Part shown: positions 1 through 64,000 of the stretch, one piece after another
Layout: each line of letters opens with the position of its first letter
Numbering within the stretch: position 1 is the stretch's first letter
NCBI RefSeq assembly: GCF_036250735.1
Contig: NZ_CP109430.1
Span: 7,068,001 to 7,132,000, forward strand
Source of the DNA: Streptosporangium sp. NBC_01495
GTDB taxonomy: Bacteria; Actinomycetota; Actinomycetes; Streptosporangiales; Streptosporangiaceae
Direction: 5' to 3'
DNA length: 64,000 nucleotides
Translations under genes and position numbers: made by a program
Notes under the pieces: model-generated
What the model was told of the DNA's origin: nothing
Seen by the model: only the letters and a program-made list of their open reading frames with translations
Database searches by the model: none

Positions 1-707
1 GTGGCCTTGGCGGCGGCGACCAGGGTGCCGTCGGCCTCGTAGACGGCGCTCTCGCCGAAGAGCTTGCGGCCCTCGCGGCCGGTGGCTCGGGCGACGACGG
101 AGTAGGCGCCGCCGGGGTAGATCCGGCGGTGGATCCGCACGGTCAGGCGGCCGAGCAGGGCGAAGTCGCCGGGGCCGAAGTGCGCCCAGCCGGTGGGGCA
201 GTCGAGGGCGGCCCAGAGGATCGCGTCGGGGACTTTGCCGTCCGCGTCGGTGATGGTCATCGGGACCCGCCAGCCGGCGGCGACCAGGTCGGTGCCGGGC
301 ACCGGCCCCGGGAAGATCCGCAGGCCGTCGCCGGGGTCGCGCAGGCCGCACGCGAAGCAGCCGGGGAAGGCGTGCCCGACGAGACCGGCGAAGCCGCCCT
401 CGGCCCGCGCGGCCTCGTTGAAGGGCACGAAGTCCGGGACGTCGAGCTCCTCGGCGACCGTGATGGCCTCGACGAGGAGCCTCTCACCGTGGGTGAGGGT
501 CGCGGTGTTGGCGAGGTGGCGCAGGGACAGCTCGGTATCCAGTGGCGTGGGTGCGTGCAGCGTGACCTCGACGGCCGAGTCGTGCCGGGCGCCGTGCAAC
601 GCCTCGGAGACCGTACCCGCGATCCAGCCTCCGTTCGCGGACCCCTCGGGACCACGGAAACGCGCCGGAACGGTCAGCACGGTCTGCAGCTCGGACGTCG
701 TCGTCAT
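1..707 (-). CDS. Thioesterase-fold (hotdog-like) protein, 3' end outside window
   Basis: The reading frame starts at an ATG (707-705) and runs off the left edge, so about 235 N-terminal residues are visible. A strong AGGAGGTG ribosome site lies just upstream. An N-terminal GGWIAGTV segment, a central CFACGLRDPGDGLRIFPG segment and a C-terminal FGPGDFALLGRLTVRIHR segment suggest a double-hotdog acyl-CoA thioesterase-like protein. The substrate cannot be told. It is on the same strand as the upstream glnA2 but 367 bp away, so it probably has its own promoter. Fold assignment is by pattern recognition only, and catalytic residues were not identified. Confidence 0.6.
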   Translation of the reverse strand, partial: MTTTSELQTVLTVPARFRGPEGSANGGWIAGTVSEALHGARHDSAVEVTLHAPTPLDTELSLRHLANTATLTHGERLLVEAITVAEELDVPDFVPFNEAARAEGGFAGLVGHAFPGCFACGLRDPGDGLRIFPGPVPGTDLVAAGWRVPMTITDADGKVPDAILWAALDCPTGWAHFGPGDFALLGRLTVRIHRRIYPGGAYSVVARATGREGRKLFGESAVYEADGTLVAAAKA

Positions 708-1074
708 GCCGCACCTCCTGTCGCCTTTATGGCGATCAATCCTCAGAAATCACGTAATGGGACTGACCGATTTTATCGGACTGCTTGTACATACAGCCAA
801 CTCGAGATCGATGACACTCTCATTAGCCGCAGGTAACGCCGGTATGACGTTCGGCGGGCGGCCTTGGATTACCCGCCGCGGCAACTCGTCGCCGCGGCGC
901 CCGGATCACGAGGTCCGGCACCCGGCACGACCGCCGCCGGCCGCGTACGACCTGGCCGGGCCGGGTGTGCGAGCCGGGCGTGACCACCGGCCCCGGGGCG
1001 CGCGGCCCTCGCGGGCACGGCGAGCGCCCCGGAGGCCCGCCGTGCCCGCGCCTGCCCGCGAAACCGCGCGGCGG
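708..1074. promoter_or_regulatory. Intergenic region upstream of the thioesterase-fold gene
   Basis: This is 367 bp without a convincing gene. The part next to the thioesterase-fold gene (about 720-840) is clearly A+T richer than its surroundings, as expected for a promoter reading leftward. It contains a small dyad, CCGAT-TTT-ATCGG, at 767-779 that could be an operator. The part next to the glnA2 stop (about 860-1070) is very G+C rich and may hold terminator-like structure, but no clean hairpin was resolved. Confidence 0.3.
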
Positions 1075-2436
1075 CTAGAGGACCGGCAGGTAGCGGCCGA
1101 GCTCGAACTCGGTGACCTGCCTGCGGTACTCGTTCCACTCGGCGCGCTTGTTGCGCAGGAAGTAGTCGAAGACGTGCTCGCCGAGGGTCTCGGCGACGAG
1201 CTCGCTGCGCTCCATGACCGCGATGGCCTCGTCCAGCGACTGGGGCAGCGGCTGGATGCCCAGCGCCCTGCGCTCGGCCGAGGTCAGCGCCCACACGTCG
1301 TCCTCGGCGCCGGGGGGCATCTCGTACCCCTCCTCGATGCCCTTCAGGCCGGCCGCGAGGATCACGGCGAAGGCGAGGTACGGGTTGCAGGAGGAGTCGA
1401 GCGAGCGGAACTCGATGCGGGTCGAGCCGCCCTTGTGCGGCTTGTACATCGGCACCCGAACCAGCGCGGAGCGGTTGTTGTGGCCCCAGGAGATGTAGCT
1501 CGGGGCCTCGCCGCCCGCTCCGGCGATCGCCTCGGCGCCGCCCCACAGCCGCTTGTAGGAGTTGACCCACTGGTTGCAGACCGCGGTGATCTCGGCGGCG
1601 TGCGTGAGCAGGCCGCCGATGAAGGAACGGCCGATCTTGGAGAGCTGGTAGTCGGCGCCGGGCTCGTAGAAGGCGTTGCGGTCACCCTCGAAGAGCGACA
1701 TGTGGGTGTGCATGCCGGAGCCGGGGTGCTCGGTGAAGGGCTTGGGCATGAAGCTCGCCCAGATGCCCTGCTCCAGCGCGACCTCCTTCATGACCAGGCG
1801 GAAGGTCATGATGTTGTCGGCGGTGGTGAGCGCGTCGGCGTAGCGCAGGTCGATCTCCTGCTGGCCTGGGCCGCCCTCGTGGTGGCTGTACTCGACGGAG
1901 ATGCCCATCGACTCCAGCATCATGATCGCGTTGCGCCGGAAGTCGTGGCCCGAACTGTGCGGGGTGTGGTCGAAGTAGCCGCCGCCGTCGATCGGCTGGG
2001 GCCGCTCGTTGCCCTCCGGCCGGTTCTTCAGCAGGAAGAACTCGATCTCCGGGTGGGTGTAGAAGCTGAAGCCCATGTCGGAGGCCTTCGCCAGGGTGCG
2101 CTTGAGCACCCAGCGCGGGTCGGCGTGCGAGGGCGAGCCGTCCGGCATGAGGATGTCGCAGAACATCCGGGCCGCGCCCGGCGTCTCGCTGCGCCAGGGA
2201 AGGATCTGGAAGGTCGACGGGTCGGGCTTGGCGAGCATGTCCGACTCGTAGACCCGGGCGAAGCCCTCGATGGCCGAGCCGTCGAAGCCGATGCCCTCGG
2301 CGAAGGCACCCTCAAGCTCGGCCGGAGCGATGGCCACCGACTTCAGGAACCCGAGCACATCGGTGAACCACAGCCGGATGAACCGGATGTCGCGCTCCTC
2401 AAGGGTGCGGAGAACGAACTCCTGCTGGCGGTCCAA
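1075..2436 (-). CDS. glnA2: Glutamine synthetase-like enzyme (GlnA2 type)
   Basis: The 453-aa protein matches the length of streptomycete GlnA2. It is an ATP-dependent gamma-glutamyl ligase of the class I glutamine synthetase fold. Visible landmarks are LWFTDVLGFLKSVAI near the N-terminus, GFDGSAIEGF, the ATP/Glu-binding GSGMHTHMSLF and a C-terminal EFELGRYLPVL. The start is a TTG at 2436-2434 with GGAG upstream; it yields the family N-terminus DRQQEFVLRTLEERDIRFIR, and longer in-frame extensions look non-coding. Streptomyces GlnA2-type enzymes have been reported to glutamylate polyamines rather than to be the main glutamine synthetase, so the substrate here is open. A GlnR-box-like motif lies 65 bp upstream of the start. 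Confidence 0.93.
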   Translation of the reverse strand: MDRQQEFVLRTLEERDIRFIRLWFTDVLGFLKSVAIAPAELEGAFAEGIGFDGSAIEGFARVYESDMLAKPDPSTFQILPWRSETPGAARMFCDILMPDGSPSHADPRWVLKRTLAKASDMGFSFYTHPEIEFFLLKNRPEGNERPQPIDGGGYFDHTPHSSGHDFRRNAIMMLESMGISVEYSHHEGGPGQQEIDLRYADALTTADNIMTFRLVMKEVALEQGIWASFMPKPFTEHPGSGMHTHMSLFEGDRNAFYEPGADYQLSKIGRSFIGGLLTHAAEITAVCNQWVNSYKRLWGGAEAIAGAGGEAPSYISWGHNNRSALVRVPMYKPHKGGSTRIEFRSLDSSCNPYLAFAVILAAGLKGIEEGYEMPPGAEDDVWALTSAERRALGIQPLPQSLDEAIAVMERSELVAETLGEHVFDYFLRNKRAEWNEYRRQVTEFELGRYLPVL

Positions 2437-2500
2437 GGCTTCTCCTTCATTGCCGACGTGCTGCAACACGCCTAGTGGTCTCCCAGTTTGCCCTCTCAGT

Positions 2501-2516
2501 GTTTCGCACACGTTAC
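2501..2516 (-). promoter_or_regulatory. GlnR-box-like site upstream of glnA2
   Basis: Read on the minus strand the site is GTAAC-GTGTGC-GAAAC. This fits the a-site/b-site half of the streptomycete GlnR consensus (gTnAc-n6-GaAAc). It lies in the glnA2/terpene-gene intergenic region, 65 bp upstream of the glnA2 start. A second copy of the two-element unit was not clear, so this would be a minimal site. Inference: nitrogen-dependent control of glnA2. Confidence 0.45.
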
Positions 2517-2629
2517 GGGGAAGAACGGTGAGATGTGGCACCGGGACCGCCGCGCCTCCGCGTTCCAGCCCCCCTCTCCTCCTACAGTGTGCGACCGGAG
2601 CCGCTGGAAGTTCGATCCGGGGGGAAGCG

Positions 2630-3523
2630 ATGGCACGCACCGAAGTCCACGAACCACCGCACGCGGTCTCGCCGCCGGCCAGGCTCACCGAACGCCTCGC
2701 GGCCCTGGCGATGCCCTGCCCCGTCCATCCGTCGGCACACCTGGTCGAGGCCGCGACGTCCGACTGGGCGCGCGCGGCCGGACTGCCCCCCGACCCCGTC
2801 GCCTCCCGGCTGGCCGGGAGGGCGTTCGCCCGTTGCGAAACCGGCTCGGTCACGTCGCTGGCCCGCTGGCTGACCTGGATGTCACACCTGCGCCGGGCTC
2901 CCGAGGCCCTCACCCCGGTCCTCGCCGTGGCCACGGGCGGCGAGCCGGGCCCGGCGCCGCTGGAGCGGGCCTTCTCCGGCCTCTGGACGGCGTGCGCGCC
3001 GGGGATGAGCGGCGCGTGGCGCGAACGCTTCACGGCCGGGCTGGCCGCCCAGCGGGAGGCGGTCCTCGGCCGTGGGGCACCCCCGGCCGATGATCGCGCG
3101 AAGCCCGCCGGGGGCGCCTTCGGCCGCTACCTGCTCGACCTGGTGGAGCCCTGCCTGGGGGTGGAGGTGCCCGAACGTGTGTGGCGGAGCCCGCCCTGGC
3201 GGGCACTCGTCGAGGCGAGCGGCGACGTGGCCGCCCGGTGCGAGGAGGCGTGTGAGGAGACGGTGGCCGGACACGGCCAGGCGGACACCATTTTTTTGGA
3301 ACGCTCCAAATGGGAGGCGGAAGAGTGGACGATCGACAGGGTCGCCACCCGCATGGAGGAGCTGTGGACGGCCGCCCGCGCGGTCCCCGCACTCACGGAG
3401 CGGCACGACCTGGGCCTCACCCCCTCCCGCGAGGTGACGCGGGTGACATGCGCTTTCTTGACCATCCCGAGGGCCTATCTGGAGTGGCTGCTGGAAACAC
3501 CCCGCTATCGTCACTTACGGTAA
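2630..3523 (+). CDS. Terpene synthase-like pseudoenzyme (catalytic motifs lost)
   Basis: The 297-aa protein aligns along its length with the intact terpene synthase two genes downstream. Shared segments include PCPxHPS near the N-terminus, WLTWxxH, DLVEPCLGVEVP, CAFLTxPRAxLEWLLE and the C-terminal RY pair. Both metal-binding motifs are destroyed. DDEWDE of the paralog is replaced by RRAPEA, and the NSE triad (N, S and E of NDVASHHKE) by E, E and A. It should therefore not ionise prenyl diphosphates by the class I mechanism. The ATG at 2630 follows a GGGGGGAAG ribosome site. It is followed after 35 bp by the EF-hand gene, in an apparent operon with the active paralog. A regulatory or heteromeric partner role is inference. 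Confidence 0.75.
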   Translation: MARTEVHEPPHAVSPPARLTERLAALAMPCPVHPSAHLVEAATSDWARAAGLPPDPVASRLAGRAFARCETGSVTSLARWLTWMSHLRRAPEALTPVLAVATGGEPGPAPLERAFSGLWTACAPGMSGAWRERFTAGLAAQREAVLGRGAPPADDRAKPAGGAFGRYLLDLVEPCLGVEVPERVWRSPPWRALVEASGDVAARCEEACEETVAGHGQADTIFLERSKWEAEEWTIDRVATRMEELWTAARAVPALTERHDLGLTPSREVTRVTCAFLTIPRAYLEWLLETPRYRHLR

Positions 3524-3558
3524 CTGTTCGATCTCAATAAGTAACGCTGGAGTAAACG

Positions 3559-4104
3559 ATGAGCACCACGCTCCTCAATCACAAGCTCGACCGCGCCTTC
3601 GGGCACATGGACGTCGACGGCAGCGGGTCGATCGAGCGCGAGGACCTCCTCGGCCTCGGCGCCCGGATCCTCGTCGGCTTCGGCGAGTCGCCGACCTCGC
3701 AGGCCGGCAACAGGCTCGCCCAGGGCTTCGAGGGGATCTGGCGGACCCTGGCCGCGGAGATCGACGCCGACGGCGACGGCTCGATCTCGTCCGAGGAGTT
3801 CCGCGCCGGCATGACCTCCGCGTTCATCGAGGGCGACCGGTTCGACGCGGTGTTCGCGCCCGCCGCCGAGGCGGTGGCCGGCCTGTGCGACACCGACGGC
3901 GACGGGGCCGTGGGGCCGGACGAGTTCTGGATCATGATGGCCGCGTTCGGCACCCCGCGCGAGGACGTGCGGGCCACCTTCGAGCGGCTCGACGGCGACG
4001 GCGACGGCGTCGTGTCCGTGGGCGAGCTGGTCGAGGCGACCCGGCAGTTCTACACGAGCGCCGATCCGGAAGTGGCCGGCAACTGGCTGTTCGGTCCGCT
4101 GTAG
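3559..4104 (+). CDS. EF-hand calcium-binding protein (calerythrin-like)
   Basis: The 181-aa cytosolic protein has four EF-hand loops: DVDGSGSIEREDL (about residue 18), DADGDGSISSEEF, DTDGDGAVGPDEF and DGDGDGVVSVGEL. Size and layout resemble calerythrin-type actinobacterial sarcoplasmic calcium-binding proteins. Loops 2-4 have a full set of acidic ligands; loop 1 ends in Asp rather than Glu at position 12. It lies 35 bp after the pseudo-terpene-synthase, and its TAG stop overlaps the probable GTG start of the active terpene synthase (TAGTG). Tight co-expression suggests a Ca2+-linked function with the terpene proteins, but that link is inference. Confidence 0.9.
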   Translation: MSTTLLNHKLDRAFGHMDVDGSGSIEREDLLGLGARILVGFGESPTSQAGNRLAQGFEGIWRTLAAEIDADGDGSISSEEFRAGMTSAFIEGDRFDAVFAPAAEAVAGLCDTDGDGAVGPDEFWIMMAAFGTPREDVRATFERLDGDGDGVVSVGELVEATRQFYTSADPEVAGNWLFGPL

Positions 4105-5258
4105 TGGCCCTCACCCCGACGTTCGGCGAGCCCCTCACCCGTCCCCGACCCCTTCCTAAGCCCTTGCCATCCTCAATGTCCCTTTCCCTGTCCTCCTCCC
4201 CGTCTCCCGCCCCCACCGCCTCCGCCGCCTCCACCGAGCCCGCCTCGCCCGCCTCGCCCGCCTCGCCCGCCGGAACGACGGGACATCCCGGGCCGCCGCG
4301 GCCCTCCGGGGTGGCCGCGCCCCTGCTGCTGCCCCTCACCGAGCTCGTACCGGTGATGTCGGCACCATGCCCGATGCACCCCTCGGTCGGCCTGATCGGC
4401 GCCGAGCTCGCCGTCTGGGCCCGCGAGGTGGGGCTCGAACCTCCCCCTGGCGCCGGGTTCGAGCGGATGGCGGGCCGCGCCTTCTGCGGGTTCGGCGTGG
4501 AGTCGGCGCTGCTGTTCGCCAAATGGCTGACCTGGCTGTTCCACTTCGACGACGAGTGGGACGAGAAGCCCGCCGGGCGCGCGGCCGAGATCGTCGAGGC
4601 CACCTTCGCGCGGCTCGACCTCGTCGCGCGCGCCCCCGCCCACGCCTCCTCGCCCATCGAGCTGGCCTTCGGCGACCTCTGGAAGGTCACCACCGAGCGG
4701 ATGAGCACCCGGTGGCGGCACCGGTTCCTGGCGGGGCTGGCGGCGCAGGGCGAGGCCTGCCGTACCGAGGCCGAGAACCGGTGCGCGGGCCGGGTGCCCT
4801 CCCCCGCGCAGTACCCGCGGCTGCGGCGGGGCACCGCCGGCCCCTACCTGTTCGACCTGGTGGAGCCCTGCCTGGGGGTGGAGGTGCCCGCGGGGCTGCG
4901 CGAGAGCACGACCTGGCGGACGCTGGTGGACGCCTGCAACGACGTCACCGCCTGGTGCAACGACGTCGCCTCGCACCACAAGGAGCGGGCCAACGGCGAC
5001 GTGCACAACTACGTGACGGTCGCCGCGACCGCGTTCGGGCTCTCCGACACCGCCGCCGTCGCCTGGGTGAACAACCGGATCGCCGCCCGCGCCGAGGACC
5101 TGCGGACCTCCGCGCGCCGGCTGCCGGCGCTGTTCGACCGGTTCGGGTTCTCGACCGGCCAGGCCAGGGATGTCAGCAAGGTCGCGTGCGCGTTCCTCAC
5201 GGCGCCGAGGGCCCAGCTGGAATGGCTCCTGGAGTCCAGCCGGTACGACGTGCCGTGA
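4104..5258 (+). CDS. Class I terpene synthase (bacterial terpene cyclase family 2)
   Basis: The enzyme should cyclise a linear prenyl diphosphate with Mg2+. The aspartate-rich motif DDEWDE is at residues 149-154, the NSE triad NDVASHHKE at 286-294 and the C-terminal RY pair at 380-381, so the catalytic set is complete. A sesquiterpene product is likely by family statistics but cannot be read from sequence. With the GTG start at 4104, overlapping the EF-hand stop, the protein is 384 aa with a disordered Ser/Pro/Ala-rich N-terminus containing SPASPASPASPAG. ATG 4176 or ATG 4356 are alternative starts. The core shares a 39-nt identical stretch with the degenerate paralog upstream. A TTCG-loop terminator follows the gene. 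Confidence 0.88.
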   Translation: MALTPTFGEPLTRPRPLPKPLPSSMSLSLSSSPSPAPTASAASTEPASPASPASPAGTTGHPGPPRPSGVAAPLLLPLTELVPVMSAPCPMHPSVGLIGAELAVWAREVGLEPPPGAGFERMAGRAFCGFGVESALLFAKWLTWLFHFDDEWDEKPAGRAAEIVEATFARLDLVARAPAHASSPIELAFGDLWKVTTERMSTRWRHRFLAGLAAQGEACRTEAENRCAGRVPSPAQYPRLRRGTAGPYLFDLVEPCLGVEVPAGLRESTTWRTLVDACNDVTAWCNDVASHHKERANGDVHNYVTVAATAFGLSDTAAVAWVNNRIAARAEDLRTSARRLPALFDRFGFSTGQARDVSKVACAFLTAPRAQLEWLLESSRYDVP

Positions 5259-5329
5259 CCGGCCGCCCCCGGGTGGATCCGCCCGTACGCCCGGCCCCGG
5301 TGCCGGGTCGGGCACCTCCGGCGTGAGGA

Positions 5330-5351
5330 CCCCCGGCTTCGGCCGGGGGTT
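5330..5351 (+). terminator. Terminator hairpin after the terpene synthase operon
   Basis: A perfect 9-bp stem ACCCCCGGC / GCCGGGGGT closes a TTCG tetraloop 72 bp after the terpene synthase stop. There is no U-tract, which is common for actinobacterial terminators. Confidence 0.65.
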
Positions 5352-5465
5352 CAACGGCCTCTGGACGCCATACGGTATCCAACCGGCTTTGATCACTCGT
5401 TGATTAGATTGCGGTCTGCGCCGGTTAAGGTCCCTTCAAGTACAAAATGAAGGGCCTAAACCATC

Positions 5466-7430
5466 ATGCGCGGGCTGTACCGGGTGATCCCGACGGTGAC
5501 GCCCGTCCAGAGCCGGGTGGCGGCGGTGGTGGCCGCCGCCGCGTCCGTGGCGATGGAGTGCGTCAACATCTGGGTCACGGCGCAGCTCCCGCAGCCCTCC
5601 TACACGCCGCTGCCGTTCGCGCCCGAGGACGTGGCCGGCGCCGCGTTCCCCGTCCTCGGGGCGCTGCTGGTCTTCCAGCGGCCCCGGCTGGTCATCGGCT
5701 GGCTGCTCTGCCTGGGCGGGCTGTGCTCCGCGCTGAACAGTCTCACGGTGAACCTGGCGCTCCTGGACACGGCGCGGGAGTGGGCGGTCCCGCCGGAGGC
5801 GATCTGGGCGGTCGCCGGGGTGAGCTGGAAGCTGACCATCCTCTTCCTGGTCGTGCTGCTGCCGATGCTCTACCCGGACGGGAGGCTGCCCTCCCCGCGC
5901 TGGCGGGCGCTGGTCTGGGTCTCCGTCGCCGTCCTGGGCGCCGACGTGCTCGTCATGGACCTCCTGCCCCTCTCCGGGCTGCGGTACACGAGCCTCGCCC
6001 CCCACCCGCTGCGGTTCTCGCTGGACATGCTCACCAACGCGGTGATGATCCTGGCCTTCGCCTCGCTGGCCACCCGGTTCCGGCGGGCCGGCCGCGAGGA
6101 GCGCGGGCAGATCCTCTGGACGCTGGTCGCGATCGCCACCGTCATCGTCCCCTGGGTGATCGGCAATCCGGTGTGGTGGCTGGCGTCGTTCACGATCCCG
6201 CTGGTCCCGGTCGCGATCACCTTCTCGGTGCTGCGGCACCGCCTGTACGGGATCGACACGCTCATCACCAGGGCGCTGGTCGGCGCGGGCCTGGTCGGCG
6301 TGATCGGCGGGGTGTACGTGGCGGTAGGCACCGCCTCCAGCCTGTTCCTGTCGGACGTGGACCGGATCGGCGGCCTGTTCGCCGCGCTCTGCGCGGGGGC
6401 GTTCCTCCACCCGATGCGGCGGATGCTCCAGCGCGGCGCCGACCGCCTCCTGTACGGCAGCAAGGGCGACCCGGTGGCGCTGGCCGCCGAACTCGGGCGC
6501 AGGATCCAGCGCACCGATCCCGCGGGCGGGCTGGCCGCGACCCTGGACGTGCTGCGCGACGGCCTGGCGGTCACCGGTACCGGCGTGCGCTTCCAGGGCG
6601 GCTGGCCCGAGGAGGCGACGGTGGGAACGCTGGAGGAGGTGACGCGCGACATCCGGCTGGTCTGGCACGGCGAGCCCGTCGGCCGCCTGCTCATCGGCCC
6701 GCCGGGGGCCCGGCGCCTGCCCGCCGCGCACAACGAGCGGGTCATCGCCGCGCTCACGCCGTACGTGGCCGACGCGGCCCACGCGGTCCGGCTGGTCGGC
6801 GCGCTGCGGCGCTCCCGGGAGCGGATCGTCACCACCCGCGAGGAGGAGCGCCGCCGCCTGCGCCGCGACCTGCACGACGGCCTCGGCCAGTCGCTCAGCG
6901 GGATGGCGATGTCCATCAACGCGGCCAGGCTCTCCCTGCGCGCCTCCCCCGAGACGGCCGAACGCATGCTCGGCGAGCTGCGCTCCGGCATGGACAGCGT
7001 CACCAGCGACATCAGGCACCTGGTGTACGGCCTGCGTCCGCCGGCGCTGGACGACCTCGGCCTGGCCGGGGCCGTGGCGGAGATGGCGGGCCCCGGCGTC
7101 GCCGTCGAGGTCAGGGGCGAGCTGCCGGGGCTGCCCGCCGCGACCGAGGTCGCCGCGTACCGGATCGTGCAGGAGGCGCTGACCAACGCGCGCAAGCACG
7201 CCGGAGCGGCGACGGTGCGGGTGTCGCTGGAGCGGGGCGAGGACGACCTGAGCATCCGGGTGCGCGACGACGGGATCGGCGTACCCGCCGGGCGTCGCTC
7301 GGGGGTCGGGCTGGCGTCGATGCGCGAGCGCGCCGCCGAACTGGGCGGGACATGCGTGATCACAACGCCCCCCGAGGGGGGAACCGTGGTCGAGGCGATA
7401 CTTCCGGTGAACTTGAATGTGGAGATCTGA
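5466..7430 (+). CDS. Membrane sensor histidine kinase, NarL/HisKA_3 type (kinase 1)
   Basis: The 654-aa protein has several hydrophobic segments over about residues 15-300, then a GAF-like linker, then a HisKA_3 dimerisation domain with phosphoacceptor His470 in RRDLHDGLGQ. A C-terminal HATPase_c domain has VQEALTNARKHAG (N box), DDGIGV (G1) and GGTVVEA. It should autophosphorylate and signal to a NarL-type regulator. Such a regulator is encoded 85 bp downstream, followed by a second kinase of the same architecture. The ligand is unknown. The start ATG has AAGGG 11 nt upstream. Confidence 0.9.
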   Translation: MRGLYRVIPTVTPVQSRVAAVVAAAASVAMECVNIWVTAQLPQPSYTPLPFAPEDVAGAAFPVLGALLVFQRPRLVIGWLLCLGGLCSALNSLTVNLALLDTAREWAVPPEAIWAVAGVSWKLTILFLVVLLPMLYPDGRLPSPRWRALVWVSVAVLGADVLVMDLLPLSGLRYTSLAPHPLRFSLDMLTNAVMILAFASLATRFRRAGREERGQILWTLVAIATVIVPWVIGNPVWWLASFTIPLVPVAITFSVLRHRLYGIDTLITRALVGAGLVGVIGGVYVAVGTASSLFLSDVDRIGGLFAALCAGAFLHPMRRMLQRGADRLLYGSKGDPVALAAELGRRIQRTDPAGGLAATLDVLRDGLAVTGTGVRFQGGWPEEATVGTLEEVTRDIRLVWHGEPVGRLLIGPPGARRLPAAHNERVIAALTPYVADAAHAVRLVGALRRSRERIVTTREEERRRLRRDLHDGLGQSLSGMAMSINAARLSLRASPETAERMLGELRSGMDSVTSDIRHLVYGLRPPALDDLGLAGAVAEMAGPGVAVEVRGELPGLPAATEVAAYRIVQEALTNARKHAGAATVRVSLERGEDDLSIRVRDDGIGVPAGRRSGVGLASMRERAAELGGTCVITTPPEGGTVVEAILPVNLNVEI

Positions 7431-7515
7431 CCACCGATGATTCCTTACGGCCTGCGAACGATGGTGAGTATTGCTCTATGAGGTTGGTCCAGGTAGCCCT
7501 ACCCTTACGCCTGCA

Positions 7516-8997
7516 ATGCTGACATTTCGTGCTCTCGGACCGTTCCAGGCGCGCCACGGTGAGACAGCACTCGACCTCGGAGGCCAGCGCCAGATGGCGG
7601 TGCTGGCCCGGCTCCTCGTGGCCGGAGGCCGTGCCGTCCCCGTGACCATGCTCATCGACGAGCTGTGGCCCGGCGAGCCGCCCGCCCAGGCCCTGTCGAC
7701 CATCCAGGGATACGTGTCGCGGCTGCGGCGCGCCCTGGAGCCCGGCCGGGCGCCCCGGGAGGAGGCCGAGGTCCTGGTCTCCGCCCCGCCGGGGTACGCG
7801 CTGCGCGCCTCCCCCGGCCAGGTGGACACCTGGAGTTTCGAGAGCGCGGTCAAGGCGGGCGGCGAGCCCGCCGAGGTGTGGGAGCGCCTGGAGGCCGCCC
7901 TCGCGCTCTGGCGCGGCCCGGCCCTGGCCGAGTTCTCCGACCTGCCGTGGGCGGCGAGCGAGGCGGGCAGGCTGGAGGAGCTGCGGCTGATCGCGGTCGA
8001 GCGCCGCGCCGACGCGGGGCTCCTCCTGGGACACTCCGGCGCCCTCGTCGCCGACCTGGAGGCGCACGCCTCGGCGCACCCGCTGCGGGAGGAGGCCTGG
8101 CGGCTGCTCGCGCTGGCCCTGTACCGCAACGGCAGGCAGGGGGACGCGCTGGGAGCACTCCGGCGCGCCAGGGTGATGCTCCGCGACGAGCTCGGCCTCG
8201 ACCTGGGCGCCACCCTGCAGCGCCTGGAGTCCGACATGCTGGCCCAGGCCGTCCACCTCGACCCGCCCGCCGGGACCGTGCGGGCCGCGGAACCGGCGCC
8301 GTCGCGCGCGACCCCCGCCGAGGAGCGGGCGCTGCCGGGGCTGCGGATCGTGGTGGTGGACGACCAGGCGCTGGTCCGTACCGGCCTGCGCGTGGTGCTG
8401 GACAGCGAACCCGGCTTCGAGCTGGTCGGGGAGGCCGAGAACGGCGAGCAGGCGATCGCGGTCGTCAGGGAGACCTCCCCCGACCTGGTGCTGATGGACA
8501 TCCAGATGCCCAGGCTGGACGGGCTGACCGCCGCGCGCAGGATCCTGGCCGACAAGGCGCCGCCGAAGGTCGTCATGATGACCACGTTCGGCACGGACGA
8601 CAACCTCTACGCGGCGCTGCGGGCCGGGGTGAGCGGGTTCGTCCTCAAGACGTCGGCGCCCGAGCAGCTCATCAGCGCGATGCGGGCCGCGCAGGCCGGT
8701 GACGCGTTGATCGACCCCGCCGTCACCACCCGCCTGATCGCGGCCTTCGCCGGGCGTACCGACCCGTCGGCGCCGCCCGGCCTCGCCGGTCTCGGGGACG
8801 CGGAGCTCGACCTGATGAAGCTCGTCGCCCGGGGACTGACCAACCGGCAGATCGCCGCGACCCTGGCGGTCCCCGAGGGGGCGGTCTCGCGGTCGGTGGT
8901 CAGGCTGCTCGACCACCTCGGGCTGTTCGACCGCGCCCAGCTCGTCGTCACCGCGTACGAGTCCGGGCTGGTCAACCCCGGCGACGTGGGCAGATAG
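7516..8997 (+). CDS. SARP/BTAD domain fused to a NarL-type response regulator
   Basis: The 493-aa protein joins two regulator classes. Residues about 1-95 are an OmpR-like winged helix (LTFRALGPFQ, then IDELWPG and YVSRLRRALEP). Residues about 95-240 are a bacterial transcriptional activation domain as in AfsR/DnrI. A linker leads to a receiver domain from residue 275 with acidic pocket D282/D283, phosphoacceptor D327 in LMDIQMPRLDG and K378. A LuxR-type HTH occupies about 425-485 (LVARGLTNRQIAATLAV) but is divergent in its recognition part. ATG 7516 gives the normal SARP N-terminus; TTG 7471 in frame is less likely. It is flanked by two paralogous kinases, which are the presumed phosphodonors. 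It could bind DNA through two different domains. Confidence 0.88.
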   Translation: MLTFRALGPFQARHGETALDLGGQRQMAVLARLLVAGGRAVPVTMLIDELWPGEPPAQALSTIQGYVSRLRRALEPGRAPREEAEVLVSAPPGYALRASPGQVDTWSFESAVKAGGEPAEVWERLEAALALWRGPALAEFSDLPWAASEAGRLEELRLIAVERRADAGLLLGHSGALVADLEAHASAHPLREEAWRLLALALYRNGRQGDALGALRRARVMLRDELGLDLGATLQRLESDMLAQAVHLDPPAGTVRAAEPAPSRATPAEERALPGLRIVVVDDQALVRTGLRVVLDSEPGFELVGEAENGEQAIAVVRETSPDLVLMDIQMPRLDGLTAARRILADKAPPKVVMMTTFGTDDNLYAALRAGVSGFVLKTSAPEQLISAMRAAQAGDALIDPAVTTRLIAAFAGRTDPSAPPGLAGLGDAELDLMKLVARGLTNRQIAATLAVPEGAVSRSVVRLLDHLGLFDRAQLVVTAYESGLVNPGDVGR

Positions 8998-8999
8998 CG

Positions 9000-11123
9000 A
9001 TGCGCCCGCGGCCACGCGACCGCGGCCGGACGCTCGACGGTGTCGGTGGCGTGCCCAGGCCGGTCGTCGACGCGGTCACCGTGACCGAGGACGCCCCCGC
9101 CTGGCCCGCCACCTCGCCGGTGCGCGGGCTGCCGCTCTCCCCGCTGCGGCTCGCCGCCGTCTCGGCGGCGGTCCTCTCGGTGGGGCTCACCGTGATCGGT
9201 CTCGTGCTCCGTCTCGACCTGCCACCCGGGTGGCGGCCGGGGCAGCCCGCCACGCCCGACCTGGCGGCCGGGCTGACGTTCCCCGTGGTGGGCGCGTTCC
9301 TGCTGGCCCACCGCGCGCGCCCGGCCACGGCGTGGCTGATGTGCGCGGGCGGCCTGATGTGCGCGGTCAACGCCTTCTCCGAGTCGGCGATGTTCACCCT
9401 CGCCGCGGCGGGCGACCTGGAGTCCGCCGGTCACCTCCGCCTGAGCATGGTCACGGGGAAGGCGGTCGGCGGGTTCCTGCTGGCGATCCTGTTCCCGCTG
9501 TACTCCCCCGACGGGCGGCTGCCCTCGCGGCGGTGGCGGCCGCTGGCGATGGCCGGCGTGGTCGTGTTCGCGGCGGACCTGCTGCTGAACCTCACCCGCC
9601 CGGACCCCGACCCCGCGCTCTACCCCTGGCCGCGGGTCATCCCCAACCCGCTCGTGGTGGACCTCCTCTCCCCGTACAACATGGCGGCGCGCGAGGTGAC
9701 CGCCGTCCTGGTCTCGGCCCTCGCGGTCCTGGCCCTGGTCTCCCTGGTGCTGCGCTTCCGGCGGGCCGGCCCCGAGCTGCGCCGCCAGATCGCCTGGCCG
9801 GTCTTCGCGTTCGCCGTCTACGTCGCCTTCCTGCTCGCCGGGCCCGCCTGGTGGCTGGCCGGCACGATCTGGACCGGGCTGATCCCAGCGGCCATCGTCT
9901 TCTCGGTGCTGCGCTACCAGCTCTACGGCATCGACACGGTCGTCAGCCGCGCCTTCGTCGCCGCCGGGCTGATCGCCGCGGTCAGCGCCGTGTACGCGGT
10001 CGGCGCGGTCGCCGGGCTCGCGCTGTCGGGGTACGACCGGATCGGTGGCCTGGTGGCGGCCCTGCTCGCCGGGATCATCTTCCATCCGCTCCGGCACAGG
10101 CTCAGGAGCCTGGTCGACCGGCTCATGTACGGCACGCACGGCGACCCGCAGGCGCTCGCCGCGCTCCTGGCCAGGGAGGTCCGCGAGACCGAGCCGGCCA
10201 ATGCGCTCGCCGCCGTCGCCGCCGTGGTCAAGGACGGGCTGAGCGTCACCGGCGTCGCCGTCGAGGTCCACGGGCCCGGCGCCCGGCAGGTCCAGGTCGG
10301 CCTGCTGGGCCCGGCGCCGCGCGGGGTGCCGCTGGTCTGGCACGGTGAGCCGGTCGGGCGGCTGCTCCTCGGCTCCCCCGGCCCTCGCAGGTTCGCCGCC
10401 GCGCACAACGGCCGCCTGGTCGCGGTGGCCGTCCCGTACGTCGCCGACGTGGCGCACGCCGTGCGGATGACCGCCGACCTGCAGCGCTCCCGGGAGCGCA
10501 TCCTCACCGCCCGCGAGGAGGAGCGCCGCCGCCTGCGCAGGGATCTGCACGACGGGCTCGGCCACGCGCTGACCGACATGGCCATGTCGATCAACATGGC
10601 CAGGATCAGCCTGCGCACCGCCCCCGCCTCGGCGGACAGGCTCCTGCTCGAACTGCGCGGCGGCATGGACGCGGTCAGTCAGGAGATCAGGGAACTGGTG
10701 TACGGCCTGCGCCCGCCCACCCTCGACGAACTCGGCCTGGCGGGGGCCGTACGGGCTCTGGCCCAGGAGGGCACGCCGCGGGTCGCGGTGGAGACCGAGG
10801 GTGACCTGTCGGACCTGCCCGCGGCGGCCGAGGTGGCCGCGTACCGCATCGCGCAGGAGGGGCTCACCAACATCCGCAAGCACGCGCGGGCCGGCTCCGC
10901 GGTGATCTCGCTGCGGCGCGGGGAGTCGCTGGTGGTACGCGTCGAGGACGACGGGGACGGGCTGCCCCCGGGGCCGCGCTCCGGGGTCGGGCTGCTCTCC
11001 ATGCGCGAGCGGGCCGCCGAGCTGGGCGGCACCTGCGTGATCGGGGCGGCCCCCGGGGGCGGGACGGTCGTGGAGGCCGTGCTGCCGATCCCCGCCGCGC
11101 CGGTCGTGGCGGGTCACCTGTAA
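9000..11123 (+). CDS. Membrane sensor histidine kinase, NarL/HisKA_3 type (kinase 2)
   Basis: The 707-aa protein is a paralog of the kinase encoded at 5466-7430, with the same order of N-terminal membrane region, linker, HisKA_3 and HATPase_c. The phosphoacceptor is His517 in RRDLHDGLGH. AQEGLTNIRKHAR and DDGDGLPPG mark the ATP-binding domain. The ATG starts 3 nt after the fused response-regulator stop, so the two are almost certainly co-transcribed and possibly translationally coupled. About 35 extra Pro/Arg-rich residues precede the first membrane segment. Its N-terminal sensor part is less alike to kinase 1 than the C-terminal half, which suggests different inputs to one regulator. Confidence 0.9.
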   Translation: MRPRPRDRGRTLDGVGGVPRPVVDAVTVTEDAPAWPATSPVRGLPLSPLRLAAVSAAVLSVGLTVIGLVLRLDLPPGWRPGQPATPDLAAGLTFPVVGAFLLAHRARPATAWLMCAGGLMCAVNAFSESAMFTLAAAGDLESAGHLRLSMVTGKAVGGFLLAILFPLYSPDGRLPSRRWRPLAMAGVVVFAADLLLNLTRPDPDPALYPWPRVIPNPLVVDLLSPYNMAAREVTAVLVSALAVLALVSLVLRFRRAGPELRRQIAWPVFAFAVYVAFLLAGPAWWLAGTIWTGLIPAAIVFSVLRYQLYGIDTVVSRAFVAAGLIAAVSAVYAVGAVAGLALSGYDRIGGLVAALLAGIIFHPLRHRLRSLVDRLMYGTHGDPQALAALLAREVRETEPANALAAVAAVVKDGLSVTGVAVEVHGPGARQVQVGLLGPAPRGVPLVWHGEPVGRLLLGSPGPRRFAAAHNGRLVAVAVPYVADVAHAVRMTADLQRSRERILTAREEERRRLRRDLHDGLGHALTDMAMSINMARISLRTAPASADRLLLELRGGMDAVSQEIRELVYGLRPPTLDELGLAGAVRALAQEGTPRVAVETEGDLSDLPAAAEVAAYRIAQEGLTNIRKHARAGSAVISLRRGESLVVRVEDDGDGLPPGPRSGVGLLSMRERAAELGGTCVIGAAPGGGTVVEAVLPIPAAPVVAGHL

Positions 11124-11183
11124 ACCTTTTCGGCCTCTCGGGACTCTAACCAGCCGTTACGGAATTCGTCCGAGGAGATCTTC

Positions 11184-12227
11184 TTGAAGCACTGGGCCCT
11201 GGCCACCGGCGTCGTACTCGCCCTGACGGCCGCCACCACCGCTCCCGCGCTCGCCGAGTCCACCGGGGGCGCCGGAGCGGGCGGGTCCGCCGGAGTCACC
11301 GGGATGGGCAGGTCCTCCACCGGGGACACCGGGGTGGCCGGATCCACCGAGGGTGCCGGAGTGGCCGGGGGCGCCGGGGGCGTCGCTCCTACGGCGGCCT
11401 CGCACGGGGCGGCTCCCGTCTCGGGCGCCGTCTACTTCCGCCACGGGGGAAGCGGGATCGAGGTGCTGACCCACCGGGGAGGCTGGACCAGCCTGACGGC
11501 CGGCGCCGGAGCCTCCGCCGGCCAGTTCGCGGTCGCGCCCGACGGCCGGAAGGTCGCCTGGATCGACGACAGGAACAGGCTGCGCGTCAAGACCACCGGG
11601 TCCGGCGCGGACAGGGTGATCGCCAGGAACGCCGCCTTCGGCGGCCCCTGCCTGACCCCGGTCTGGACGGCCGACGGCAGACGGATCGCCTACCCGGTGA
11701 AGGGCACGGGCGAGGCGATGACGGTGGCGGTGGTCGGCGCCGACGGCAGGGGCCGGTTCGACGCGGGGAAGACTCTCGGCCCCTGCCACCTGACCTGGTC
11801 GGCCGACGGCAGGACCCTCGCCGGGTACGCGGGCGACACCGACGGCGTCCATCTCCTGGACACCAGGCTGCGGATCTCCAAGCGCGCCCCGGGCATCAAG
11901 CTCGCCAACCACGTGGAGAGCCTGTCGCCCGACAGCCGCCGGGTGGTGGTCAACGCCCTCGGCGCGAACGCCCAGGGCGGCGACGGCTCCTGGCCCCTGT
12001 CGTTCACCCCGTCGATCTACGACACCAAGACCGGCGCGAAGGTCGCCGTCCCGGTCAGGGGGCGGCTGCTGGGCGCGCGCTACCTGCGCGACGGCCGCCT
12101 GGCGGTCCGGGTCAGGGGCACGGCCGCCAACACGATCGTGGTCCTCTCCCGCTCGGGCAAGGAGGTCCAGCGGGTGACCGAGCCCGCCAGGGCGAAGAAC
12201 CTCGGGCTGCTCTGGGTCCTCGGCTGA
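11184..12227 (+). CDS. Secreted TolB/WD40-like beta-propeller protein
   Basis: The 347-aa protein starts at a TTG (11184) with GAGGAG 8 nt upstream. The N-terminus is a typical Sec signal peptide (KHWALATGVVLALTAATTAPALA). A Gly/Ala/Thr-rich low-complexity spacer follows to about residue 75. The rest contains propeller-blade motifs such as VAPDGRKVAWI, WTADGRRIAYPV, WSADGRTLAGY and LSPDSRRVVV, seen in TolB-like repeats. Two Cys-containing GPCLTP/GPCHLTW segments could pair in the exported protein. Function is unknown. It lies 60 bp after kinase 2 and is followed by a strong hairpin, so it may be the last gene of that unit. Confidence 0.75.
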   Translation: MKHWALATGVVLALTAATTAPALAESTGGAGAGGSAGVTGMGRSSTGDTGVAGSTEGAGVAGGAGGVAPTAASHGAAPVSGAVYFRHGGSGIEVLTHRGGWTSLTAGAGASAGQFAVAPDGRKVAWIDDRNRLRVKTTGSGADRVIARNAAFGGPCLTPVWTADGRRIAYPVKGTGEAMTVAVVGADGRGRFDAGKTLGPCHLTWSADGRTLAGYAGDTDGVHLLDTRLRISKRAPGIKLANHVESLSPDSRRVVVNALGANAQGGDGSWPLSFTPSIYDTKTGAKVAVPVRGRLLGARYLRDGRLAVRVRGTAANTIVVLSRSGKEVQRVTEPARAKNLGLLWVLG

Positions 12228-12253
12228 CGGGTTCCCCGCCTGAGTTCCCCGGC

Positions 12254-12283
12254 CCGGAGGAGCCGGCCGACCGGCTCCTCCGG
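12254..12283 (+). terminator. Hairpin terminator after the propeller gene
   Basis: A perfect 13-bp stem, CCGGAGGAGCCGG / CCGGCTCCTCCGG, with a CCGA loop lies 27 bp after the stop codon. No U-tract follows. Confidence 0.65.
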
Positions 12284-12294
12284 TCGGCCTCGGT

Positions 12295-12388
12295 GCTGCC
12301 CGACACGGAACCCGCCGACTCCTCCGGTCAACCTCGGCGGCGCTGCCCGACACGGAACCCGCCGATCCCTGCGGTCAACCTCGGCGGC
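12295..12388. repeat. Two tandem copies of a 47-bp unit
   Basis: Units 12295-12341 and 12342-12388 share the same start (GCTGCCCGACACGGAACCCG) and the same end (GGTCAACCTCGGCGGC), with a few changes between. They sit in non-coding DNA just after the propeller-gene terminator. No function is evident. Confidence 0.8.
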
Positions 12389-12400
12389 GTCACCCGACGC

Positions 12401-12492
12401 GGATCAGCGGATCCCGACGGATCCCGGCGAATCTCAGCGAATCTCAGCGAATCCCGACGGATCTCAGCCGATACCAGCGGATCCCGGCGGTC
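12401..12492. repeat. Run of degenerate 10-bp tandem repeats
   Basis: About nine consecutive units fit the pattern G(G/A)ATC(C/T)C(A/G)(G/A)C, for example GGATCCCGAC, GGATCCCGGC and GAATCTCAGC twice in a row. The 10-bp period matches one turn of B-DNA, so any bound protein would see copies on one face. Both strands are open for about 70 codons here, but the reading simply mirrors the repeat. Confidence 0.8.
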
Positions 12493-12528
12493 GAAACCGG
12501 CCGTCCGGGCGGCGGAGTCCTCAAAACC

Positions 12529-12558
12529 GGAGTCCCTCACGAACCTGTGAGGGACTCC
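12529..12558. terminator. 12-bp inverted repeat, hairpin
   Basis: GGAGTCCCTCAC and GTGAGGGACTCC pair perfectly around the loop GAACCT. No T-run follows on either strand. It could end transcription of the repeat region or be an operator; the direction is unclear. Confidence 0.5.
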
Positions 12559-12880
12559 TCTGCGGCCCGTGGCCGCCGCCGGTCGTACGGTTCCCCGATA
12601 TCGGCCGCTCTCCCCTGCGACGTCACGAATGACATCCGCACCTCGCCGAGATTTTACGGCTCACAACCCGGTGAATGCCCATGTCCAGCAAGAGGCGATA
12701 TTTTCCCGAAAGTTGCCGCAATAAATAAAAAATAGGCAAACTCCAATCCTTCTTAACTTACTCCGAAAATAAGGAAAAGAGCGCCTAGGTCCTTTAGTCC
12801 GAACGGCTCGCCCTATATCTTTCCCCCTAATCATGGCCGTCGAGCGGGCTCCGCTCGCGGCCCGACCAAGGGAGAAACCC
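12559..12880 (+). promoter_or_regulatory. A+T-rich upstream region of the small secreted protein gene
   Basis: This is 322 bp without a supported gene. Positions about 12640-12800 are strikingly A+T rich for this genome (runs such as AATAAATAAAAAATAGG). Multiple promoters are plausible here, but no clean -35/-10 pair was assigned. An in-frame ATG at 12833 exists upstream of the chosen start at 12881. Confidence 0.35.
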
Positions 12881-13216
12881 ATGTATGGCAAGCGACAACT
12901 GATGGTGCTCGGTCCGGCGCTTCTCGCGGCACTCGCCCTGGGACCGGTCTCGTTCTCCCATGCCGCACCCGCACCGGATCCCGAACAGGCCGTGACGACA
13001 GGCGCTTCACAGAGCGAGACCATGATGGACCCGGCCCCGTCGGCGGAGGACCCGAGGGACTACTGGCGGGGATACAGGAACGGCTACCGGGCCGCCGCGC
13101 AGGACTGCCGCAGGCCCAGGACACGGAGCTACGCCGGGCCACCCAGCGACTACGACAGGGGCTTCCTGGACGGCTACGACGCCGGTTACGCACGCTTCTG
13201 CTGGTCGGCGAACTGA
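12881..13216 (+). CDS. Small secreted protein with Tyr/Gly-rich repeats
   Basis: The 111-aa protein has a Sec signal peptide (lysine/arginine then MVLGPALLAALALGPVSFSHA) and a short acidic mature part. Two related blocks, DYWRGYRNGYRAA and DYDRGFLDGYDAGYA, each precede or follow a cysteine (DC and FC), so a single disulfide is plausible. Blocks of the form Y-x-x-G-[YF]-x-x-G-Y resemble repeats in other small exported actinobacterial proteins, but no function is known. The ATG at 12881 is preceded by AAGGGAG. It has its own A+T-rich promoter region. Confidence 0.7.
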   Translation: MYGKRQLMVLGPALLAALALGPVSFSHAAPAPDPEQAVTTGASQSETMMDPAPSAEDPRDYWRGYRNGYRAAAQDCRRPRTRSYAGPPSDYDRGFLDGYDAGYARFCWSAN

Positions 13217-13881
13217 GGGCGAACCAAGGACGCCGTCACCGACGGGCGCCGTCACGTCCCGCGATCGTGGTCGGACGGCACCGCCGCGCTCATGGCGGAG
13301 CGGGACGAGCACAATCGCAACTATCCCTTTAATCCCGTTTTTTCCATTAATACTATTGATCCAGGGAAATACCAGAAAGCCGGTCGTGAAACCCAGCGGA
13401 CGGTCTCGCCTGGCGGGTTCGAATGCGCACAGGCACCGCGGATCCGCGAATGACCTCCTCGAAAGCCCACCGGGCCTCGGTGAGTCCGGCGCAGAACGGA
13501 CACCGGAGGGAAACAGGACGGACACCGGACGGTCCCACGGCGGACGTTCGCCGTGACGTCGTGTGCCGTTGAAGGAAAGGTGAGGCCTCCCCACCGGAAC
13601 TGTTGCTCACGAGCTCAGTCCCGCGGGGGGCTTCACGCCCGCCTGCCACCGACCATGGAATACCGGCGAGTCCTTGAGGACCACACTCGCGGGCGACCTC
13701 GCAGCGGGAACGAGAAAGAGCCGGAGAGTGACCCGAGGCTCCCGCGGGAGCGCCCGACCGGGAAACCCCGGCAACGGGAGGCGACAGGAGGTCACCGCCG
13801 GACGTCCGCCCCCATCCACCGGCTGCCCGGGAGGAATCACCTGAACGGCGGGCTCTGGGCACGTCCCAATAGGATGGCCGC
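13217..13881. other. 665-bp intergenic region, no gene recognised
   Basis: Between the small secreted protein and NAD+ synthetase, open frames exist on both strands but lack protein-like composition or good starts. Positions about 13318-13375 are A+T rich and may hold a promoter. The stretch 13550-13870 has purine-rich and hairpin-like segments and might be transcribed as a leader or RNA. It does not match 6S, RNase P, tmRNA or common riboswitch landmarks that I could check by eye. Confidence 0.4.
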
Positions 13882-15666
13882 GTGGCTCAACTCCGCATCG
13901 CCCTGGCCCAGAGCAATCCCGCCGTCGGTGACCTGGCCGCCAACACGGACAGGCTGGTCGAGTGGACCCGCCGTGCCGCCGACCGCGGCGCGCACCTGGT
14001 CGTCTTCACCGAGATGTTCCTGACCGGATATCCCGTCGAGGACCTCGTGCTGCGCACCTCGTTCGTGGAGGCGTCGATCGCGGCGATCGAGGAGGCCGCG
14101 CGACGGCTGGACGAGGCGGGACTCGGCGAGATCCCCGTGGTGGTCGGCTACGTGGACCGCGCGAAGCTCGCCCCGCGCGTCGGCCAGCCCAAGGGTGCCC
14201 CGCTCGACGCGGCCGCGTTGCTGCACCGGGGCCAGGTGGTCGTCAAGACCGCCAAGCACCACCTGCCGAACTACGGCGTCTTCGACGAGTACCGCTACTT
14301 CGTCCGCGGCGACCGGCTGCCGATCTTCCGGCTGCACGGCGTCGACGTGGCGATCGCGGTCTGCGAGGACCTCTGGCAGGAGGGTGGCCCCGTCGCGGTG
14401 GTGGCCGAGGCCGGAGCCGGGCTGCTCGTGGTGCCGAACGCCTCCCCGTACGAGAAGGAGAAGGACGACGTACGCTTGGCGCTGGTGGCCAGGCGCGCCC
14501 GCGAGGCCGGATGCGCCCTCGCCTACGTCAACCAGGTCGGCGGCCAGGACGAGCTGGTCTTCGACGGAGACTCGGTGGTCGTCTCGGCCTCCGGCGAGCT
14601 GGTCGCGCGCGCGGCGCGCTTCTCGGAGGAGCTGCTGATCACGGACCTGGAGCTGCCCGAGGCCAGGTACGGAGGGCTCGGCACGTTCCAGGTGGACGCC
14701 GGGGACGGCACCGTGATCACGGTGGAGCGGCTGGAGCTGTCGGCCCGCCCCGTCGAGCCGTACGAGCCGCAGGCCCCCACGATCGCCGAGCACCTCGACG
14801 ACACCGCCGAGGTCTACTCGGCACTCGTCCTCGCGGTCCGCGACTACGTCGCCAAGAACGGTTTCCGGTCGGTCATCCTCGGCCTGTCCGGCGGCATCGA
14901 CTCGGCGCTGACCGCCACGATCGCCTCCGACGCCATCGGCCCCGAACGGGTGCACGTGGTGCTGATGCCCTCCCGCTACTCCTCCGACCACTCGGTGAGC
15001 GACGCGCGGGAACTGGTCGACCGGCAGGGGATCAACGCCAGGACCGTGCCGATCGCCGAGATCGTCAGCGGCTTCGAGAAGGAGATCGAGCTCTCCGGCC
15101 TGGCCGCGGAGAACCTCCAGGCCCGGGTGCGCGGCATGATCCTGATGGGCCTGTCCAACGAGCACGGCCACCTCGTCCTCACCACCGGCAACAAGAGCGA
15201 GCTGGCCACCGGCTACTCCACCCTCTACGGCGACTCCGCGGGCGGCTTCGCCCCCATCAAGGACGTGCTCAAGACCCTCGTCTGGGAGCTGTCGCGCTGG
15301 CGCAACGCCCAGGCGGGCCGGTCGAGCGAGTTCCTGCACGGGTTCGCGGTGCCGCCGATCCCGGAGAGCTCGATCGAGAAGGAGCCCAGCGCGGAGCTCC
15401 GCCCCGACCAGCGCGACACCGACTCCCTGCCCGAGTACGAGATCCTGGACCGGCTGCTGTACGACTACGTCGAGAAGGACATGGGCTCCGCCGAACTCGT
15501 CGCCGCCGGACACGACCCGGCCCTGGTCACCAGGGTGATCCGCCTGGTCGACCTCGCCGAGTACAAGCGCCGCCAGTATCCCCCGGGCCCGAAGATCACC
15601 CCCAAGAACTTCGGCCGCGACCGCCGCCTCCCCATCACCAACCGCTGGCGCGAGACCACCACCTGA
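13882..15666 (+). CDS. nadE: Glutamine-dependent NAD+ synthetase
   Basis: The 594-aa enzyme makes NAD+ from nicotinic acid adenine dinucleotide, ATP and glutamine. The N-terminal nitrilase-like glutaminase domain (about 1-280) has the Glu44 (FTEMFLTGYP), Lys125 (AKHHLPNYGVFDEYRYF) and Cys161 (AVCEDLW) triad. The C-terminal synthetase domain has the ATP-binding SGGIDS loop at residues 336-341 and TTGNKSELATGYSTLYGD. The start is a GTG at 13882 with AGGA upstream, giving the family N-terminus MAQLRIALAQ. This is the two-domain form usual in actinobacteria. It is monocistronic as far as can be seen. Confidence 0.96.
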   Translation: MAQLRIALAQSNPAVGDLAANTDRLVEWTRRAADRGAHLVVFTEMFLTGYPVEDLVLRTSFVEASIAAIEEAARRLDEAGLGEIPVVVGYVDRAKLAPRVGQPKGAPLDAAALLHRGQVVVKTAKHHLPNYGVFDEYRYFVRGDRLPIFRLHGVDVAIAVCEDLWQEGGPVAVVAEAGAGLLVVPNASPYEKEKDDVRLALVARRAREAGCALAYVNQVGGQDELVFDGDSVVVSASGELVARAARFSEELLITDLELPEARYGGLGTFQVDAGDGTVITVERLELSARPVEPYEPQAPTIAEHLDDTAEVYSALVLAVRDYVAKNGFRSVILGLSGGIDSALTATIASDAIGPERVHVVLMPSRYSSDHSVSDARELVDRQGINARTVPIAEIVSGFEKEIELSGLAAENLQARVRGMILMGLSNEHGHLVLTTGNKSELATGYSTLYGDSAGGFAPIKDVLKTLVWELSRWRNAQAGRSSEFLHGFAVPPIPESSIEKEPSAELRPDQRDTDSLPEYEILDRLLYDYVEKDMGSAELVAAGHDPALVTRVIRLVDLAEYKRRQYPPGPKITPKNFGRDRRLPITNRWRETTT

Positions 15667-15729
15667 TATCCGGCCCGTTTCCGGACGTTGGGCTCCCCCA
15701 CCGGAGAAGCGATCAGTACAGTCGACAGG

Positions 15730-16212
15730 GTGCGTCATATCGCGGGATGTGCTCTGATACTGCTCCTGGCCGTCGGCTGTAGCACCGGCGGCCCAAGTCT
15801 CGACGAGGCTGCCCAGGTGCTGGCCCGAGACGCAAAAAAACTCGAAGCATTTCATCCGGCAGCGAACAAAAAAATTGTCGACAAGACCAGCAGAGGCAAC
15901 GACCACTTTGCGAGCTGCTCCAAAAACGACACGGCGCTTAGATTTTACCAACTCAGTGGTGATTTCGGCGAAGGCGGCCAGCTCACACCGGCCGAGCGAG
16001 CCGACTTGTTCGCCCTCCCTTTGCAGGACGAGCTTAAAAAAATTGGCTACGAAGTCGACCGCGATGCCAGCTGGGCGCAGCCCGGCCGGAGTGTCGTCAT
16101 ACTACGCAAACAAGATCCCGGCATCACCTTCATCGTCCTTGTACAGGCTTCCCAGCCGAACGTAGAGGTCATCGGCAAGACCGACTGTCTTTATGCAAGA
16201 CGTTTTTCATAA
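15730..16212 (+). CDS. Putative lipoprotein, unknown function
   Basis: The 160-aa protein begins at GTG 15730 (weak ribosome site; an in-frame TTG at 15688 is the alternative). The signal peptide ends in a lipobox, LLAVGC, so it should be lipid-anchored on the outer face of the membrane. The mature part has two further cysteines (FASCS and KTDCLY). Codon use is less G/C-biased than in neighbouring genes, with several AAA-rich stretches (KKLEAF, NKKIVDK), hinting at transfer. Its 3' end overlaps the convergent WXG100-like gene by 6 bp. A partner or immunity role toward those genes is speculative. Confidence 0.65.
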   Translation: MRHIAGCALILLLAVGCSTGGPSLDEAAQVLARDAKKLEAFHPAANKKIVDKTSRGNDHFASCSKNDTALRFYQLSGDFGEGGQLTPAERADLFALPLQDELKKIGYEVDRDASWAQPGRSVVILRKQDPGITFIVLVQASQPNVEVIGKTDCLYARRFS

Positions 16213-16503
16213 AGGTTCACCGGAGAGACGGGCTCGTTCCCGAAGCACCAAGGCGGATCGCCTGAGATTTCGCGAGGCTCCTCGACACTGTTCGGCAAGC
16301 CTGTTCACATCCGCACTCCTCTGAAGAGTGTCACGATCAAAGCGCTGGGCGGCAGGACCCGTCCAAGCCGGCCCGCTACCCGTCGAATCAATCTTGATGC
16401 GGTCGAGAAGTGTTTCAAGATTTTTCACGTAACTCTCGAAACGGTCGGCCAGCAGATCCTTTTCATCCGCTTGGCGCAGTAGTTCGGCCGGTTTCTCCGT
16501 CAT
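16207..16503 (-). CDS. WXG100-like small protein
   Basis: The 98-aa all-helical protein carries a central Trp-Thr-Gly in GPAWTGPAAQRFDRD, at the helix-turn-helix position typical of the WXG100/ESAT-6 family. Length also fits. The ATG at 16503 has GGAGG six bases upstream; a GTG at 16509 overlapping the previous stop is the alternative. It is directly downstream of a large protein with an ESX-substrate-like N-terminus, so the two may be secreted as partners by a type VII system that is not in this window. Composition is lower in G+C than the genome norm. Confidence 0.65.
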   Translation of the reverse strand: MTEKPAELLRQADEKDLLADRFESYVKNLETLLDRIKIDSTGSGPAWTGPAAQRFDRDTLQRSADVNRLAEQCRGASRNLRRSALVLRERARLSGEPL

Positions 16504-16505
16504 CG

Positions 16506-18302
16506 TCACCCTCCGCGCGCTCTGAGCGCGTCCTTCAGCACTGGCTCCAGCCGTCCATAGAACAAATCCTTGAGCTGGCGAAGGTCAGAGTCACCGAGAG
16601 GCGCCTCCCCGTGGGCCTGACGAGAGAGATTGAAAGCAGCCAGCTGGGAATCAACAAGAACATCGATCAGATCTGAAGCCTCCCCCGGGCCACCTTCGTT
16701 CAGCAAACCCTCAACAACGCCTTTGAGATCGTTCTTCCCTACCGCGTCGGCCGTCTTGCCGGTCAACGCCCCTACCCATACCCCCTTACTGACCATTTCG
16801 CCGGCCCCCCACCCGATCAAGGCATCCATCGGGAGGAGTAAAAGGTCGGCGATAATCTCGTTGGTGGCTTCGGCGGACAGGTCGGCCTCATGTAGACCGG
16901 CAAAAATCATCGATGCCAGCGCCCCAGCGTCGACTGCTTTTCTGTAAAATATCCCACGCTGTTCTTCGCGCTCAGCCTCGGTTGGAGCGTCCCCAAAGGG
17001 ATGATTCTTTCCCAAGTCGAGATCAAGCAGGAATTTTCCATAGCCGGTCTTGAGTGGCGCAAGCGTTCCGTGGCCTTGCAGTAGTCCTCCAAAAAATCCT
17101 GCGATCTTCTCGGAGTCGACCCCTCTCCAATCTTCGGTCGGGGTGATTACCGGCACGTTGTGCCCCTGGTTCCATACAGCGATAAGCTCGGGGAAGTATT
17201 GCGGCACATGTTTGGCGAGCACCTGGCCGACAGAAGAAGGAGCGGACGCGGATATCCACTCCCCCTTTTCGTGATCAGAAGTAAGGGAAGGCCAGAAGTT
17301 CTTCCTGCTGAGGGTGTTGATGATATTGAGCCAGGCGTCACGGCGGAGGGTGACGTCTCCCGTGCCCGGAGCCAATGCCCCATCCAGAGCAGTGGCCAGC
17401 AGTTGCTCGAAGTCCGTGCCGTCGAGGCCGTTCACCACTTCTGGGCGCAACAGCAACGCCGCGTTCTCGGCTGAGGCCAGAAATCTCTGGGTCGCTCCCA
17501 CATCCCGGCTCAGCGCCTTGGCCAGCCAGTAGATGTTCCAGTCTTTCCCGTCCACCCGCGATCCGCTGTACTGGAGCAGCTTGGCTCCGGCCGCCAGGAC
17601 GAACTCGCGCGCCTGGCGGGCCAGGCCGAGCAGCGCCGCCATGTCCGCGATGGGCAGATCTCCCAGTGCGCGGTCGCGCAGATCCCTGGGAAGGGTGCCC
17701 GCCGCGTCCGTCGAGGCGAACGCCTCGGCCAGCGGGCCCAGGTCCTTCTTCGCCTTCGCCAGGTTGGCCGGGCTGTAACCACGCGTGTCGTTCTGGTTTC
17801 TCGCGCTCACGGCGGCGAAGATCCCCACGAAAGCGCCGGTGCCCAGCGTGGCAAACAGTCCCGCGGAATAGGCGGCGTCGGCGGTCCTGCCCTGTCCCTC
17901 CCGGAGCACGCCCTGGACCTTCTCCCAGTTCTGGACGCTGGGGTCCTTCTGGTAGGCCTGCCAGGCCGCCAGGGTTCGTTTTCCGGCGAGGGTCCCGGCG
18001 GTCCGGGCCGCCGCCGCGTCGCCGAACGCGAACTCCGCCGACCTGAGGCCTCCCTGCGAAGAGGCGCCCTCGACGCGCTCGATCGTCTGGGTCCGCCAGG
18101 TCAGATCTCGCCGCGTCTCGTCGAGAAAGCGCCCGACACCGTCGAGCACCTCGGCACCCGGCCCGGCGGGCCAGTCGGTGCCGGCCTCGGCGATGGAGGC
18201 CGACAGCGAGGGCCTCAGCGTCTGGGCGCGCTGAACGGCATCGTCCATGGAGGTGATGAGACGCCGTACCCCGGCCGGATCAATGCCGACAAACTCCGCC
18301 AT
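16506..18302 (-). CDS. Large ESX-substrate-like protein, unknown C-terminal function
   Basis: The 598-aa protein starts at ATG 18302 with GAGGAGG upstream. The first ~95 residues (MAEFVGIDPAGVRRLITSMD, then DWPAGPGAEVLDGVGRFLDE) form a helical WXG100-superfamily-like domain. A hydrophobic segment (GLFATLGTGAFVGIFAAVSA) lies near residue 175. The rest is helical with no motif recognised. The DNA for the N-terminal ~220 residues has the usual high G+C, while the C-terminal two thirds is lower, so the gene itself looks mosaic, as in polymorphic toxins. No catalytic toxin domain was identified, so toxin activity is only a hypothesis. Confidence 0.65.
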   Translation of the reverse strand: MAEFVGIDPAGVRRLITSMDDAVQRAQTLRPSLSASIAEAGTDWPAGPGAEVLDGVGRFLDETRRDLTWRTQTIERVEGASSQGGLRSAEFAFGDAAAARTAGTLAGKRTLAAWQAYQKDPSVQNWEKVQGVLREGQGRTADAAYSAGLFATLGTGAFVGIFAAVSARNQNDTRGYSPANLAKAKKDLGPLAEAFASTDAAGTLPRDLRDRALGDLPIADMAALLGLARQAREFVLAAGAKLLQYSGSRVDGKDWNIYWLAKALSRDVGATQRFLASAENAALLLRPEVVNGLDGTDFEQLLATALDGALAPGTGDVTLRRDAWLNIINTLSRKNFWPSLTSDHEKGEWISASAPSSVGQVLAKHVPQYFPELIAVWNQGHNVPVITPTEDWRGVDSEKIAGFFGGLLQGHGTLAPLKTGYGKFLLDLDLGKNHPFGDAPTEAEREEQRGIFYRKAVDAGALASMIFAGLHEADLSAEATNEIIADLLLLPMDALIGWGAGEMVSKGVWVGALTGKTADAVGKNDLKGVVEGLLNEGGPGEASDLIDVLVDSQLAAFNLSRQAHGEAPLGDSDLRQLKDLFYGRLEPVLKDALRARGG

Positions 18303-18577
18303 TCGACCCGGCCTCCTCGGGCAGAGACGCCAGCAAAACAAAGCCTCAACAGATTATCGCGGATTCTCAACAACTGAAGATGTTGATAAGAAAAGGCTGG
18401 CGGCCGCCCGGGAAATATGCATCCGGAGGAGCCCTCGACTGCGAACCCAAAGCACTTTTCACCACGTTCCGGATACGCACTTCCTATTGCTGCAACGGGC
18501 CATTACTTTTCGTAGTGATCCGATGACGAAGCACGCGCCGGTCCCCCAGCGGCCCCGGCGCGAGAAAGGAGCCCGCG

Positions 18578-19417
18578 ATGCCCGCCCCGCGTGAACCGGA
18601 CGGTGAGACCAGCCCGCTCACCTTCTTCGCCTCCGAGCTTCGCCGCCTGCGCGATCAGGCCGGACTGTCACAGGAGCAGTTGGCCCAGCAGATCGCCTAT
18701 TCGACCGGCCTGGTCAGCATGGTCGAGAGGGCCAAGCGCAACCCGTCGCTCGACTTCACCGAGCGGTGCGACCGGGTGCTCAACGCCAGCGGAGTGCTCA
18801 TCCGGATCTGGCCGATGCTGACCTACGGCGTCCTTCCGTCGCGCTTCCGCCCCTGGGTGGACATCGAACAGCAGGCCCACACCCTGCGTGGCTGGCATCC
18901 GTTACTGGTTCCCGGCCTCCTCCAGACTCCCGACTACGCCCGTACGATCCTGGAGGCCTATCCGGGGGTGACCGACGAGCGGGTGCAGGAGTTGCTGACC
19001 GCCCGCCTGGAGCGCCAGAAACTCCTGGCGCGCGACACCCCTCCACCGCTGTGGACCGTGCTCGACGAGGGAGTCCTGCATCGGGGTGTCGGGGGTCCGG
19101 ACATCATGCGCGACCAACTCGCCGCGCTTCTGGCCGCGTCCGAGCACAGGAACGTCTCCATCCAGGTCGTTCCCCAAGGCGCCTACGTGACCGGCGGTGC
19201 GATCGCGGGTCTGGAGGGAGGATTCTTCATTGCGAGCTCCGAGGGCAGCCTGGATAGTGTATTCGTGGAGTCCGCTGCCGTAGGGCACGTCACGGATCAT
19301 CCTCGCGACGTGGCGGCGATCTGCAAGCGATACGAAGCGGTCCGCTCGTCGGCCCTGCCCGCGCGGGCGAGCGCCGACCTCATAGCGAAGGTGATGACGG
19401 AATGGCAGCAGACCTGA
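18578..19417 (+). CDS. XRE-family regulator with DUF5753 domain
   Basis: The 279-aa protein has an N-terminal helix-turn-helix (ELRRLRDQAGLSQEQLAQQI, residues about 15-70) and a C-terminal DUF5753/Scr1-type domain containing WHPLLVPGLLQTPDYAR and the VVPQGAYV region. The ATG at 18578 has AAGGAG upstream. It overlaps the DUF397 gene by 16 bp. Such pairs are abundant in mycelial actinobacteria (WhiJ/BldB-like sets) and have been described as toxin-antitoxin-like regulators of development. DNA target and partner specificity are unknown. Confidence 0.9.
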   Translation: MPAPREPDGETSPLTFFASELRRLRDQAGLSQEQLAQQIAYSTGLVSMVERAKRNPSLDFTERCDRVLNASGVLIRIWPMLTYGVLPSRFRPWVDIEQQAHTLRGWHPLLVPGLLQTPDYARTILEAYPGVTDERVQELLTARLERQKLLARDTPPPLWTVLDEGVLHRGVGGPDIMRDQLAALLAASEHRNVSIQVVPQGAYVTGGAIAGLEGGFFIASSEGSLDSVFVESAAVGHVTDHPRDVAAICKRYEAVRSSALPARASADLIAKVMTEWQQT

Positions 19418-19647
19418 CCGGCGCGACCTGGCGCAAATCCTCCCTGAGCGGCTCAAGCGGTGGCGAGTGCGTCGAGGTGGCCGTCGTCGACGCCCCTCGC
19501 ACCGGGCACAAGGCGGACCTCGGGGCGCTGCACGTGCTGCGCGACTCCAAGAACCCCGGCGGGCCGAAGCTCTTCTTCACCCGGGCCGAATGGGATGTCT
19601 TCATCGCGGGCGTGAAACTCGGCGAGTTCGACCACCTCGGCGGCTGA
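19402..19647 (+). CDS. DUF397 protein
   Basis: The 81-aa protein is a typical DUF397 member: TWRKSSLSGSSGGECVEVA at the N-terminus, VLRDSKNPGGPKLFFT in the middle, then EWDVFIAGVKLGEFD. It overlaps the 3' end of the preceding XRE/DUF5753 gene, so translation is coupled. The pair probably acts as a regulator with a small cognate effector; which of the two is inhibitory differs between described systems. Confidence 0.92.
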   Translation: MAADLTGATWRKSSLSGSSGGECVEVAVVDAPRTGHKADLGALHVLRDSKNPGGPKLFFTRAEWDVFIAGVKLGEFDHLGG

Positions 19648-19685
19648 CACCCCGCGTTCGACCCCGGACAGCCGTACGGGAGACC

Positions 19686-20312
19686 TCAGGGGCCGAGGCC
19701 CGCCAGGAGGTGGTCGACGATCCGTTCGGCCAGGTCGGAGGACTCGACGCACTCGCCGGCACCCTCGGTGCGGATGTACCACATGACGGTGCCGACCAGG
19801 TTCGCCATCGCGATGGGGACGTCGAGACCTGCCCGCAGCTCACCGGTGGTGACGCCGCGCCGCAGCAGGGCGGTGATCGCCGCCCTGCGCGGCTCGATGG
19901 TCGCCTGGCGGATGCGCTCCACCAGGCGGGGGTGCCTCTCGGCCTCGTTCATCGCGATGTTCATCACGCAGCGGTTGCGCGCGTCGCACGCGTCGCGCAG
20001 GAACACCCGCGTGTAGACGATGAGATCCTCGCGGACCGAGACGCCCGCGACCGGGGGCAGCGGCGTCTTGAGGGTCGCCAGCGCGTCGACGAGCAGGTCT
20101 TCCTTGTTCGACCAGCGCCGGTAGATCGTGGTCTTGCCGACCCCCGCGCGAGCGGCGATCGCCTCGATCGACAGCTCGGAGAGACCGACGCTCTCCCCGA
20201 CCAGGTCGAGGGTCGCGTCGATGATGGCCTTCTCCGCCCTGGCGCTGCGGGGACGGCCCGCGGGGCGGGGCGTCCGAACCCCGGCCGCCTGAATCTCGTC
20301 GGTGGTCGTCAT
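19686..20312 (-). CDS. TetR-family transcriptional regulator
   Basis: The 208-aa repressor-like protein has an N-terminal HTH (SIEAIAARAGVGKTTIYRRW, about residues 48-68) and a ligand-binding C-terminal domain. It starts 7 bp after the stop of the DHA2 exporter on the same strand, with AGGAAAG as ribosome site, so exporter and regulator form an operon. Two GTATCG-type dyads in the exporter promoter are the likely targets, which would make this an autoregulated, drug-responsive unit. The inducer is unknown. Confidence 0.92.
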   Translation of the reverse strand: MTTTDEIQAAGVRTPRPAGRPRSARAEKAIIDATLDLVGESVGLSELSIEAIAARAGVGKTTIYRRWSNKEDLLVDALATLKTPLPPVAGVSVREDLIVYTRVFLRDACDARNRCVMNIAMNEAERHPRLVERIRQATIEPRRAAITALLRRGVTTGELRAGLDVPIAMANLVGTVMWYIRTEGAGECVESSDLAERIVDHLLAGLGP

Positions 20313-20319
20313 AGCTTTC

Positions 20320-21882
20320 CTACACTACCGCTGGTTCCTTGTCTGGACTGATCTCTTCGGGGACGGGAGCCACGGAGGACTTTCCGGGCAGCCACCTGAA
20401 CACCACCAGGGCTCCGAGCAGCGCGATGACCGCGGAGACGAGAGCGGTGATGTGCATGCCCTCGACGAAGGCGAGCTTGGCCGGTTCGATGAGCGCCGCG
20501 CCTTGGGCGCCGAGGCCCTGGGCCACGCCCAGCGTGCCGGTCAGCGACTCGCCCGCGATGTGCCTGAGCTGGTCGGGCAGGCCGGTCAGGGCGGGGGCGA
20601 TCTGGTCGCGGTAGGTGGCCGAGAGCAGCGAGCCGAGAAGCGCGACGCCGAGCGCGCCGGCCACCTGGCGGACGGTGTTGCTCATGGCCGAGCCGACACC
20701 GGCCTTCTCCCTGGGGAGCGCCTCCATGATCGCGGTGGTCGCCGGGGGCATGATGTTGGCCATCGCCGCGCCCTGGACGAAGAACACGATCTCCAGCAGG
20801 ACGACCGGGGTGTTCTGGTCCATCAGCGCGTACGAGGCCAGCGCGCCGGCCACGATGACCATGCTGACGGTGGCGCTCAGCTTGCCGCCGAAGCGTGCGG
20901 CCATCTGCTGGCTCAGCGGGGCGAAGATCAGCTGTGCGGCGGCGAAGGGGATCATCAGGGCGCCCGCCTGCATCGGGCTGAAGCCCAGCACGATCTGCAG
21001 GTAGAAGACCAGGAAGAACATCGCGCCCATCATCGCGAAGAACACGATGCCGATCATGCCGACCGCGGTGGCGAAGCGCGGGTCGCGGAAGTAGCTGACG
21101 TCGAAGGCCGGGTGGTCGATGCGGCGCTCGTACCAGGCGAAGACGGCGAGCACGACGACGCCGAGGATCGTCGGGACGAGCACCTCGGCGCTGGCGATCG
21201 TGGCCAGCTCTCCACCCCGGATGATGCCGTAGGTGACGGCGACGAGGCCGACGATGGAGAGGATCACGCCGACCGGGTCGAGCTTGGAGGGCTTGGGATC
21301 ACGCGACTCGGGCACGACCAGGCGGATGAGCACCATGCTGATCAGCACGATCGGCAGGTTGACCAGGAAGACCGAGCCCCACCAGAAGTGCTCGATGAGC
21401 AGGCCGCCGGTGATCGGCCCGATCGCCACGGCCAGGCCCACCCCGCCGGCCCAGACGCCGATCGCCTTGCCGCGCTCCTGCGGGGGGAAGACGTTGGAGA
21501 TGATCGCCAGGGTGGCCGGCATGATCGCGGCGCCGCCGATGCCCATGAACGCGCGGGCGACGATCAGCTGCATGGGGTCCTGGGCGTAGGCGCTGGCCAG
21601 CGAGGCCAGGCCGAAGAGGACCATGCCGACCATGAGCATGCGCTTGCGCCCGGTGCGGTCGCCGATTACCCCGAAGGTGAACAGCAGGCCCGCGAACACG
21701 AGCGTGTAGGAGTTGATCGCCCATTCCATCTGGCTCTGGGTGGCCCCCAGGCCCACCACTGGGTCGGCGATCGTCTTCAGTGCGACGTTGAGGATGGTGT
21801 TGTCGAGCACGACCGCCAGGAGGCTGAAGACCAGCACTCCCAGAATCTGCCACCGTCGCGGGTGGCCGAGCTGTTGTTCCAC
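20320..21882 (-). CDS. DHA2-family multidrug exporter (14-TM MFS)
   Basis: The proton-driven MFS exporter is predicted at 520 aa. Family motifs are LDNTILNVAL (motif D1-like), GVIGDRTGRKRML (motif A) and AVAIGPITGGLLIEHFWWGSVF (motif C), with 14 expected membrane spans. The start is taken as GTG 21882 because a promoter-like -35/-10 pair and an operator-like dyad lie where a longer reading (ATG 21951 or 21936) would begin. It is the first gene of the exporter-tetR operon. Drug or metabolite export is the usual role. Confidence 0.9.
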   Translation of the reverse strand: MEQQLGHPRRWQILGVLVFSLLAVVLDNTILNVALKTIADPVVGLGATQSQMEWAINSYTLVFAGLLFTFGVIGDRTGRKRMLMVGMVLFGLASLASAYAQDPMQLIVARAFMGIGGAAIMPATLAIISNVFPPQERGKAIGVWAGGVGLAVAIGPITGGLLIEHFWWGSVFLVNLPIVLISMVLIRLVVPESRDPKPSKLDPVGVILSIVGLVAVTYGIIRGGELATIASAEVLVPTILGVVVLAVFAWYERRIDHPAFDVSYFRDPRFATAVGMIGIVFFAMMGAMFFLVFYLQIVLGFSPMQAGALMIPFAAAQLIFAPLSQQMAARFGGKLSATVSMVIVAGALASYALMDQNTPVVLLEIVFFVQGAAMANIMPPATTAIMEALPREKAGVGSAMSNTVRQVAGALGVALLGSLLSATYRDQIAPALTGLPDQLRHIAGESLTGTLGVAQGLGAQGAALIEPAKLAFVEGMHITALVSAVIALLGALVVFRWLPGKSSVAPVPEEISPDKEPAVV

Positions 21883-21891
21883 GAAAGGCCC

Positions 21892-21904
21892 CGTATTCGA
21901 TACG
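21892..21904 (-). promoter_or_regulatory. Operator-like dyad in the exporter 5' leader
   Basis: CGTAT-TCG-ATACG is a 5-bp-arm inverted repeat just upstream of the exporter GTG start. It shares the GTATCG/CGATAC core with the larger dyad at 21941-21960, which suggests two binding sites for one TetR dimer class. Confidence 0.5.
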
Positions 21905-21922
21905 CTTGAGTTTCGAAACACC

Positions 21923-21951
21923 ACCGTAGCGTTGATCATTACGATACGCAA
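21923..21951 (-). promoter_or_regulatory. Sigma-70-like promoter of the exporter-tetR operon
   Basis: On the minus strand TTGCGT (21951-21946) and TACGGT (21928-21923) are separated by 17 bp. Transcription would begin near 21915, leaving a leader of about 33 nt to the GTG. The -35 box overlaps the 20-bp dyad. Confidence 0.45.
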
Positions 21952-21960
21952 CCGTATCGT
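21941..21960. promoter_or_regulatory. TetR-type operator, 20-bp dyad
   Basis: ACGATACG-CAAC-CGTATCGT has perfect 8-bp arms. It overlaps the putative -35 box of the exporter operon, so a bound repressor would block RNA polymerase. The TetR protein encoded in the same operon is the obvious candidate ligand. Confidence 0.65.
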
Positions 21961-22038
21961 TTCGTATTTATCATGAAATATCCCGATCCCGGGATGCGCC
22001 CCGCCGAAGGGACGCGCTGGGAGCGGGTACGGCCGAGG

Positions 22039-23241
22039 TCAGGCGGCCATCGGGACCGGTTCCTCGACCACGGCCGCGGTGCGCCGCCAGAACGGCAGGG
22101 CGATCAGCACCATCATCACGCCGACCAGTCCGGCGGCGGCGAAGGCCCAGCCGGGACCCGGACCATCGATGATCATGCCCGCGATGGGCGCCGCGCAGCC
22201 CGCGCCGACCAGCAGCGCCGTGCCGTGCAGGCCCATCGCCTCGCCACGGGCCCCGGCGGGCACCCAGCGGCTCACGGTGTCGACCGTGGAGGACAGCGCG
22301 GGGGCGCACAGCACCCCGGCGGGCAGCAGGGCCAGAATCAGCCAGTGCCAGTTGGCGCCGACCAGCCCGACGGGGATGGTGAGCACCCCCATGGCACCGA
22401 TCAGGACCAGCGGCGACAGCCCGCGGGGCAGCATGCCGTACACGAAGCCGCCCGTCAGCGAGTAGGCGCACCACAGTCCGATCGCCAGCCCGATCCACGC
22501 GGTGTCGCCGCTCTGCTTCATCGTCGCCACCAGGGACAGCTCGGTGGCGGCCAGCACGAAGGTCGCCGCCGCGACCGTGCCGAGCAGCCCGAGCATGCCC
22601 GGGGTGAGCCACTGGCGCCGGGGGACCTTCCCCGCCGGCCTCTGAAGCTCCTCGTCCGAGCGGATGGGCGGGTTCAGCAAAATCAGCGTCGCCCCCGAGG
22701 CGACCAGGCCGACCGCGACGATGCCCATGGTGGGCACGCTGCCGAGGAGGGTCACCCCCGCGATCGCCAGGGCGGGGCCGGTCATGTACGACACTTCAAC
22801 GATCATGGAGTCGAGGGAGAAGCCCATCCTGCGCTGGTCGACCGGGACCAGCGCCGCGAGGCACTGCCTGATCACGCTGAACACCGGGAGGCTGAGCAGG
22901 CCCGCGGGCACCGACGCCGCGAGCAGCAGGGGGAAGGGCATCGCCCACGCGGTGGACCAGAAGGCGAGCTGGGCGAGCGTGGTCACCACCAGCACCGGGC
23001 GCAGGCCGTGGCTGTCGACGAACCTTCCGGCCAGCGGTGAGCCGACCGCCATCCCCACCGTGCTCGCCATGGTCACCAGCCCGGCCGCGGCGAAGCCGAG
23101 CCCAAGCCCGCTGGGGTCGACGACGTGCATCGTCAGCGTGATGGCGACCGCGGTCGAGGGGATCCGGGCGACCAGCCCCACCAGCAGCAACGACCGCACG
23201 CCCGGAATCGCCAGCAGGCGACGGTAAGGTTCGAAAGCCAT
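22039..23241 (-). CDS. MFS transporter (12-TM)
   Basis: The 400-aa major facilitator protein has about 12 hydrophobic segments, [18 protein letters not shown] as the loop 2-3 motif A, and a short charged central loop ([18 protein letters not shown]). The ATG at 23241 has GGAGGT upstream. It resembles bacterial efflux-type MFS proteins; the substrate is unknown. It is transcribed away from panB. About 150 bp separates it from the downstream exporter operon, which has its own promoter. Confidence 0.85.
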
Positions 23242-23566
23242 TGTGATTACTTACCTCCGCGAGCATTGTGCCGTACACCCCCGGCACCTCCGCCACTGGA
23301 TTACCGCACCAAGGCGCCGCGCACCTCCCACGGCCCGGCCGCCGGAAGCCCCTCGAAATGCGCCGCGCACCGCCGGGATCACCCCATGGAACACGTTCTC
23401 CGTCACCCTCCGTAACCGAATCAACCGTACAAACGTGTCATATATCCCCTATACCCCTCACCGGATTACCACGCCGATCAGGTCTGTTGAACCTGTCGTA
23501 CGCGTGCAATCATCGAAACCGTCCGGGGACGCCACAGGGGCGCCTCGAGACTTCACTGGAGGTCCC
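23242..23566. promoter_or_regulatory. Divergent intergenic region (MFS / panB)
   Basis: This is 325 bp between the oppositely oriented MFS gene and panB. A+T-rich patches at about 23405-23470 and 23480-23520 probably carry the panB promoter; TTGAAC at about 23487 could be a -35 box but no good -10 was assigned. An in-frame extension of panB into this region is not protein-like. No RNA motif was recognised. Confidence 0.35.
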
Positions 23567-24412
23567 ATGTCCTCTTCCGTCACCAACCGGCCGACCTCTC
23601 TCTACGGCGGCCAGGCTGGACGAAGGATCACCGTGCGCGACGTCGCCGCCGCCAAGGAGCGCGGCGAGCGGTGGCCGATGGTCACCGCGTACGACGCCAT
23701 GACCGCCAGGGTCTTCGACGAGGCCGGCATCCCCGTGCTGCTCGTCGGCGACTCGGCCGCCATGGTCGTGTACGGGTACGACTCGACGCTGCCCGTGTCG
23801 GTGGACGATCTCATGCCCCTGACGGCGGCCGTGGTCCGCGGCTCCTCCCGCGCGATGGTCGTGGCCGACCTGCCGTTCGGTTCCTACCAGTCCTCTCCCC
23901 AGCAGGCCCTGGAGACGGCCGCCCGCTTCATGAAGGAGGCCGGGGCCCACGCGGTCAAGCTCGAGGGCGGGCGGCGGGTGCTCCCCCAGGTCGAGGCCCT
24001 GGTCTCGGCCGGCATCCCGGTGATGGCCCACCTGGGCCTGACCCCCCAGTCGGTCAACACCCTCGGCGGCTACCGCGTACAGGGCCGCGGCCAGTCGGGC
24101 GACGAGCTGATGGCCGACGCCAAGGACCTGGAGTACGCCGGCGCGTTCTCCGTGGTCCTGGAGTGCGTCCCCGCGGACCTGGCCGAGCGGGTCACCGCGT
24201 CCCTGTCGATCCCCACGATCGGCATCGGCGCCGGGCCGGGCACCGACGCGCAGGTCCTCGTCTGGCAGGACCTGATGGGCCTGACCGCCAGCCCCGCCAA
24301 GTTCGTCAAGAAGTACTTCGACCTGGCCCACGAGATGGACAGGGCCGTGCGCAGCTTCGCCGACGAGGTGTCGACCGGCGCCTTCCCCGCCGCCGAGCAC
24401 AGCTACCGCTGA
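23567..24412 (+). CDS. panB: 3-methyl-2-oxobutanoate hydroxymethyltransferase
   Basis: The 281-aa enzyme transfers a hydroxymethyl group from methylenetetrahydrofolate to ketoisovalerate, giving ketopantoate for CoA synthesis. Clear family motifs are [65 protein letters not shown] and [21 protein letters not shown]. The start ATG 23567 has GGAGG upstream. No panC or panD lies beside it. A long hairpin follows. Confidence 0.97.
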
Positions 24413-24420
24413 CAGACCCG

Positions 24421-24491
24421 GTCCTCGCGGGAGGCCGCCCCGGCGCCCCAGGAGAACCTGGCGGCACCGGGGCGGCCCCTTCCGCGAGGAC
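24421..24491. terminator. Bidirectional terminator between panB and the dehydratase gene
   Basis: The outer arms GTCCTCGCGG / CCGCGAGGAC and inner arms GGCCGCCCCGG / CCGGGGCGGCC form one long interrupted stem between two convergent genes. It could stop transcription from both sides. Confidence 0.7.
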
Positions 24492-24512
24492 CTCTCGGCT
24501 CCGTACGAGGGA

Positions 24513-25424
24513 TCAGACGAGCGTGGCGGGGTCGGTGTTGGCGCCGCACACGACGACGGCCACCCGCTCACCGGGAGCCCGGGTGTAGGCGCCCGACAGC
24601 AGGGCCGCGTACGCCGCGGCGCCCGCGTGCTCGGCGGCCATCCTGTGGTTCCGCCACAGCTCGCGCCGCGCCTCGACGATGGCCTCGTCGGAGACCAGGA
24701 GGCTCCGCACCCCGGCCGCGCTCGTGATCTCGAAGGCGATCTCGCCCGCCCGGCTGGCGCCCAGGGCGTCGGCCCCCACCCCGGCGACCTCGACGCCGAC
24801 CGGTCCGCCCGCCTCCAGGGCCCGGTGCAGGGTCGGGATGAGCTCGGGCTCGACGGCGATCACGCGGGCACGACCGCCGAGGGCGACGGTGATCCCGGCG
24901 ACGAGCCCGCCGCCGCCGACCGCGACGACGACCGTGTCGACTCCCCCGGTCTGCTCCAGGACCTCCAGGCCGACCGTGCCCTGCCCCGCGACCACCTCGG
25001 CCTGGTTGTAGGCGTGAATGTCCAGGGCACCGGTCTCGGCCGCGCGCTTGACCGACGCCTCGTACGCGTCGGCGTAGACGGCGCCGATCTGGGTCACCCG
25101 CGCGCCGAGCGCGCGCAGCCCGGCGACCTTCACCGGGCTGGAGACCGTCGGCACGAAGATCTCCGCCTGGACGCCGAGGCTGCGCGCCACGTACGCCACC
25201 GCCAGGCCGTGGTTGCCGCCGCTCGCCGCGATCAGCCCGGCCTCGGGGATCCCCTCGGAGGCCAGGGCTCGGTTGAAGCCTCCTCGCGCCTTGAACGACC
25301 CCGAGTGCTGCAGCCCCTCCAGTTTCAGGAACAGCCCCGGCGACACCTCGACCACCGGTGTGCGCAGGACATGTCCGGCGATGCGCTCGGCGGCCCGCTC
25401 CACGTCCCCGATCGACACGCTCAC
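24513..25424 (-). CDS. PLP-dependent serine/threonine dehydratase-like enzyme
   Basis: The 303-aa protein is a fold-type II PLP enzyme. The Schiff-base lysine is in GSFKARGGFNRAL, the substrate loop is ASGGNHG and the phosphate-binding glycine loop is AVGGGGLVAG. There is no C-terminal ACT domain, so this is the short catabolic/biosynthetic-type enzyme that deaminates threonine or serine to the 2-oxo acid. Serine racemase activity is an alternative in this family. It is convergent with panB. Confidence 0.88.
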   Translation of the reverse strand: MSVSIGDVERAAERIAGHVLRTPVVEVSPGLFLKLEGLQHSGSFKARGGFNRALASEGIPEAGLIAASGGNHGLAVAYVARSLGVQAEIFVPTVSSPVKVAGLRALGARVTQIGAVYADAYEASVKRAAETGALDIHAYNQAEVVAGQGTVGLEVLEQTGGVDTVVVAVGGGGLVAGITVALGGRARVIAVEPELIPTLHRALEAGGPVGVEVAGVGADALGASRAGEIAFEITSAAGVRSLLVSDEAIVEARRELWRNHRMAAEHAGAAAYAALLSGAYTRAPGERVAVVVCGANTDPATLV

Positions 25425-25524
25425 GCGTGCTCCCTCCCCAAAAGTGATCCGGCGGGCCGCCCGGTCTCGTGGACGGCCCCGCGCCGCAGTGTAGAAGACA
25501 CCGCGGATCGCGCTCCCCGTGGCG

Positions 25525-26697
25525 TCAGGCGAGCGCCTGCTCGAAGTCGGCCCACAGGTCCTCGATGTGCTCGATGCCGACCGCCACCCGCACGGTGCCC
25601 TCGCCGATCCCGTGCCGGGCGAGCTCCTCGGCCGTCAGGGAACGGTGGGAGGTGGTCGCGGGATGCAGGATGAGCGTCTCGACGCCGCCGAGGGACGGGG
25701 CCAGCAGGGCCAGCTTCACCGAGCTCATGAACCGCTCTCCCGCCTCCCGCCCGCCGGCCAGGTCGAAGGAGAAGACTCCCCCGAAGTCGGGCAGGAGCTT
25801 GGCCGCCAGCTCGTACGAGGGGTGCGAGGGCAGTCCCGGCCAGTGCACGACGGAGACGGCGGGGTGGGCGTTCAGGCGGGTGGCCAGCTCGCGGGTGTTG
25901 GAACAGTGGCGTTCCATCCGCAGCGGCAGCGTCTGGATGCCGCGCAGGGTGAGCCAGGCGGCGAATGGGTCCGCGGTGGCGCCCAGCTTGACGTTGAAGG
26001 ACCACACCTTGCGGTAGAGCTCGTCGGAGGCGAAGACGGCGATCCCGCCGAGCACGTCGGTGTGCCCGCTCAGGTACTTGGTCGTGGAGTGCACCACGAT
26101 GTCGGCGCCGTGCTCTATCGGCCTGCACAGGATCGGGGAGGCGAAGGTGTTGTCGACCACGGAGATCAGTCCGGCCTCGCGAGCCGCGGCGCACATGCCC
26201 GGCAGGTCGGCGACCTGGGTCACCGGGTTGGCGATGGTCTCCAGGTAGACGAGCTTCGTCTCCGGCCGCACGGCCGCGCGCAGCGCCGCCGGGTCGTCCT
26301 CGGGGACGTAGGAGACCTCGATCCGGAACCGCCCCGCCAGGTCGTTGATCATCGAGGCGGTGCCGCCATAGAGCGGCTTCTGCGCGATCAGATGGTCGCC
26401 GGGCTCCAGCAACCCGAGCAGCACGGAGTTGATGGCGCCCATCCCGGAGCCGGTGGCCACGGCGCCGACCCCGCCCTCCAGCCCGGCGACGGCCTCCTCA
26501 AGGGAGCGGACCGTCGGGTTCGACAGCCGCCCGTAGACGAAGGCCCCGTCCGGGCGGCCCATCCCGTCGGCGAAAACGGCCGGATCGTCGAAGACGAATC
26601 CGGAGGTCTGGTAGAGCGGCACCGTGATGGAGCGGCTGCCGTTCAGGGGCGGTTGGGGCAGGTGGACGGTACGGGTCTCCGGGCGAAAATCAGTCAT
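25525..26697 (-). CDS. Trans-sulfuration family PLP enzyme (cystathionine/methionine lyase-like)
   Basis: The 390-aa fold-type I PLP enzyme belongs to the Cys/Met metabolism family. Landmarks are YGRLSNPTVRSLEEAVAGLEG, SGMGAINSVLLGLLEPGDHL, YLETIANP, VVDNTFASP and the PLP lysine in VVHSTTKYLSGHTDVLGG. Near the C-terminus SLGGVETLILHPATTSH is typical. Sequence alone does not separate cystathionine gamma-lyase, gamma-synthase, O-acetylhomoserine sulfhydrylase and methionine gamma-lyase. It is the first gene after a promoter region at 26698-26868 and precedes the dehydratase gene on the same strand by 100 bp. Confidence 0.9.
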   Translation of the reverse strand: MTDFRPETRTVHLPQPPLNGSRSITVPLYQTSGFVFDDPAVFADGMGRPDGAFVYGRLSNPTVRSLEEAVAGLEGGVGAVATGSGMGAINSVLLGLLEPGDHLIAQKPLYGGTASMINDLAGRFRIEVSYVPEDDPAALRAAVRPETKLVYLETIANPVTQVADLPGMCAAAREAGLISVVDNTFASPILCRPIEHGADIVVHSTTKYLSGHTDVLGGIAVFASDELYRKVWSFNVKLGATADPFAAWLTLRGIQTLPLRMERHCSNTRELATRLNAHPAVSVVHWPGLPSHPSYELAAKLLPDFGGVFSFDLAGGREAGERFMSSVKLALLAPSLGGVETLILHPATTSHRSLTAEELARHGIGEGTVRVAVGIEHIEDLWADFEQALA

Positions 26698-26868
26698 ATG
26701 TCAAGGATGTCCGGTTAACGAGCTACTTGTCAGATCCAATCGGGCAAGATTGGTCCGGCTTGAGGACCGGATCCCGCCAACCGGCCCCGGGTGAATCCAT
26801 GGATCCGGCGCCGCCCGCGGACTCGCGCGAGCGGCCGCCGGACAGCGATCACGGCCGGGGACGCCCCG

Positions 26869-27534
26869 CTAGACGTCGGTGACGCGCAGGCCCGCGTGGG
26901 CCTTGTAGCGGCGGTTGATCGAGATGAGGTTGGCGGTCAGCGCCTCGACCTGGTGGGCGTTGCGCAGGCGGCCCGCGTAAACGCCGCGCACGCCGGGGAT
27001 CCGGCCCGCCAGCGCCTGGACGGTGCCGGCGGCCTCGCGGTCGTCGCCCAGCACGAGCACGTCCAGGGCGATCTCCGCGACCTCGGGATCCAGCAGCAGG
27101 ACGGCCGAGACGTGGTGGAACGCGGCGACCACGCGGCTGTCGGGCAGGACGGCGGCGGCCTGCTGGGCGGCGCTGCCCTCCTCGACCGTGAGCGCGTACG
27201 CGCCCTGCTTGTCGAAGCCGAGCGGGTTGACGCAGTCGATGACGATCTTTCCGGCCAGCTCGGAGCGGAGGGACTCCAGCGTGGAGCGGTGCCCGTCCCA
27301 GGGAATGGCCACGATCACCACGTCGGCCTCCGCCGCCACGGTCGCGTTGTCCGCGCCGCGCACCGATCCGTCGACGCTCTCCGCCGCGGCCTGAGCCCGT
27401 TCCGCGCTCCGCGAGCCGATCAGCACGGTGTGCCCGGCGAGGGCGAACCTCCGGGCCAGGCCCTTGCCCTGATCACCGGTCCCGCCCAGGATCCCGATCG
27501 AGATCCCGCTCACATCCGGAATGTCAGTGCTCAC
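26869..27534 (-). CDS. npdG: F420H2:NADP+ oxidoreductase (NpdG/Fno type)
   Basis: The 221-aa enzyme transfers hydride between NADPH and coenzyme F420. The N-terminal dinucleotide fold has GILGGTGDQGKGLARRFALA and the NADP-selective IGSRSAERA. A family-typical middle segment reads IVAIPWDGH, then VIDCVNPLGFDKQG. The C-terminal end INRRYKAHAGLRVTDV is also typical. The start is GTG 27534 with GAGGAGCGG upstream. Presence of F420 metabolism fits an actinomycete. It is divergent from the next gene. Confidence 0.93.
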   Translation of the reverse strand: MSTDIPDVSGISIGILGGTGDQGKGLARRFALAGHTVLIGSRSAERAQAAAESVDGSVRGADNATVAAEADVVIVAIPWDGHRSTLESLRSELAGKIVIDCVNPLGFDKQGAYALTVEEGSAAQQAAAVLPDSRVVAAFHHVSAVLLLDPEVAEIALDVLVLGDDREAAGTVQALAGRIPGVRGVYAGRLRNAHQVEALTANLISINRRYKAHAGLRVTDV

Positions 27535-27657
27535 TCACCGCTCCTCATCGTCCCCCGGTCGCTCAAGGCCGGACTTCATCGACCATATCGCCTGTCCCGA
27601 TCATCTCAGGGTCGCGTTTCCAGGATCGGCGCGGGGTCTCTGGGGCACGATGGTGCG

Positions 27658-28236
27658 ATGGACGCTGGGTCGGTGACGCTGCTGCGCGAGATCCTCGCTT
27701 CGACCGGCTGGATCGAGCGGACCCGCGAGCTGGGTCTCGCCCTCCGCGCGACGCGCTCCCCCGGCGGGCTGCTGGTGGTCGGCACGCCCCAGGAGGAGCC
27801 CTGGCACCTGACCGCGCACCTGAGCGACGAGGCCAGGTTCGCCGGGCTGCCCCAGCTCGCCCCGACGCTGGTCCGCTGGGCGCCCGCCCCCGGAGCGCCC
27901 GCGCACCTGCGGGTCGGGCTGGAGCGGATCGAGCGGGCCGGGCGGGGTGAGACGTTGTTCGTGGTGGCCGAGGAGCGCGCCCCCGAGACGCTGCTGGAAC
28001 GGGTGAGCGACGCCCGCAGGACCGGTACGACGATCCTGGCCCTGGACGGCGGCGACCCGGATCTGGCGGGTCTGGCCCACGACGCGCTGACGGTGCCCGA
28101 GCGGGCACCGTTCTCCTTCGACGGGGCCCAGCACCTGGTGAGCATGGCCGCGGGCGAGACGGGGCACCGTCCCGGCCTGCGCGACCGCCTGGCCAGGCTG
28201 CTGGAGCGGATCAGCGGCCCGCGGGTCACCGACTAG
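27658..28236 (+). CDS. Conserved-looking hypothetical protein
   Basis: The 192-aa soluble protein starts at ATG 27658. It alternates alpha and beta segments (LLVVGTPQEEPWHLTAHL, ETLFVVAEERAPE, ILALDGGDPDLAGLAHDALTV) that suggest a Rossmann-like or degenerate nucleotide-binding fold, and ends in a basic amphipathic helix (RDRLARLLERI). No catalytic motif was found. It is divergent from npdG with 123 bp between, so the two may share control. Function unknown. Confidence 0.7.
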   Translation: MDAGSVTLLREILASTGWIERTRELGLALRATRSPGGLLVVGTPQEEPWHLTAHLSDEARFAGLPQLAPTLVRWAPAPGAPAHLRVGLERIERAGRGETLFVVAEERAPETLLERVSDARRTGTTILALDGGDPDLAGLAHDALTVPERAPFSFDGAQHLVSMAAGETGHRPGLRDRLARLLERISGPRVTD

Positions 28237-28318
28237 GCCCGCGGGTCACCCACCGGCATGGGGACCTTCCCCGTCCGCGCGTACGCCGTGGTGGACGGCT
28301 AGCGACCGGCTGGCGACC

Positions 28319-28501
28319 TCAGTCGTCCCCGTCCCAGGCGCGGTCGTTCCTCTTCCACTCCTCGTTCCGGTCGGCCGCGGTCTTCAGCGCGCCGGCCGCG
28401 GCCTCGCGCGTCGGGTACGGCCCCATCCGGTCCTTGTTCGGGCACCCCTCGTCGGGTTCGACGGCCATGTGCGTCAGGCAGAACCACCATTGGTCACTCA
28501 T
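28319..28501 (-). CDS. Small Cys/Trp-rich actinobacterial protein
   Basis: The 60-aa protein begins MSDQWWFCLTHMAVEPDEGC and continues PNKDRMGPYPTREAAAGALK, ending in an acidic tail (RAWDGDD). Cys8, His11 and Cys20 could bind a metal, while the YPTREAA part resembles one half of a SPOR-type fold. The ATG 28501 start avoids overlap with the divergent map gene 44 bp away. Similar short genes next to map are, to my recollection, common in actinobacteria. Function unknown. Confidence 0.72.
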   Translation of the reverse strand: MSDQWWFCLTHMAVEPDEGCPNKDRMGPYPTREAAAGALKTAADRNEEWKRNDRAWDGDD

Positions 28502-28545
28502 GCGGCAATCCTGCCCAGTGAGAAGCACAACTAGACTGGGGGACC

Positions 28546-29394
28546 ATGACGACACTGCTCCAGCCCGGACGGATCTCTCCCCTCCGCAAGGTGCCCTCTC
28601 ACATCCAGCGGCCGGAGTACGTCGGGAGGAAATCCCCGAAGACCGGTGAGGCCGACGTCAAAACCCCCGAGATCATCGAGCGCATGCGGGTCGCGGGCAA
28701 GCTGGCGGCCCAGGCGCTCGAGGAGGTCGGCAGGCACGTGGCACCCGGCGTCACCACCGACGAGCTCGACCGGATCGGCCACGAGTTCCTCTGCGACCGC
28801 GGCGCCTATCCCAGCACGCTCGGCTACCGGGGATATCCCAAGTCGCTGTGCACCTCGATCAACGAGGTGATCTGCCACGGCATCCCGGACGACACCGTGC
28901 TGCGCGACGGCGACATCGTCAACATCGACATCACCGCCTTCATCGGCGGCGTGCACGGCGACACCGACGCCACCTTCCTGGTCGGCGACGTGGACGAGGA
29001 GTCGCGCCTGCTGGTCGAGCGCACCCGCGAGGCCACCGACCGCGCCATCAGGGCCATCGCCCCCGGCCGCCAGCTCAACGTGGCCGGTCGCGTGATCGAG
29101 GCCTACGCCAAGCGGTTCGGCTACGGCGTGGTCCGCGACTTCACCGGCCACGGCATCGGCACCACGTTCCACTCGGGCCTGATCGTCCCCCACTACGACG
29201 ACCCGTCACTGGCGGTCACGCTGGAGCCGGGCATGACGTTCACGATCGAGCCCATGCTGACGCTCGGCACCATCGACTACGACATCTGGCCCGACGGCTG
29301 GACCGCCGTCACCAAGGACCGTATGCGGACCGCGCAGTTCGAGCACACCATCCTGGTGACCGAGACCGGCCACGAGATCCTGACACTTCCCTGA
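28546..29394 (+). CDS. map: Type I methionine aminopeptidase
   Basis: The 282-aa cytosolic metalloprotease removes the initiator Met. The five metal ligands are visible in order: Asp in NIDITAF, Asp in GDTDATF, His in GHGIGTTFH, Glu in IEPML and Glu in AQFEHT. The N-terminal extension [20 protein letters not shown] is the actinobacterial MetAP1c form with a PxxP-like linker. It is divergent from the small Cys/Trp-rich gene. Confidence 0.97.
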
Positions 29395-29559
29395 GCTCCG
29401 GCCCGCTCCGTGGCCGCGTCCCCGGCCTGGGATCCCTGCTCCTGGGCGACGACCCGACACCCCTGATCTGGGACGGCTGCCTGAGGCCCCTGCGCCGAGG
29501 CGATCGCGGGATCCGGCATCTTCCCCGCGCCGCTCCCGCCGACGGCCGTCCGGGCCCGG

Positions 29560-29973
29560 CTAGTCCCGGCGGGGCACCACTCCGGTGACGGTGGTTCCCT
29601 CGCCGGGAACGCCGTTGACGCTGAGCGCACCGCCGAGCTGTTCGAAGTGGGTGCGCATGGCGACGACCCCCCGGCCCTCCGCCTCCCCGAAGAAGCCGAC
29701 ACCGTTGTCACTCACCGTCATGCGCAGGCCGGCACGCCCGAAGGTGACGGCGACGGAGACGACGCGGGCACGGCTGTGCCGCTCGACATTGGCCAGCGCC
29801 TCCCCAAGCGCGGCCAGCACGGCTCTGGCGACCCCCGGCGGGACGTCCTGGGCGGGCAGGGCCCAGATCTCGACGATGATCCCAGTGCGCTCGGCCCATT
29901 CGGTGAGATGCTCTTCGAGCGCCTGGGCCAGGCTCCGGCTCCGGCCCTCACGTACGCGCACTTCCTCGGACAC
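29560..29973 (-). CDS. Stand-alone HATPase_c domain protein
   Basis: The 137-aa protein is only the ATP-binding domain of a NarL-type histidine kinase. It contains GEALANVERHSRA (N box), DNGVGF (G1 box), GRGVVAMRTHFEQLGG (G2-like) and GEGTTV. No membrane part, dimerisation helix or phosphoacceptor His is present, and there is no response regulator beside it. It could be an anti-sigma-factor-like or accessory ATPase, or a remnant of a larger kinase. The frame is intact. Confidence 0.75.
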   Translation of the reverse strand: MSEEVRVREGRSRSLAQALEEHLTEWAERTGIIVEIWALPAQDVPPGVARAVLAALGEALANVERHSRARVVSVAVTFGRAGLRMTVSDNGVGFFGEAEGRGVVAMRTHFEQLGGALSVNGVPGEGTTVTGVVPRRD

Positions 29974-30150
29974 TGCTCAACCTTCCTGATGCACATTGCA
30001 GCCACCGGCCCCCCGACCGGATGTGTGACTGGGCGTGGCGCGCGATGACGAAGCGCTGCACCCGCTGCGGTGAGCACGAGCCCCCTGAAATACAGGCTAC
30101 CGGGAGGTATCCGTGAGGGGGCTCGAAGATAGAGGGCCGTAGCTGTCCGG

Positions 30151-32193
30151 CTACTCCGCGCCGTCTCGCCTGTTGAGTTTGGCCAGGTAGTCATTATAGG
30201 CGTCGAGCTGGGCGTCGCCACTGCCACCGTCGCGGGCCGCGGCGGCGTCGGCGCGGCGATCGGCGCGGCGGGCCCCGCGATCGTCGTGACGCCACCACTG
30301 GAAGGCCAGCGCGAGGAGCACGATGAGGGTCGGGATCTCGCCGAACCCCCAGGCGATGGCGCCACCGGTCTGCTGGTCCTCGACCGCGGACGCGCCCCAG
30401 GTGCGGCCGAGCTGGTCGTACCAGTCGGAGGCCAGCACGGTGGTCATGCTCATCAGCGCGATGCCGAAGAACGCGTGGAACGGCATGGTCACGAACAGCA
30501 GGATGAGCCGGGCCACGTGCGGCAGCCGGTAGGGGGCGGGATCGACACCGATGATCACCCAGAAGAACAGGGTCCCGCTGAGCAGGAAGTGCACCGTCAT
30601 CACGATGTGGCCGAGGTGCTCCTCCATCGCGGCGGCGAACAACGGGGTGAAGTACAGCGCGTAGGTGGAGACGATGAAGATCGCGGTGGCGATCGCCGGA
30701 TGGGCGATGAAGCGGACGAACCTGCTGTGCAGGATCGTCGTCAGCCACTCCCGGGGCCCCCGGTCGCCCCTGCGGGCGGCGGGCCGCAGGGCGCGCAGGG
30801 CCAGGGTGACGGGCGCGCCGAGCACGAGGAAGATCGGCACCATCATCGACAGCGTCATGTGCTCGGCCATGTGCGCGCTGAACAGCACCTTGGCGTAGCG
30901 GGCGACGCCGCTCTGGGTGGCGACCAGCAGGATCAGCACACCGGTGAACCAGGCGGCCGTGCGCCCCTTGGACCAGGCGTCGCCGCGCCGGGCGAGCCGT
31001 ACGACACCGGCGAGGTAGAGACCGGCCAGCAGGGCGATGAGCGTGCCGGAGAACAGGTCGAACCACCACAGCGAGGCCAGGTTGGCCAGCGAGATCTCCG
31101 GCGGCATGGTGTAGCCGAGCACCTCGAAGGCCCTGTCGACGGGCAGGACCGCCGGAGGCGGCGCGGTGCGGGACAGCGCGACGGCCAGCCCGACGGCCGC
31201 GAACATGACGACGATCTCGCCGGTGGCGAAGCGGAGGAACGTACCGGACCCGCCCGCCGCGAGCAACGGCAGGGTGCGCCTGCGGTGCCACCAGCCGACG
31301 GCGCCGAGCAGCGCGAACGCGACGGTCTTGGCCAGCAGCAGCAGGCCGTAGGCGGAGGTGAACAGCTCGGAGAGCGCGCTGAGCCTGGCCATCACGCTGA
31401 ACAGGCCGGACAGCCCCACCCCGATGAAGCACCACAGCGCCAGGGCCGAGAACCGGGCGGCGGCGATCTCCAGGTGCGGCTGACGGCGCAGCGCGTGCAC
31501 GCAGAGCACACCGAGGCCGCCCACCCAGAGCGCGAGGACGACCAGGTGGACGGCGACGCCCGTGGTGGCCAGGTCGTGGTTGGGCGAGGAGGCGGAGTGG
31601 CCGGTCAGCGCGGGCGGGAGCATGGTGGCCAGGGCGAGGACCAGCAGGCCGCCGGCCGCGCCGGCGGTGATCGCCCCGCGGGCGAAGAGCGCGATCGCGA
31701 CCGAGAACAGCACGACCAGGGTCAGCGCGATGCCCTGGGAGACCTGGCTGGCGAAGCTGGTGAGCTCGTCGCCGCCGAGCACGTCGGCCACCGGCAGCCC
31801 GAGCGCCTCCGAGAGGCTGAACACCATCGTGGCGGCGGCGGCCCCGGCCCAGACGAGGGCGACCCAGGAGGCGGCCTTGACGTAGCCGAGGGCGGATTTG
31901 CCCAGCAGGCCCTTGTCGTTGGGGAGCAGGAACGTGGCGGCCAGGAGTGTGCCGACGGTGAGCACGCCCGCCGCGTCCATCGCCAGCTTCGCCAGCGGCA
32001 GACCCCAGCGGGTGAAGGAACCCTGGTCGGGCAGGCCGGGGATGATGCGCGGACTCGCGGCACCTCCGGCGATCATGGCGATCACCAGGGCGGCGACGGC
32101 CGCCGCCGCGCCCGCGAGGGCGAGCTTCACGGCCCGGCCGTTCCCCGGCGCCTCGACCTGTGCCGCCTGCGCGGCCCGCGCGATCTTGCTCAT
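30151..32193 (-). CDS. CopD-CtaG fusion membrane protein (copper import / oxidase assembly)
   Basis: The 680-aa protein has about 15 membrane segments. The N-terminal half is a CopD-type copper transport domain (VHLVVLALWVGGLGVL, then GLSGLFSVMARLSALSELFTSAYGLLLLAKT). The C-terminal half is a caa3-type CtaG domain (FSAHMAEHMTLSMMVPIFLVLGAPVTLA, with TVHFLLSGTLFFWVIIGVDP and MPFHAFFGIALMS). His and Met residues in these spans are plausible copper ligands. The ATG at 32193 overlaps the copC stop by 4 bp (ATGA), so the two are co-translated. The role is inferred to be copper delivery for cytochrome c oxidase. Confidence 0.93.
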   Translation of the reverse strand: MSKIARAAQAAQVEAPGNGRAVKLALAGAAAAVAALVIAMIAGGAASPRIIPGLPDQGSFTRWGLPLAKLAMDAAGVLTVGTLLAATFLLPNDKGLLGKSALGYVKAASWVALVWAGAAAATMVFSLSEALGLPVADVLGGDELTSFASQVSQGIALTLVVLFSVAIALFARGAITAGAAGGLLVLALATMLPPALTGHSASSPNHDLATTGVAVHLVVLALWVGGLGVLCVHALRRQPHLEIAAARFSALALWCFIGVGLSGLFSVMARLSALSELFTSAYGLLLLAKTVAFALLGAVGWWHRRRTLPLLAAGGSGTFLRFATGEIVVMFAAVGLAVALSRTAPPPAVLPVDRAFEVLGYTMPPEISLANLASLWWFDLFSGTLIALLAGLYLAGVVRLARRGDAWSKGRTAAWFTGVLILLVATQSGVARYAKVLFSAHMAEHMTLSMMVPIFLVLGAPVTLALRALRPAARRGDRGPREWLTTILHSRFVRFIAHPAIATAIFIVSTYALYFTPLFAAAMEEHLGHIVMTVHFLLSGTLFFWVIIGVDPAPYRLPHVARLILLFVTMPFHAFFGIALMSMTTVLASDWYDQLGRTWGASAVEDQQTGGAIAWGFGEIPTLIVLLALAFQWWRHDDRGARRADRRADAAAARDGGSGDAQLDAYNDYLAKLNRRDGAE

Positions 32194-32807
32194 GGCTGCT
32201 TCCTGCCGCGCATGCTGAAGAACAGGCCGATGCCGATGCCGGTCAGGCTGCCGACGACGATCCACATCCAGCCTGGCACGCCTCCCGAGGAGCCTGGCTC
32301 CTCGGACTCCCCGGCCGCGGCGGCCGGGCTGAGCGTGGCCACCGGTGTGCTCGCGACCTGTGTGCTCGCGGCCGGGTCACTCCCGGCGGCCGTGCTCCCG
32401 GCGGGCTCGGGAGACGTCGAGGACGGTGACGGAGAGGAGTCGGCGGAGCCGAGCAGGGTGAAGGGGATCTCCCCCTCGATCGGGTGGCCGTCGGAGGACA
32501 CCACGCGGTAGGCGATGACGTACTCGCCGGGAGGGAGATCTCCCTTGACCTTCTGGGTCACCACGGGGCCGTCGACGGCGGGCTTGCCGTCCTGGTGGGT
32601 TTCGTCTCCGGAGCGCACGACGACGTTCGGGAAGCGCACTCCGGCGCTGAACGTCAGCTTCACCTCCTCCAGACTCTCGACCTTCGCTCCCTTGGCCGGG
32701 TCACTGCTCTTGAGCCGGTCGTGGGCGAGGGCGGGCGAGGCGAAGGCCGTGCCGAGAACGAGGGCGGCGAGAAGCGCGAGGGCGACCGCGACAGGGGAAG
32801 TCTTCAT
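32190..32807 (-). CDS. CopC-domain copper-binding protein, membrane anchored
   Basis: The 205-aa exported protein has a signal peptide ending ASPALA, leaving His29 as the mature N-terminus (HDRLKSSDPAKG), the classic CopC copper ligand. A second ligand region is SSDGHPIEGEIPF. A Ser/Thr/Pro/Ala linker (about 130-170) leads to a C-terminal membrane helix (WMWIVVGSLTGIGIGLFF) and basic tail. It should bind copper outside and hand it to the CopD-CtaG protein encoded by the overlapping downstream gene. Confidence 0.93.
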   Translation of the reverse strand: MKTSPVAVALALLAALVLGTAFASPALAHDRLKSSDPAKGAKVESLEEVKLTFSAGVRFPNVVVRSGDETHQDGKPAVDGPVVTQKVKGDLPPGEYVIAYRVVSSDGHPIEGEIPFTLLGSADSSPSPSSTSPEPAGSTAAGSDPAASTQVASTPVATLSPAAAAGESEEPGSSGGVPGWMWIVVGSLTGIGIGLFFSMRGRKQP

Positions 32808-32896
32808 GGCAACCACAAGGCTACCGACGCGACCACGCGGTCTCGACCCCCCTGTCCGTTCCACGGTCCGGCGCGAGTCGCCCCCGCCCTCTCGAT

Positions 32897-34189
32897 CTAC
32901 AGTCCGACGCAGGCCATCGCCCGTTTGTAGGCGTCGACGCTCCGGTCGGGCTCGTCGATCCGCTCCAGGACCCGGGCCGCGGTCAGCCAGGCGTGGGCGG
33001 TGAAGCGGGTCTCCGGCGCCTGCCCCAGACATTCGGCCCCGGCGAGCAGCTCCCGCGAGGCGTCCGCCTGCATGCCCAGCGCCGCGAGGGTCTCGCCGTG
33101 CAGCAGCCGGGCCTCCGCCTGCAGGACCTTGGGCATGCCGTCGAGCAGGTCGCAGACGAAGCGCATGTGCTCCTCGGCCCGCTCGGGCTGGGCGAGCAGC
33201 AGCTCCACCCGGACGAGGTTCATCGCGCAGCGCATCTTGTCGATCGAGCTGGCGGCGCTCTCCGCGAGCTCCCTCTCCGCCTTCAGCAGCACGTCGCGCC
33301 AGGTCTTGGCCTCCATGGGCCGGACGATCAGCAGGACCTGGGCGTAGTCGCTGCGCAGCCGGGCCAGCCGTCGCGGGTCGCCGTACTCGGACTGGATGGC
33401 CAGGGCGCGCTCGACGTGCGTGACCGCCTCGTCGGCGTAACCTGCCTCGACGGCGGCGATCGCGGCTTCCCAGTGTGCCAGGGTGAGCGCCTGCGGGCTG
33501 GCGAGGAGCTCGGCGGCGGCGATCAGCTCGCCGGCGAACTGGCGGGCCCGGAGCAGGTCACCGCGGTCGATGTAGGCGGCGAGGAGCTGGCCGCCCAGCC
33601 TCATGAGGCCGTCGGTCCAGGCGGGCCGGACCGGGCCGGTGAGGATCTGCTCGGGAACCTGCATCGCCCGTGCCAGGTCCCCCTTCTCGCGGTAGCAGCG
33701 CGAGAGCGCGACGGCGACCGCGACGTGACGCTCGGGGCCGGTGACCGCCTCGTCGTTCTCGCGCAGCCCGTTGAGCAGGACGATCGCCTGGTCCAGATCG
33801 CCACAGGCCTCGGTCGCGAGGGCCAGGCCGTACTCGACGTCCTGTCGCATCTGGGGCAGGCCCGCCAGGCCGCTGTCGGCGAGGAGCTCGGCGTAGCGGG
33901 TGCGCGCCTCGACGACCTCGCCGTTGTTCAGGGCCATCTGCGCGTAGCTCAGCGCGAGCTCGATCTCCTGCATCTGCTCGGCCGTGACGCCGTTGATCAG
34001 ATATGTCAGGGAACAGTCGAGTTTTTCGGCGAGGAGCTCCAACACGGCGGGTGTCGGAGTACGCTTGCCACTCTCGATGAGAGAGACGTAACTGTCCGAC
34101 AGTTCTGGATGAGCGAGCTGCGCCTGAGAAAGACCACGTTGCCGACGGACGGTTTTGATGCGCTGCCCCACCAAGTCTTGACCAGTCAC
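32897..34189 (-). CDS. XRE-TPR regulator (RRNPP-like architecture)
   Basis: The 430-aa cytosolic protein has an N-terminal XRE helix-turn-helix (RIKTVRRQRGLSQAQLAHPE, then SDSYVSLIESGKRTPTPAVL, about residues 8-62). Around 360 residues of helical TPR-like repeats follow (for example ARTRYAELLADSG, AVALSRCYREKGDLARAMQV, AHWEAAIAAVEAGYADEAV, ASRELLAGAECLGQAPE). This is the layout of Rgg/PlcR/NprR-type receptors for imported peptides. The start is GTG 34189 with AAGGGG upstream. A 58-aa exported peptide gene is divergently encoded only 55 bp away. Peptide control is inferred from architecture and neighbourhood, not shown. Confidence 0.88.
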   Translation of the reverse strand: MTGQDLVGQRIKTVRRQRGLSQAQLAHPELSDSYVSLIESGKRTPTPAVLELLAEKLDCSLTYLINGVTAEQMQEIELALSYAQMALNNGEVVEARTRYAELLADSGLAGLPQMRQDVEYGLALATEACGDLDQAIVLLNGLRENDEAVTGPERHVAVAVALSRCYREKGDLARAMQVPEQILTGPVRPAWTDGLMRLGGQLLAAYIDRGDLLRARQFAGELIAAAELLASPQALTLAHWEAAIAAVEAGYADEAVTHVERALAIQSEYGDPRRLARLRSDYAQVLLIVRPMEAKTWRDVLLKAERELAESAASSIDKMRCAMNLVRVELLLAQPERAEEHMRFVCDLLDGMPKVLQAEARLLHGETLAALGMQADASRELLAGAECLGQAPETRFTAHAWLTAARVLERIDEPDRSVDAYKRAMACVGL

Positions 34190-34206
34190 GTTACCCCTTG
34201 AAAGAT
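34178..34206 (+). promoter_or_regulatory. Possible promoter of the small exported peptide gene
   Basis: TTGACC (34178-34183) and the weak hexamer AAAGAT (34201-34206) are 17 bp apart. Transcription would start near 34213, inside the 55-bp gap and about 30 nt before the peptide GTG. The element overlaps the start codon of the divergent XRE-TPR regulator, so the two genes could be cross-controlled. Confidence 0.35.
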
Positions 34207-34244
34207 ATCATTTGAGCAGCAGAACCTACGACAGGAGTCTCCCC

Positions 34245-34421
34245 GTGCGCCGACGTCTTGCCTTGTCTGCCCTCGCCATGCTATTTACGGCCACTTTTGC
34301 CGTCACTAGCAATGTTACGACCGAGAGTGCTGATTCGTCTGCCCCCCCGAAGGACACCGGCAAGTATTCTTTGCAGGCGAACGTCGCCCAGTCCAACCTG
34401 GGCTGGGGACACGCGGACTGA
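34245..34421 (+). CDS. 58-aa exported peptide, candidate signal precursor
   Basis: GTG 34245 is preceded by AGGAG at seven bases. The peptide begins with three arginines, has a hydrophobic core (LALSALAMLFTATFAV), then a polar mature part ending GKYSLQANVAQSNLGWGHAD. That is the form of a Sec-exported pro-peptide with a C-terminal active segment. An in-frame TTG at 34212 would add 11 residues. It is divergent from the XRE-TPR regulator and followed by hairpins rather than another gene. A pheromone role is inferred; it could also be a small secreted structural peptide. Confidence 0.6.
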   Translation: MRRRLALSALAMLFTATFAVTSNVTTESADSSAPPKDTGKYSLQANVAQSNLGWGHAD

Positions 34422-34517
34422 GCGGCGGCTCAGGCCACCGCGAGGACAAGGAACACAAAGAACCCCGCCCGCCCCAGTGGAGAGCTTTCAGCCAGCGAGC
34501 GGCTCCACCTGGCGGAA

Positions 34518-34566
34518 CCGGTGCGATCGCACCGGCGTGAGCGTGCAGGCGTCCGTCATGCACGCT
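34518..34566. repeat. 18-bp perfect palindrome plus adjacent inverted repeat
   Basis: CCGGTGCGATCGCACCGG (34518-34535) is fully self-complementary. Right after it, AGCGTGCA (34540-34547) and TGCACGCT (34559-34566) form an inverted repeat with an 11-nt loop. They lie about 100-145 bp after the exported-peptide stop and could be operators or a terminator. Confidence 0.6.
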
Positions 34567-34636
34567 CCGGCGAGGCGGGACAGCTGAACACCGGGGCGTC
34601 CGCGCCCCCGGATTGGGTGCCACCGATCGCGGCCGC

Positions 34637-34690
34637 GCCGGGATCCGAACCCTTCCGTGAAGGTCGTTGTCCTTCACGGGGGATCCCGGC
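34637..34690. terminator. Nested hairpin
   Basis: Outer arms GCCGGGATCC / GGATCCCGGC (34637-34646, 34681-34690) enclose inner arms CCGTGAAGG / CCTTCACGG (34655-34663, 34671-34679). This is a stable two-level stem with no U-tract. Terminator or RNA structural element. Confidence 0.5.
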
Positions 34691-34993
34691 CGGAGGAACA
34701 CACACGTATGGTTCGCGCTACATACGTACGGCTTCATCGCAGGTCACGGCTCGCGGGCCACACGGCCCGGGTCGAGGGTGCCGGTGACGGCCACCCGGCC
34801 TCTCTCGTCGGCGTCATACCGTTTCCGTCCATCCTCCGTCGCCGACCGGTCCTCGGGCCGGTCGGCCCACGGATCCCGTGTCGCCGGCGCCTTCCTTCGG
34901 CAGCCCCGCTTTTGAACCAGCCATTACCTGAGAAAATACATTGAATTAATCCACTATCAAGTCAATGTCCTAAAGCGGTCAGCCTGATTCTCG

Positions 34994-35010
34994 AAAGGCG
35001 GGCCGCCTTT
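34994..35010 (+). terminator. Short hairpin with T-run
   Basis: AAAGGCG-GGC-CGCCTTT is followed by TTG, giving five Ts in total at the 3' side. It looks like an intrinsic terminator for rightward transcription from the A+T-rich patch or the peptide gene. Confidence 0.5.
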
Positions 35011-35224
35011 TTGTCGTGGACACAAAGAAAGCTTTCGGCCAAGTCGGTTCACGGAAAACCGGAAATGTGGCCCGCCCGTCGGGAAAGCCCGAAAACATGA
35101 TCCGCCCGCGGGAAACCCACGGGCGCGATCCGCTCTCAGCCCCGTCTCCGCCTCGGCTTCCCCCGGTTTCCGCCCCTCCCGCCCCGGCGCGCGCGGCTCT
35201 CCCCCCTCGCCCGTCTCCCCCGTC

Positions 35225-35264
35225 GTGGAACGCCTCGGGAACCCGTGGAACGCCTCGGGAACCC
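35225..35264. repeat. 20-bp unit in two perfect tandem copies
   Basis: GTGGAACGCCTCGGGAACCC is present at 35225-35244 and again at 35245-35264, about 370 bp before the SARP start. SARP proteins bind direct repeats, but usually with 11- or 22-bp spacing, so a direct link is doubtful. Confidence 0.7.
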
Positions 35265-35630
35265 GTCGCGGCGCGGCCCCGCGACACCCGCCGGAAGGAA
35301 CACCGGCGTGTTTGGTCCGGCACGGTTCGCGAGGGGCACCTGGACCACTTCCCGCCCATCCCCCCACTCTCCTGGAGAAAGGTCTCCCGCCTGGTAGGAC
35401 CGGGAGAAAACCATTCCGGGAATGGCCGCGGAGAGGGTGACGGACGAGGTGGTCGGCCGCCCGCCGGGATCGGCCTCCCGCGCCGTACGCCGCCGCCCGG
35501 CACCGCGACGGAGCGGATGGGCGGGCGGGGCGCGCTCCTGGCGGTTCGCGGGAAATCCTGCGTCACGAACTCGTCGGCTAGTGTCTTCTCCACGACTTCG
35601 CTGCGCCATGCCCGACCGCGTGGAGGTCTG

Positions 35631-38621
35631 ATGGACGAGACGCACGCCACCGCCCCCGTCGGGGAGGACCTCCCGGCCGGGAGGCTCGGCATTGACATCC
35701 TGGGAACCGTGACCGGCCGGCGGGGTTCGCAGAGGCTCGACCTGGGAGAGCCCAGGCAACAGGCCGTCCTCTGCGTCCTGGCGATCAACGCCGGGCAGGT
35801 GGTCACCAAGGACAGGCTGATCGACGCGGTGTGGGGAGAGAGCCCGCCGAAGACGGCCGGACAGAGCGTCTACACATACGTGTCCAGGTTGCGGAGAACC
35901 CTGGACCCCGGCCGGGATCCGCGCAGGCCCTCAGGGGTGCTGGTCTCCGTCTCCGGCGGATACTCGCTGCGCCTCGCGCCGGAGCAGGTGGACGCCCTGG
36001 TGTTCGAGCAGCGTCTTGACCAGGCCGGGAAGGCACGCGCGGAGAACGCGTACGAGACCTCCATGCGCTCCCTGGACAGGGCCGCGGAACTGTGGCGGGG
36101 CACCTGTCTGAGCGGGATTCCCGGCCCGTTCGCCGAGCTCGAGCGGCACAGGCTGAGCGGGCTGCGCCTGACCGCGCTGGAACTGCACGCGGACCTGTTG
36201 CTCCTGCTCGGGCGTCCCCAGGAGGCCGCCGCCCGGCTGGTCCTGCTCACCTCCGAGCACCCGCTGCGCGAGCGGCTCCGCGAGCTGTACATGATCGCGC
36301 TCTACCGCTGCGACCGGCAGGTGGAGGCCCTGAGGGTCTACCAGGAGACCCGGCGCCTGCTCATGGAGGAGTTCGGCGTCCAGCCGCACGAGAGCCTCCG
36401 CAGGTGCCACGAGCTGATCCTGCGCGCCGACCCCCTGCTGGGCCCGCCCTCGGCGCCCCTCCCCTCCCCGGAGCCGATCCCCTCCTCCGGGCCCTCCCTT
36501 GAGCCGGACGCCCGCGAGCGGAGATCCCCGGACTCGCGGCGCCGTACGGCCGAGAGGACGAAGGTGGCCCGCCAGCTGCCGCGCGACCCCGTCGACTTCG
36601 TCGGACGCGCGGAGGAGCTCGCGCGGCTGAGGGCGCTGCTCTCCCCCCGGGACGGCGCCCCGCCCCATCACGTCGTCGCGATCACCGGAGCGCCCGGATC
36701 CGGCAAGTCGACCCTGGCGGTCCGGGCCGCGCACATGGTCCGCGACCGCTTCCCCGGCGGGCAGCTGTACGTGAACCTGCGCGGGGCGACGCCGGGCATG
36801 AGGCGGCTCCAGCCGATCGAGGTGCTCGGCAGGTTCCTGCGTGACCTCGGCACGCCCCCGCACGCCGTCCCCGCCGACGTCGACGAGGCCGCGGCCCTGT
36901 GGCGCGGCGAGCTCGACGGCCGCGAGATCCTCGTCGTGCTGGACGACGCCGCGGATCTGGCCCAGATCCGCCCGCTGCTGTCCGTGCCGATGGGCAACGC
37001 GATCCTGACGACCAGCCGGGAGAGCTTCACCCTGCTCGACGACTGCGCCCGCGTACCGATCTCCGGGATGCGGCGGGCCGAGTCCTCCGCGATGCTCACG
37101 AAGCTGATCGGGGCGGAGCGGGCCGCCGAGGACCCACGGGCGACGATGCGCCTGATCGACCTCTGCGGAGACCTGCCGCTGGCCGTCGGCATCGCGGGAG
37201 CCCGGCTGGCGAACCGGCCGCGCTGGAACGTGACCGACCTGGTGAGCCGGCTGGACGACGAGCGCGGGCGGCTGCGGGAGCTGTCGGCGGGCGATCTCGC
37301 GGTGAGATCCAGCCTGGCGGTCAGCTACGAGATGCTCGCCGGCAGCGACCACCGCCTCGACCGGACGGCCGCCCGCGCGCTGCGCGCGCTCGGCGTGCTG
37401 CAGACGGCCGACGTGACGGCGCACCTCGTGGGCGCCCTGCTGGGCGTCCCCGTGGACACGGCCGAGCACGCGATGGAACGGCTGGTCGACGCGCATCTCT
37501 CGGAGATGGACGAGCCGGGAAGATACCGGCTGCACGACCTGGTGCGGCTGTTCGCCAAGGAGCGGGTCGCCCACGAGGAGACGGAGGGCGACCGCGACGC
37601 CGCGCTGGACCGGGCGCTGAGCCTCTACCTCGGGACGACCCTCCTGGCCGTGAAGCTGTGCGGTTACCCCCGCACCGTGCCGACGGACCTGGAGCTCGGC
37701 GCGGGCCTCCTGCCGCTCGCCTCGGGCCGGCAGGCCCGCGACTGGCTCGACCAGGAGCAGGCCAACCTCGTGTCCGCCGCCTCCCAGGCGATGGGCGCCC
37801 CCGGGGAGCGGATCGCGCGCCTCGGGGCCGCCCTGGCCTTCGCGCTCTTCTGGCACCTCCAGCACGCGGGCCTCCCCGCCCGGCTCCAGTCGCTCAACCG
37901 GCAGGCGCTGTCGGTCGGGCGGCGGCTGAACGACCACCGCATCGAGGCGAACGCGCACAACCACCTCGGCAGCGCCCTGAACATGGTCGGCCGCCTCGAG
38001 GAGGCCCAGAACCACATCCGGCGGCAGCTGGTCCTTTCCCGGCGGCTGTCCGACCTGCACGGCGAGCAGAAGGCACTGGGAAGTCTCGCCATGAACTATC
38101 TCGAACTGGGCCGCTACGAGAAGGCTCTCAGCTGCGGCGAGGCGCAGCGGAAGGTCACGATGCAGGCCGGTCACGTGTCCGGCGAGCACTTCGCCCTCAC
38201 CATGATCGGCTCGGCGTACCACGGCATGCGCCGTACCGGCCAGGCGCTGGCGGTGCTGGAGGAGGCCCTGTCCAGGTGCCGCCGGGACGGCAACAGGTAC
38301 CAGGAGACGTCCGTGCACGAGAAGCTCGGCCGCGTCCACCTCGACCGGGGGGACCCCGAGTCGGCCAGAAACTCGTTCGAGGACGGTCTCGGCTGTGCCC
38401 GTGCCGTGAAGCTCAAGATCGCCGAGCCGTACCTGCTGCTCGGCCTGGCCCGCTCCTCGCGCCTCCTCGGCGAGACGGACCGGGCCGCGGCCTACCTGGC
38501 GCTCTCCCTTTCCGCCGCCCGCGCGGTGGGGAACCCGGTGGTGGAGAGGCTGACGGAGGAGGAGGCGACGATCCTGACCGCGTCCGCGAAGCCGGTCACG
38601 GCCGGCCGGGCGCGCCCGTAG
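35631..38621 (+). CDS. AfsR-type SARP regulator (BTAD, NB-ARC, TPR)
   Basis: The 996-aa protein has a winged helix (DILGTVTGRRG, IDAVWGESPPKTAGQSVYTYVSRLRRTL) to about residue 100, and a BTAD domain to about 260. A Ser/Pro linker then leads to an NB-ARC/STAND ATPase with Walker A ITGAPGSGKSTLA and Walker B ILVVLDDAAD, and a C-terminal TPR region (HNHLGSALNMVGRLEEAQNH, ALGSLAMNYLELGRYEKAL, VHEKLGRVHLDRGDPESARN). This is the full AfsR layout; such proteins often activate secondary metabolism and can be phosphorylated by Ser/Thr kinases. The ATG 35631 has GGAGG at five bases; longer in-frame extensions are non-coding. No biosynthetic cluster is adjacent. Confidence 0.93.
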   Translation: MDETHATAPVGEDLPAGRLGIDILGTVTGRRGSQRLDLGEPRQQAVLCVLAINAGQVVTKDRLIDAVWGESPPKTAGQSVYTYVSRLRRTLDPGRDPRRPSGVLVSVSGGYSLRLAPEQVDALVFEQRLDQAGKARAENAYETSMRSLDRAAELWRGTCLSGIPGPFAELERHRLSGLRLTALELHADLLLLLGRPQEAAARLVLLTSEHPLRERLRELYMIALYRCDRQVEALRVYQETRRLLMEEFGVQPHESLRRCHELILRADPLLGPPSAPLPSPEPIPSSGPSLEPDARERRSPDSRRRTAERTKVARQLPRDPVDFVGRAEELARLRALLSPRDGAPPHHVVAITGAPGSGKSTLAVRAAHMVRDRFPGGQLYVNLRGATPGMRRLQPIEVLGRFLRDLGTPPHAVPADVDEAAALWRGELDGREILVVLDDAADLAQIRPLLSVPMGNAILTTSRESFTLLDDCARVPISGMRRAESSAMLTKLIGAERAAEDPRATMRLIDLCGDLPLAVGIAGARLANRPRWNVTDLVSRLDDERGRLRELSAGDLAVRSSLAVSYEMLAGSDHRLDRTAARALRALGVLQTADVTAHLVGALLGVPVDTAEHAMERLVDAHLSEMDEPGRYRLHDLVRLFAKERVAHEETEGDRDAALDRALSLYLGTTLLAVKLCGYPRTVPTDLELGAGLLPLASGRQARDWLDQEQANLVSAASQAMGAPGERIARLGAALAFALFWHLQHAGLPARLQSLNRQALSVGRRLNDHRIEANAHNHLGSALNMVGRLEEAQNHIRRQLVLSRRLSDLHGEQKALGSLAMNYLELGRYEKALSCGEAQRKVTMQAGHVSGEHFALTMIGSAYHGMRRTGQALAVLEEALSRCRRDGNRYQETSVHEKLGRVHLDRGDPESARNSFEDGLGCARAVKLKIAEPYLLLGLARSSRLLGETDRAAAYLALSLSAARAVGNPVVERLTEEEATILTASAKPVTAGRARP

Positions 38622-38749
38622 CGGCCAGGCGCCGCGGGAGCGGGCGCCGCCGCGACGGCCGCCGGTCCGCAACAGTTGCCGACCGGCCCACCCGGTGTTT
38701 CGTCGCCTCTGCCATGTCCGGCTCCGGGCCCGGCTGATGTACTGCTGGG

Positions 38750-40972
38750 ATGAGCGGCATCGAAACGCGACAGCACCGAGGCGTCGGCGAGAGCGTCCTG
38801 CGTCCCGACGGGACGCTGAAGGTGACGGGCGAGTTCGCCTACTCCTCGGACCTGTACCTGGCGGACATGATCTGGGGGGTCACCCTGCGCAGCCCGCACC
38901 CGTCGGCGTGGATCCGCTCGATCGACATCGGTCCCGCGCTGGCCATGCCCGGCGTGTACGCGGTGCTCACCCACGAGGACGTGCCGGGCGCGAAGTTCTA
39001 CGGCCTGGACCACAGGGACCAGCCGGTGCTCGCCGTCGACCAGGTCCGCTACCAGGGCGAGCCGGTCGCGCTGGTCGCCGCCGACCACCCCGAGCGCGCC
39101 AGGCGGGCGGCCGAGGCCATCGTCGTGGAGTACGAGGTCCGCGAGGCCGTCACCGACCCGCGCCGGGCCGCCTTCGACGCCTCCTGCCCCTCGGTCCACG
39201 AGCGCGGCAACGTGCTGCGCCACCAGCCGGTCCGGGTCGGCTCCACGTTCGAGGCCCCCGTGGTCGTCACCGGCGAGTACGAGGTCGGCATGCAGGACCA
39301 GGCCTTCCTCGGCCCCGAGTCCGGGCTGGCCGTACCGGCCGAGGACGGCGGGGTGGACCTGTACATCGCCACGCAGTGGCTGCACGCCGACCGGGGGCAG
39401 ATCGCGCCGTGCCTGGGACTGCCCGAGGAGAGGGTACGGCTCTCGCTGGCCGGGGTGGGCGGGGCGTTCGGCGCCCGCGAGGACCTGTCCATGCAGGTCC
39501 ACGCGTGCATGCTGGCCCTGCGTACGGGCCGCCCCGTGAAGATCGTCTACAACCGCGAGGAGTCCTTCTACGGTCACGTCCACCGCCACCCGGCCCGGAT
39601 GAGCTACGAGCACGGCGCCACCCGCGACGGCAGGCTGCTCTACGTCAGGGCGGAGATCCTTCTGGACGGCGGCGCCTACTGCTCCACCTCTCCCGCCGTG
39701 GTCGGCAACGCGGCCTCCCTGGGGGTGGGCCCGTACGAGGTGGACAACGTGTGGATCGACGCCTACGGCGTCTACACCAACAACCCGCCCTGCGGCGCGA
39801 TGCGCGGCTTCGGCGCGGTACAGGCCTGCTACGCGTACGAGTCGCAGATGGACAGGCTCGCCGAGGCGTGCGGGATCTCCCCGGTCGAGGTCAGGATCCG
39901 CAACGCGGTCTCCCAGGGGTCGACGCTGGCCACCGGGCAGGTGATCGACTCGCCCGCGCCGCTGGCCGAGATGCTCAGGGAGCTCGCCGCGATGCCGCTG
40001 CCCGCCGCGCCGGACGTCACGGGTGCCACAGACCTGCTGGACATGCCCGGTGGTGTCTCGCAGACCACCCGCGGCGAGGGGGTGCGGCGCGGTGTCGGGT
40101 ACGGCGTGGGCATCAAGAACATCTGCTTCTCCGAGGGCTTCGACGACCACTCCACCGCCAGGGTGAGGGTGGAGCTGATCGGCGGCGAGCCGCACGTCCT
40201 GGTGCACACCGCCGCGGCCGAGGTTGGGCAGGGCCTGCTGATGGTCCAGGAGCAGATCGCCAGGACCGAGCTGGGGATCGACGCGGTGACGGTCGCGCGG
40301 GCGGACACGTCGGTCGGCTCCGCCGGGTCCTCGTCGGCGTCGCGCCAGTCGTACGTCACCGGCGGCGCGGTCAGGGCGGCCTGCGAGGCCGTACGGGAGC
40401 GGCTGGACGCGCTGAGGGCCGACGGGTCGTCGCTGGTGGCCGCACTGGAACGGGCCGGGGCGGTGGAGGAGACCAGGGAGTACCGGCACCGGCCCACCTT
40501 CCCCCTGGACCCGGTCACCGGGCAGGGCGACTCGCACACCCAGCTCGCCCTGTGCGTCCACCGGGCCGTGGTGGACGTGGACGTGGAGCTCGGCCTGGTC
40601 AAGGTGGTGGAGCTGGCGGCCGTCCAGGACGTGGGTAAGATCATGAACCCGCTGGCGCTGGAGGGGCAGATCCACGGCGGCTCGGCCCAGGGGCTGGGGC
40701 TGGCGCTCATGGAGGAGATCCAGGTCCGCGACGGGCTGGTGCTCAACCCGTCGTTCACCGACTACCTGATCCCCACCATCCTCGACATGCCGCCCATGCA
40801 GCTGTCGATCATGGAGAATCCCGACCCGAACGCCCCCTACGGCCTGCGCGGCGCGGGCGAGCCGCCCACGCTCTCGTCCACCCCCGCGGTGGCCGCCGCC
40901 GTGCGGGCCGCCACCGGCCTGCGGCTGCCCCGGGTGCCCATCCGCCCGCACGACATCGCCCTGGAGAACTGA
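38750..40972 (+). CDS. Xanthine dehydrogenase-like molybdopterin subunit
   Basis: The 740-aa protein is the large molybdenum-cofactor subunit of the xanthine oxidase family. Visible features are GKPD-like LRPDGTLKVTGEFAYSSDLY near the N-terminus, QDQAFLGPESGLAVP, GGAFGAREDLSMQVHACMLA, AMRGFGAVQACYAYE, AAAEVGQGLLMVQEQI and the catalytic Glu in GLRGAGEPPTLSSTPAV. The pattern fits hypoxanthine/xanthine dehydrogenase of the PucD kind. FAD-binding and 2Fe-2S subunits, normally neighbours, are absent on both sides in this window. The ATG at 38750 follows a weak ribosome site. Confidence 0.9.
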   Translation: MSGIETRQHRGVGESVLRPDGTLKVTGEFAYSSDLYLADMIWGVTLRSPHPSAWIRSIDIGPALAMPGVYAVLTHEDVPGAKFYGLDHRDQPVLAVDQVRYQGEPVALVAADHPERARRAAEAIVVEYEVREAVTDPRRAAFDASCPSVHERGNVLRHQPVRVGSTFEAPVVVTGEYEVGMQDQAFLGPESGLAVPAEDGGVDLYIATQWLHADRGQIAPCLGLPEERVRLSLAGVGGAFGAREDLSMQVHACMLALRTGRPVKIVYNREESFYGHVHRHPARMSYEHGATRDGRLLYVRAEILLDGGAYCSTSPAVVGNAASLGVGPYEVDNVWIDAYGVYTNNPPCGAMRGFGAVQACYAYESQMDRLAEACGISPVEVRIRNAVSQGSTLATGQVIDSPAPLAEMLRELAAMPLPAAPDVTGATDLLDMPGGVSQTTRGEGVRRGVGYGVGIKNICFSEGFDDHSTARVRVELIGGEPHVLVHTAAAEVGQGLLMVQEQIARTELGIDAVTVARADTSVGSAGSSSASRQSYVTGGAVRAACEAVRERLDALRADGSSLVAALERAGAVEETREYRHRPTFPLDPVTGQGDSHTQLALCVHRAVVDVDVELGLVKVVELAAVQDVGKIMNPLALEGQIHGGSAQGLGLALMEEIQVRDGLVLNPSFTDYLIPTILDMPPMQLSIMENPDPNAPYGLRGAGEPPTLSSTPAVAAAVRAATGLRLPRVPIRPHDIALEN

Positions 40973-41003
40973 CCGGGGGCCGAGGGGGCCGTGTCAGCCG
41001 GTG

Positions 41004-42824
41004 TCAGCCGGCGTCACCCTGCTCGCAGGCGACACCGTCCTTGTCCCCGTCGATGTACCACTGGTACTCCTCGTGGGTGCCCCGGGTGTAGGGGCCGTAT
41101 CCGTTGTCCCGCGCGGCCTTGCAGCTGGGAAACCTGCGGTCGGTGCCCTCGCCGGACGTGTTGCCCGAGGTGTCCCCGGTGGTGTTCGCCGGGCGGTTCG
41201 GGTCGGCCCCGGCTCCCGCGGTGTTCGTGGCGGCCGGGTTGCCGGTGGGCGCTCCGGTCGTGAGCGGAGGGGTCACCGGCTGGTTCGCCGGAGGGGTCGC
41301 GGGCTGGCTGGCCGGGGAGGTCGCGACCGGGCCGTCCGACGGGACGAAGACCGACGCGCTCGGCTGCGCGCCGTCCGACGGCTGCGGGACGACGGCGCCG
41401 ACGGTGCCGAGCAGCTTGACGACCATCGCGTCCGCCTGTTCCTTGTTGAAGGAGCCTGCGATGCTGAGGCTGTCGTCGGTGATCGCCTGGGCGACCCTGG
41501 GGGCCGCCACCACCTTCTGTCCCACGACGATGGCGATCTGCTGCCTGACCGGGTCGTCCTCGTTGACCGCGTCCGCGGTCAGGTCGTTGATCTGCTCGCG
41601 GAAGGCGGGCGCGAACGCGATCCTGACCGAGTAGGCGCCGCTCTTCTCCTGGATCGCCTCGATCTTCCGCACGGCGTTCACGGTGACCCCGGCGGCGACC
41701 GAGTAGCAGTTCTGCCCGAGGTCGTCGGGGTAGGTCTCCGGGACCGTGCAGGCTCCGGCCTTCGCCTCGGTCACCGGGGCGAAGTGGATGGGAACCGCCA
41801 GCCGCCTGGGCGGCGTGGCACCGAGCGGCATGTCGGGGTTGCGGGTCATGAGCACCGCGATGGTGCCGAGCACGCCGGTGATCAGCACGACGACGACCAG
41901 GGTGGTCACCAGGATCGCGGTGGTGACCCGGCTCGCCCTGGGCACCCCGTCCTGCGGCTCTCCGGCCCGCCTCCTGCCGGTTCTGGGCGTCCCCTTCCCG
42001 GGCCCGTCCGATCCCGGCTCGGCGGGTCCATGGGCGGGAGGCTCCTGTCCCGCGGCGGGGGGCGGGACGCCGGGACCCTCGGGAACCGGGACACCGGGAC
42101 CCTCCGTACCGTGGAAGCCCTGCTCGCCGAAGGCCGGTCCCCCGAAGGCGGGGTCGATCGGCCCCGGATCGCCGAACCTCGTACCGGCGGGGTCCAGGTC
42201 GTCGGAGCCGGGATCACCGGGCCCCGCACCGCCGGGGCCGAAGGCGTCGACACCGGGACGCCCGGCACCGAAGGCGTCGAAGTCGGAGCCTCCGGAACCG
42301 GCACCGGGACGGCCGAAGGCGTCGAAACCGGAGTCACCGGAGCCGGGACCGGGGGCGGAGCCGGGACCGCCGAAAGCGCTGAAGTCAGGGTCGGCGGGAC
42401 CGGGACGGCCGAAGGCGTCGAAGCCGGGGCCGGGACCGCCGAGAGCACCGAGGTCGGGGCCGGCGGGACCGGGACCGCCGAAAGCATTGAAGTCGGGGCC
42501 GGCGGGGCCGGGGCCGCCAAAGGCATCGAAGTCGGAACCTCCGGAACCGGGACCGTCGAAACCCCGATCGCCACGACCCGGTTCATCGAAGCCACCGGGA
42601 CCACCGGGACCGGCGAGGCCACCGGGACCGCCGAGAGGGTCGTCGTCCGGTTTCCCCGGGCCGCGCGCGTGGCGGCCGGGCGTGCCGCCGGAGCGCCCCG
42701 GCGGCGTGAAGGCGTCATAGGAGCCGGACGAGGACCGCGACGCGTCAGAGGGGTCGTCAGGCCCGGCTGGAGGTCCCTGCGGTACGGGCGGCCCACCCTG
42801 CCCCGCGTGCATCCCCATCGTCAT
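41004..42824 (-). CDS. Disordered-repeat membrane protein with SecD-like and Excalibur domains
   Basis: The 606-aa protein begins at ATG 42824 (ATG 42818 and 42812 are alternatives). Residues about 10-300 are disordered and Gly/Pro/Asp-rich, with some eight FDAFG-type repeats (GGSDFDAFGGPGPAGPDFNA and variants). One membrane helix follows (ILVTTLVVVVLITGVLGTIAVL). Outside, a SecD head-like segment (VGQKVVAAPRVAQAITDDSLSIAGSF) is joined by a Thr/Pro linker to a C-terminal Excalibur domain with DGDKDGVACEQ and two paired cysteines. The Excalibur motif binds Ca2+ in related proteins. It is divergent from ald. Overall function unknown. Confidence 0.82.
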   Translation of the reverse strand: MTMGMHAGQGGPPVPQGPPAGPDDPSDASRSSSGSYDAFTPPGRSGGTPGRHARGPGKPDDDPLGGPGGLAGPGGPGGFDEPGRGDRGFDGPGSGGSDFDAFGGPGPAGPDFNAFGGPGPAGPDLGALGGPGPGFDAFGRPGPADPDFSAFGGPGSAPGPGSGDSGFDAFGRPGAGSGGSDFDAFGAGRPGVDAFGPGGAGPGDPGSDDLDPAGTRFGDPGPIDPAFGGPAFGEQGFHGTEGPGVPVPEGPGVPPPAAGQEPPAHGPAEPGSDGPGKGTPRTGRRRAGEPQDGVPRASRVTTAILVTTLVVVVLITGVLGTIAVLMTRNPDMPLGATPPRRLAVPIHFAPVTEAKAGACTVPETYPDDLGQNCYSVAAGVTVNAVRKIEAIQEKSGAYSVRIAFAPAFREQINDLTADAVNEDDPVRQQIAIVVGQKVVAAPRVAQAITDDSLSIAGSFNKEQADAMVVKLLGTVGAVVPQPSDGAQPSASVFVPSDGPVATSPASQPATPPANQPVTPPLTTGAPTGNPAATNTAGAGADPNRPANTTGDTSGNTSGEGTDRRFPSCKAARDNGYGPYTRGTHEEYQWYIDGDKDGVACEQGDAG

Positions 42825-43041
42825 ATCCCCGTATTCCTCGCATCTGTTCGCGGCGAGCCTACCGACCGGCGAGGGGAGCCGGTAACCCCGCACGTCACGA
42901 CGGCTCCCGGGAGACCGAACGTCGACGACCGCTGACGGAATGTCATCAACTCCAACCCCATTCCTGCCTCCTTGCGCGTGATGACTCTCTTTCGGGGAAC
43001 GCACAGTGAAGAAGAGGACACGCGCCCACCCTGGAGGAGCC

Positions 43042-44160
43042 GTGAAGATCTCCGTTCCCCGCGAGGTCAAGAACCACGAATATCGCGTGGCACTGACCCC
43101 CGCCGGGGCCCACGAGTTCGTCCGGCACGGCCACGAGGTCTTCGTCGAGAAAGACGCCGGGACGGGGTCCTCCATTCCCGACGCCGACTTCCAGGGCGTC
43201 GGCGCGACCATCCTGGACTCGGCCGACGACGTATGGGCCGCGGGCGAGCTGGTCCTGAAGGTCAAGGAGCCGGTCCCCGAGGAGTACCACCGGATGCGCG
43301 AGGGCCAGGTGCTCTTCACCTACCTGCATCTGGCCGCCTCGCAGGCGTGCACCCGGGCCATGCTGGAGGGAGGGGTCACCGGCATCGCCTACGAGACCGT
43401 GCAGAACGCGAACGGCTTCCTGCCGCTGCTGGCCCCCATGTCGGAGGTGGCCGGACGGCTCGCGCCCCAGGTGGGGGCGTACCACCTGATGCGTCCGGGG
43501 GGCGGGCGCGGCGTGCTGATGGGCGGGGTGTCGGGGGTGCACCCGGCCAACGTGGTCGTGATCGGCGCCGGGGTGTCCGGCATGAACGCCGCGGTCATCG
43601 CACTCGGCATGCAGGCGGAGGTGCTGCTGCTGGATCGCAACATCGACAGGCTCCGCCAGGCGGACATGATCTACAAGGGCCACTGCAAGACCATCGCCTC
43701 CTCCACGTACGAGATCGAGCGGGCGGTGCTGAACGCGGACCTGGTCATCGGCGCGGTGCTGATACCGGGTGCGAGGGCGCCCAAGCTGGTCGACAACGCG
43801 CTGGTCTCGCGGATGAGGCCGGGCTCCGTCCTGGTGGACATCTCCATCGACCAGGGCGGCTGCTTCGAGGACTCCCGGCCCACCACCCACGACAACCCGA
43901 CATACCGGGTGCACGACTCGGTGTTCTACTGCGTGGCCAACATGCCGGGCGCGGTCCCGCACACCTCGACGTACGCGCTGACCAACGTGACCGTCCCCTA
44001 CGCCCTCGCGATCGCCCAGCTGGGCTGGCGGGAGGCCCTCCGGAGAGACCCGGCGCTGGCGGCGGGCCTGAACACGCACGAGGGGCACCTGACCAACCGG
44101 CCCGTGGCCGAGGCTCACGGGCTGGAGGCGGTGCCCCTGGAACGGATCCTGCGGGTCTGA
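43042..44160 (+). CDS. ald: Alanine dehydrogenase
   Basis: The 372-aa NAD-dependent enzyme interconverts alanine and pyruvate plus ammonia. The start GTG 43042 has GGAGG upstream and gives the family N-terminus [19 protein letters not shown]. The substrate Lys and His are in LVLKVKEP and TYLHLA, the NAD fold in [20 protein letters not shown], and [19 protein letters not shown] is conserved. It converges on the DUF3105 gene 50 bp downstream and is divergent from the Excalibur protein. Confidence 0.97.
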
Positions 44161-44210
44161 CGGCCGGGACACCTCGTCAGGACGGCGTCACCGGCGTCGG
44201 TACCGGCCGA

Positions 44211-44954
44211 TCAGGGCGCCGGGGTGCCACTGGGAGCCGGGGCGTCGGTGGCGGGAGCGTCGGTGGCCGGGGCGTCGCTGGGAGCCGTGGACGCGTCGGG
44301 GGCGCCCGACGGGGCCTGGCTGGGCGCGGTCGCCGGGATGGGCGCCTCCGCGGTGGTGGTGCCCACACCCCCGCTGCAGGACGCGCCGAGCTCGGGGGTA
44401 CCCGGGCCGTTCTTGTACTTGGTGACGAACCTGGCCAGGCGCCCGTCGGTCGCGCTGTTCAGCTTGAGCTGGTTGTTCCAGGAGCTGGCCACGACCTTGG
44501 CGGGCAGACCCGGGTACGGGCTCAGGAGCATGTAGTCCTTGGCGGCCAGTTCCCTCAGCGTGTCCACCTCCGCCTTGGGGAGGTCCGGCTGGTAGGTGAT
44601 CCACACGGCGCCGTGCTCCATGGCGTGGACGGCGTTCTCGTTGTTGATCGGCTGCTCGTAGATGCCGCAGTTCTGCCAGGCCGGGTTGTGCTCACCGCCC
44701 ATCGGCGGGGTCTCCTTGTACGTCACCTTGGTCTGGGTGTGCTGGCTACCCGTGTACTTCGTGGTGGCGACGCTGTCCAGCGAGGTAGCGGCCCGCTCGG
44801 TGACCAGGTAGTAGGCGACGACCCCGACGAGCAGAACGACGACGGCACCTCCGGCGCCCCACATCAGGAACGCTGCCCTGCGCTCCTTACGCTTCTGCTC
44901 CTCACGCATACGGGTGAGGTGCTCACGCCTCGCCTGCGCCTTTTCCTTGGTCAT
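44211..44954 (-). CDS. DUF3105 membrane-anchored protein
   Basis: The 247-aa protein has a basic cytoplasmic N-terminus ([21 protein letters not shown]; starts ATG 44954, GGAGGG upstream). One membrane helix ([22 protein letters not shown]) leads to the extracellular DUF3105 domain with [35 protein letters not shown] and a late Cys (GASCSGG). A repetitive Ala/Pro/Ser/Asp tail follows. The His, Met and Cys residues around HAMEHG look like a metal site. It is divergent from a DUF305 gene, a pair often associated with copper or metal handling. Function unproven. Confidence 0.9.
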
Positions 44955-45022
44955 CAACCCTCCAGCCAGCAAACAACTTCGGGTCACCCTATGCCCTACC
45001 GGCGTATGTGGAGAATAAGGGG

Positions 45023-45730
45023 ATGACAACGCGTGATACAGCGATGATTCCCGACAGTGGGTACTCTGGGCTGGTAATGGAAACCCCGGTCAAAGATGGC
45101 GCGAAGTCCAGGCGTGGCGTGGTGGTCGGCGTGCTGCTCGGCTGCCTGGTCACGGCGGTCGTGTTGCTGCTGGTGGTGGGGAGGACGGCCACCCCGACGG
45201 ACGCCTCGGCGGAGGCGGGTTTCGCCCGCGACATGTCCGTTCACCACGCGCAGGCCGTCGAGATGGCCTTCGTCGCCAGGGACGGGAGTCAGGACGACGC
45301 GCTCCGGCGACTGGCCTACGACATCATCGTCACGCAGACGGCCCAGCGCGGCATCTTCACGGGCTGGCTGCAGCAGTGGGGCCTCAACCCGTCGAGTGAG
45401 CGTCCCTCCATGGCGTGGATGGCCGGTCACGGCGGCGGTCACGCTGTAACACCGGACGCGCCCGCCACGATGCCCGGTATGGCAAGTGAGGACGAGCTCA
45501 AAAGGCTCCGTGAGGCCACAGGCAAGGACCAGGAGGTCCTCTTCCTCCAACTCATGATCCGCCATCACGAGGGCGGCGTGCAGATGGGCAGAGGTCTGCT
45601 GAAACTGTCCGACCGTGAAGAGGTGGCCACCATGGCACAGCACATCGTCGACGGTCAGACGGGCGAGATCGAGTTGATGACCGACATGTTGCGGCAGCGC
45701 GGCGCCCAGCGACTGCCTTCCATCCTTTAA
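45023..45730 (+). CDS. DUF305 membrane-anchored protein
   Basis: The 235-aa protein has an N-terminal membrane anchor ([21 protein letters not shown]) and an extracellular ferritin-like four-helix DUF305 domain with the two HH motifs [16 protein letters not shown] and [18 protein letters not shown] Met/His-rich insert ([17 protein letters not shown]) fits copper binding. The start is ATG 45023; ATG 45077 ([10 protein letters not shown]) is a reasonable alternative giving 217 aa. It is divergent from the DUF3105 gene with 68 bp between. Metal sequestration outside the cell is the likely role. Confidence 0.9.
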
Positions 45731-45804
45731 TAGCGTCGGCGCGTCCCTGTGTGGCCGGTCTCCGGCCAGGGCAGCATGGAGCCAACCTGGCCGGAGGAAA
45801 GAGA

Positions 45805-46104
45805 ATGGTGAACGACGAGCCGGAGAACCGCCTGGAGGTGAGCATCTCCGCCGAGGTGGAAATGGGGCAGTACGCCAACTTCGCCTCTGTGTGGCATACC
45901 CAGGATGGGTTCGTTCTGGACTTCGCGGTGATCACCAGACCGCCCCAGCTGGCCAACGACCCCTCCTCTGGGCAGCACTTCGTGAGCGTGCCGACCCGGA
46001 TCGTCAGCCGGATCCGCATCCCCCCGAGCCAGGTGTTCGAGCTGATGAAGGCCCTCGAACAGCAGCTGACCGCGTACGAGCACGAGACGGGTCACAAGAA
46101 CTGA
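45805..46104 (+). CDS. DUF3467 protein
   Basis: The 99-aa cytosolic protein matches DUF3467: acidic N-terminus, EMGQYANFASVWHTQDGFVLDFAV, then VSRIRIPPSQVFELMKALEQQL. The same fold is known from phage and bacterial proteins of unknown role. The ATG 45805 has GGAGG eight bases upstream. It ends in a strong hairpin terminator shared with convergent trpS. Confidence 0.93.
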   Translation: MVNDEPENRLEVSISAEVEMGQYANFASVWHTQDGFVLDFAVITRPPQLANDPSSGQHFVSVPTRIVSRIRIPPSQVFELMKALEQQLTAYEHETGHKN

Positions 46105-46136
46105 GGCCCGGCCCGGGTGCCCCGGTGCCGGGCCTC
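46103..46136. terminator. Convergent-gene terminator (DUF3467 / trpS)
   Basis: GAGGCCCGGC (46103-46112) pairs with GCCGGGCCTC (46127-46136), and an inner CCGGG/CCCGG extends the stem with one bulge. It sits immediately at the DUF3467 stop, facing trpS. Confidence 0.7.
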
Positions 46137-46180
46137 GTCGCAGACCTCACGCCAGGCCTCGGGCGGCCCTCAGGCAGGCC

Positions 46181-47146
46181 TCACGCCAGGCCGATGGCCT
46201 CCCTGGCCTCGGCCAGCAGCCCGCCGGTGCGCTCGACGGCGAGCGCCGCCCCGCCCTCCAGGAGCCGCGACAACTCGGCCTGGTCGGCCGACAACTCGGC
46301 GTAGCGCTCCTGGACGGGCCGCAGCGTCTCCGCCACCGCCTCGGCCACGTCCCGTTTGAGCGCGCCGTACGACCCGTACGAGAGCGACTCGACCGGCCGG
46401 TCCGAGCAGGCCGCGAGCACGGTGAGCAGGTTGGAGACGCCGGGCTTTCCCGCGGGGTCGTAGGCGACCTCGGTGCCGGAGTCGGTCACCGCGCGCATGA
46501 CCTTGCGCTGGAGGTCGGCGGGCGCGTCGAGCAGATAGATCGTCCCGGCGGCCGAGCCGTCCGACTTGCCCATCTTCGAGGTGGGCGCGCTCAGGTCCAT
46601 CACCCTGGCGGCGACACGCTGGTGCACGGCCTCGGGCACGGTGAAGACCTCGCCGTACAGGCGGTTGAACCGCAGGGCGAGGTCCCTGGTCAGCTCCACG
46701 TGCTGGCGCTGGTCCTCCCCCACGGGCACGACGTCCACCCGGTGCAGCAGGATGTCGGCGGCCATCAGCGCGGGGTAGGTGAGCAGCGAGAGCCGCACCT
46801 CCTCCTGCCCGGCCGACTTCTCCCTGAACTGGATCATGCGCCGCATCTCGCCGAAGTGCGCCGTGCTCTCCAGCAGGTAGGCCAGCTCGGTGTGCGCGGG
46901 CACCCGTGACTGGACGTAGACGAGAGAGCGGTCCAGGCCGCAGGCGAGCAGCAGAGTCGCCGCCTCGCGGGTGCGGGCGCGCAACCGCTCCGGGTCGTGC
47001 TTGATCGTCAGGGCGTGCAGGTCCGCGACGGCGTAGACGCAGTCGGCCTCGTCCTGGAGGCGCACGGCGGGCATGATCGCGCCGAGGAGGTTGCCCAGCG
47101 TGAGACGGCCGGTCGGTTTGAAGGCTGAGAAGACGCGCTTTGTCAT
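46181..47146 (-). CDS. trpS: Tryptophanyl-tRNA synthetase (auxiliary type)
   Basis: The 321-aa class Ic synthetase charges tRNA-Trp. The HIGH-like motif is KPTGRLTLGNLLGA and the KMSKS-like motif is SKMGKSDGSA. YPALMAADILLHRVDVVPVG and EDQRQHVELTRDLALRFN are family signatures. The ATG at 47146 is set by AGGAG five bases upstream; a GTG at 47152 overlaps that site. It is the last gene of a DUF6421-SDR-threonine aldolase operon and is preceded by a Trp-containing leader ORF and attenuator-like hairpin. In Streptomyces coelicolor an auxiliary antibiotic-resistant TrpRS is reported to be under ribosome-mediated attenuation, which fits this arrangement. Confidence 0.95.
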   Translation of the reverse strand: MTKRVFSAFKPTGRLTLGNLLGAIMPAVRLQDEADCVYAVADLHALTIKHDPERLRARTREAATLLLACGLDRSLVYVQSRVPAHTELAYLLESTAHFGEMRRMIQFREKSAGQEEVRLSLLTYPALMAADILLHRVDVVPVGEDQRQHVELTRDLALRFNRLYGEVFTVPEAVHQRVAARVMDLSAPTSKMGKSDGSAAGTIYLLDAPADLQRKVMRAVTDSGTEVAYDPAGKPGVSNLLTVLAACSDRPVESLSYGSYGALKRDVAEAVAETLRPVQERYAELSADQAELSRLLEGGAALAVERTGGLLAEAREAIGLA

Positions 47147-47210
47147 GGTCACTCCTGGTGAGAAGAGGACCGCCGCACGCCGGTCGTACGGGAACGCGCC
47201 CGGGACGCGA

Positions 47211-47239
47211 AAACGACCGCCGGTGAACGGCGGCCGTTT
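47211..47239 (-). terminator. Attenuator-like hairpin upstream of trpS
   Basis: On the minus strand AAACGGCCGCCG (47239-47228) pairs with CGGCGGTCGTTT (47222-47211), with one G-T wobble, a TTCAC loop and TTTTCGCG following. It lies between the leader-peptide stop and trpS. The segment GGGCCGCCGAG inside the leader ORF could pair instead with CGGCGGTC and prevent it forming. Confidence 0.6.
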
Positions 47240-47258
47240 GGTGCGCAGTCGGGACTGG

Positions 47259-47312
47259 CTAGCGGATCCGCCTCTCGGCGGCCCGCCACAGACCCGGACC
47301 GTGCTTGCTCAT
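47259..47312 (-). CDS. Trp-containing leader peptide of trpS
   Basis: This 17-codon frame encodes MSKHGPGLWRAAERRIR. Its ATG overlaps the TGA of the threonine aldolase gene (ATGA), so it can be translated by coupled ribosomes without a strong site of its own. The single Trp codon is at position 9, and just after it come sequences that can form a pause/antiterminator hairpin (47262-47287). Stalling at TGG when charged tRNA-Trp is scarce would shift pairing away from the terminator at 47211-47239. Mechanism is inferred. Confidence 0.55.
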   Translation of the reverse strand: MSKHGPGLWRAAERRIR

Positions 47313-48373
47313 GCCGGTGAGTCTAGCTCCTGGGCCACGGCGGCGGCGAACGCGTCCACGTCGGCCTCGGTGGTGTCGAACGCGGTCATCCAGCGGACCT
47401 CGCCGGTCGCCTCGTTCCAGGTGTAGAACCGGAAGCGCTTCTGCAGGCGTTCGGTCACGTCCCCGGGCAGGATCGCGAAGACCGCGTTGGCCTGCACGGG
47501 GCGCGGGATCTCCACCCCTGGCACGTGCCGCACGGCGTCGGCGAGCCGCAGGGCCATGGCGTTGGCGTTGCGGGCGTTGCGCAGCCACAGGTCGCCCGCG
47601 AGCAGCGCCTCGAACTGCACCGAGACGAACCGCATCTTGGAGGCGAGCTGCATGGCGCTCTTGCGCAGGTAGCGCAGGCCGCGCACGGCACCGGGGTTGA
47701 GCACCACGACGGCCTCGCCGAACATCAGGCCGGCCTTGGTACCGCCGAAGGACAGCACGTCCACGCCCACGTCGGTGGTGAACGCGCGCAGCGGCACGTC
47801 CAGCGCGGCGGCGGCGTTGGTCGCGCGGGCGCCGTCGAGGTGGACGACCATGCCGAGGTCGTGGGCGTGGTCGCAGATCGCCCCGATCTCCTCCGGCGTG
47901 TAGAGCGTGCCCAGCTCGGTGGTCTGCGTGATCGACACCACCTTGGGCTGTGCCCGGTGCTCGTCGCCGAAGCCCCACGCCTGCCTGTCGATCAGCTCGG
48001 GGGTGAGCTTGCCGTCCGGGGTGGCGACCGGCAGCAGCTTGAGCCCCGCCGACCGCTCGGGGGCGCCGCCCTCGTCGGTGTGGATGTGCGCCGACTCCGC
48101 GCAGACCACCGCCTCCCAGTGGGCGGTCATCGAGCGGAGCGCGACCACGTTGGCGCCGGTGCCGTTGAACATCGGCCACGCCTGCGCGGCGGGGCCGAAG
48201 TGCCTCCTGAAGACCTCCTGGAGCGCGGCGGTGTAGACGTCGTCGCCGTACGCGGTCTGGTGGCCCCCGTTGGCGAGCGCGATCGCCTGGAGGATCTCCG
48301 GGTGGACCCCGGCGTAGTTGTCGCTGGCGAAGCCCTTCACCAGCGGGTCGTGCCTGCGGACGGCGTCCGTCAC
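47309..48373 (-). CDS. ltaE: Low-specificity L-threonine aldolase
   Basis: The 354-aa PLP enzyme cleaves threonine and other beta-hydroxy amino acids to glycine and an aldehyde. Landmarks: FASDNYAGVHPEILQAIALAN, FNGTGANVVALRSM, ESAHIHTDEGGAPE, HLDGARATNAAAAL and the PLP lysine in LSFGGTKAGLMFGEAVV. The start GTG 48373 overlaps the SDR stop by 4 bp. Its own stop overlaps the leader peptide ATG. Operon position between an SDR and TrpRS raises the possibility that its substrate is a beta-hydroxy aromatic amino acid, which is speculation. Confidence 0.93.
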   Translation of the reverse strand: MTDAVRRHDPLVKGFASDNYAGVHPEILQAIALANGGHQTAYGDDVYTAALQEVFRRHFGPAAQAWPMFNGTGANVVALRSMTAHWEAVVCAESAHIHTDEGGAPERSAGLKLLPVATPDGKLTPELIDRQAWGFGDEHRAQPKVVSITQTTELGTLYTPEEIGAICDHAHDLGMVVHLDGARATNAAAALDVPLRAFTTDVGVDVLSFGGTKAGLMFGEAVVVLNPGAVRGLRYLRKSAMQLASKMRFVSVQFEALLAGDLWLRNARNANAMALRLADAVRHVPGVEIPRPVQANAVFAILPGDVTERLQKRFRFYTWNEATGEVRWMTAFDTTEADVDAFAAAVAQELDSPA

Positions 48374-49035
48374 GTGGCCTTCCCCTCCCCCTTCGTATCG
48401 GTGGTGAGGTCGATCCGCGTGCCGTTGGCGTCGGTCCTCCACAGGTCGTCGATCGCCTCGGCGAGATCGTCGACGTCGGTGAAGCCGGGGAAGGTCCGCT
48501 CGGGGCTCGCCGCGCGCATGCCCTCGTGCACGAGCGCCTTGACGACCAGGATGTTCGCGGTGGAGGCGGTGCCCTCCAGCGCGTCGGCGAAGGCGAGGGT
48601 CCACGCCTCGGAGGCGGCCTTGGCCGTGCCGTACGCCGCGTTGCCCTGGGTGGGACGCTCGGCCGCCTTCGCGGAGACGATGGCGAACCGGCCGCGCTCG
48701 CTCGCCTTGAGCAGCGGCTCGAAGGCGAGCGTGACGTGCTGGAGGGTACGGATCAGCAGGTCGTGCAGGAGCGCCCAGTCCTCCAGCGACGTCTCGGCGA
48801 AGGTCTTGGACCCGCGCCAGCCGCCGACCAGGTGCACGATCCCGTCCACCCTGCCGTACTCGGCCTCCACCTCCCACGCGAGCCTCGCGACGGCGTCGGT
48901 GTCGAGCAGGTCGACCGCGAGGGTCCCCTCGGCACCGCTCCTGTCGACACCGATCACCGTGTGGCCCTGGCCGGTGAACCTGCGGACGACGGCCTGGCCC
49001 GCGGGACCACCCGCACCGGTGACAAGGATGATCAT
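48370..49035 (-). CDS. Short-chain dehydrogenase/reductase
   Basis: The 221-aa Rossmann-fold oxidoreductase has the nucleotide loop VTGAGGPAGQAV, acidic residue D31 in VIGVDRSG, the VHLVGGW segment in the NNAG position, and the catalytic Ser plus Tyr-xxx-Lys in IVSAKA and AAYGTAKAA. It overlaps both neighbours by 4 bp (ATGA/GTGA), so it is translationally coupled to the DUF6421 and threonine aldolase genes. The substrate is unknown. Confidence 0.92.
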   Translation of the reverse strand: MIILVTGAGGPAGQAVVRRFTGQGHTVIGVDRSGAEGTLAVDLLDTDAVARLAWEVEAEYGRVDGIVHLVGGWRGSKTFAETSLEDWALLHDLLIRTLQHVTLAFEPLLKASERGRFAIVSAKAAERPTQGNAAYGTAKAASEAWTLAFADALEGTASTANILVVKALVHEGMRAASPERTFPGFTDVDDLAEAIDDLWRTDANGTRIDLTTDTKGEGKAT

Positions 49036-51164
49036 GCTCGGATGCCCTTCGTGGAGTCGACGACATCGCCGAGTTTACGACGCAGGGCCTCGTAGAACAT
49101 GCTCAGGGGGAACTCGTCGGGCAGCACCGCGTCCACCACGGCCTTGGGGAACCCTTCCACCGGCAGGGCTCCGGCCCCGCGCGCCCAGACCGAGGCGGGG
49201 TTCGGCTCGACGTGGGCGGCGACCAGCTGGTGGGCGGCGAGCCAGTGGGCGAGCTTGGAGCGGTCGATGCCGTCCCGGTAGAGCTTCTCGACCTCGCCCC
49301 GCAGATCCGCGACGCCTCCGGCGAGCCGGTCCCAGTCGACGCTCAGCCGGTTGTCGGTCCACCGGACGACGTCGTTGCGGTGCAGGTACGAGAAGAGCAG
49401 CTGCCCGCCCAGGCCGTCGTAGTTGCGGACCCGGTCACCGGTGATCGGGAAGCGGAACAGCCGGTCGAACAGGATCGCCAGCTGGACGTAGCGGGCGTGC
49501 GGCACGCCCTCCCGCTCCAGCTTCACGGCCTCGCCGAACGCGGTCAGGTCGCAGCGGAGCTCCTCCAGGGAGTAGAGCCAGTACGGCATGCGCTGCTTGA
49601 TCATGAAAGGGTCGAACGGCAGGTCTCCGTGGCTGTGGGTGCGGTCGTGGATCAGGTCCCAGAGCACGAAGGTGTCCTGGGCCAGCTCCTGCGACGCGAC
49701 CAGCCTCGCCGCGTCCGGCGGCAGCGCCAGCTTCAGCGTGGCCGCGGCGGCACCGCTCACCGCGCGGAACCTGGCGGCCTCCCGGTCGGCGAAGATCCCG
49801 CCCCAGGTGAAGCGGGCCGGGGTCTCGCGGACCGCGACGGTCTCGGGGAAGAGCACCGCGGAGTTGGTGTCGTAGCCGGAGGTGAAGTCCTCGAAGGCGA
49901 TCGGCACGAACATCGGGTTGTCGTAGCCGGTCCGCTCCAGCTCGGCCAGCCACTCGGGCCAGATCGTGCGGATCCACACGGCCTCGATGTGGCGGAAGAT
50001 GGTGCCGTTCTGGGTGTACATCGGGAAGACGACCAGGTGCTCCAGCCCGTCCACCCGCTGGGTGTCGGGGTGGAAGGCGTCGAGCGCGTCGAGGAAGTCG
50101 GGGACGCCCAGCCCCTGGCCGGCCCACTTGCGGAAGTCGGCGACGACGGCGGCCAGGTAGGCGGCGTCGTGCGGGAAGCGCGGCGCGAGCCGCTCGACGT
50201 GCCCGATGATCTCGGAGACCAGCCCGGCGGCCCGCTCGCGGTCGCCCTCCTCCTGGATCGAGCCGTCCTTGGCCTGCAGCGGCCTGAGCGCCTCGACGGC
50301 GTCCTTGAGCCCCTGGAACTCGGCGCGGGCCTCGGACTCTCCGGCGGCCGGGCCTCCGGCGGCGGCCCGGCTCTTGGCCGCGGGGACGCGAGCGGCCCAG
50401 GTGACGAGGTTGCCCCAGAGCGCGGCGTGGTCGTAGTCGCCGATCGAGTCGTCACCGAACAGGTCGGAGTCGGCGATCACCACGACGCGGCCCTCCCCGT
50501 GCCGTACGGCCACCGCCAGCGGGCGGTTCGCGGGGGTCGCGGTGGGCGAGGTGGCGAACAGGACGGTCGCGTGGTCGGGGGCGGTGAGCGTCCCCGCCCG
50601 GTAGAAACAGGCACGCCGGGCCCCGGCGAGCAGGTCCTGCCCGCTCCCCGGAGTGCCCGCGGTGTCCCGAGGGTTGTCCAGGGCGTTCCGGGGGGTGCCC
50701 AGGACCCAGGAGGCCACGCCGTTGTGGGCGCTCCCGGGGTCCCGGACGAGGGTGTGCTCGACGCCCACGCCGAAGCGCGCGAGCAACTCGGTGAGGTTGC
50801 TGCCGTACTTCTCCTGCTCGTACTCGGCCATCACGACCAGCCCGCCGCCGTTTTCGACGTACTCCTCGATCGCGTCGAGCTCCTCGACGGGGAGGACCGG
50901 GCTGCCCAGCCCGGTGGTGCGCTCCCACCGATCACCGGAGGGGTGCGCGATCACCAGCACGTCCCGCGCGCTCAGCAGGCCCGGGGTGAGCGGGCCCTCG
51001 ACGTGCGCGTCCACGGCGTGCCCCAGCCCGCGCAGCAGCCCGGCCGCGCGCGCGTAGCTGCTGTCGTCGGGATGGCCGGGATTCATCGTCTCGGCCACGT
51101 CCCGCCGGATGGTCCACGACTCGCTGTGTGCCTCGTCGAACAGTACACGCGGGAACGCCGTCAC
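49032..51164 (-). CDS. DUF6421 protein with N-terminal GATase-like domain
   Basis: The 710-aa protein starts at GTG 51164 with AAGGAGGA upstream. Residues about 1-245 resemble a class I glutamine-amidotransferase/DUF4350-like fold (VLFDEAHSESW, LLSARDVLVIAHPSGDR, LDAIEEYVENGGGLVVMAEY, GRVVVIADSDLFGDD) but no catalytic Cys was found. From about 260 the DUF6421 part follows, with FPMYTQNGTIFRHIEAVWIR, the histidine cluster HDRTHSHGDLPFDPF (H506, H510, H512) and SLEELRCDLTAF, a spacing that could bind a metal. It heads a four-gene coupled operon ending in trpS. Function unknown. Confidence 0.88.
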   Translation of the reverse strand: MTAFPRVLFDEAHSESWTIRRDVAETMNPGHPDDSSYARAAGLLRGLGHAVDAHVEGPLTPGLLSARDVLVIAHPSGDRWERTTGLGSPVLPVEELDAIEEYVENGGGLVVMAEYEQEKYGSNLTELLARFGVGVEHTLVRDPGSAHNGVASWVLGTPRNALDNPRDTAGTPGSGQDLLAGARRACFYRAGTLTAPDHATVLFATSPTATPANRPLAVAVRHGEGRVVVIADSDLFGDDSIGDYDHAALWGNLVTWAARVPAAKSRAAAGGPAAGESEARAEFQGLKDAVEALRPLQAKDGSIQEEGDRERAAGLVSEIIGHVERLAPRFPHDAAYLAAVVADFRKWAGQGLGVPDFLDALDAFHPDTQRVDGLEHLVVFPMYTQNGTIFRHIEAVWIRTIWPEWLAELERTGYDNPMFVPIAFEDFTSGYDTNSAVLFPETVAVRETPARFTWGGIFADREAARFRAVSGAAAATLKLALPPDAARLVASQELAQDTFVLWDLIHDRTHSHGDLPFDPFMIKQRMPYWLYSLEELRCDLTAFGEAVKLEREGVPHARYVQLAILFDRLFRFPITGDRVRNYDGLGGQLLFSYLHRNDVVRWTDNRLSVDWDRLAGGVADLRGEVEKLYRDGIDRSKLAHWLAAHQLVAAHVEPNPASVWARGAGALPVEGFPKAVVDAVLPDEFPLSMFYEALRRKLGDVVDSTKGIRA

Positions 51165-51413
51165 GATAAATCCTCCTTCAGATGAGATTGGTTAACGGAA
51201 AATATACACAACCTATGCCCGTTTTGACGCGTCCCTTATGGAACGACCGTGTTAAAGATCGCGGAAGGGCGGGCGGCGGGGAGGGGGCGGGCGGCGGGCC
51301 GGCCCACCGGGTGATCCCCCACCGGCCACGCGGGCCCGGACCGGTCCCGGCGGCGGCGTCCGGACCGCCGCCCTCGCGTACGCGACCCCGTCCAGCCGCG
51401 CCGGACGCGCGAA
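51165..51413. promoter_or_regulatory. Promoter region of the DUF6421-trpS operon
   Basis: Together with the adjacent terminator this is the 318-bp gap between the carbonic anhydrase stop and the operon start, both on the minus strand. The part next to the operon (51180-51260) is A+T rich, with TATACACAACC- and TTTTGACG-like elements; no single promoter was fixed. The rest is extremely G+C rich with no gene. Confidence 0.35.
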
Positions 51414-51455
51414 ACGACCACGCCGACCGAGGCGTGCCTCGGTCGGCGTGGTCGT
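51414..51455 (-). terminator. 20-bp perfect hairpin after carbonic anhydrase
   Basis: Two 20-nt arms (51414-51433 and 51436-51455, core CGACCACGCCGACCGAGGC) are perfectly complementary around a GT loop. It lies 27 bp past the carbonic anhydrase stop and should end that transcript strongly. It also insulates the downstream operon. Confidence 0.8.
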
Positions 51456-51482
51456 CACGGGGCCGGGCGAACCCGGAACGCG

Positions 51483-52268
51483 TCAGTGATACGAGTAGAT
51501 GTTGGGCTCCGGGTCGTTCTCCTGGAGTTCCCGGCGGTTGCCCTCCGGGCCCCACAGCGACCTGTAGGACTGGATGTTGTTCTGGTGCGCCTTGGCGTGC
51601 TGATTGAAGACGACCCAGTTCACCGGCTGGAAGTAGGAACCGGTCTCGTCCGGCGTCGTGAGGGAACCGGTGTAGCGGTAGGTGGCGCGACTGTCGGGCA
51701 GCAGCGCCTTGAGGTCGACGCCGCGGACGCTCCTGGACTCGCCGAGAGCGGGGGGCGACTTGATCAGGCGGTCATGCTGGGACAGGCCCTGGAAGGACTT
51801 GGCGTCGATGAGGACCGAGAAGACCACGTAGCCCTTCGGCCCGGTCGCCCGCTCGTGGACGAAGTGGGCCTCAAGGGGGGCGAAGGGCTGGCCGGCGAAC
51901 TTGTGCTCGGCGTGGCCGTGGAAGTGCACGTTGTTCAGGTTGTACCGCTGGCCGCCGTAGGTGATGTACGGCTGGGTGCCGCCGGTGCCGATGACGAACC
52001 TGACGTCGTCGTGCTCGCTCGCCTCGTCCAGCGGGTGCTTGTCCTGGAAGAGGAGCGTCCCGTCGACACTGTGCGGGTAGTGGATGGCGAGCGCGGGCCC
52101 GGTGCCCGGACACGCCGCCGAACGGTCGATCACGACAGGAGTCTGGACCGCACTGTCCGTGCCGGTGCCGTGGCACGGCTTGACGTGAGCCTGTACGGGA
52201 GTTGAAAGCGAGATGAATGGAAGGGAAAAAACAGCAGCCACCGCAACGGGGGCAAGACGGTACCGCAC
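51483..52268 (-). CDS. Secreted alpha-type carbonic anhydrase
   Basis: The 261-aa exported enzyme hydrates CO2. The signal peptide (APVAVAAVFSLPFISLSTPVQA) follows GTG 52268, which has GAAAGG six bases upstream. Zinc ligands are in NNVHFHGHAEHKF (two His) and the third in LEAHFVHERA. FQPVNWVVFNQ and NNIQSYRSL near the C-terminus are conserved alpha-CA segments. Alpha-CAs are uncommon in actinobacteria but known in secreted form. Cys59/Cys80-type cysteines (KPCHGT, AACPGT) may pair. Longer upstream reading to 52349 is unlikely. Confidence 0.92.
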   Translation of the reverse strand: MRYRLAPVAVAAVFSLPFISLSTPVQAHVKPCHGTGTDSAVQTPVVIDRSAACPGTGPALAIHYPHSVDGTLLFQDKHPLDEASEHDDVRFVIGTGGTQPYITYGGQRYNLNNVHFHGHAEHKFAGQPFAPLEAHFVHERATGPKGYVVFSVLIDAKSFQGLSQHDRLIKSPPALGESRSVRGVDLKALLPDSRATYRYTGSLTTPDETGSYFQPVNWVVFNQHAKAHQNNIQSYRSLWGPEGNRRELQENDPEPNIYSYH

Positions 52269-52761
52269 CAGTCGCCTTTCGTACGAGGGGATGCCAAATA
52301 TGTCGCCTACGGAGAGCCAAGGGGGCGATGTCCGCATTAAGGACGACATAAGGGCATTGGCGACATTAGCCGAAGAAAGTCAATCTGCACCCTGTTTTTT
52401 CGCGGCCAAAACGACCACAAGTAAACAACCGATTACTCGTGATCGAGACACCGTGTCCCACGTGGCCCGCAGCGACGGCCATCTCCATCGGATCAGGTCG
52501 GGTCGAGTGAGATCGCAGCAAGCCCAACCAGGTCGAGCCGGACCGGCACGGCATCCACTCCGGCGAGGCGCGCACGGCACGGCAACCCCCTGTCCCGCCG
52601 GACCTCGCGACCTTCGATGATCTTCACGCGCAGCCGCCCACAGGCCGGGCCGCCTCTCTCGACGAGGGCCACATGCCTCACAGAAAGTGTTGAAGCAACT
52701 ACAAAGGGTACAAAGAGGACGGAAGCCACGAAGATGCCGTGAACGTTCTCCAGGGGGGAAA
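52269..52761. other. Intergenic region, carbonic anhydrase / lipoprotein
   Basis: This is 493 bp between divergent genes. Positions 52280-52450 are moderately A+T rich and likely carry the carbonic anhydrase promoter; 52670-52760 likely carries the lipoprotein promoter and its CAGGGGGGA ribosome site. No gene with protein-like composition or known RNA motif was seen. Confidence 0.4.
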
Positions 52762-53385
52762 ATGCCTGTACGGAGTACACGATCCGTTGCCGTCCCGGCA
52801 GCGGCACTGCTCGCCGTGACACTGCTCGGCGGCTGCGGCGGCGACAGGCCGACCGCGGTGAAGCCCGAAGCCGTCGTGGCCACGGCACCCGCGGCCGTTC
52901 CGCCCGCCGCGGGCGCCCCACCCGCCGCGGACCTCCCGGCGACGGACGCCGAGGAGTACACCGCGGAGGAGTGCCCGGTCGGCGCCAACACCAAGAGGTT
53001 CGCCAAGACCCGCTTCGCGCTGCACGCGGGCCTCGCACTGGGGGCCTTCTACCGCTACATCTACAAACCGCTGCAAAGCGGTGGTTTCAAGGCCGGGGCG
53101 GAGAAGCGGAAGCGGACCTTCGCGAAGGCCGCCGCGGCCGGTCTTTTCACCCTTCACGAACTGAGGGTCGCCAGGCGCTTCGCCCTGGCCAACCCGACAT
53201 TGTGCAAGGGCGTCAAAACGGTCACCGACAGCTTCGACAACCTGACCAACAAGCTGAAGAGCGGCACCGCCACCCAGGCCGATCTGGAGGCCAGCAAGAA
53301 CTCCTTCGACAGCCTGCGGCAGAACGCCACGAAGAACGGCTACAACTTCACGGAGAAGACCCCGATCGTCCCCGGCGCGGGCTGA
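52762..53385 (+). CDS. Putative lipoprotein, unknown function
   Basis: The 207-aa protein has a signal peptide with lipobox LLGGC (Cys at about residue 22). An Ala/Pro-rich tether extends to about residue 70. A helical basic domain follows with two Cys (ECPVGANTKRFAKTRFALHA and PTLCKGVK) that may form a disulfide, and the stretch LGAFYRYIYKPLQSGGFKAG. No family was recognised. The ATG 52762 has a strong polypurine ribosome site. A hairpin terminator follows. Confidence 0.7.
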   Translation: MPVRSTRSVAVPAAALLAVTLLGGCGGDRPTAVKPEAVVATAPAAVPPAAGAPPAADLPATDAEEYTAEECPVGANTKRFAKTRFALHAGLALGAFYRYIYKPLQSGGFKAGAEKRKRTFAKAAAAGLFTLHELRVARRFALANPTLCKGVKTVTDSFDNLTNKLKSGTATQADLEASKNSFDSLRQNATKNGYNFTEKTPIVPGAG

Positions 53386-53397
53386 GAACACGGGTGT

Positions 53398-53426
53398 CGG
53401 CAGGTCCCGGAACGCGGGACCTGCCG
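53398..53426 (+). terminator. Hairpin terminator after the lipoprotein gene
   Basis: CGGCAGGTCCCG and CGGGACCTGCCG pair perfectly (12 bp) around GAACG, 13 bp past the stop. Confidence 0.7.
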
Positions 53427-53629
53427 CGGCCGTCCCGGCCGGACCCGGCATACCGCCGGTCATCCCTTTCCCGTCCCGCTCGTGCCACCGTCCCGGACGC
53501 GTGCCGCGACGGGTGAGTGCCCCGCGCGGGGGACGCCGGGTCACCCCGGGGGCGGACGACCCGGGGCGGACCGGCGGCTTACCTTCCTGGCGACAGTCCC
53601 ACACAGGCGCACAGGCAAGGAAATCCCCC

Positions 53630-54334
53630 ATGTTCAAGGACTCCGCCGACTTCCGGCGCATCGCCTCCGGCGTGTTACTGATCGTCGCCCCGCTGCTCCA
53701 AGCCATCGCCGTCATCCTCGACCCCGGCACCTGGGGCGACGAGCGCGAGGCGGTCAGCTTCGGGGAGAACCCCGCTCTCGCCCAGGTCCAGTCGGTGATG
53801 TACCACTGGGCCTACCTGCTGATGGCCCTGGCGGCCCTCAGCCTGCTGCACGTGATGCGCCGCCGCGCGGTGGTCTTCGGCCACATCGCCGGCCCGCTCA
53901 CCATCCTCGGCTACATCAACCTGTCGGGCCTGCTCATGAGCGACCCGGTGGAGTGGTGGCTCGGGCAGCGGAACCCCCCTGAGCAGGCGCAGCGGATCCT
54001 CGACGAGATGCTGGACCTGCCCGGCGTCGTCTTCGGCTTCCAGATGCCGTGGCTGTTCTTCGCCATCTTCGGCATGCCCGTCCTGCTGCTCGGCGTCTGG
54101 CGGGCGGGATTCGCGCACTGGTGGGTGCCACTCGTCGTCCTCATCGGCTATGGCGCCTCGATGCTGGTCCCGTACGGTCCGGTGACCATCCCGATGTGGG
54201 GCGCCCCCGCGGTCGCGCTGGGCTGGCTCGGCGTCAAGATGATCCGGATGAGCCGCGAGGAGTGGATCGCGTACTACCCGACGGCCGCCCCCGGCCGGAC
54301 CACACCCGACTCGTACGCGAACACCACCGCCTGA
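53630..54334 (+). CDS. Six-TM membrane protein, unknown function
   Basis: The 234-aa protein starts at ATG 53630 with AAGGA upstream. About six hydrophobic segments (GVLLIVAPLLQAIAVIL, YLLMALAALSLLHVM, LTILGYINLSGLLM, WLFFAIFGMPVLLLGVW, WVPLVVLIGYGASMLV, APAVALGWLGVKMI) are spaced evenly. It has no catalytic motif. The pattern resembles DUF4386-type or other small actinobacterial integral membrane proteins. Its last 61 bp overlap the 3' end of the convergent response regulator gene. Confidence 0.75.
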   Translation: MFKDSADFRRIASGVLLIVAPLLQAIAVILDPGTWGDEREAVSFGENPALAQVQSVMYHWAYLLMALAALSLLHVMRRRAVVFGHIAGPLTILGYINLSGLLMSDPVEWWLGQRNPPEQAQRILDEMLDLPGVVFGFQMPWLFFAIFGMPVLLLGVWRAGFAHWWVPLVVLIGYGASMLVPYGPVTIPMWGAPAVALGWLGVKMIRMSREEWIAYYPTAAPGRTTPDSYANTTA

Positions 54335-54936
54335 GCCCGGTCGCGCAGGTGGAGCTTCATCAGCACCCGCGCCACGTGGGTCTTGACCGTGGCCTCACCG
54401 ACGAAGAGCTTCCCCGCGATCTCGGCGTTGGTCAGGCCGCGCGCCAGGGAGCGCAGTACCTCCAGCTCGCGCGGGGTGAGGTCGGCCAGCTGCGGCGGGG
54501 GCGCCGGGTCGTGGCGTCCGGCGAAGGAGGCGATGACGCGGGTGGTGACGGCCGGGTCGAGCAGGGCGTCCCCGGCGACGACGACACGGATGGCCTCCAC
54601 GAGCTGCTCGGGCGGCGAGACCTTGAGCAGGAACCCGCTGGTCCCGGCGCGGAGCGCGGCGTAGAGGTTCTCGTCGGTGTCGAAGGTCGTCAGCATCACG
54701 ACCTTCGGCGGGTCCGGCTGGCCCAGCAGCCGGCGGGCGGCGGTGAGACCGTCCATCCGCGGCATCGAGATGTCCATCAGCACGATGTCGGGCCTGGTGC
54801 GGCGGACCACGGCGAGGGCCTCGATCCCGTCGGGGGCCTCACCGACCACCTCCAGGCCGGGCTCGCTCTCCACGACGAGCTTCAGCCCGGCACGGACCAT
54901 CGCCTGGTCGTCGGCGATCACGACGCGGATGTTCAC
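54274..54936 (-). CDS. NarL-type response regulator (orphan)
   Basis: The 220-aa regulator has a receiver domain with D9/D10 (IADDQAMVRAGL), phosphoacceptor Asp in IVLMDISMPRMDG and Lys in FLLKVSPPEQL, then a LuxR HTH (LTPRELEVLRSLARGLTNAEIA, EATVKTHVARVLMKLHLRDR). Its receiver is very similar to that of the BTAD-fused regulator at 7516-8997 (VVMLTTFDTDENLYAALRAG versus VVMMTTFGTDDNLYAALRAG). No kinase is adjacent. Its 3' end overlaps the convergent membrane protein gene by 61 bp. Confidence 0.93.
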   Translation of the reverse strand: MNIRVVIADDQAMVRAGLKLVVESEPGLEVVGEAPDGIEALAVVRRTRPDIVLMDISMPRMDGLTAARRLLGQPDPPKVVMLTTFDTDENLYAALRAGTSGFLLKVSPPEQLVEAIRVVVAGDALLDPAVTTRVIASFAGRHDPAPPPQLADLTPRELEVLRSLARGLTNAEIAGKLFVGEATVKTHVARVLMKLHLRDRAQAVVFAYESGVVRPGAAVG

Positions 54937-55122
54937 TTCTCCTCCTTGGCAGGCGGCTGGACACCTCGTTCCGAGGCCGGGCGATCAACAACCCGTACGC
55001 GCGGGTACCGGAGAAGGGAAGAGGAGAACCGCCCTGCGGGGAGACTAAAGCCTGGTGACCGTCTTGCCCATAGGACAAAACGCCCGGACAAGCCGCTCAC
55101 AAGTGGGACACAAGTCAACGGG

Positions 55123-56697
55123 TCAGGACGCCGGGAACGAGACACTCCGCACGAACCGGTTGGCTACCGCGTCGTCACACCTGCCGGGCGCGCAGAAGTA
55201 GATGAGGAGGGCGGGCTCGTCCTGCCGTTCGACGACCCAGCCGGTGAATTCGAGCTGGCCGCCGCGCTGCGGGTCGACGATCGTCCCCTGCAGGCGCACG
55301 GCGGACTTCCCGCCCACGCTCACCTGGACCACCTGGGAGAGGACGCTCACCGTCCCGGGAAGCGAGGACTGCAGGGTCTCCTCCAGCTGCTTGGCGCCGC
55401 CGCGCGGGTCGAGGGTGTCGAGCGTCTGCGCGTAGAGGCCGGTGGCGTCCTGCGGGGCGTCCTTGATGATCTCGTTCGCCGCGGCCCAGTCGGCGGTGAC
55501 GGGCGTGGCGAACAGCGCGCGGAACTGCTCCACCTTCGGCGAGGCCGCCACGAACACGTCGGCGTGCGGCTGCAGCGTCCAGGTGCCGGGGTACTGGAAG
55601 GCGACCGGCACCGCGGCGGAGCCTCCGTACGCCGTCCAGGTGTCGCCGCCGCGCAGGAACGTCGCGAGCACCGCCACCAGCGCGATGATCGCCGTGATCG
55701 CCACGGCCGCGCCGATGAGGATGCCCTTCCCGCCCGACGAGGACCTCTTCGGCTCCTTCCGTTTCCCGGACACCTCGGTCGTCTCGGACGCCGTCGGCGG
55801 CGGCGGCGGTGACGGGGGAGCCTGCGCGAGCTGGTACGGCTGCCCGGCGCCGCTGATCGCGTCGCGCAGGTCGGCGATGAACTGGCCGCAGGTGTCGTAG
55901 CGCTGCTCGGGCGACTTGGCCAGGGCCCGCATCATGACGCCGTCGACCTCGAGCGGCAGCTCGGGACGGAGTGTGGTGAGCGGCGTGGGCGTCTCGGCGA
56001 GATGCGCCCAGAGCAGGGCGATCTCGTTGTCACGCTGGAAGGGCAGCCGCCCGGACAGGGCCTCGTAGACCACGCAGGCCAGGCCGTACTGGTCGCAGCG
56101 GCCGTCGATGTGCTCCTTGTTGATCTGCTCGGGCGACATGTAGCGGGGGGTGCCGATGAACTGGTTGGTCTGGGTCAGCCCGGAGATCGAGGTGCGGTGC
56201 TTGGTGATGCCGAAGTCGGTGAGGTAGGCGTGGTCGCCCTCGGTGTGGCCGGCGATCAGGATGTTGGCGGGCTTGACGTCGCGGTGGACCAGGTCGTGGG
56301 CGTGCGCGGTGTCGAGCGCCGCGGCCACCTGGGCGAAGATCCGGCTGACCTGGCTGACCGGCATCGGGCCCCGGTCGTAGAAGAGCTTGCGCAGGTCGGG
56401 GCCGTTGACGTAACGCATCGCGATGTAGAGGGTGCCGTCGTCGGCGGTGTCGGCCTCGTAGATCGGGATGATGTTGGGGTGGTCGATGCTCGCGACCGTG
56501 CGCGACTCCAGCACGAAGCGCTGGCGGAACCGGTCGTCCTCACCGAGCAGCGGATTGAGGATCTTCAGTGCCACCCGGCGGTTGAGCCTGGGGTCGATCG
56601 CGAGATAGACCACGGCCATGCCGCCCTTGCCGATGATGTCCTCGACCTGGTAGCCGGCCACTTCCCGGCCGATCAGCGCCCTGTCGTTCATGGACAT
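55123..56697 (-). CDS. Transmembrane Ser/Thr protein kinase
   Basis: The 524-aa PknB-type kinase has the glycine loop GKGGMAVVY, Lys45 (VALKIL), catalytic HRDVKPAN (HRD at 138-140), DFG at 161-163 and the activation segment GTPRYMSPEQIN. A Pro/Ser linker is followed by one membrane helix (ILIGAAVAITAIIALVAVLATF) and a ~190-aa extracellular domain with paired cysteines near the end (YFCAPGRCDD). The ATG 56697 overlaps the stop of the preceding gene by one base (TGATG), so it is translated with the pseudo-protease partner. It probably senses an outside cue and phosphorylates cytosolic targets. Confidence 0.95.
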   Translation of the reverse strand: MSMNDRALIGREVAGYQVEDIIGKGGMAVVYLAIDPRLNRRVALKILNPLLGEDDRFRQRFVLESRTVASIDHPNIIPIYEADTADDGTLYIAMRYVNGPDLRKLFYDRGPMPVSQVSRIFAQVAAALDTAHAHDLVHRDVKPANILIAGHTEGDHAYLTDFGITKHRTSISGLTQTNQFIGTPRYMSPEQINKEHIDGRCDQYGLACVVYEALSGRLPFQRDNEIALLWAHLAETPTPLTTLRPELPLEVDGVMMRALAKSPEQRYDTCGQFIADLRDAISGAGQPYQLAQAPPSPPPPPTASETTEVSGKRKEPKRSSSGGKGILIGAAVAITAIIALVAVLATFLRGGDTWTAYGGSAAVPVAFQYPGTWTLQPHADVFVAASPKVEQFRALFATPVTADWAAANEIIKDAPQDATGLYAQTLDTLDPRGGAKQLEETLQSSLPGTVSVLSQVVQVSVGGKSAVRLQGTIVDPQRGGQLEFTGWVVERQDEPALLIYFCAPGRCDDAVANRFVRSVSFPAS

Positions 56698-58307
56698 CAC
56701 GTCTTGGTCGGCTGGCCGCAGTAACCGCAGAAGCTGTGGGCGGGGCCCAGCCGCATCCCGCAACCCGTGCAGTATTTCTGCGCCACGTCTCCGGGTTTCG
56801 TGCCCGGCGCCGGGCTGGAACCGGGTGCCGTGTTGTGGCCCGGAGCCGTGTTGTGACCCGGATCGCGCGCCACCAGCACCGGCTGGCCGGGCGTGGAGGA
56901 GATCTTGGGCAGCGCCGGGAAGGAGCGTCCGACGACGATCGTGGAGTCGGTCTGCTCGTCGAAGGCCGGTCGCGGCGGTATCGGTATCGGTGGTGAGGCC
57001 GGGATCGGGGGCCGGGTCCTCGCGGCCGGGCTCGGCTCGGGCTCGGGCTCGGCCTCGGGCTCCGACGACCCGCGGCGCCAGAGCAGGATCGCGGTGGTCA
57101 GCACGACCAGCACCAGCAGGCCGCCGCCGACGAGGAACGGCCACAGGGGCGTGCCCCCGGGCTGGTCGGTGGAGGCGGCCACCCTCTTGGTCGCCTCGTC
57201 CTCGGCGGTGCCGCGCTTGGCCTGTGACGTCTTCAGGTGCGCGGCCGCCACGGTGTGGCCCGGATAGAGCTCCAGCACGCGCTGGAAGGCGGGCACGGCG
57301 TCGCCGTAGTAGTGGGTGTGGAAGCGGGTCAGCGCCTGCTCGAAGGCGGCGTCGATCGGGCCTCGGGCGGGCGCGACGTCCGCCTCGGCGAGGGCCTTGG
57401 TGACCTCGCGGACGCCGATCATCCGGGCGTCCTTGCCGCCGCCGAGCAGCAGGCCGACGACCTCGCCCTTCTTGTCCTCGATCACCGGGCCGCCGAGCAG
57501 GCCCCTGTCGATGAGGGCACCCAGCTTCTCCGGCTCGTTGACCTTGTTCTCCGGGTCCTTGAACTCACGGCCGCCCTCTCCGGCGCCGCCCGCCCGCAGG
57601 TGGGCGATGTCGACGGTCTCCGGCAGGTTCGCGGCGGGCCGCCCGGTGAACCCCGCGACCGCCACCGGCGAGGCGTCCTTGGCGGGCACCGCGGCGGCGA
57701 GCGGGGCGGTGGGCAGGCCCGCACTCCCGTCGGCGCGGCCGACCGGCTTCAGCACCGCGGGACTGTCGGGCCTGTCGCCGGTACGGACGATCTCGGCCTT
57801 GAACCCCTCCTTGTCGGCGGGGGCGATGTTGGGGAAGACCGTGATCTCGGTGGTGACGTCGATGATGCAGGTGGCGGTGGGCTGCTTGGGCGGGTAGCAC
57901 TCCTCCAGGTGGTGGTTGAGCTGGTCGTCCTTGAGCTTGTGCCGCTCGAAGTCCTCGGGGATCTTGACCTTGTGGTGCGCGGCGAAGATCTTGTTGGCGG
58001 CGTAGATCCGGACGTCGCGGTCGGTCTTGACCACCCGGGTGAGGGTGACCATGCCCCCGTCGGGGTTGATCACGGTGCCGGTGCCGGTGCCGATCGGCAC
58101 CTCGTAGGAACGCTCCACGTGCACCAGCTCGCCGATGTGGTCGAGCAACGTGATGTCGACACGCGCCGTGGCCTCGATCCTGACCACCGCGGGGGTCACC
58201 AGGTCGGTGATTCCGCTGGGGTGCTCGTGAGCCAGGGCGGGAGCCACCCCGGCGATCGCCAAGGAGAGTCCTCCGAAAAACGCCAGCGCCGAACCGAACC
58301 GCCGCAT
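56697..58307 (-). CDS. Membrane protein: pseudo-protease outside, zinc ribbon inside
   Basis: The 536-aa protein has a signal peptide (ALAFFGGLSLAIAGVAPALA). A trypsin-like extracellular domain follows (ITDLVTPAVVRIEA, GTGTGTVINPDGGMVTLTRVV, GLLGGPVIEDKKGEVVGLLLG) in which the nucleophile motif GNSGGP is GLLGGP, so the Ser is lost. A TPR-like stretch (TRFHTHYYGDAVPAFQRVLE) precedes one membrane helix (WPFLVGGGLLVLVVLTTAILL). The cytosolic part is Pro/Glu-rich, with STIVVGRSF and a C-terminal zinc ribbon, CTGC and CGYC. ATG 58307 has AGGGAG upstream. It is coupled to the downstream kinase. Likely a sensor or kinase partner. Confidence 0.85.
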   Translation of the reverse strand: MRRFGSALAFFGGLSLAIAGVAPALAHEHPSGITDLVTPAVVRIEATARVDITLLDHIGELVHVERSYEVPIGTGTGTVINPDGGMVTLTRVVKTDRDVRIYAANKIFAAHHKVKIPEDFERHKLKDDQLNHHLEECYPPKQPTATCIIDVTTEITVFPNIAPADKEGFKAEIVRTGDRPDSPAVLKPVGRADGSAGLPTAPLAAAVPAKDASPVAVAGFTGRPAANLPETVDIAHLRAGGAGEGGREFKDPENKVNEPEKLGALIDRGLLGGPVIEDKKGEVVGLLLGGGKDARMIGVREVTKALAEADVAPARGPIDAAFEQALTRFHTHYYGDAVPAFQRVLELYPGHTVAAAHLKTSQAKRGTAEDEATKRVAASTDQPGGTPLWPFLVGGGLLVLVVLTTAILLWRRGSSEPEAEPEPEPSPAARTRPPIPASPPIPIPPRPAFDEQTDSTIVVGRSFPALPKISSTPGQPVLVARDPGHNTAPGHNTAPGSSPAPGTKPGDVAQKYCTGCGMRLGPAHSFCGYCGQPTKT

Positions 58308-58592
58308 CGCCACTCCCTACAGGGGATAGGACCAGGGTCGCAAACAGGGGTGAATAAGTGAACCGTCCAGGCCCGAGGGCTTGACTTTCTTTCCGCCATC
58401 ACCAGTGAAAGGTCATGAGCGGGGCATCGCCACCCCGTTTTGACCATCCCGTTTTGCGGCCTATCGTCACGTCCACGCCCCGTCGCGGACAGTTACGCAA
58501 AGTCTAATCCTGACCCGCCCTCCGGCGCGACAACGTATACCGGACGAAGATCGGTCCGTACGGAAAAGCCCGCCCCCTCGGCCCCGGCCCCC

Positions 58593-59177
58593 TCAGCTCC
58601 GGGGACGCAGCAGCACGGCGGGATCGAAGGAGACCTCGAACGGGGCGAGCAGGTTCGCCACCTCTCCGGCCTCGTGCTTCTCCGCCGGTTTGTACTCGTC
58701 GCCGGCCAGCTCGTGAACGTGGACGGACGGCCCCTCGGACAGCTCGATCCGCCAGTAGGCGGGGATCCCCGCCGCCGCGTAGGCGGCCCTCTTGAGGTGG
58801 CGGTCTCGCGCCTGGGTGCTCGGGCTGACCATCTCGACGGCCAAGAGGATGTCGCGCGGCGCGAACATCAGCTCCGTCTCGTCGATGACCTCAGTCGGCA
58901 CCACGACGAGGTCGGGGATGAAGAAGTCGCGCCTGCTCACCCGGAGGTTGACATCCGGCAGCGGCTCGAACTCGGGTGGCGCGGCGTCCTCGAGGATTCG
59001 CGCGAGACGCAAGATCGAACGCTGGTGCAGGGGGACAGGAGAGGGACTCACCAGTAGGCTCCCGTTGAAGAGCTCGTAGCGGTTCCCGTCGTCGGGAAAC
59101 GTGAGCAGGTCGTCGACAGTGAACGGCGGCTCTCCTTGGAGAACCGTCCGCCTGGTCGTCGGCTCCGTCGTTGCCAT
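58593..59177 (-). CDS. Uma2 family protein (PD-(D/E)XK nuclease fold)
   Basis: The 194-aa protein is a Uma2/DUF820 member: FTVDDLLTFPDDGNRYELFNGSLLVSPSPVPLH at the N-terminus in two conserved pieces, then FFIPDLVVVP and ILLAVEMVSPST holding the Asp and Glu of the nuclease core, and Lys in RHLKRAAYAAAGIPAYW. Such proteins are numerous in actinobacteria and cyanobacteria; biological role unknown. The start is ATG 59177 with AGGTGA upstream. It stands alone. Confidence 0.92.
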   Translation of the reverse strand: MATTEPTTRRTVLQGEPPFTVDDLLTFPDDGNRYELFNGSLLVSPSPVPLHQRSILRLARILEDAAPPEFEPLPDVNLRVSRRDFFIPDLVVVPTEVIDETELMFAPRDILLAVEMVSPSTQARDRHLKRAAYAAAGIPAYWRIELSEGPSVHVHELAGDEYKPAEKHEAGEVANLLAPFEVSFDPAVLLRPRS

Positions 59178-59245
59178 CGCGGTCACCTGCTCAGTATCGG
59201 GAGTCTCGCCCTCGCCCACATGCTACTTCCCGCAATTCCCCTACT

Positions 59246-59965
59246 TTAAGTAGTCAACACATCACGGTTCGCCCATCGGTGGGCGCCCTGGTGGACGGCG
59301 GTGCGCACCGCGCGGGCGATGCGGGCGCCCCAGGTGGAGCGGGGGCCGCCGAAGAGCTCCTCGGGGCCGCCGGGAGCCCGGTCGGGGGCGGCCACGCAGA
59401 CGGCGTCGGAGGCGGTGCCGGTGCAGGGGAAACCGGCCTCGAGCAGTGCCTGGGTCTTGGCCTCGGTCACCGTCATGACCGCGTTGACCAGAGCCGCGTC
59501 GCTCATCGCGACCGGTACGGCGACGGCGATGTTGATCGTTCCCGGCAGGAAGATCGGGGCCAGCTCGGGATCGGCGGCGCCTTCCGGGGCGGCGGCCCAG
59601 GTGGGGACGCGCAGCCCGACGGTCGCCACGACCTCCGCTCCCCCGTCGCGGGCCCGGGTGAAGTGGTCGACCGACGCCGCGGTGAGCATGCCGACCCCGG
59701 GGCCCGGCGGGGCCAGCTCCAGCAGGTGGTCCACCGGGTCCATCCGCGAGTATCCGGCGACCACCTGCGCGTTGAGCATCCAGGCGGCCGGGCCGATGCC
59801 GCCGCCGACCATGGCCGAGGAGATCGCCCGCCACCCGGGCCCGAACTCCCACAGCAGCGAGGCCAGCCGCGCGCCGTCCTCGTCGCGGTGGCTCAGCGTC
59901 AGCGCGGCCCCGGGTGAACCCCGGGTCCGCCCGGGAACGTCCGGCCGGACCTCGAACCCGCTCAC
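59246..59965 (-). CDS. cbiZ: Adenosylcobinamide amidohydrolase
   Basis: The 239-aa enzyme removes the aminopropanol arm of imported (adenosyl)cobinamide to give cobyric acid for cobalamin remodelling. Family features are ISSAMVGGGIGPAAWMLNAQV, DPVDHLLELAP, GVGMLTAASVDH, PGTINIAVAVP and a C-terminal GTASDAVCVAAP. The start GTG 59965 has GGAG seven bases upstream; a longer reading from GTG 60070 would overlap btuD. It is the last gene of a btuFCD operon under a cobalamin riboswitch, so salvage from the environment is clear. Confidence 0.93.
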   Translation of the reverse strand: MSGFEVRPDVPGRTRGSPGAALTLSHRDEDGARLASLLWEFGPGWRAISSAMVGGGIGPAAWMLNAQVVAGYSRMDPVDHLLELAPPGPGVGMLTAASVDHFTRARDGGAEVVATVGLRVPTWAAAPEGAADPELAPIFLPGTINIAVAVPVAMSDAALVNAVMTVTEAKTQALLEAGFPCTGTASDAVCVAAPDRAPGGPEELFGGPRSTWGARIARAVRTAVHQGAHRWANRDVLTT

Positions 59966-59993
59966 GAACGCTCCAGACGAATCCAGGTCCCGC

Positions 59994-60767
59994 TCAGGGA
60001 CGCTCAAGGTGAACCTCCGGCCTGCCGCCGGGACCGGTCGCGACACGGACGCGGGCGTCGAAGTGCTCACCGATCAGCTCCCCCGTCAGCACCTCGGCCG
60101 GAGTGCCGGAGGCGGCCACCCGGCCGCCCGAGAGCAGCGTCATCGAGTCAGCGTACTGACCCGCGAGGCTCAGGTCGTGCAGAGTCGTGACGACGGTCAG
60201 CCCGTCGGCCAGCCGGAGCCGGTCCACGAGTTCCAGCACCTGCTGCTGGTGTCCCAGGTCGAGGGCCGTGGTGGGCTCGTCGAGCAGGAGCACCGGGGCC
60301 CGCTGGGCCAGCGCCCTGGCGAGCACGACGCGCTGGCGCTCGCCACCGGACAGGTGGGCGAGCGGGCGGGCGGCGAGTGACGACAGGTCCAGCCGTTCCA
60401 GCACCGACGCGGTCACCTCGCGGTCGTGACGGCTCTCGCGGCCCAGGTAGGGGATGTACGGGGTGCGGCCGAGCAGGGCGTAGTCGAACACGGTCATGTC
60501 GGCCGGCAGCGCCGGGGACTGCGGGGCGTAGGCCAGCAGCCTGGCCCGCTCCCTGGGCCTGAGCCGCCTGAGCGGTGTGTCGTCGACGAGTGCCTCTCCC
60601 CCGAAGGGCAGCACTCCCGCCAGGGCCCGCAGCAGCGTGGACTTGCCCGCGCCGTTGGCACCGATGACCGCCAGCCAGCCGCCGTCCCGTACTTCGAGCC
60701 CGACACCGGACAGCACCGCGCGCCGGTCCAGCACGACCGACAGGTCCCTCACCACCAGGTGGCTCAC
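59994..60767 (-). CDS. btuD: Corrinoid ABC transporter ATPase
   Basis: The 257-aa ATPase has Walker A IGANGAGKSTLLRAL, the Q-loop APQSPALPADM, signature LSGGERQRVVLARALA, Walker B VLLLDEPTTALD and switch His in TTLHDLSLA. It is of the FecE/BtuD class. The GTG at 60767 is preceded by GGGGAG. Position between btuC and cbiZ, after a cobalamin riboswitch, sets the substrate as a corrinoid rather than an iron chelate. Confidence 0.93.
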   Translation of the reverse strand: MSHLVVRDLSVVLDRRAVLSGVGLEVRDGGWLAVIGANGAGKSTLLRALAGVLPFGGEALVDDTPLRRLRPRERARLLAYAPQSPALPADMTVFDYALLGRTPYIPYLGRESRHDREVTASVLERLDLSSLAARPLAHLSGGERQRVVLARALAQRAPVLLLDEPTTALDLGHQQQVLELVDRLRLADGLTVVTTLHDLSLAGQYADSMTLLSGGRVAASGTPAEVLTGELIGEHFDARVRVATGPGGRPEVHLERP

Positions 60768-60868
60768 CGGTCTCCCCTCCGTCTCTCCCCTTCGCGCGGC
60801 GCGGGTCACGGTCGCGCGCTCACCGTACGGGCGGGCCGATGCCCTCATCCCGTGGCCCACGCGCGGCG

Positions 60869-62125
60869 TCACGTCTCCACCCGGCGGGTCACGCGCAGCA
60901 CGGCCACGAAGAACGGCGCGCCGACGAAGGCGGTCACCACCCCGATCGGCAGCTCGGCGGGCGCGAGCACGGTCCTCGCGATCAGGTCGGCGAGGACCAG
61001 GAAGGCGGCCCCGCCGATCAGCGAGATCGGCAGCACGATCCGGTACGACGCCCCGGCCAGGCGACGGACCACGTGCGGCACGACGATGCCGACGAAGCCG
61101 ATCAGCCCGCTGACCGCGACGGCCGCCGCGGTGGCGAGGGAGGCGGCGAGCAGCACGATGAGGCGGACGCGGGCGGCGTTCAGGCCGAGGGTGACCGCCT
61201 CGTCGTCGCCGACCGAGAGCACGTCGAGGAGCCTGCCGTGCAGCAGCATGACCACCACCGAGACGACGGCGTACGGGACGACGAGCGTGACCTGGCCCCA
61301 GCCGCCGCCGACGTCGCCGAGGATCCAGGCGTAGATGCGCTGGAGCTCCTCCACCTTGAGCTGCTGCAGGAACGTCTGGATGGCGGTGAGGAAGGAGGTG
61401 ACCGCGACGCCCGCGAGAACCAGCGTGGCGGTGCCGCCGCCCCGGCCCGCCACGCTGCCCAGCGCGTAGGCGAGCAGCACGCCGCCGACGGCCCCGGCGA
61501 AGGCCGCGGCGGGAATGCCGATCGCCTCGACGTCGCCACCGGTGAAGACGATCGCCGCCGTGGTCGTCAGACCGGCGCCCGCGGCGGCTCCCAGCAGGTA
61601 GGGGTCCGCGAGCGGATTGCGGAAGACGCCCTGGTAGCCGGCTCCGGCGACGGCCAGCAGACCGCCGACGATCGCGGCGAGCAGGACCCGGGGCAGCCTC
61701 AGCTCGGTCAGCAGGCCCAGCTCGACCGGGGCCAGCCCCGAGTCCACCGAGACGAACGGCAGCCAGTCGAGCAACTGGAGCATCACGCCGCGCGGCGCGA
61801 TGCCCGCCGCGCCGACCAGCAGCCCGGCGAGCATGCTCGCCAGGAGCACCCCCACGGCCGAGAGCGCCACCGGCGGACTCAGCCTGGCCGCCTGCCTCCC
61901 CTGGACACCGGTCTCCCGAGCCTTGGTGCCAGTGCCTGTGCCTGTGCCGGAGCCTGTGTTGGTACCAGCGTCCGTGCCGGAGGCGGTGTCCGTGCCTGTG
62001 TTCGTACCGGTGTCCGTGCCTGTGTTCGTGCCGGAGGCGGGAGGCGACGATCCCGAGGCCGCGTCGCCCGGACCCACCGGATGTCCGGGGCGGACATCTC
62101 GACCTTCTGAACGGGGAGAAAGCAT
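60869..62125 (-). CDS. btuC: Corrinoid ABC transporter permease
   Basis: The 418-aa FecCD/BtuC-type permease has about ten membrane spans. Landmarks: LRLPRVLLAAIVGGLLAVAG, GVFRNPLADPYLLGAAAGAG, GFVGIVVPHVVRRLAG and APAELPIGVVTAFVGAPFF. The N-terminal ~70 residues are unusual: a soluble Gly/Thr/Asp-rich tract (GTNTGTDTGTNTGTDT and variants) encoded by repetitive DNA. The ATG 62125 has GAGGGA upstream and begins 23 bp after btuF, so the tract appears to be translated. Confidence 0.9.
   Translation of the reverse strand: MLSPRSEGRDVRPGHPVGPGDAASGSSPPASGTNTGTDTGTNTGTDTASGTDAGTNTGSGTGTGTGTKARETGVQGRQAARLSPPVALSAVGVLLASMLAGLLVGAAGIAPRGVMLQLLDWLPFVSVDSGLAPVELGLLTELRLPRVLLAAIVGGLLAVAGAGYQGVFRNPLADPYLLGAAAGAGLTTTAAIVFTGGDVEAIGIPAAAFAGAVGGVLLAYALGSVAGRGGGTATLVLAGVAVTSFLTAIQTFLQQLKVEELQRIYAWILGDVGGGWGQVTLVVPYAVVSVVVMLLHGRLLDVLSVGDDEAVTLGLNAARVRLIVLLAASLATAAAVAVSGLIGFVGIVVPHVVRRLAGASYRIVLPISLIGGAAFLVLADLIARTVLAPAELPIGVVTAFVGAPFFVAVLRVTRRVET
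61922..62041. repeat. Simple-sequence tract inside btuC (Thr/Gly codons)
   Basis: Short units such as GTGCCT, GTGTTCGTACCG and GTGTCC alternate over about 120 bp on the plus strand, encoding the Thr/Gly/Asp/Asn tract of the permease N-terminus. All changes keep the frame. Confidence 0.75.
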
Positions 62126-62148
62126 CTCTCGTTCCCTCTTGACGCCGG

Positions 62149-63099
62149 TCAGCCCGCCGCCGCCTTCTGGACGGCGTCGCCGACCTGCCTGGCGAGGTCG
62201 ACGACGCGCGGCCCCCAGCGGGAGGCGACATCGTCGTCGAGGAGGACGACCCGGTCGTTCTTGACGGCGGAGAGCCTGGACCAGCCGGGACGCTTGGCAA
62301 GGGTGTCCCTGGACTGGCCGCAGCACTTGGTGTCGGCCAGGAAGACGAGGTCGGGGTCGGCCTGGGCGACGAACTCGGCGGAGAGCTTGGGGTAGCCGCC
62401 GGCCGGGTCGGGAGCCTTGTCGGCGATGTTGGTCATGCCGAACAGCCCGTAGATCTGGCCGATGAAGGTGGTGGAGGTGGCCGAATAAGGGGTGGTGTCC
62501 AGCTCGTGGTAGTAGGTGAGTTTCGCGTCCTTCGGCGCGGCGGCGGTGATCTCGTCGAGCTGCTTTCTCATCCCGGCGACGAGCTCGGCGGCCCTGTCGC
62601 CGTTGCCGGTGGCGGCGCCGAGGTCGGTGATCTGGTCGTAGGCCTCGTCGAGCTTGGTCGCGGCGGGCTCCAGCAGCACGGGGACGCCGACCTTGCCCAG
62701 CGCGGCCACGACGCTGTCGGCGTCGTTGGCGACCACCACCAGGTCGGGTTTCCTGGCGATGATCGCTTCCACGTTCGGCTTGAAACCGGACAGGTCGCTC
62801 TTCGGCGCCTCGGCGGGATGGGTGGACCGGTCGTCCACCGCCACGACCTGCGGTCCGGCGCCGATCGCGAACAGGCTCTCGGTGGCGGTGGGCGACAGCG
62901 AGACGATCCGCTCGGGCCTCCTGGCGACGGCGACGGAGCCGTTGCCCGCCTCGACGGTGACGGGGAATCCCGCCGCCGAGGGGGTGGCCGCCGTGGTCGC
63001 GGAGGCGGCCGGGGGCTGGGCGGGGGAGCTCTGGCCGCACCCGGCCAGGGTCAGCGCGGCGAGCAGGGCACCGGCGAGGGCGCTGCGTACGGGCCTCAC
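62149..63099 (-). CDS. btuF: Corrinoid-binding lipoprotein of ABC transporter
   Basis: The 316-aa substrate-binding protein has a lipobox (LTLAGC) and the helical-backbone fold of FecB/BtuF: ERIVSLSPTATESLFAIGAG, FKPNVEAIIARKPDLVVV, and GLFGMTNIADKAPDPAGGYP. A CC pair lies in LADTKCCGQS. The GTG 63099 has AAGGA seven bases upstream. It is the first gene after the cobalamin riboswitch and heads the btuF-btuC-btuD-cbiZ operon. Confidence 0.92.
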   Translation of the reverse strand: MRPVRSALAGALLAALTLAGCGQSSPAQPPAASATTAATPSAAGFPVTVEAGNGSVAVARRPERIVSLSPTATESLFAIGAGPQVVAVDDRSTHPAEAPKSDLSGFKPNVEAIIARKPDLVVVANDADSVVAALGKVGVPVLLEPAATKLDEAYDQITDLGAATGNGDRAAELVAGMRKQLDEITAAAPKDAKLTYYHELDTTPYSATSTTFIGQIYGLFGMTNIADKAPDPAGGYPKLSAEFVAQADPDLVFLADTKCCGQSRDTLAKRPGWSRLSAVKNDRVVLLDDDVASRWGPRVVDLARQVGDAVQKAAAG

Positions 63100-63177
63100 A
63101 CGAGGTCCTTTCAGTTGCCGGAACCGAGAGACCCAGGAGAGACGGGTCACCCTTTTCCACGAGGGTCGACGTCGACG

Positions 63178-63290
63178 CGGCGGAGGCGACCTGGCTCGAC
63201 CTCTGGGGGCCATGACAGTTGCGGGACAGCGCCGGGCTCACACCGGACTTCGCTCACGCTGCGCGTCAGACGAACGGTATCAATCCCACC
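63178..63290 (-). promoter_or_regulatory. Cobalamin riboswitch
   Basis: On the minus strand the conserved core reads GGTGTGAGCCCGGCGC then TGTCCCGCAACTGTCATGG, and the 3' part GAGCCAGGTCGCC, matching the adenosylcobalamin aptamer consensus in order and spacing. It lies about 80 nt before the btuF start. The leader between (63100-63177) can fold around GGGTGACCC and probably holds the expression platform. When B12 is bound, operon expression should drop. Ends are approximate. Confidence 0.9.
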
Positions 63291-63353
63291 GGGCGTCCCC
63301 CGAGGGTCCTCGACGTCATGGCTCCCGGCACGTGCCCTCCGGCGAACCGCTCC

Positions 63354-64000
63354 TCAGCCGAGCTGTTCCTCGGCGGCGGCGATGATCTCCTGCAGACGCA
63401 GGCCGTGCGCGGCGTCCAGGGGGTGGCCGCCACCGCGCCGTACGGTCAGCGCGAACTCGGCGAGCATGAGGGAGAAGACGTCGGAGCCCAGCCGGGTGCC
63501 GTCGAGGGACTCCCTGCCGAGCCGTCCGTAGATCTCGACGTCGGAGGGCGGGTTCTCACCCGGCACGCTCATGCACAGCGACGCCTCGCTGACCGCGCCG
63601 GTCTCGTGTTCGAGCAGCAGGCCGACCCAGCCCAGCGGGTTGCCGTGCGCCCGGACCCCGACGACCCTGCCGAGTGCCGCGTCCAGCATGTCGATCATGT
63701 GCGGGCCGACGTCGAGGATCGCGCCGCGCTCCAGCCGCCAGGAGGTGGCGAAGGCCCCGCCGAGCATCGCCCCGGAGACGTTGGCCGCCCGCCCGCCGAA
63801 CGGCTCGATGGCCGACACCCTGGCCAGGAAGGCACGGGTGGCGGGAGAGTAACGCCAGGTGAGGACCATCTGCGAGGCCACTCCCGCCTCGGCGACCGCC
63901 TCGGCCAGCCGCCGGGCCCCGTCCAGGTCGGCGGCGAGCGGTTTCTCCAGCAGCAGCGCCTTGCCCGCCTTGGCGGCGCGCACCCCCAGCTCGGCCTGGA
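63354..64000 (-). CDS. Gfo/Idh/MocA family oxidoreductase, 5' end outside window
   Basis: The visible 215 C-terminal residues begin in the EKPLA motif (GKALLLEKPLAADLDGARRL), where the Lys is a catalytic/NAD-binding landmark. The C-terminal domain then has MVLTWRYSPATRAFLARV, LERGAILDVGPHMIDMLDAALG and a typical end, DAAHGLRLQEIIAAAEEQLG. It is an NAD(P)-dependent sugar or cyclitol oxidoreductase by family; substrate unknown. The start is beyond the right edge. Its stop is about 64 bp upstream of the riboswitch aptamer. Confidence 0.9.
   Translation of the reverse strand, partial: QAELGVRAAKAGKALLLEKPLAADLDGARRLAEAVAEAGVASQMVLTWRYSPATRAFLARVSAIEPFGGRAANVSGAMLGGAFATSWRLERGAILDVGPHMIDMLDAALGRVVGVRAHGNPLGWVGLLLEHETGAVSEASLCMSVPGENPPSDVEIYGRLGRESLDGTRLGSDVFSLMLAEFALTVRRGGGHPLDAAHGLRLQEIIAAAEEQLG

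What the first reader, a model, noticed from the sequence alone, without database searches (positions are those of the whole stretch)
32897..34421. XRE-TPR regulator with a divergent 58-aa exported peptide: candidate peptide-pheromone circuit in an actinomycete
The regulator has an N-terminal XRE HTH followed by about 360 residues of TPR-like helices, the layout of Rgg/PlcR/NprR (RRNPP) receptors. Only 55 bp away, on the other strand, a short gene encodes a signal-peptide-bearing 58-mer ending NLGWGHAD. RRNPP circuits are well known in Firmicutes, and similar gene pairs in high-GC Gram-positives are little described. The peptide promoter candidate overlaps the regulator start, which favours cross-regulation.
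Basis: partly seen in the sequence, partly recalled or inferred. Interest (0 to 1): 0.75.

Follow-up and report, generated by a model that had tools for sequence, protein, structure and literature searches.

The report
Actinomycete peptide-signal gene with its receptor
A bacterial gene regulator and a tiny secreted peptide encoded beside it look like a receptor and its chemical messenger, and similar pairs turn up in several families of actinomycetes, although this type of messenger was described in another bacterial group.

Summary
The window comes from a Streptosporangium-type genome. The regulator (32897-34189, minus) is an XRE helix-turn-helix plus nine predicted TPR pairs; the divergent 58-aa ORF (34245-34421, plus) has a signal-peptide-like N-terminus. 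All 16 same-genus genomes searched have both: conserved signal region, variable core, Trp-motif end such as LGWNHPD, four tandem copies in one species. Elsewhere in the family, and in other actinomycete families, related regulators are flanked by exported 39-58-aa ORFs ending in Cys-Cys. Of 154 distinct regulators, 89 have a divergent and 7 a convergent CC ORF, 23 the Trp-clade ORF, 4 a CC-containing variant, 1 a CC ORF 1.6 kb away, 30 none. Away from regulators, 2 such CC ORFs occur in 842 kb. Groove residues track the peptide: among 97 CC pairs Glu241 occurs exactly where His precedes CC (8; 0 in the other 89); four conserved positions switch in Trp-clade receptors, all on TPR A helices. Best reading: an RRNPP-like pheromone-receptor family of actinomycetes. 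Binding, re-import and targets are untested.

The parts
32897..34189 (-). XRE HTH + TPR regulator, 430 aa (GTG start); proposed cytoplasmic peptide receptor
34245..34421 (+). 58-aa exported propeptide gene (GTG start), ends NLGWGHAD
34245..34331 (+). signal-peptide-like region, residues 1-29 (RRR, hydrophobic stretch, ...ESA); cleavage site placed by eye
34395..34418 (+). last 8 codons NLGWGHAD, candidate mature pheromone; Trp-motif end shared by the genus
34190..34244 (.). 55-bp divergent intergenic region, strongly conserved in the genus; presumed shared control region (inferred)
34233..34237 (+). AGGAG ribosome-binding-like site, 7 nt before the propeptide GTG
   Evidence: this kind of site in 98 of 108 divergent pairs
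34194..34199 (-). AAGGGG ribosome-binding-like site of the regulator
32190..32807 (-). copC (Pfam CopC), same strand, directly downstream of the regulator; possible co-transcribed output in this family (inferred)
30151..32265 (-). copD-ctaG fusion (Pfam CopD + Caa3_CtaG), next downstream; start uncertain

Best explanation
The pair is a peptide-pheromone circuit that works like the RRNPP systems of Firmicutes. The 58-aa precursor is exported by Sec and cut by signal peptidase (inferred). Proteolysis releases a short C-terminal peptide ending in GWGHAD (inferred from selection and from the tandem copies in one species). It is re-imported by an oligopeptide permease (inferred) and binds the concave TPR groove of the divergently encoded XRE-TPR regulator (supported by co-variation, not shown), changing its DNA binding at the shared 55-bp control region and perhaps at other targets such as copC-copD (inferred). 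The wider family, in several actinomycete families, uses peptides ending in Cys-Cys; Streptosporangium and close genera carry a derived Trp-type peptide.
For: Frame conserved in 16/16 genus genomes and 7 further loci. Of 154 distinct regulators 124 have an exported small ORF nearby. Same filter on 355 other genes: 14 signal-peptide ORFs, 4 ending CC, all four being by sequence the peptide of that locus's regulator; on 152 regulators: 109 signal-peptide ORFs, 86 CC, 21 Trp. 110 distinct exported CC ORFs near regulators against 2 in 842 kb elsewhere. Shine-Dalgarno-like site at 98 of 108 precursor starts against 316 of 3666 other start codons of the same strand and stretch. pN/pS 0.29 / 1.15 / 0.50 for signal, core, last 8 codons. 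Four tandem GWNGPD copies in L017. Of 92 positions conserved in CC receptors only T201, A237, N241, N274 are lost in Trp-clade receptors, all on TPR A helices 4-6. E241 goes with His at peptide -3: 8 with both, 0 with one alone, 89 with neither, including a distant family. Model pLDDT 87.8; PDB matches include NprR, Rap and PlcR. 17 SBP_bac_5 binding proteins in the genome.
Against: No binding, processing, import or transcription data. Signal peptides were called by a home-made hydrophobicity rule, not SignalP. TPR folds are generic: LGN, APC/C and MalT match as well as or better than RRNPP proteins. Trp-clade receptors form one clade, so the four switches could be shared ancestry, and 35 of the 92 conserved positions are on A helices anyway, so all four falling there has a chance of about 2% (8% leaving the HTH out). 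The E241-His link rests on about two origins; other positions (66, 411, 417) score nearly as well by ancestry; E241 also occurs in 11 of 30 receptors without a peptide and in this window without CC. 30 of 154 regulators have no such ORF, 9 of them probable orthologs that keep much of the groove string. No consensus promoter.
Confidence: 0.8

Rival explanations
1. The exported peptide is an effector rather than a signal: a thiol or copper-binding peptide (CC, HCC, WCC ends) whose gene is controlled by the regulator, with copC-copD as partners; the regulator senses something else.
For: copC/copD lies on the same strand within 2.5 kb downstream in 59 of 69 divergent-CC and 23 of 23 Trp-clade regulators at 41% identity or more (145 of 154 regulators had enough sequence); CopC and CopD/CtaG confirmed by Pfam in the window; 6 of 9 peptide-less rows of one branch keep copC/copD.
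Against: 0 of 18 divergent-CC regulators below 41% identity have copC/copD, yet the peptide stays; the Trp clade lost both cysteines but kept copC-copD; groove residues co-vary with the peptide end.
Confidence: 0.1
2. The peptide does not act as a cell-cell signal: the small protein is a membrane-anchored or internal partner that binds the regulator directly, a two-gene switch.
For: Adjacency and co-variation fit any direct binding partner; export and re-import are not shown.
Against: A permissive A-x-(A/G/S) site lies in residues 17-38 of 93 of 97 CC precursors (no control run); tandem C-terminal copies in L017; relaxed core and constrained C-terminus fit release of a terminal peptide.
Confidence: 0.07
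3. The small ORF is a chance frame in a conserved promoter region.
For: It is short and overlaps other open frames.
Against: Recurrence across families, ribosome-binding sites, codon-level selection and 110 near against 2 far.
Confidence: 0.02

Closest known systems
PlcR-PapR (Bacillus cereus group, RRNPP)
   Same: XRE HTH + TPR receptor with an exported precursor and C-terminal peptide (peptide facts recalled); the A2 profile matches PlcR residues 3-189 at E 2.2e-14
   Different: 430 aa with nine predicted TPR pairs against a 293-aa PDB chain of PlcR; peptide gene divergent or convergent; peptides end in CC or a Trp motif; actinomycete hosts
NprR-NprX (RRNPP)
   Different: 11% identity in the structural match; different peptide and host phylum
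Rap-Phr, including tandem-repeat Phr precursors
   Different: Rap proteins act on protein targets (passage); N241 is lost in the Trp clade and in this window; equivalence of N241 and N226 was not tested
RRNPP_Detector candidate systems (PMC10075063)
   Same: Fits the published signature: small secreted precursor, 250-500-aa TPR receptor, direct neighbours (passages seen), with secretion judged here by a home-made rule
   Different: That survey covered Firmicutes and viruses

Membership tests
RRNPP(A) quorum-sensing systems | Receptor of 250-500 aa with TPRs | tested here: met
   430 aa; TPR_12 by Pfam; nine helix pairs in the model
RRNPP(A) quorum-sensing systems | N-terminal HTH (transcription-factor members) | tested here: met
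   HTH_3 E 1.8e-11
RRNPP(A) quorum-sensing systems | Direct-neighbour precursor of 10-100 aa | tested here: met
   58 aa, 55-bp gap; conserved in 16/16
RRNPP(A) quorum-sensing systems | Precursor secreted by Sec | tested here: inconclusive
   Signal-like N-terminus by a home-made hydrophobicity rule; SignalP not available
RRNPP(A) quorum-sensing systems | Mature signal is a short peptide of the precursor's C-terminus | tested here: inconclusive
   Constrained last 8 codons and tandem copies; no mass spectrometry
RRNPP(A) quorum-sensing systems | Re-import by oligopeptide permease and direct binding in the TPR groove | not testable with these tools
   17 SBP_bac_5 proteins in the genome and groove co-variation are only suggestive
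RRNPP(A) quorum-sensing systems | Groove Asn that anchors the peptide (as in Rap) | tested here: inconclusive
   N241 in 88 of 97 CC receptors, but E in this window and G/A in most of the Trp clade; structural equivalence to Rap N226 was not tested
RRNPP(A) quorum-sensing systems | Common ancestry with a known RRNPPA subfamily | tested here: inconclusive
   Profile hit to PlcR 2.2e-14, a stretch that includes the HTH; designed and other TPR proteins score as well or better

The most novel reading that the evidence does not exclude
An actinomycete peptide-signalling family in which a C-terminal Cys-Cys dithiol is the recognition element. Because vicinal thiols can be oxidised or metal-bound outside the cell and reduced inside, the signal would report population density together with redox or copper state; Streptosporangium and close genera then escaped this coupling by swapping CC for a GWxxPD-type end and re-tooling four groove residues.
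Probability: 0.25. Interest if true: 0.92.

Novelty: new variant of a known kind. Interest (0 to 1): 0.82.

Why it matters
RRNPP-type peptide signalling is described in Firmicutes; for actinobacteria the papers seen name enzyme-made small molecules (PMC10075063, passages) or gamma-butyrolactones and cyclic or modified peptides (PMC4748050, passages). A receptor family found in 55 of 394 sampled genomes of the class (regulator only, not every one with a peptide), with predicted ligands that can be ordered as synthetic peptides, would make this kind of signalling directly testable in antibiotic-producing actinomycetes. The CC to Trp-type switch with matching groove changes is a natural experiment in ligand-receptor co-evolution.

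Tried and rejected
Chance ORF: rejected. Known family for the peptides: no match above cut-off for the window peptide in Pfam or NCBIfam, for ten relatives in NCBIfam or eight in Pfam. Conserved operon context for the whole family: rejected; copC-copD is confined to relatives at 41% identity or more, while f19 locus L165 has ribonucleotide reductase, EamA and an aminotransferase (the same gene clusters in L167 and L178). Streptomyces plasmid regulators (34-38% identity): four of the 14 Streptomyces records were looked at (L179-L182); none has a CC ORF within about 1 kb, though L181 holds one 1.9 kb downstream. Phage record hit L183: none. Four weak regulator hits outside the class (L234-L237): no CC ORF in loci of about 4 kb. 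Unlinked HCC peptides for peptide-less receptors: a PRVHCC pattern in 13 genomes found only two known loci; it omitted TAG stops and so missed two known ones, so it is inconclusive. Consensus promoters: none. A first pass on wrongly oriented loci was redone. My first ribosome-binding-site count (103 of 108) tried several starts per ORF against single random windows; the fair version is 98 of 108.

Labels set by hand, before the counts: L017 (motif followed by SA) and L046 (LGPLNNAE, no Trp) were put in the Trp clade by their signal region and place; the second receptor of L024, whose ORF has CC followed by 20 residues, was counted with the three ...CCYE ORFs. Spurious hydrophobic ORFs of L004, L029, L031, L034 were counted as none. 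Of the 8 'convergent' CC cases used, L151 in fact lies 1.6 kb downstream, beyond an EAL-domain gene; L153, the independent E241-His case, is adjacent (27 nt).

Full report
What is there. The regulator at 32897-34189 (minus, GTG start, 430 aa) has an HTH_3 domain (residues 11-64) and TPR_12 matches. The divergent ORF at 34245-34421 (plus, GTG start, 58 aa) reads VRRRLALSALAMLFTATFAVTSNVTTESADSSAPPKDTGKYSLQANVAQSNLGWGHAD, with AGGAG 7 nt before the start and a 55-bp gap. The genome has 11.1 Mb in two contigs; the named genome-contig hits are six Streptosporangium records at 76-88% identity and one Planomonospora at 71%.

Close relatives. All 16 genomes of the genus searched (own included) have an ortholog at 65-100% identity, and all 16 have the divergent ORF in the same place (starts refined). 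The signal region (RRRLALSALA...ATTASADSSAP) is conserved, the core varies, and the end keeps a Trp motif: YLGWGFPD, SLGWNHPD, RTSWSYPD, NLGWNGPD, QLGWGWPL, TGTWEWPG and so on. L017 has four tandem GWNGPD copies. Seven loci of close genera (64-71% identity) carry the same precursor, one of them (L046) with an end that has no Trp, LGPLNNAE.

Selection. Within three groups of close species (9 pairs), pN/pS is 0.29 for codons 1-34, 1.15 for the core and 0.50 for the last eight codons; the regulator gives pN 0.047 and pS 0.197. This is the pattern expected of a precursor whose terminal peptide is the working part.

The wider family. Searching 250 same-family genomes gave the regulator (E up to 1e-30, paralogs included) in 167; a class sample gave it (E up to 1e-40) in 55 of 394 genomes, 24 of 137 genera, and the profile A2 (E up to 1e-70) in 61 of 394. 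Neighbourhoods were read from the loci returned plus 80 stretches and 20 larger ones, some overlapping. The result was unexpected: outside the Streptosporangium/Planomonospora clade the divergent exported ORF ends in Cys-Cys (for example ...HLMANDFPCC...NYTISDWCC...NEGPRVHCC...QPRSPVDMCC). Nonomuraea gerenzanensis, a named record, has ...MTGDAGCC.

Counts. I catalogued 154 distinct regulators found by tblastn in the loci then held. 89 have a divergent CC ORF; 23 the Trp-clade ORF (21 by rule, L017 and L046 set by hand); 4 a variant (three ending ...CCYE, one with CC inside); 7 a CC ORF convergent just downstream; 1 a CC ORF 1.6 kb downstream beyond an EAL-domain gene; 30 none. The 30 are 10 rows of a separate paralogous branch, 7 same-genus paralogs inside the Trp clade, 9 rows of one Streptosporangiaceae branch, 2 second receptors in tandem with a peptide-bearing one, and 2 at contig edges. 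The nine-row branch counts against a strict one-to-one rule: 6 of the 9 sit beside copC or copD like the peptide-bearing orthologs. A later batch of 18 loci had at least one CC ORF in 12; four f19 loci (L228-L231) had two, one on each side of the receptor. In 84 of 110 divergent pairs the inferred start codons lie 50-62 nt apart.

Controls. The same small-ORF filter on 355 other genes of these loci found 14 signal-peptide-like divergent ORFs and 4 CC ends; by sequence all four are the peptide of the regulator in that locus. On 152 regulators (2 dropped for too little upstream DNA) it found 109, with 86 CC and 21 Trp. Scanning everything held at that time, 110 distinct exported CC ORFs lay near regulators and 2 elsewhere in 842 kb (duplicates included); one of the two is that of L151, the other lies 1.9 kb from a Streptomyces plasmid regulator. 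With one start per ORF, a Shine-Dalgarno-like site precedes 98 of 108 precursor starts against 316 of 3666 other start codons on the same strand and stretch. The 64-kb window itself has no exported CC ORF.

Tree. Trp-clade rows fall in one well-supported branch with seven peptide-less same-genus paralogs, nested among CC rows (quick method, midpoint root). CC is therefore probably the older form (inferred).

How it probably works. Sec export, cleavage after an AxA-like site, trimming to a short C-terminal peptide, re-import by an oligopeptide permease (17 SBP_bac_5 proteins), binding in the TPR groove, and control of the shared 55-bp region. Every step after translation is inferred by analogy with RRNPP systems; direct contact of peptide and groove is supported by co-variation only. 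Targets are unknown; in Streptosporangiaceae copC and copD-ctaG follow on the same strand (82 of 92 regulators with a divergent peptide at 41% identity or more; 0 of 18 divergent-CC regulators below that).

Known or new. Ten searches of the open-access library showed, in the listings seen, no description of such pairs in actinomycetes; several lists were capped (one search showed 12 of 2,114), and subscription papers and preprints are not covered. PMC10075063 (passages) surveyed Firmicutes and viruses and calls actinobacterial signals typically small molecules. PMC9765709 (passages) names seven RRNPPA subfamilies, all in Bacillales or Lactobacillales, and has no word beginning 'actino'. PMC11343458 (passages) describes the peptide-anchoring Asn of Rap and tandem pheromone copies. 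PMC4748050 (passages) does not mention RRNPP and speaks of cyclic or modified peptides and butyrolactones. PMC10434017 and PMC6540685 (passages) mention actinobacteria only as a source of metabolites or in references. I file this as working like RRNPP, a new variant of a known kind; formal membership is open because binding and ancestry are untested.

Limits. Signal peptides rest on my own hydrophobicity rule. The comparison of N241 with the Rap Asn was not checked on coordinates.

Noticed in passing
L228-L231 (two places each, e.g. L228:1668-1832 and 3382-3504): Some f19 receptors are flanked by two different exported CC peptides, one divergent and one convergent (...GGSDYCC type), suggesting two ligands for one receptor.
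   Followed up: no
L227:2305-2469: An exported ORF ending ...LLQGVPGCC lies upstream of its regulator on the same strand, a third gene arrangement.
   Followed up: no
L181:7220-7384 (Streptomyces sp. NBC_01707 plasmid): An annotated hypothetical protein is an exported 54-mer ending ...PVDGDLPLCC, 1.9 kb downstream of a related regulator; hint that Streptomyces plasmids carry the system.
   Followed up: no
window 30151-32807: copC and a copD-ctaG fusion follow the regulator on the same strand in most Streptosporangiaceae with the peptide (82 of 92); possible copper link.
   Followed up: partly
window 35016-38621: A SARP/AfsR-like regulator (BTAD, NB-ARC, TPR) lies about 600 bp beyond the peptide gene; its relatives also stand near the pair in three other genomes of those compared.
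   Followed up: partly
L025-L027, second regulator: Tandem regulators at about 36% identity whose divergent exported ORFs end ...GGGLCCYE or ...GGKCCYE, another peptide type.
   Followed up: no
L170:7123-8241 and relatives in L171, L176: A DUF5685-type gene sits just downstream of the regulator; in L170 its product ends in a run of CC-containing repeats.
   Followed up: no
window 33695-33697 (regulator Cys165, helix A3; coordinate worked out from the start codon): A cysteine kept in 87 of 97 CC receptors and 22 of 23 Trp-clade receptors; could matter for thiol chemistry with CC peptides.
   Followed up: no
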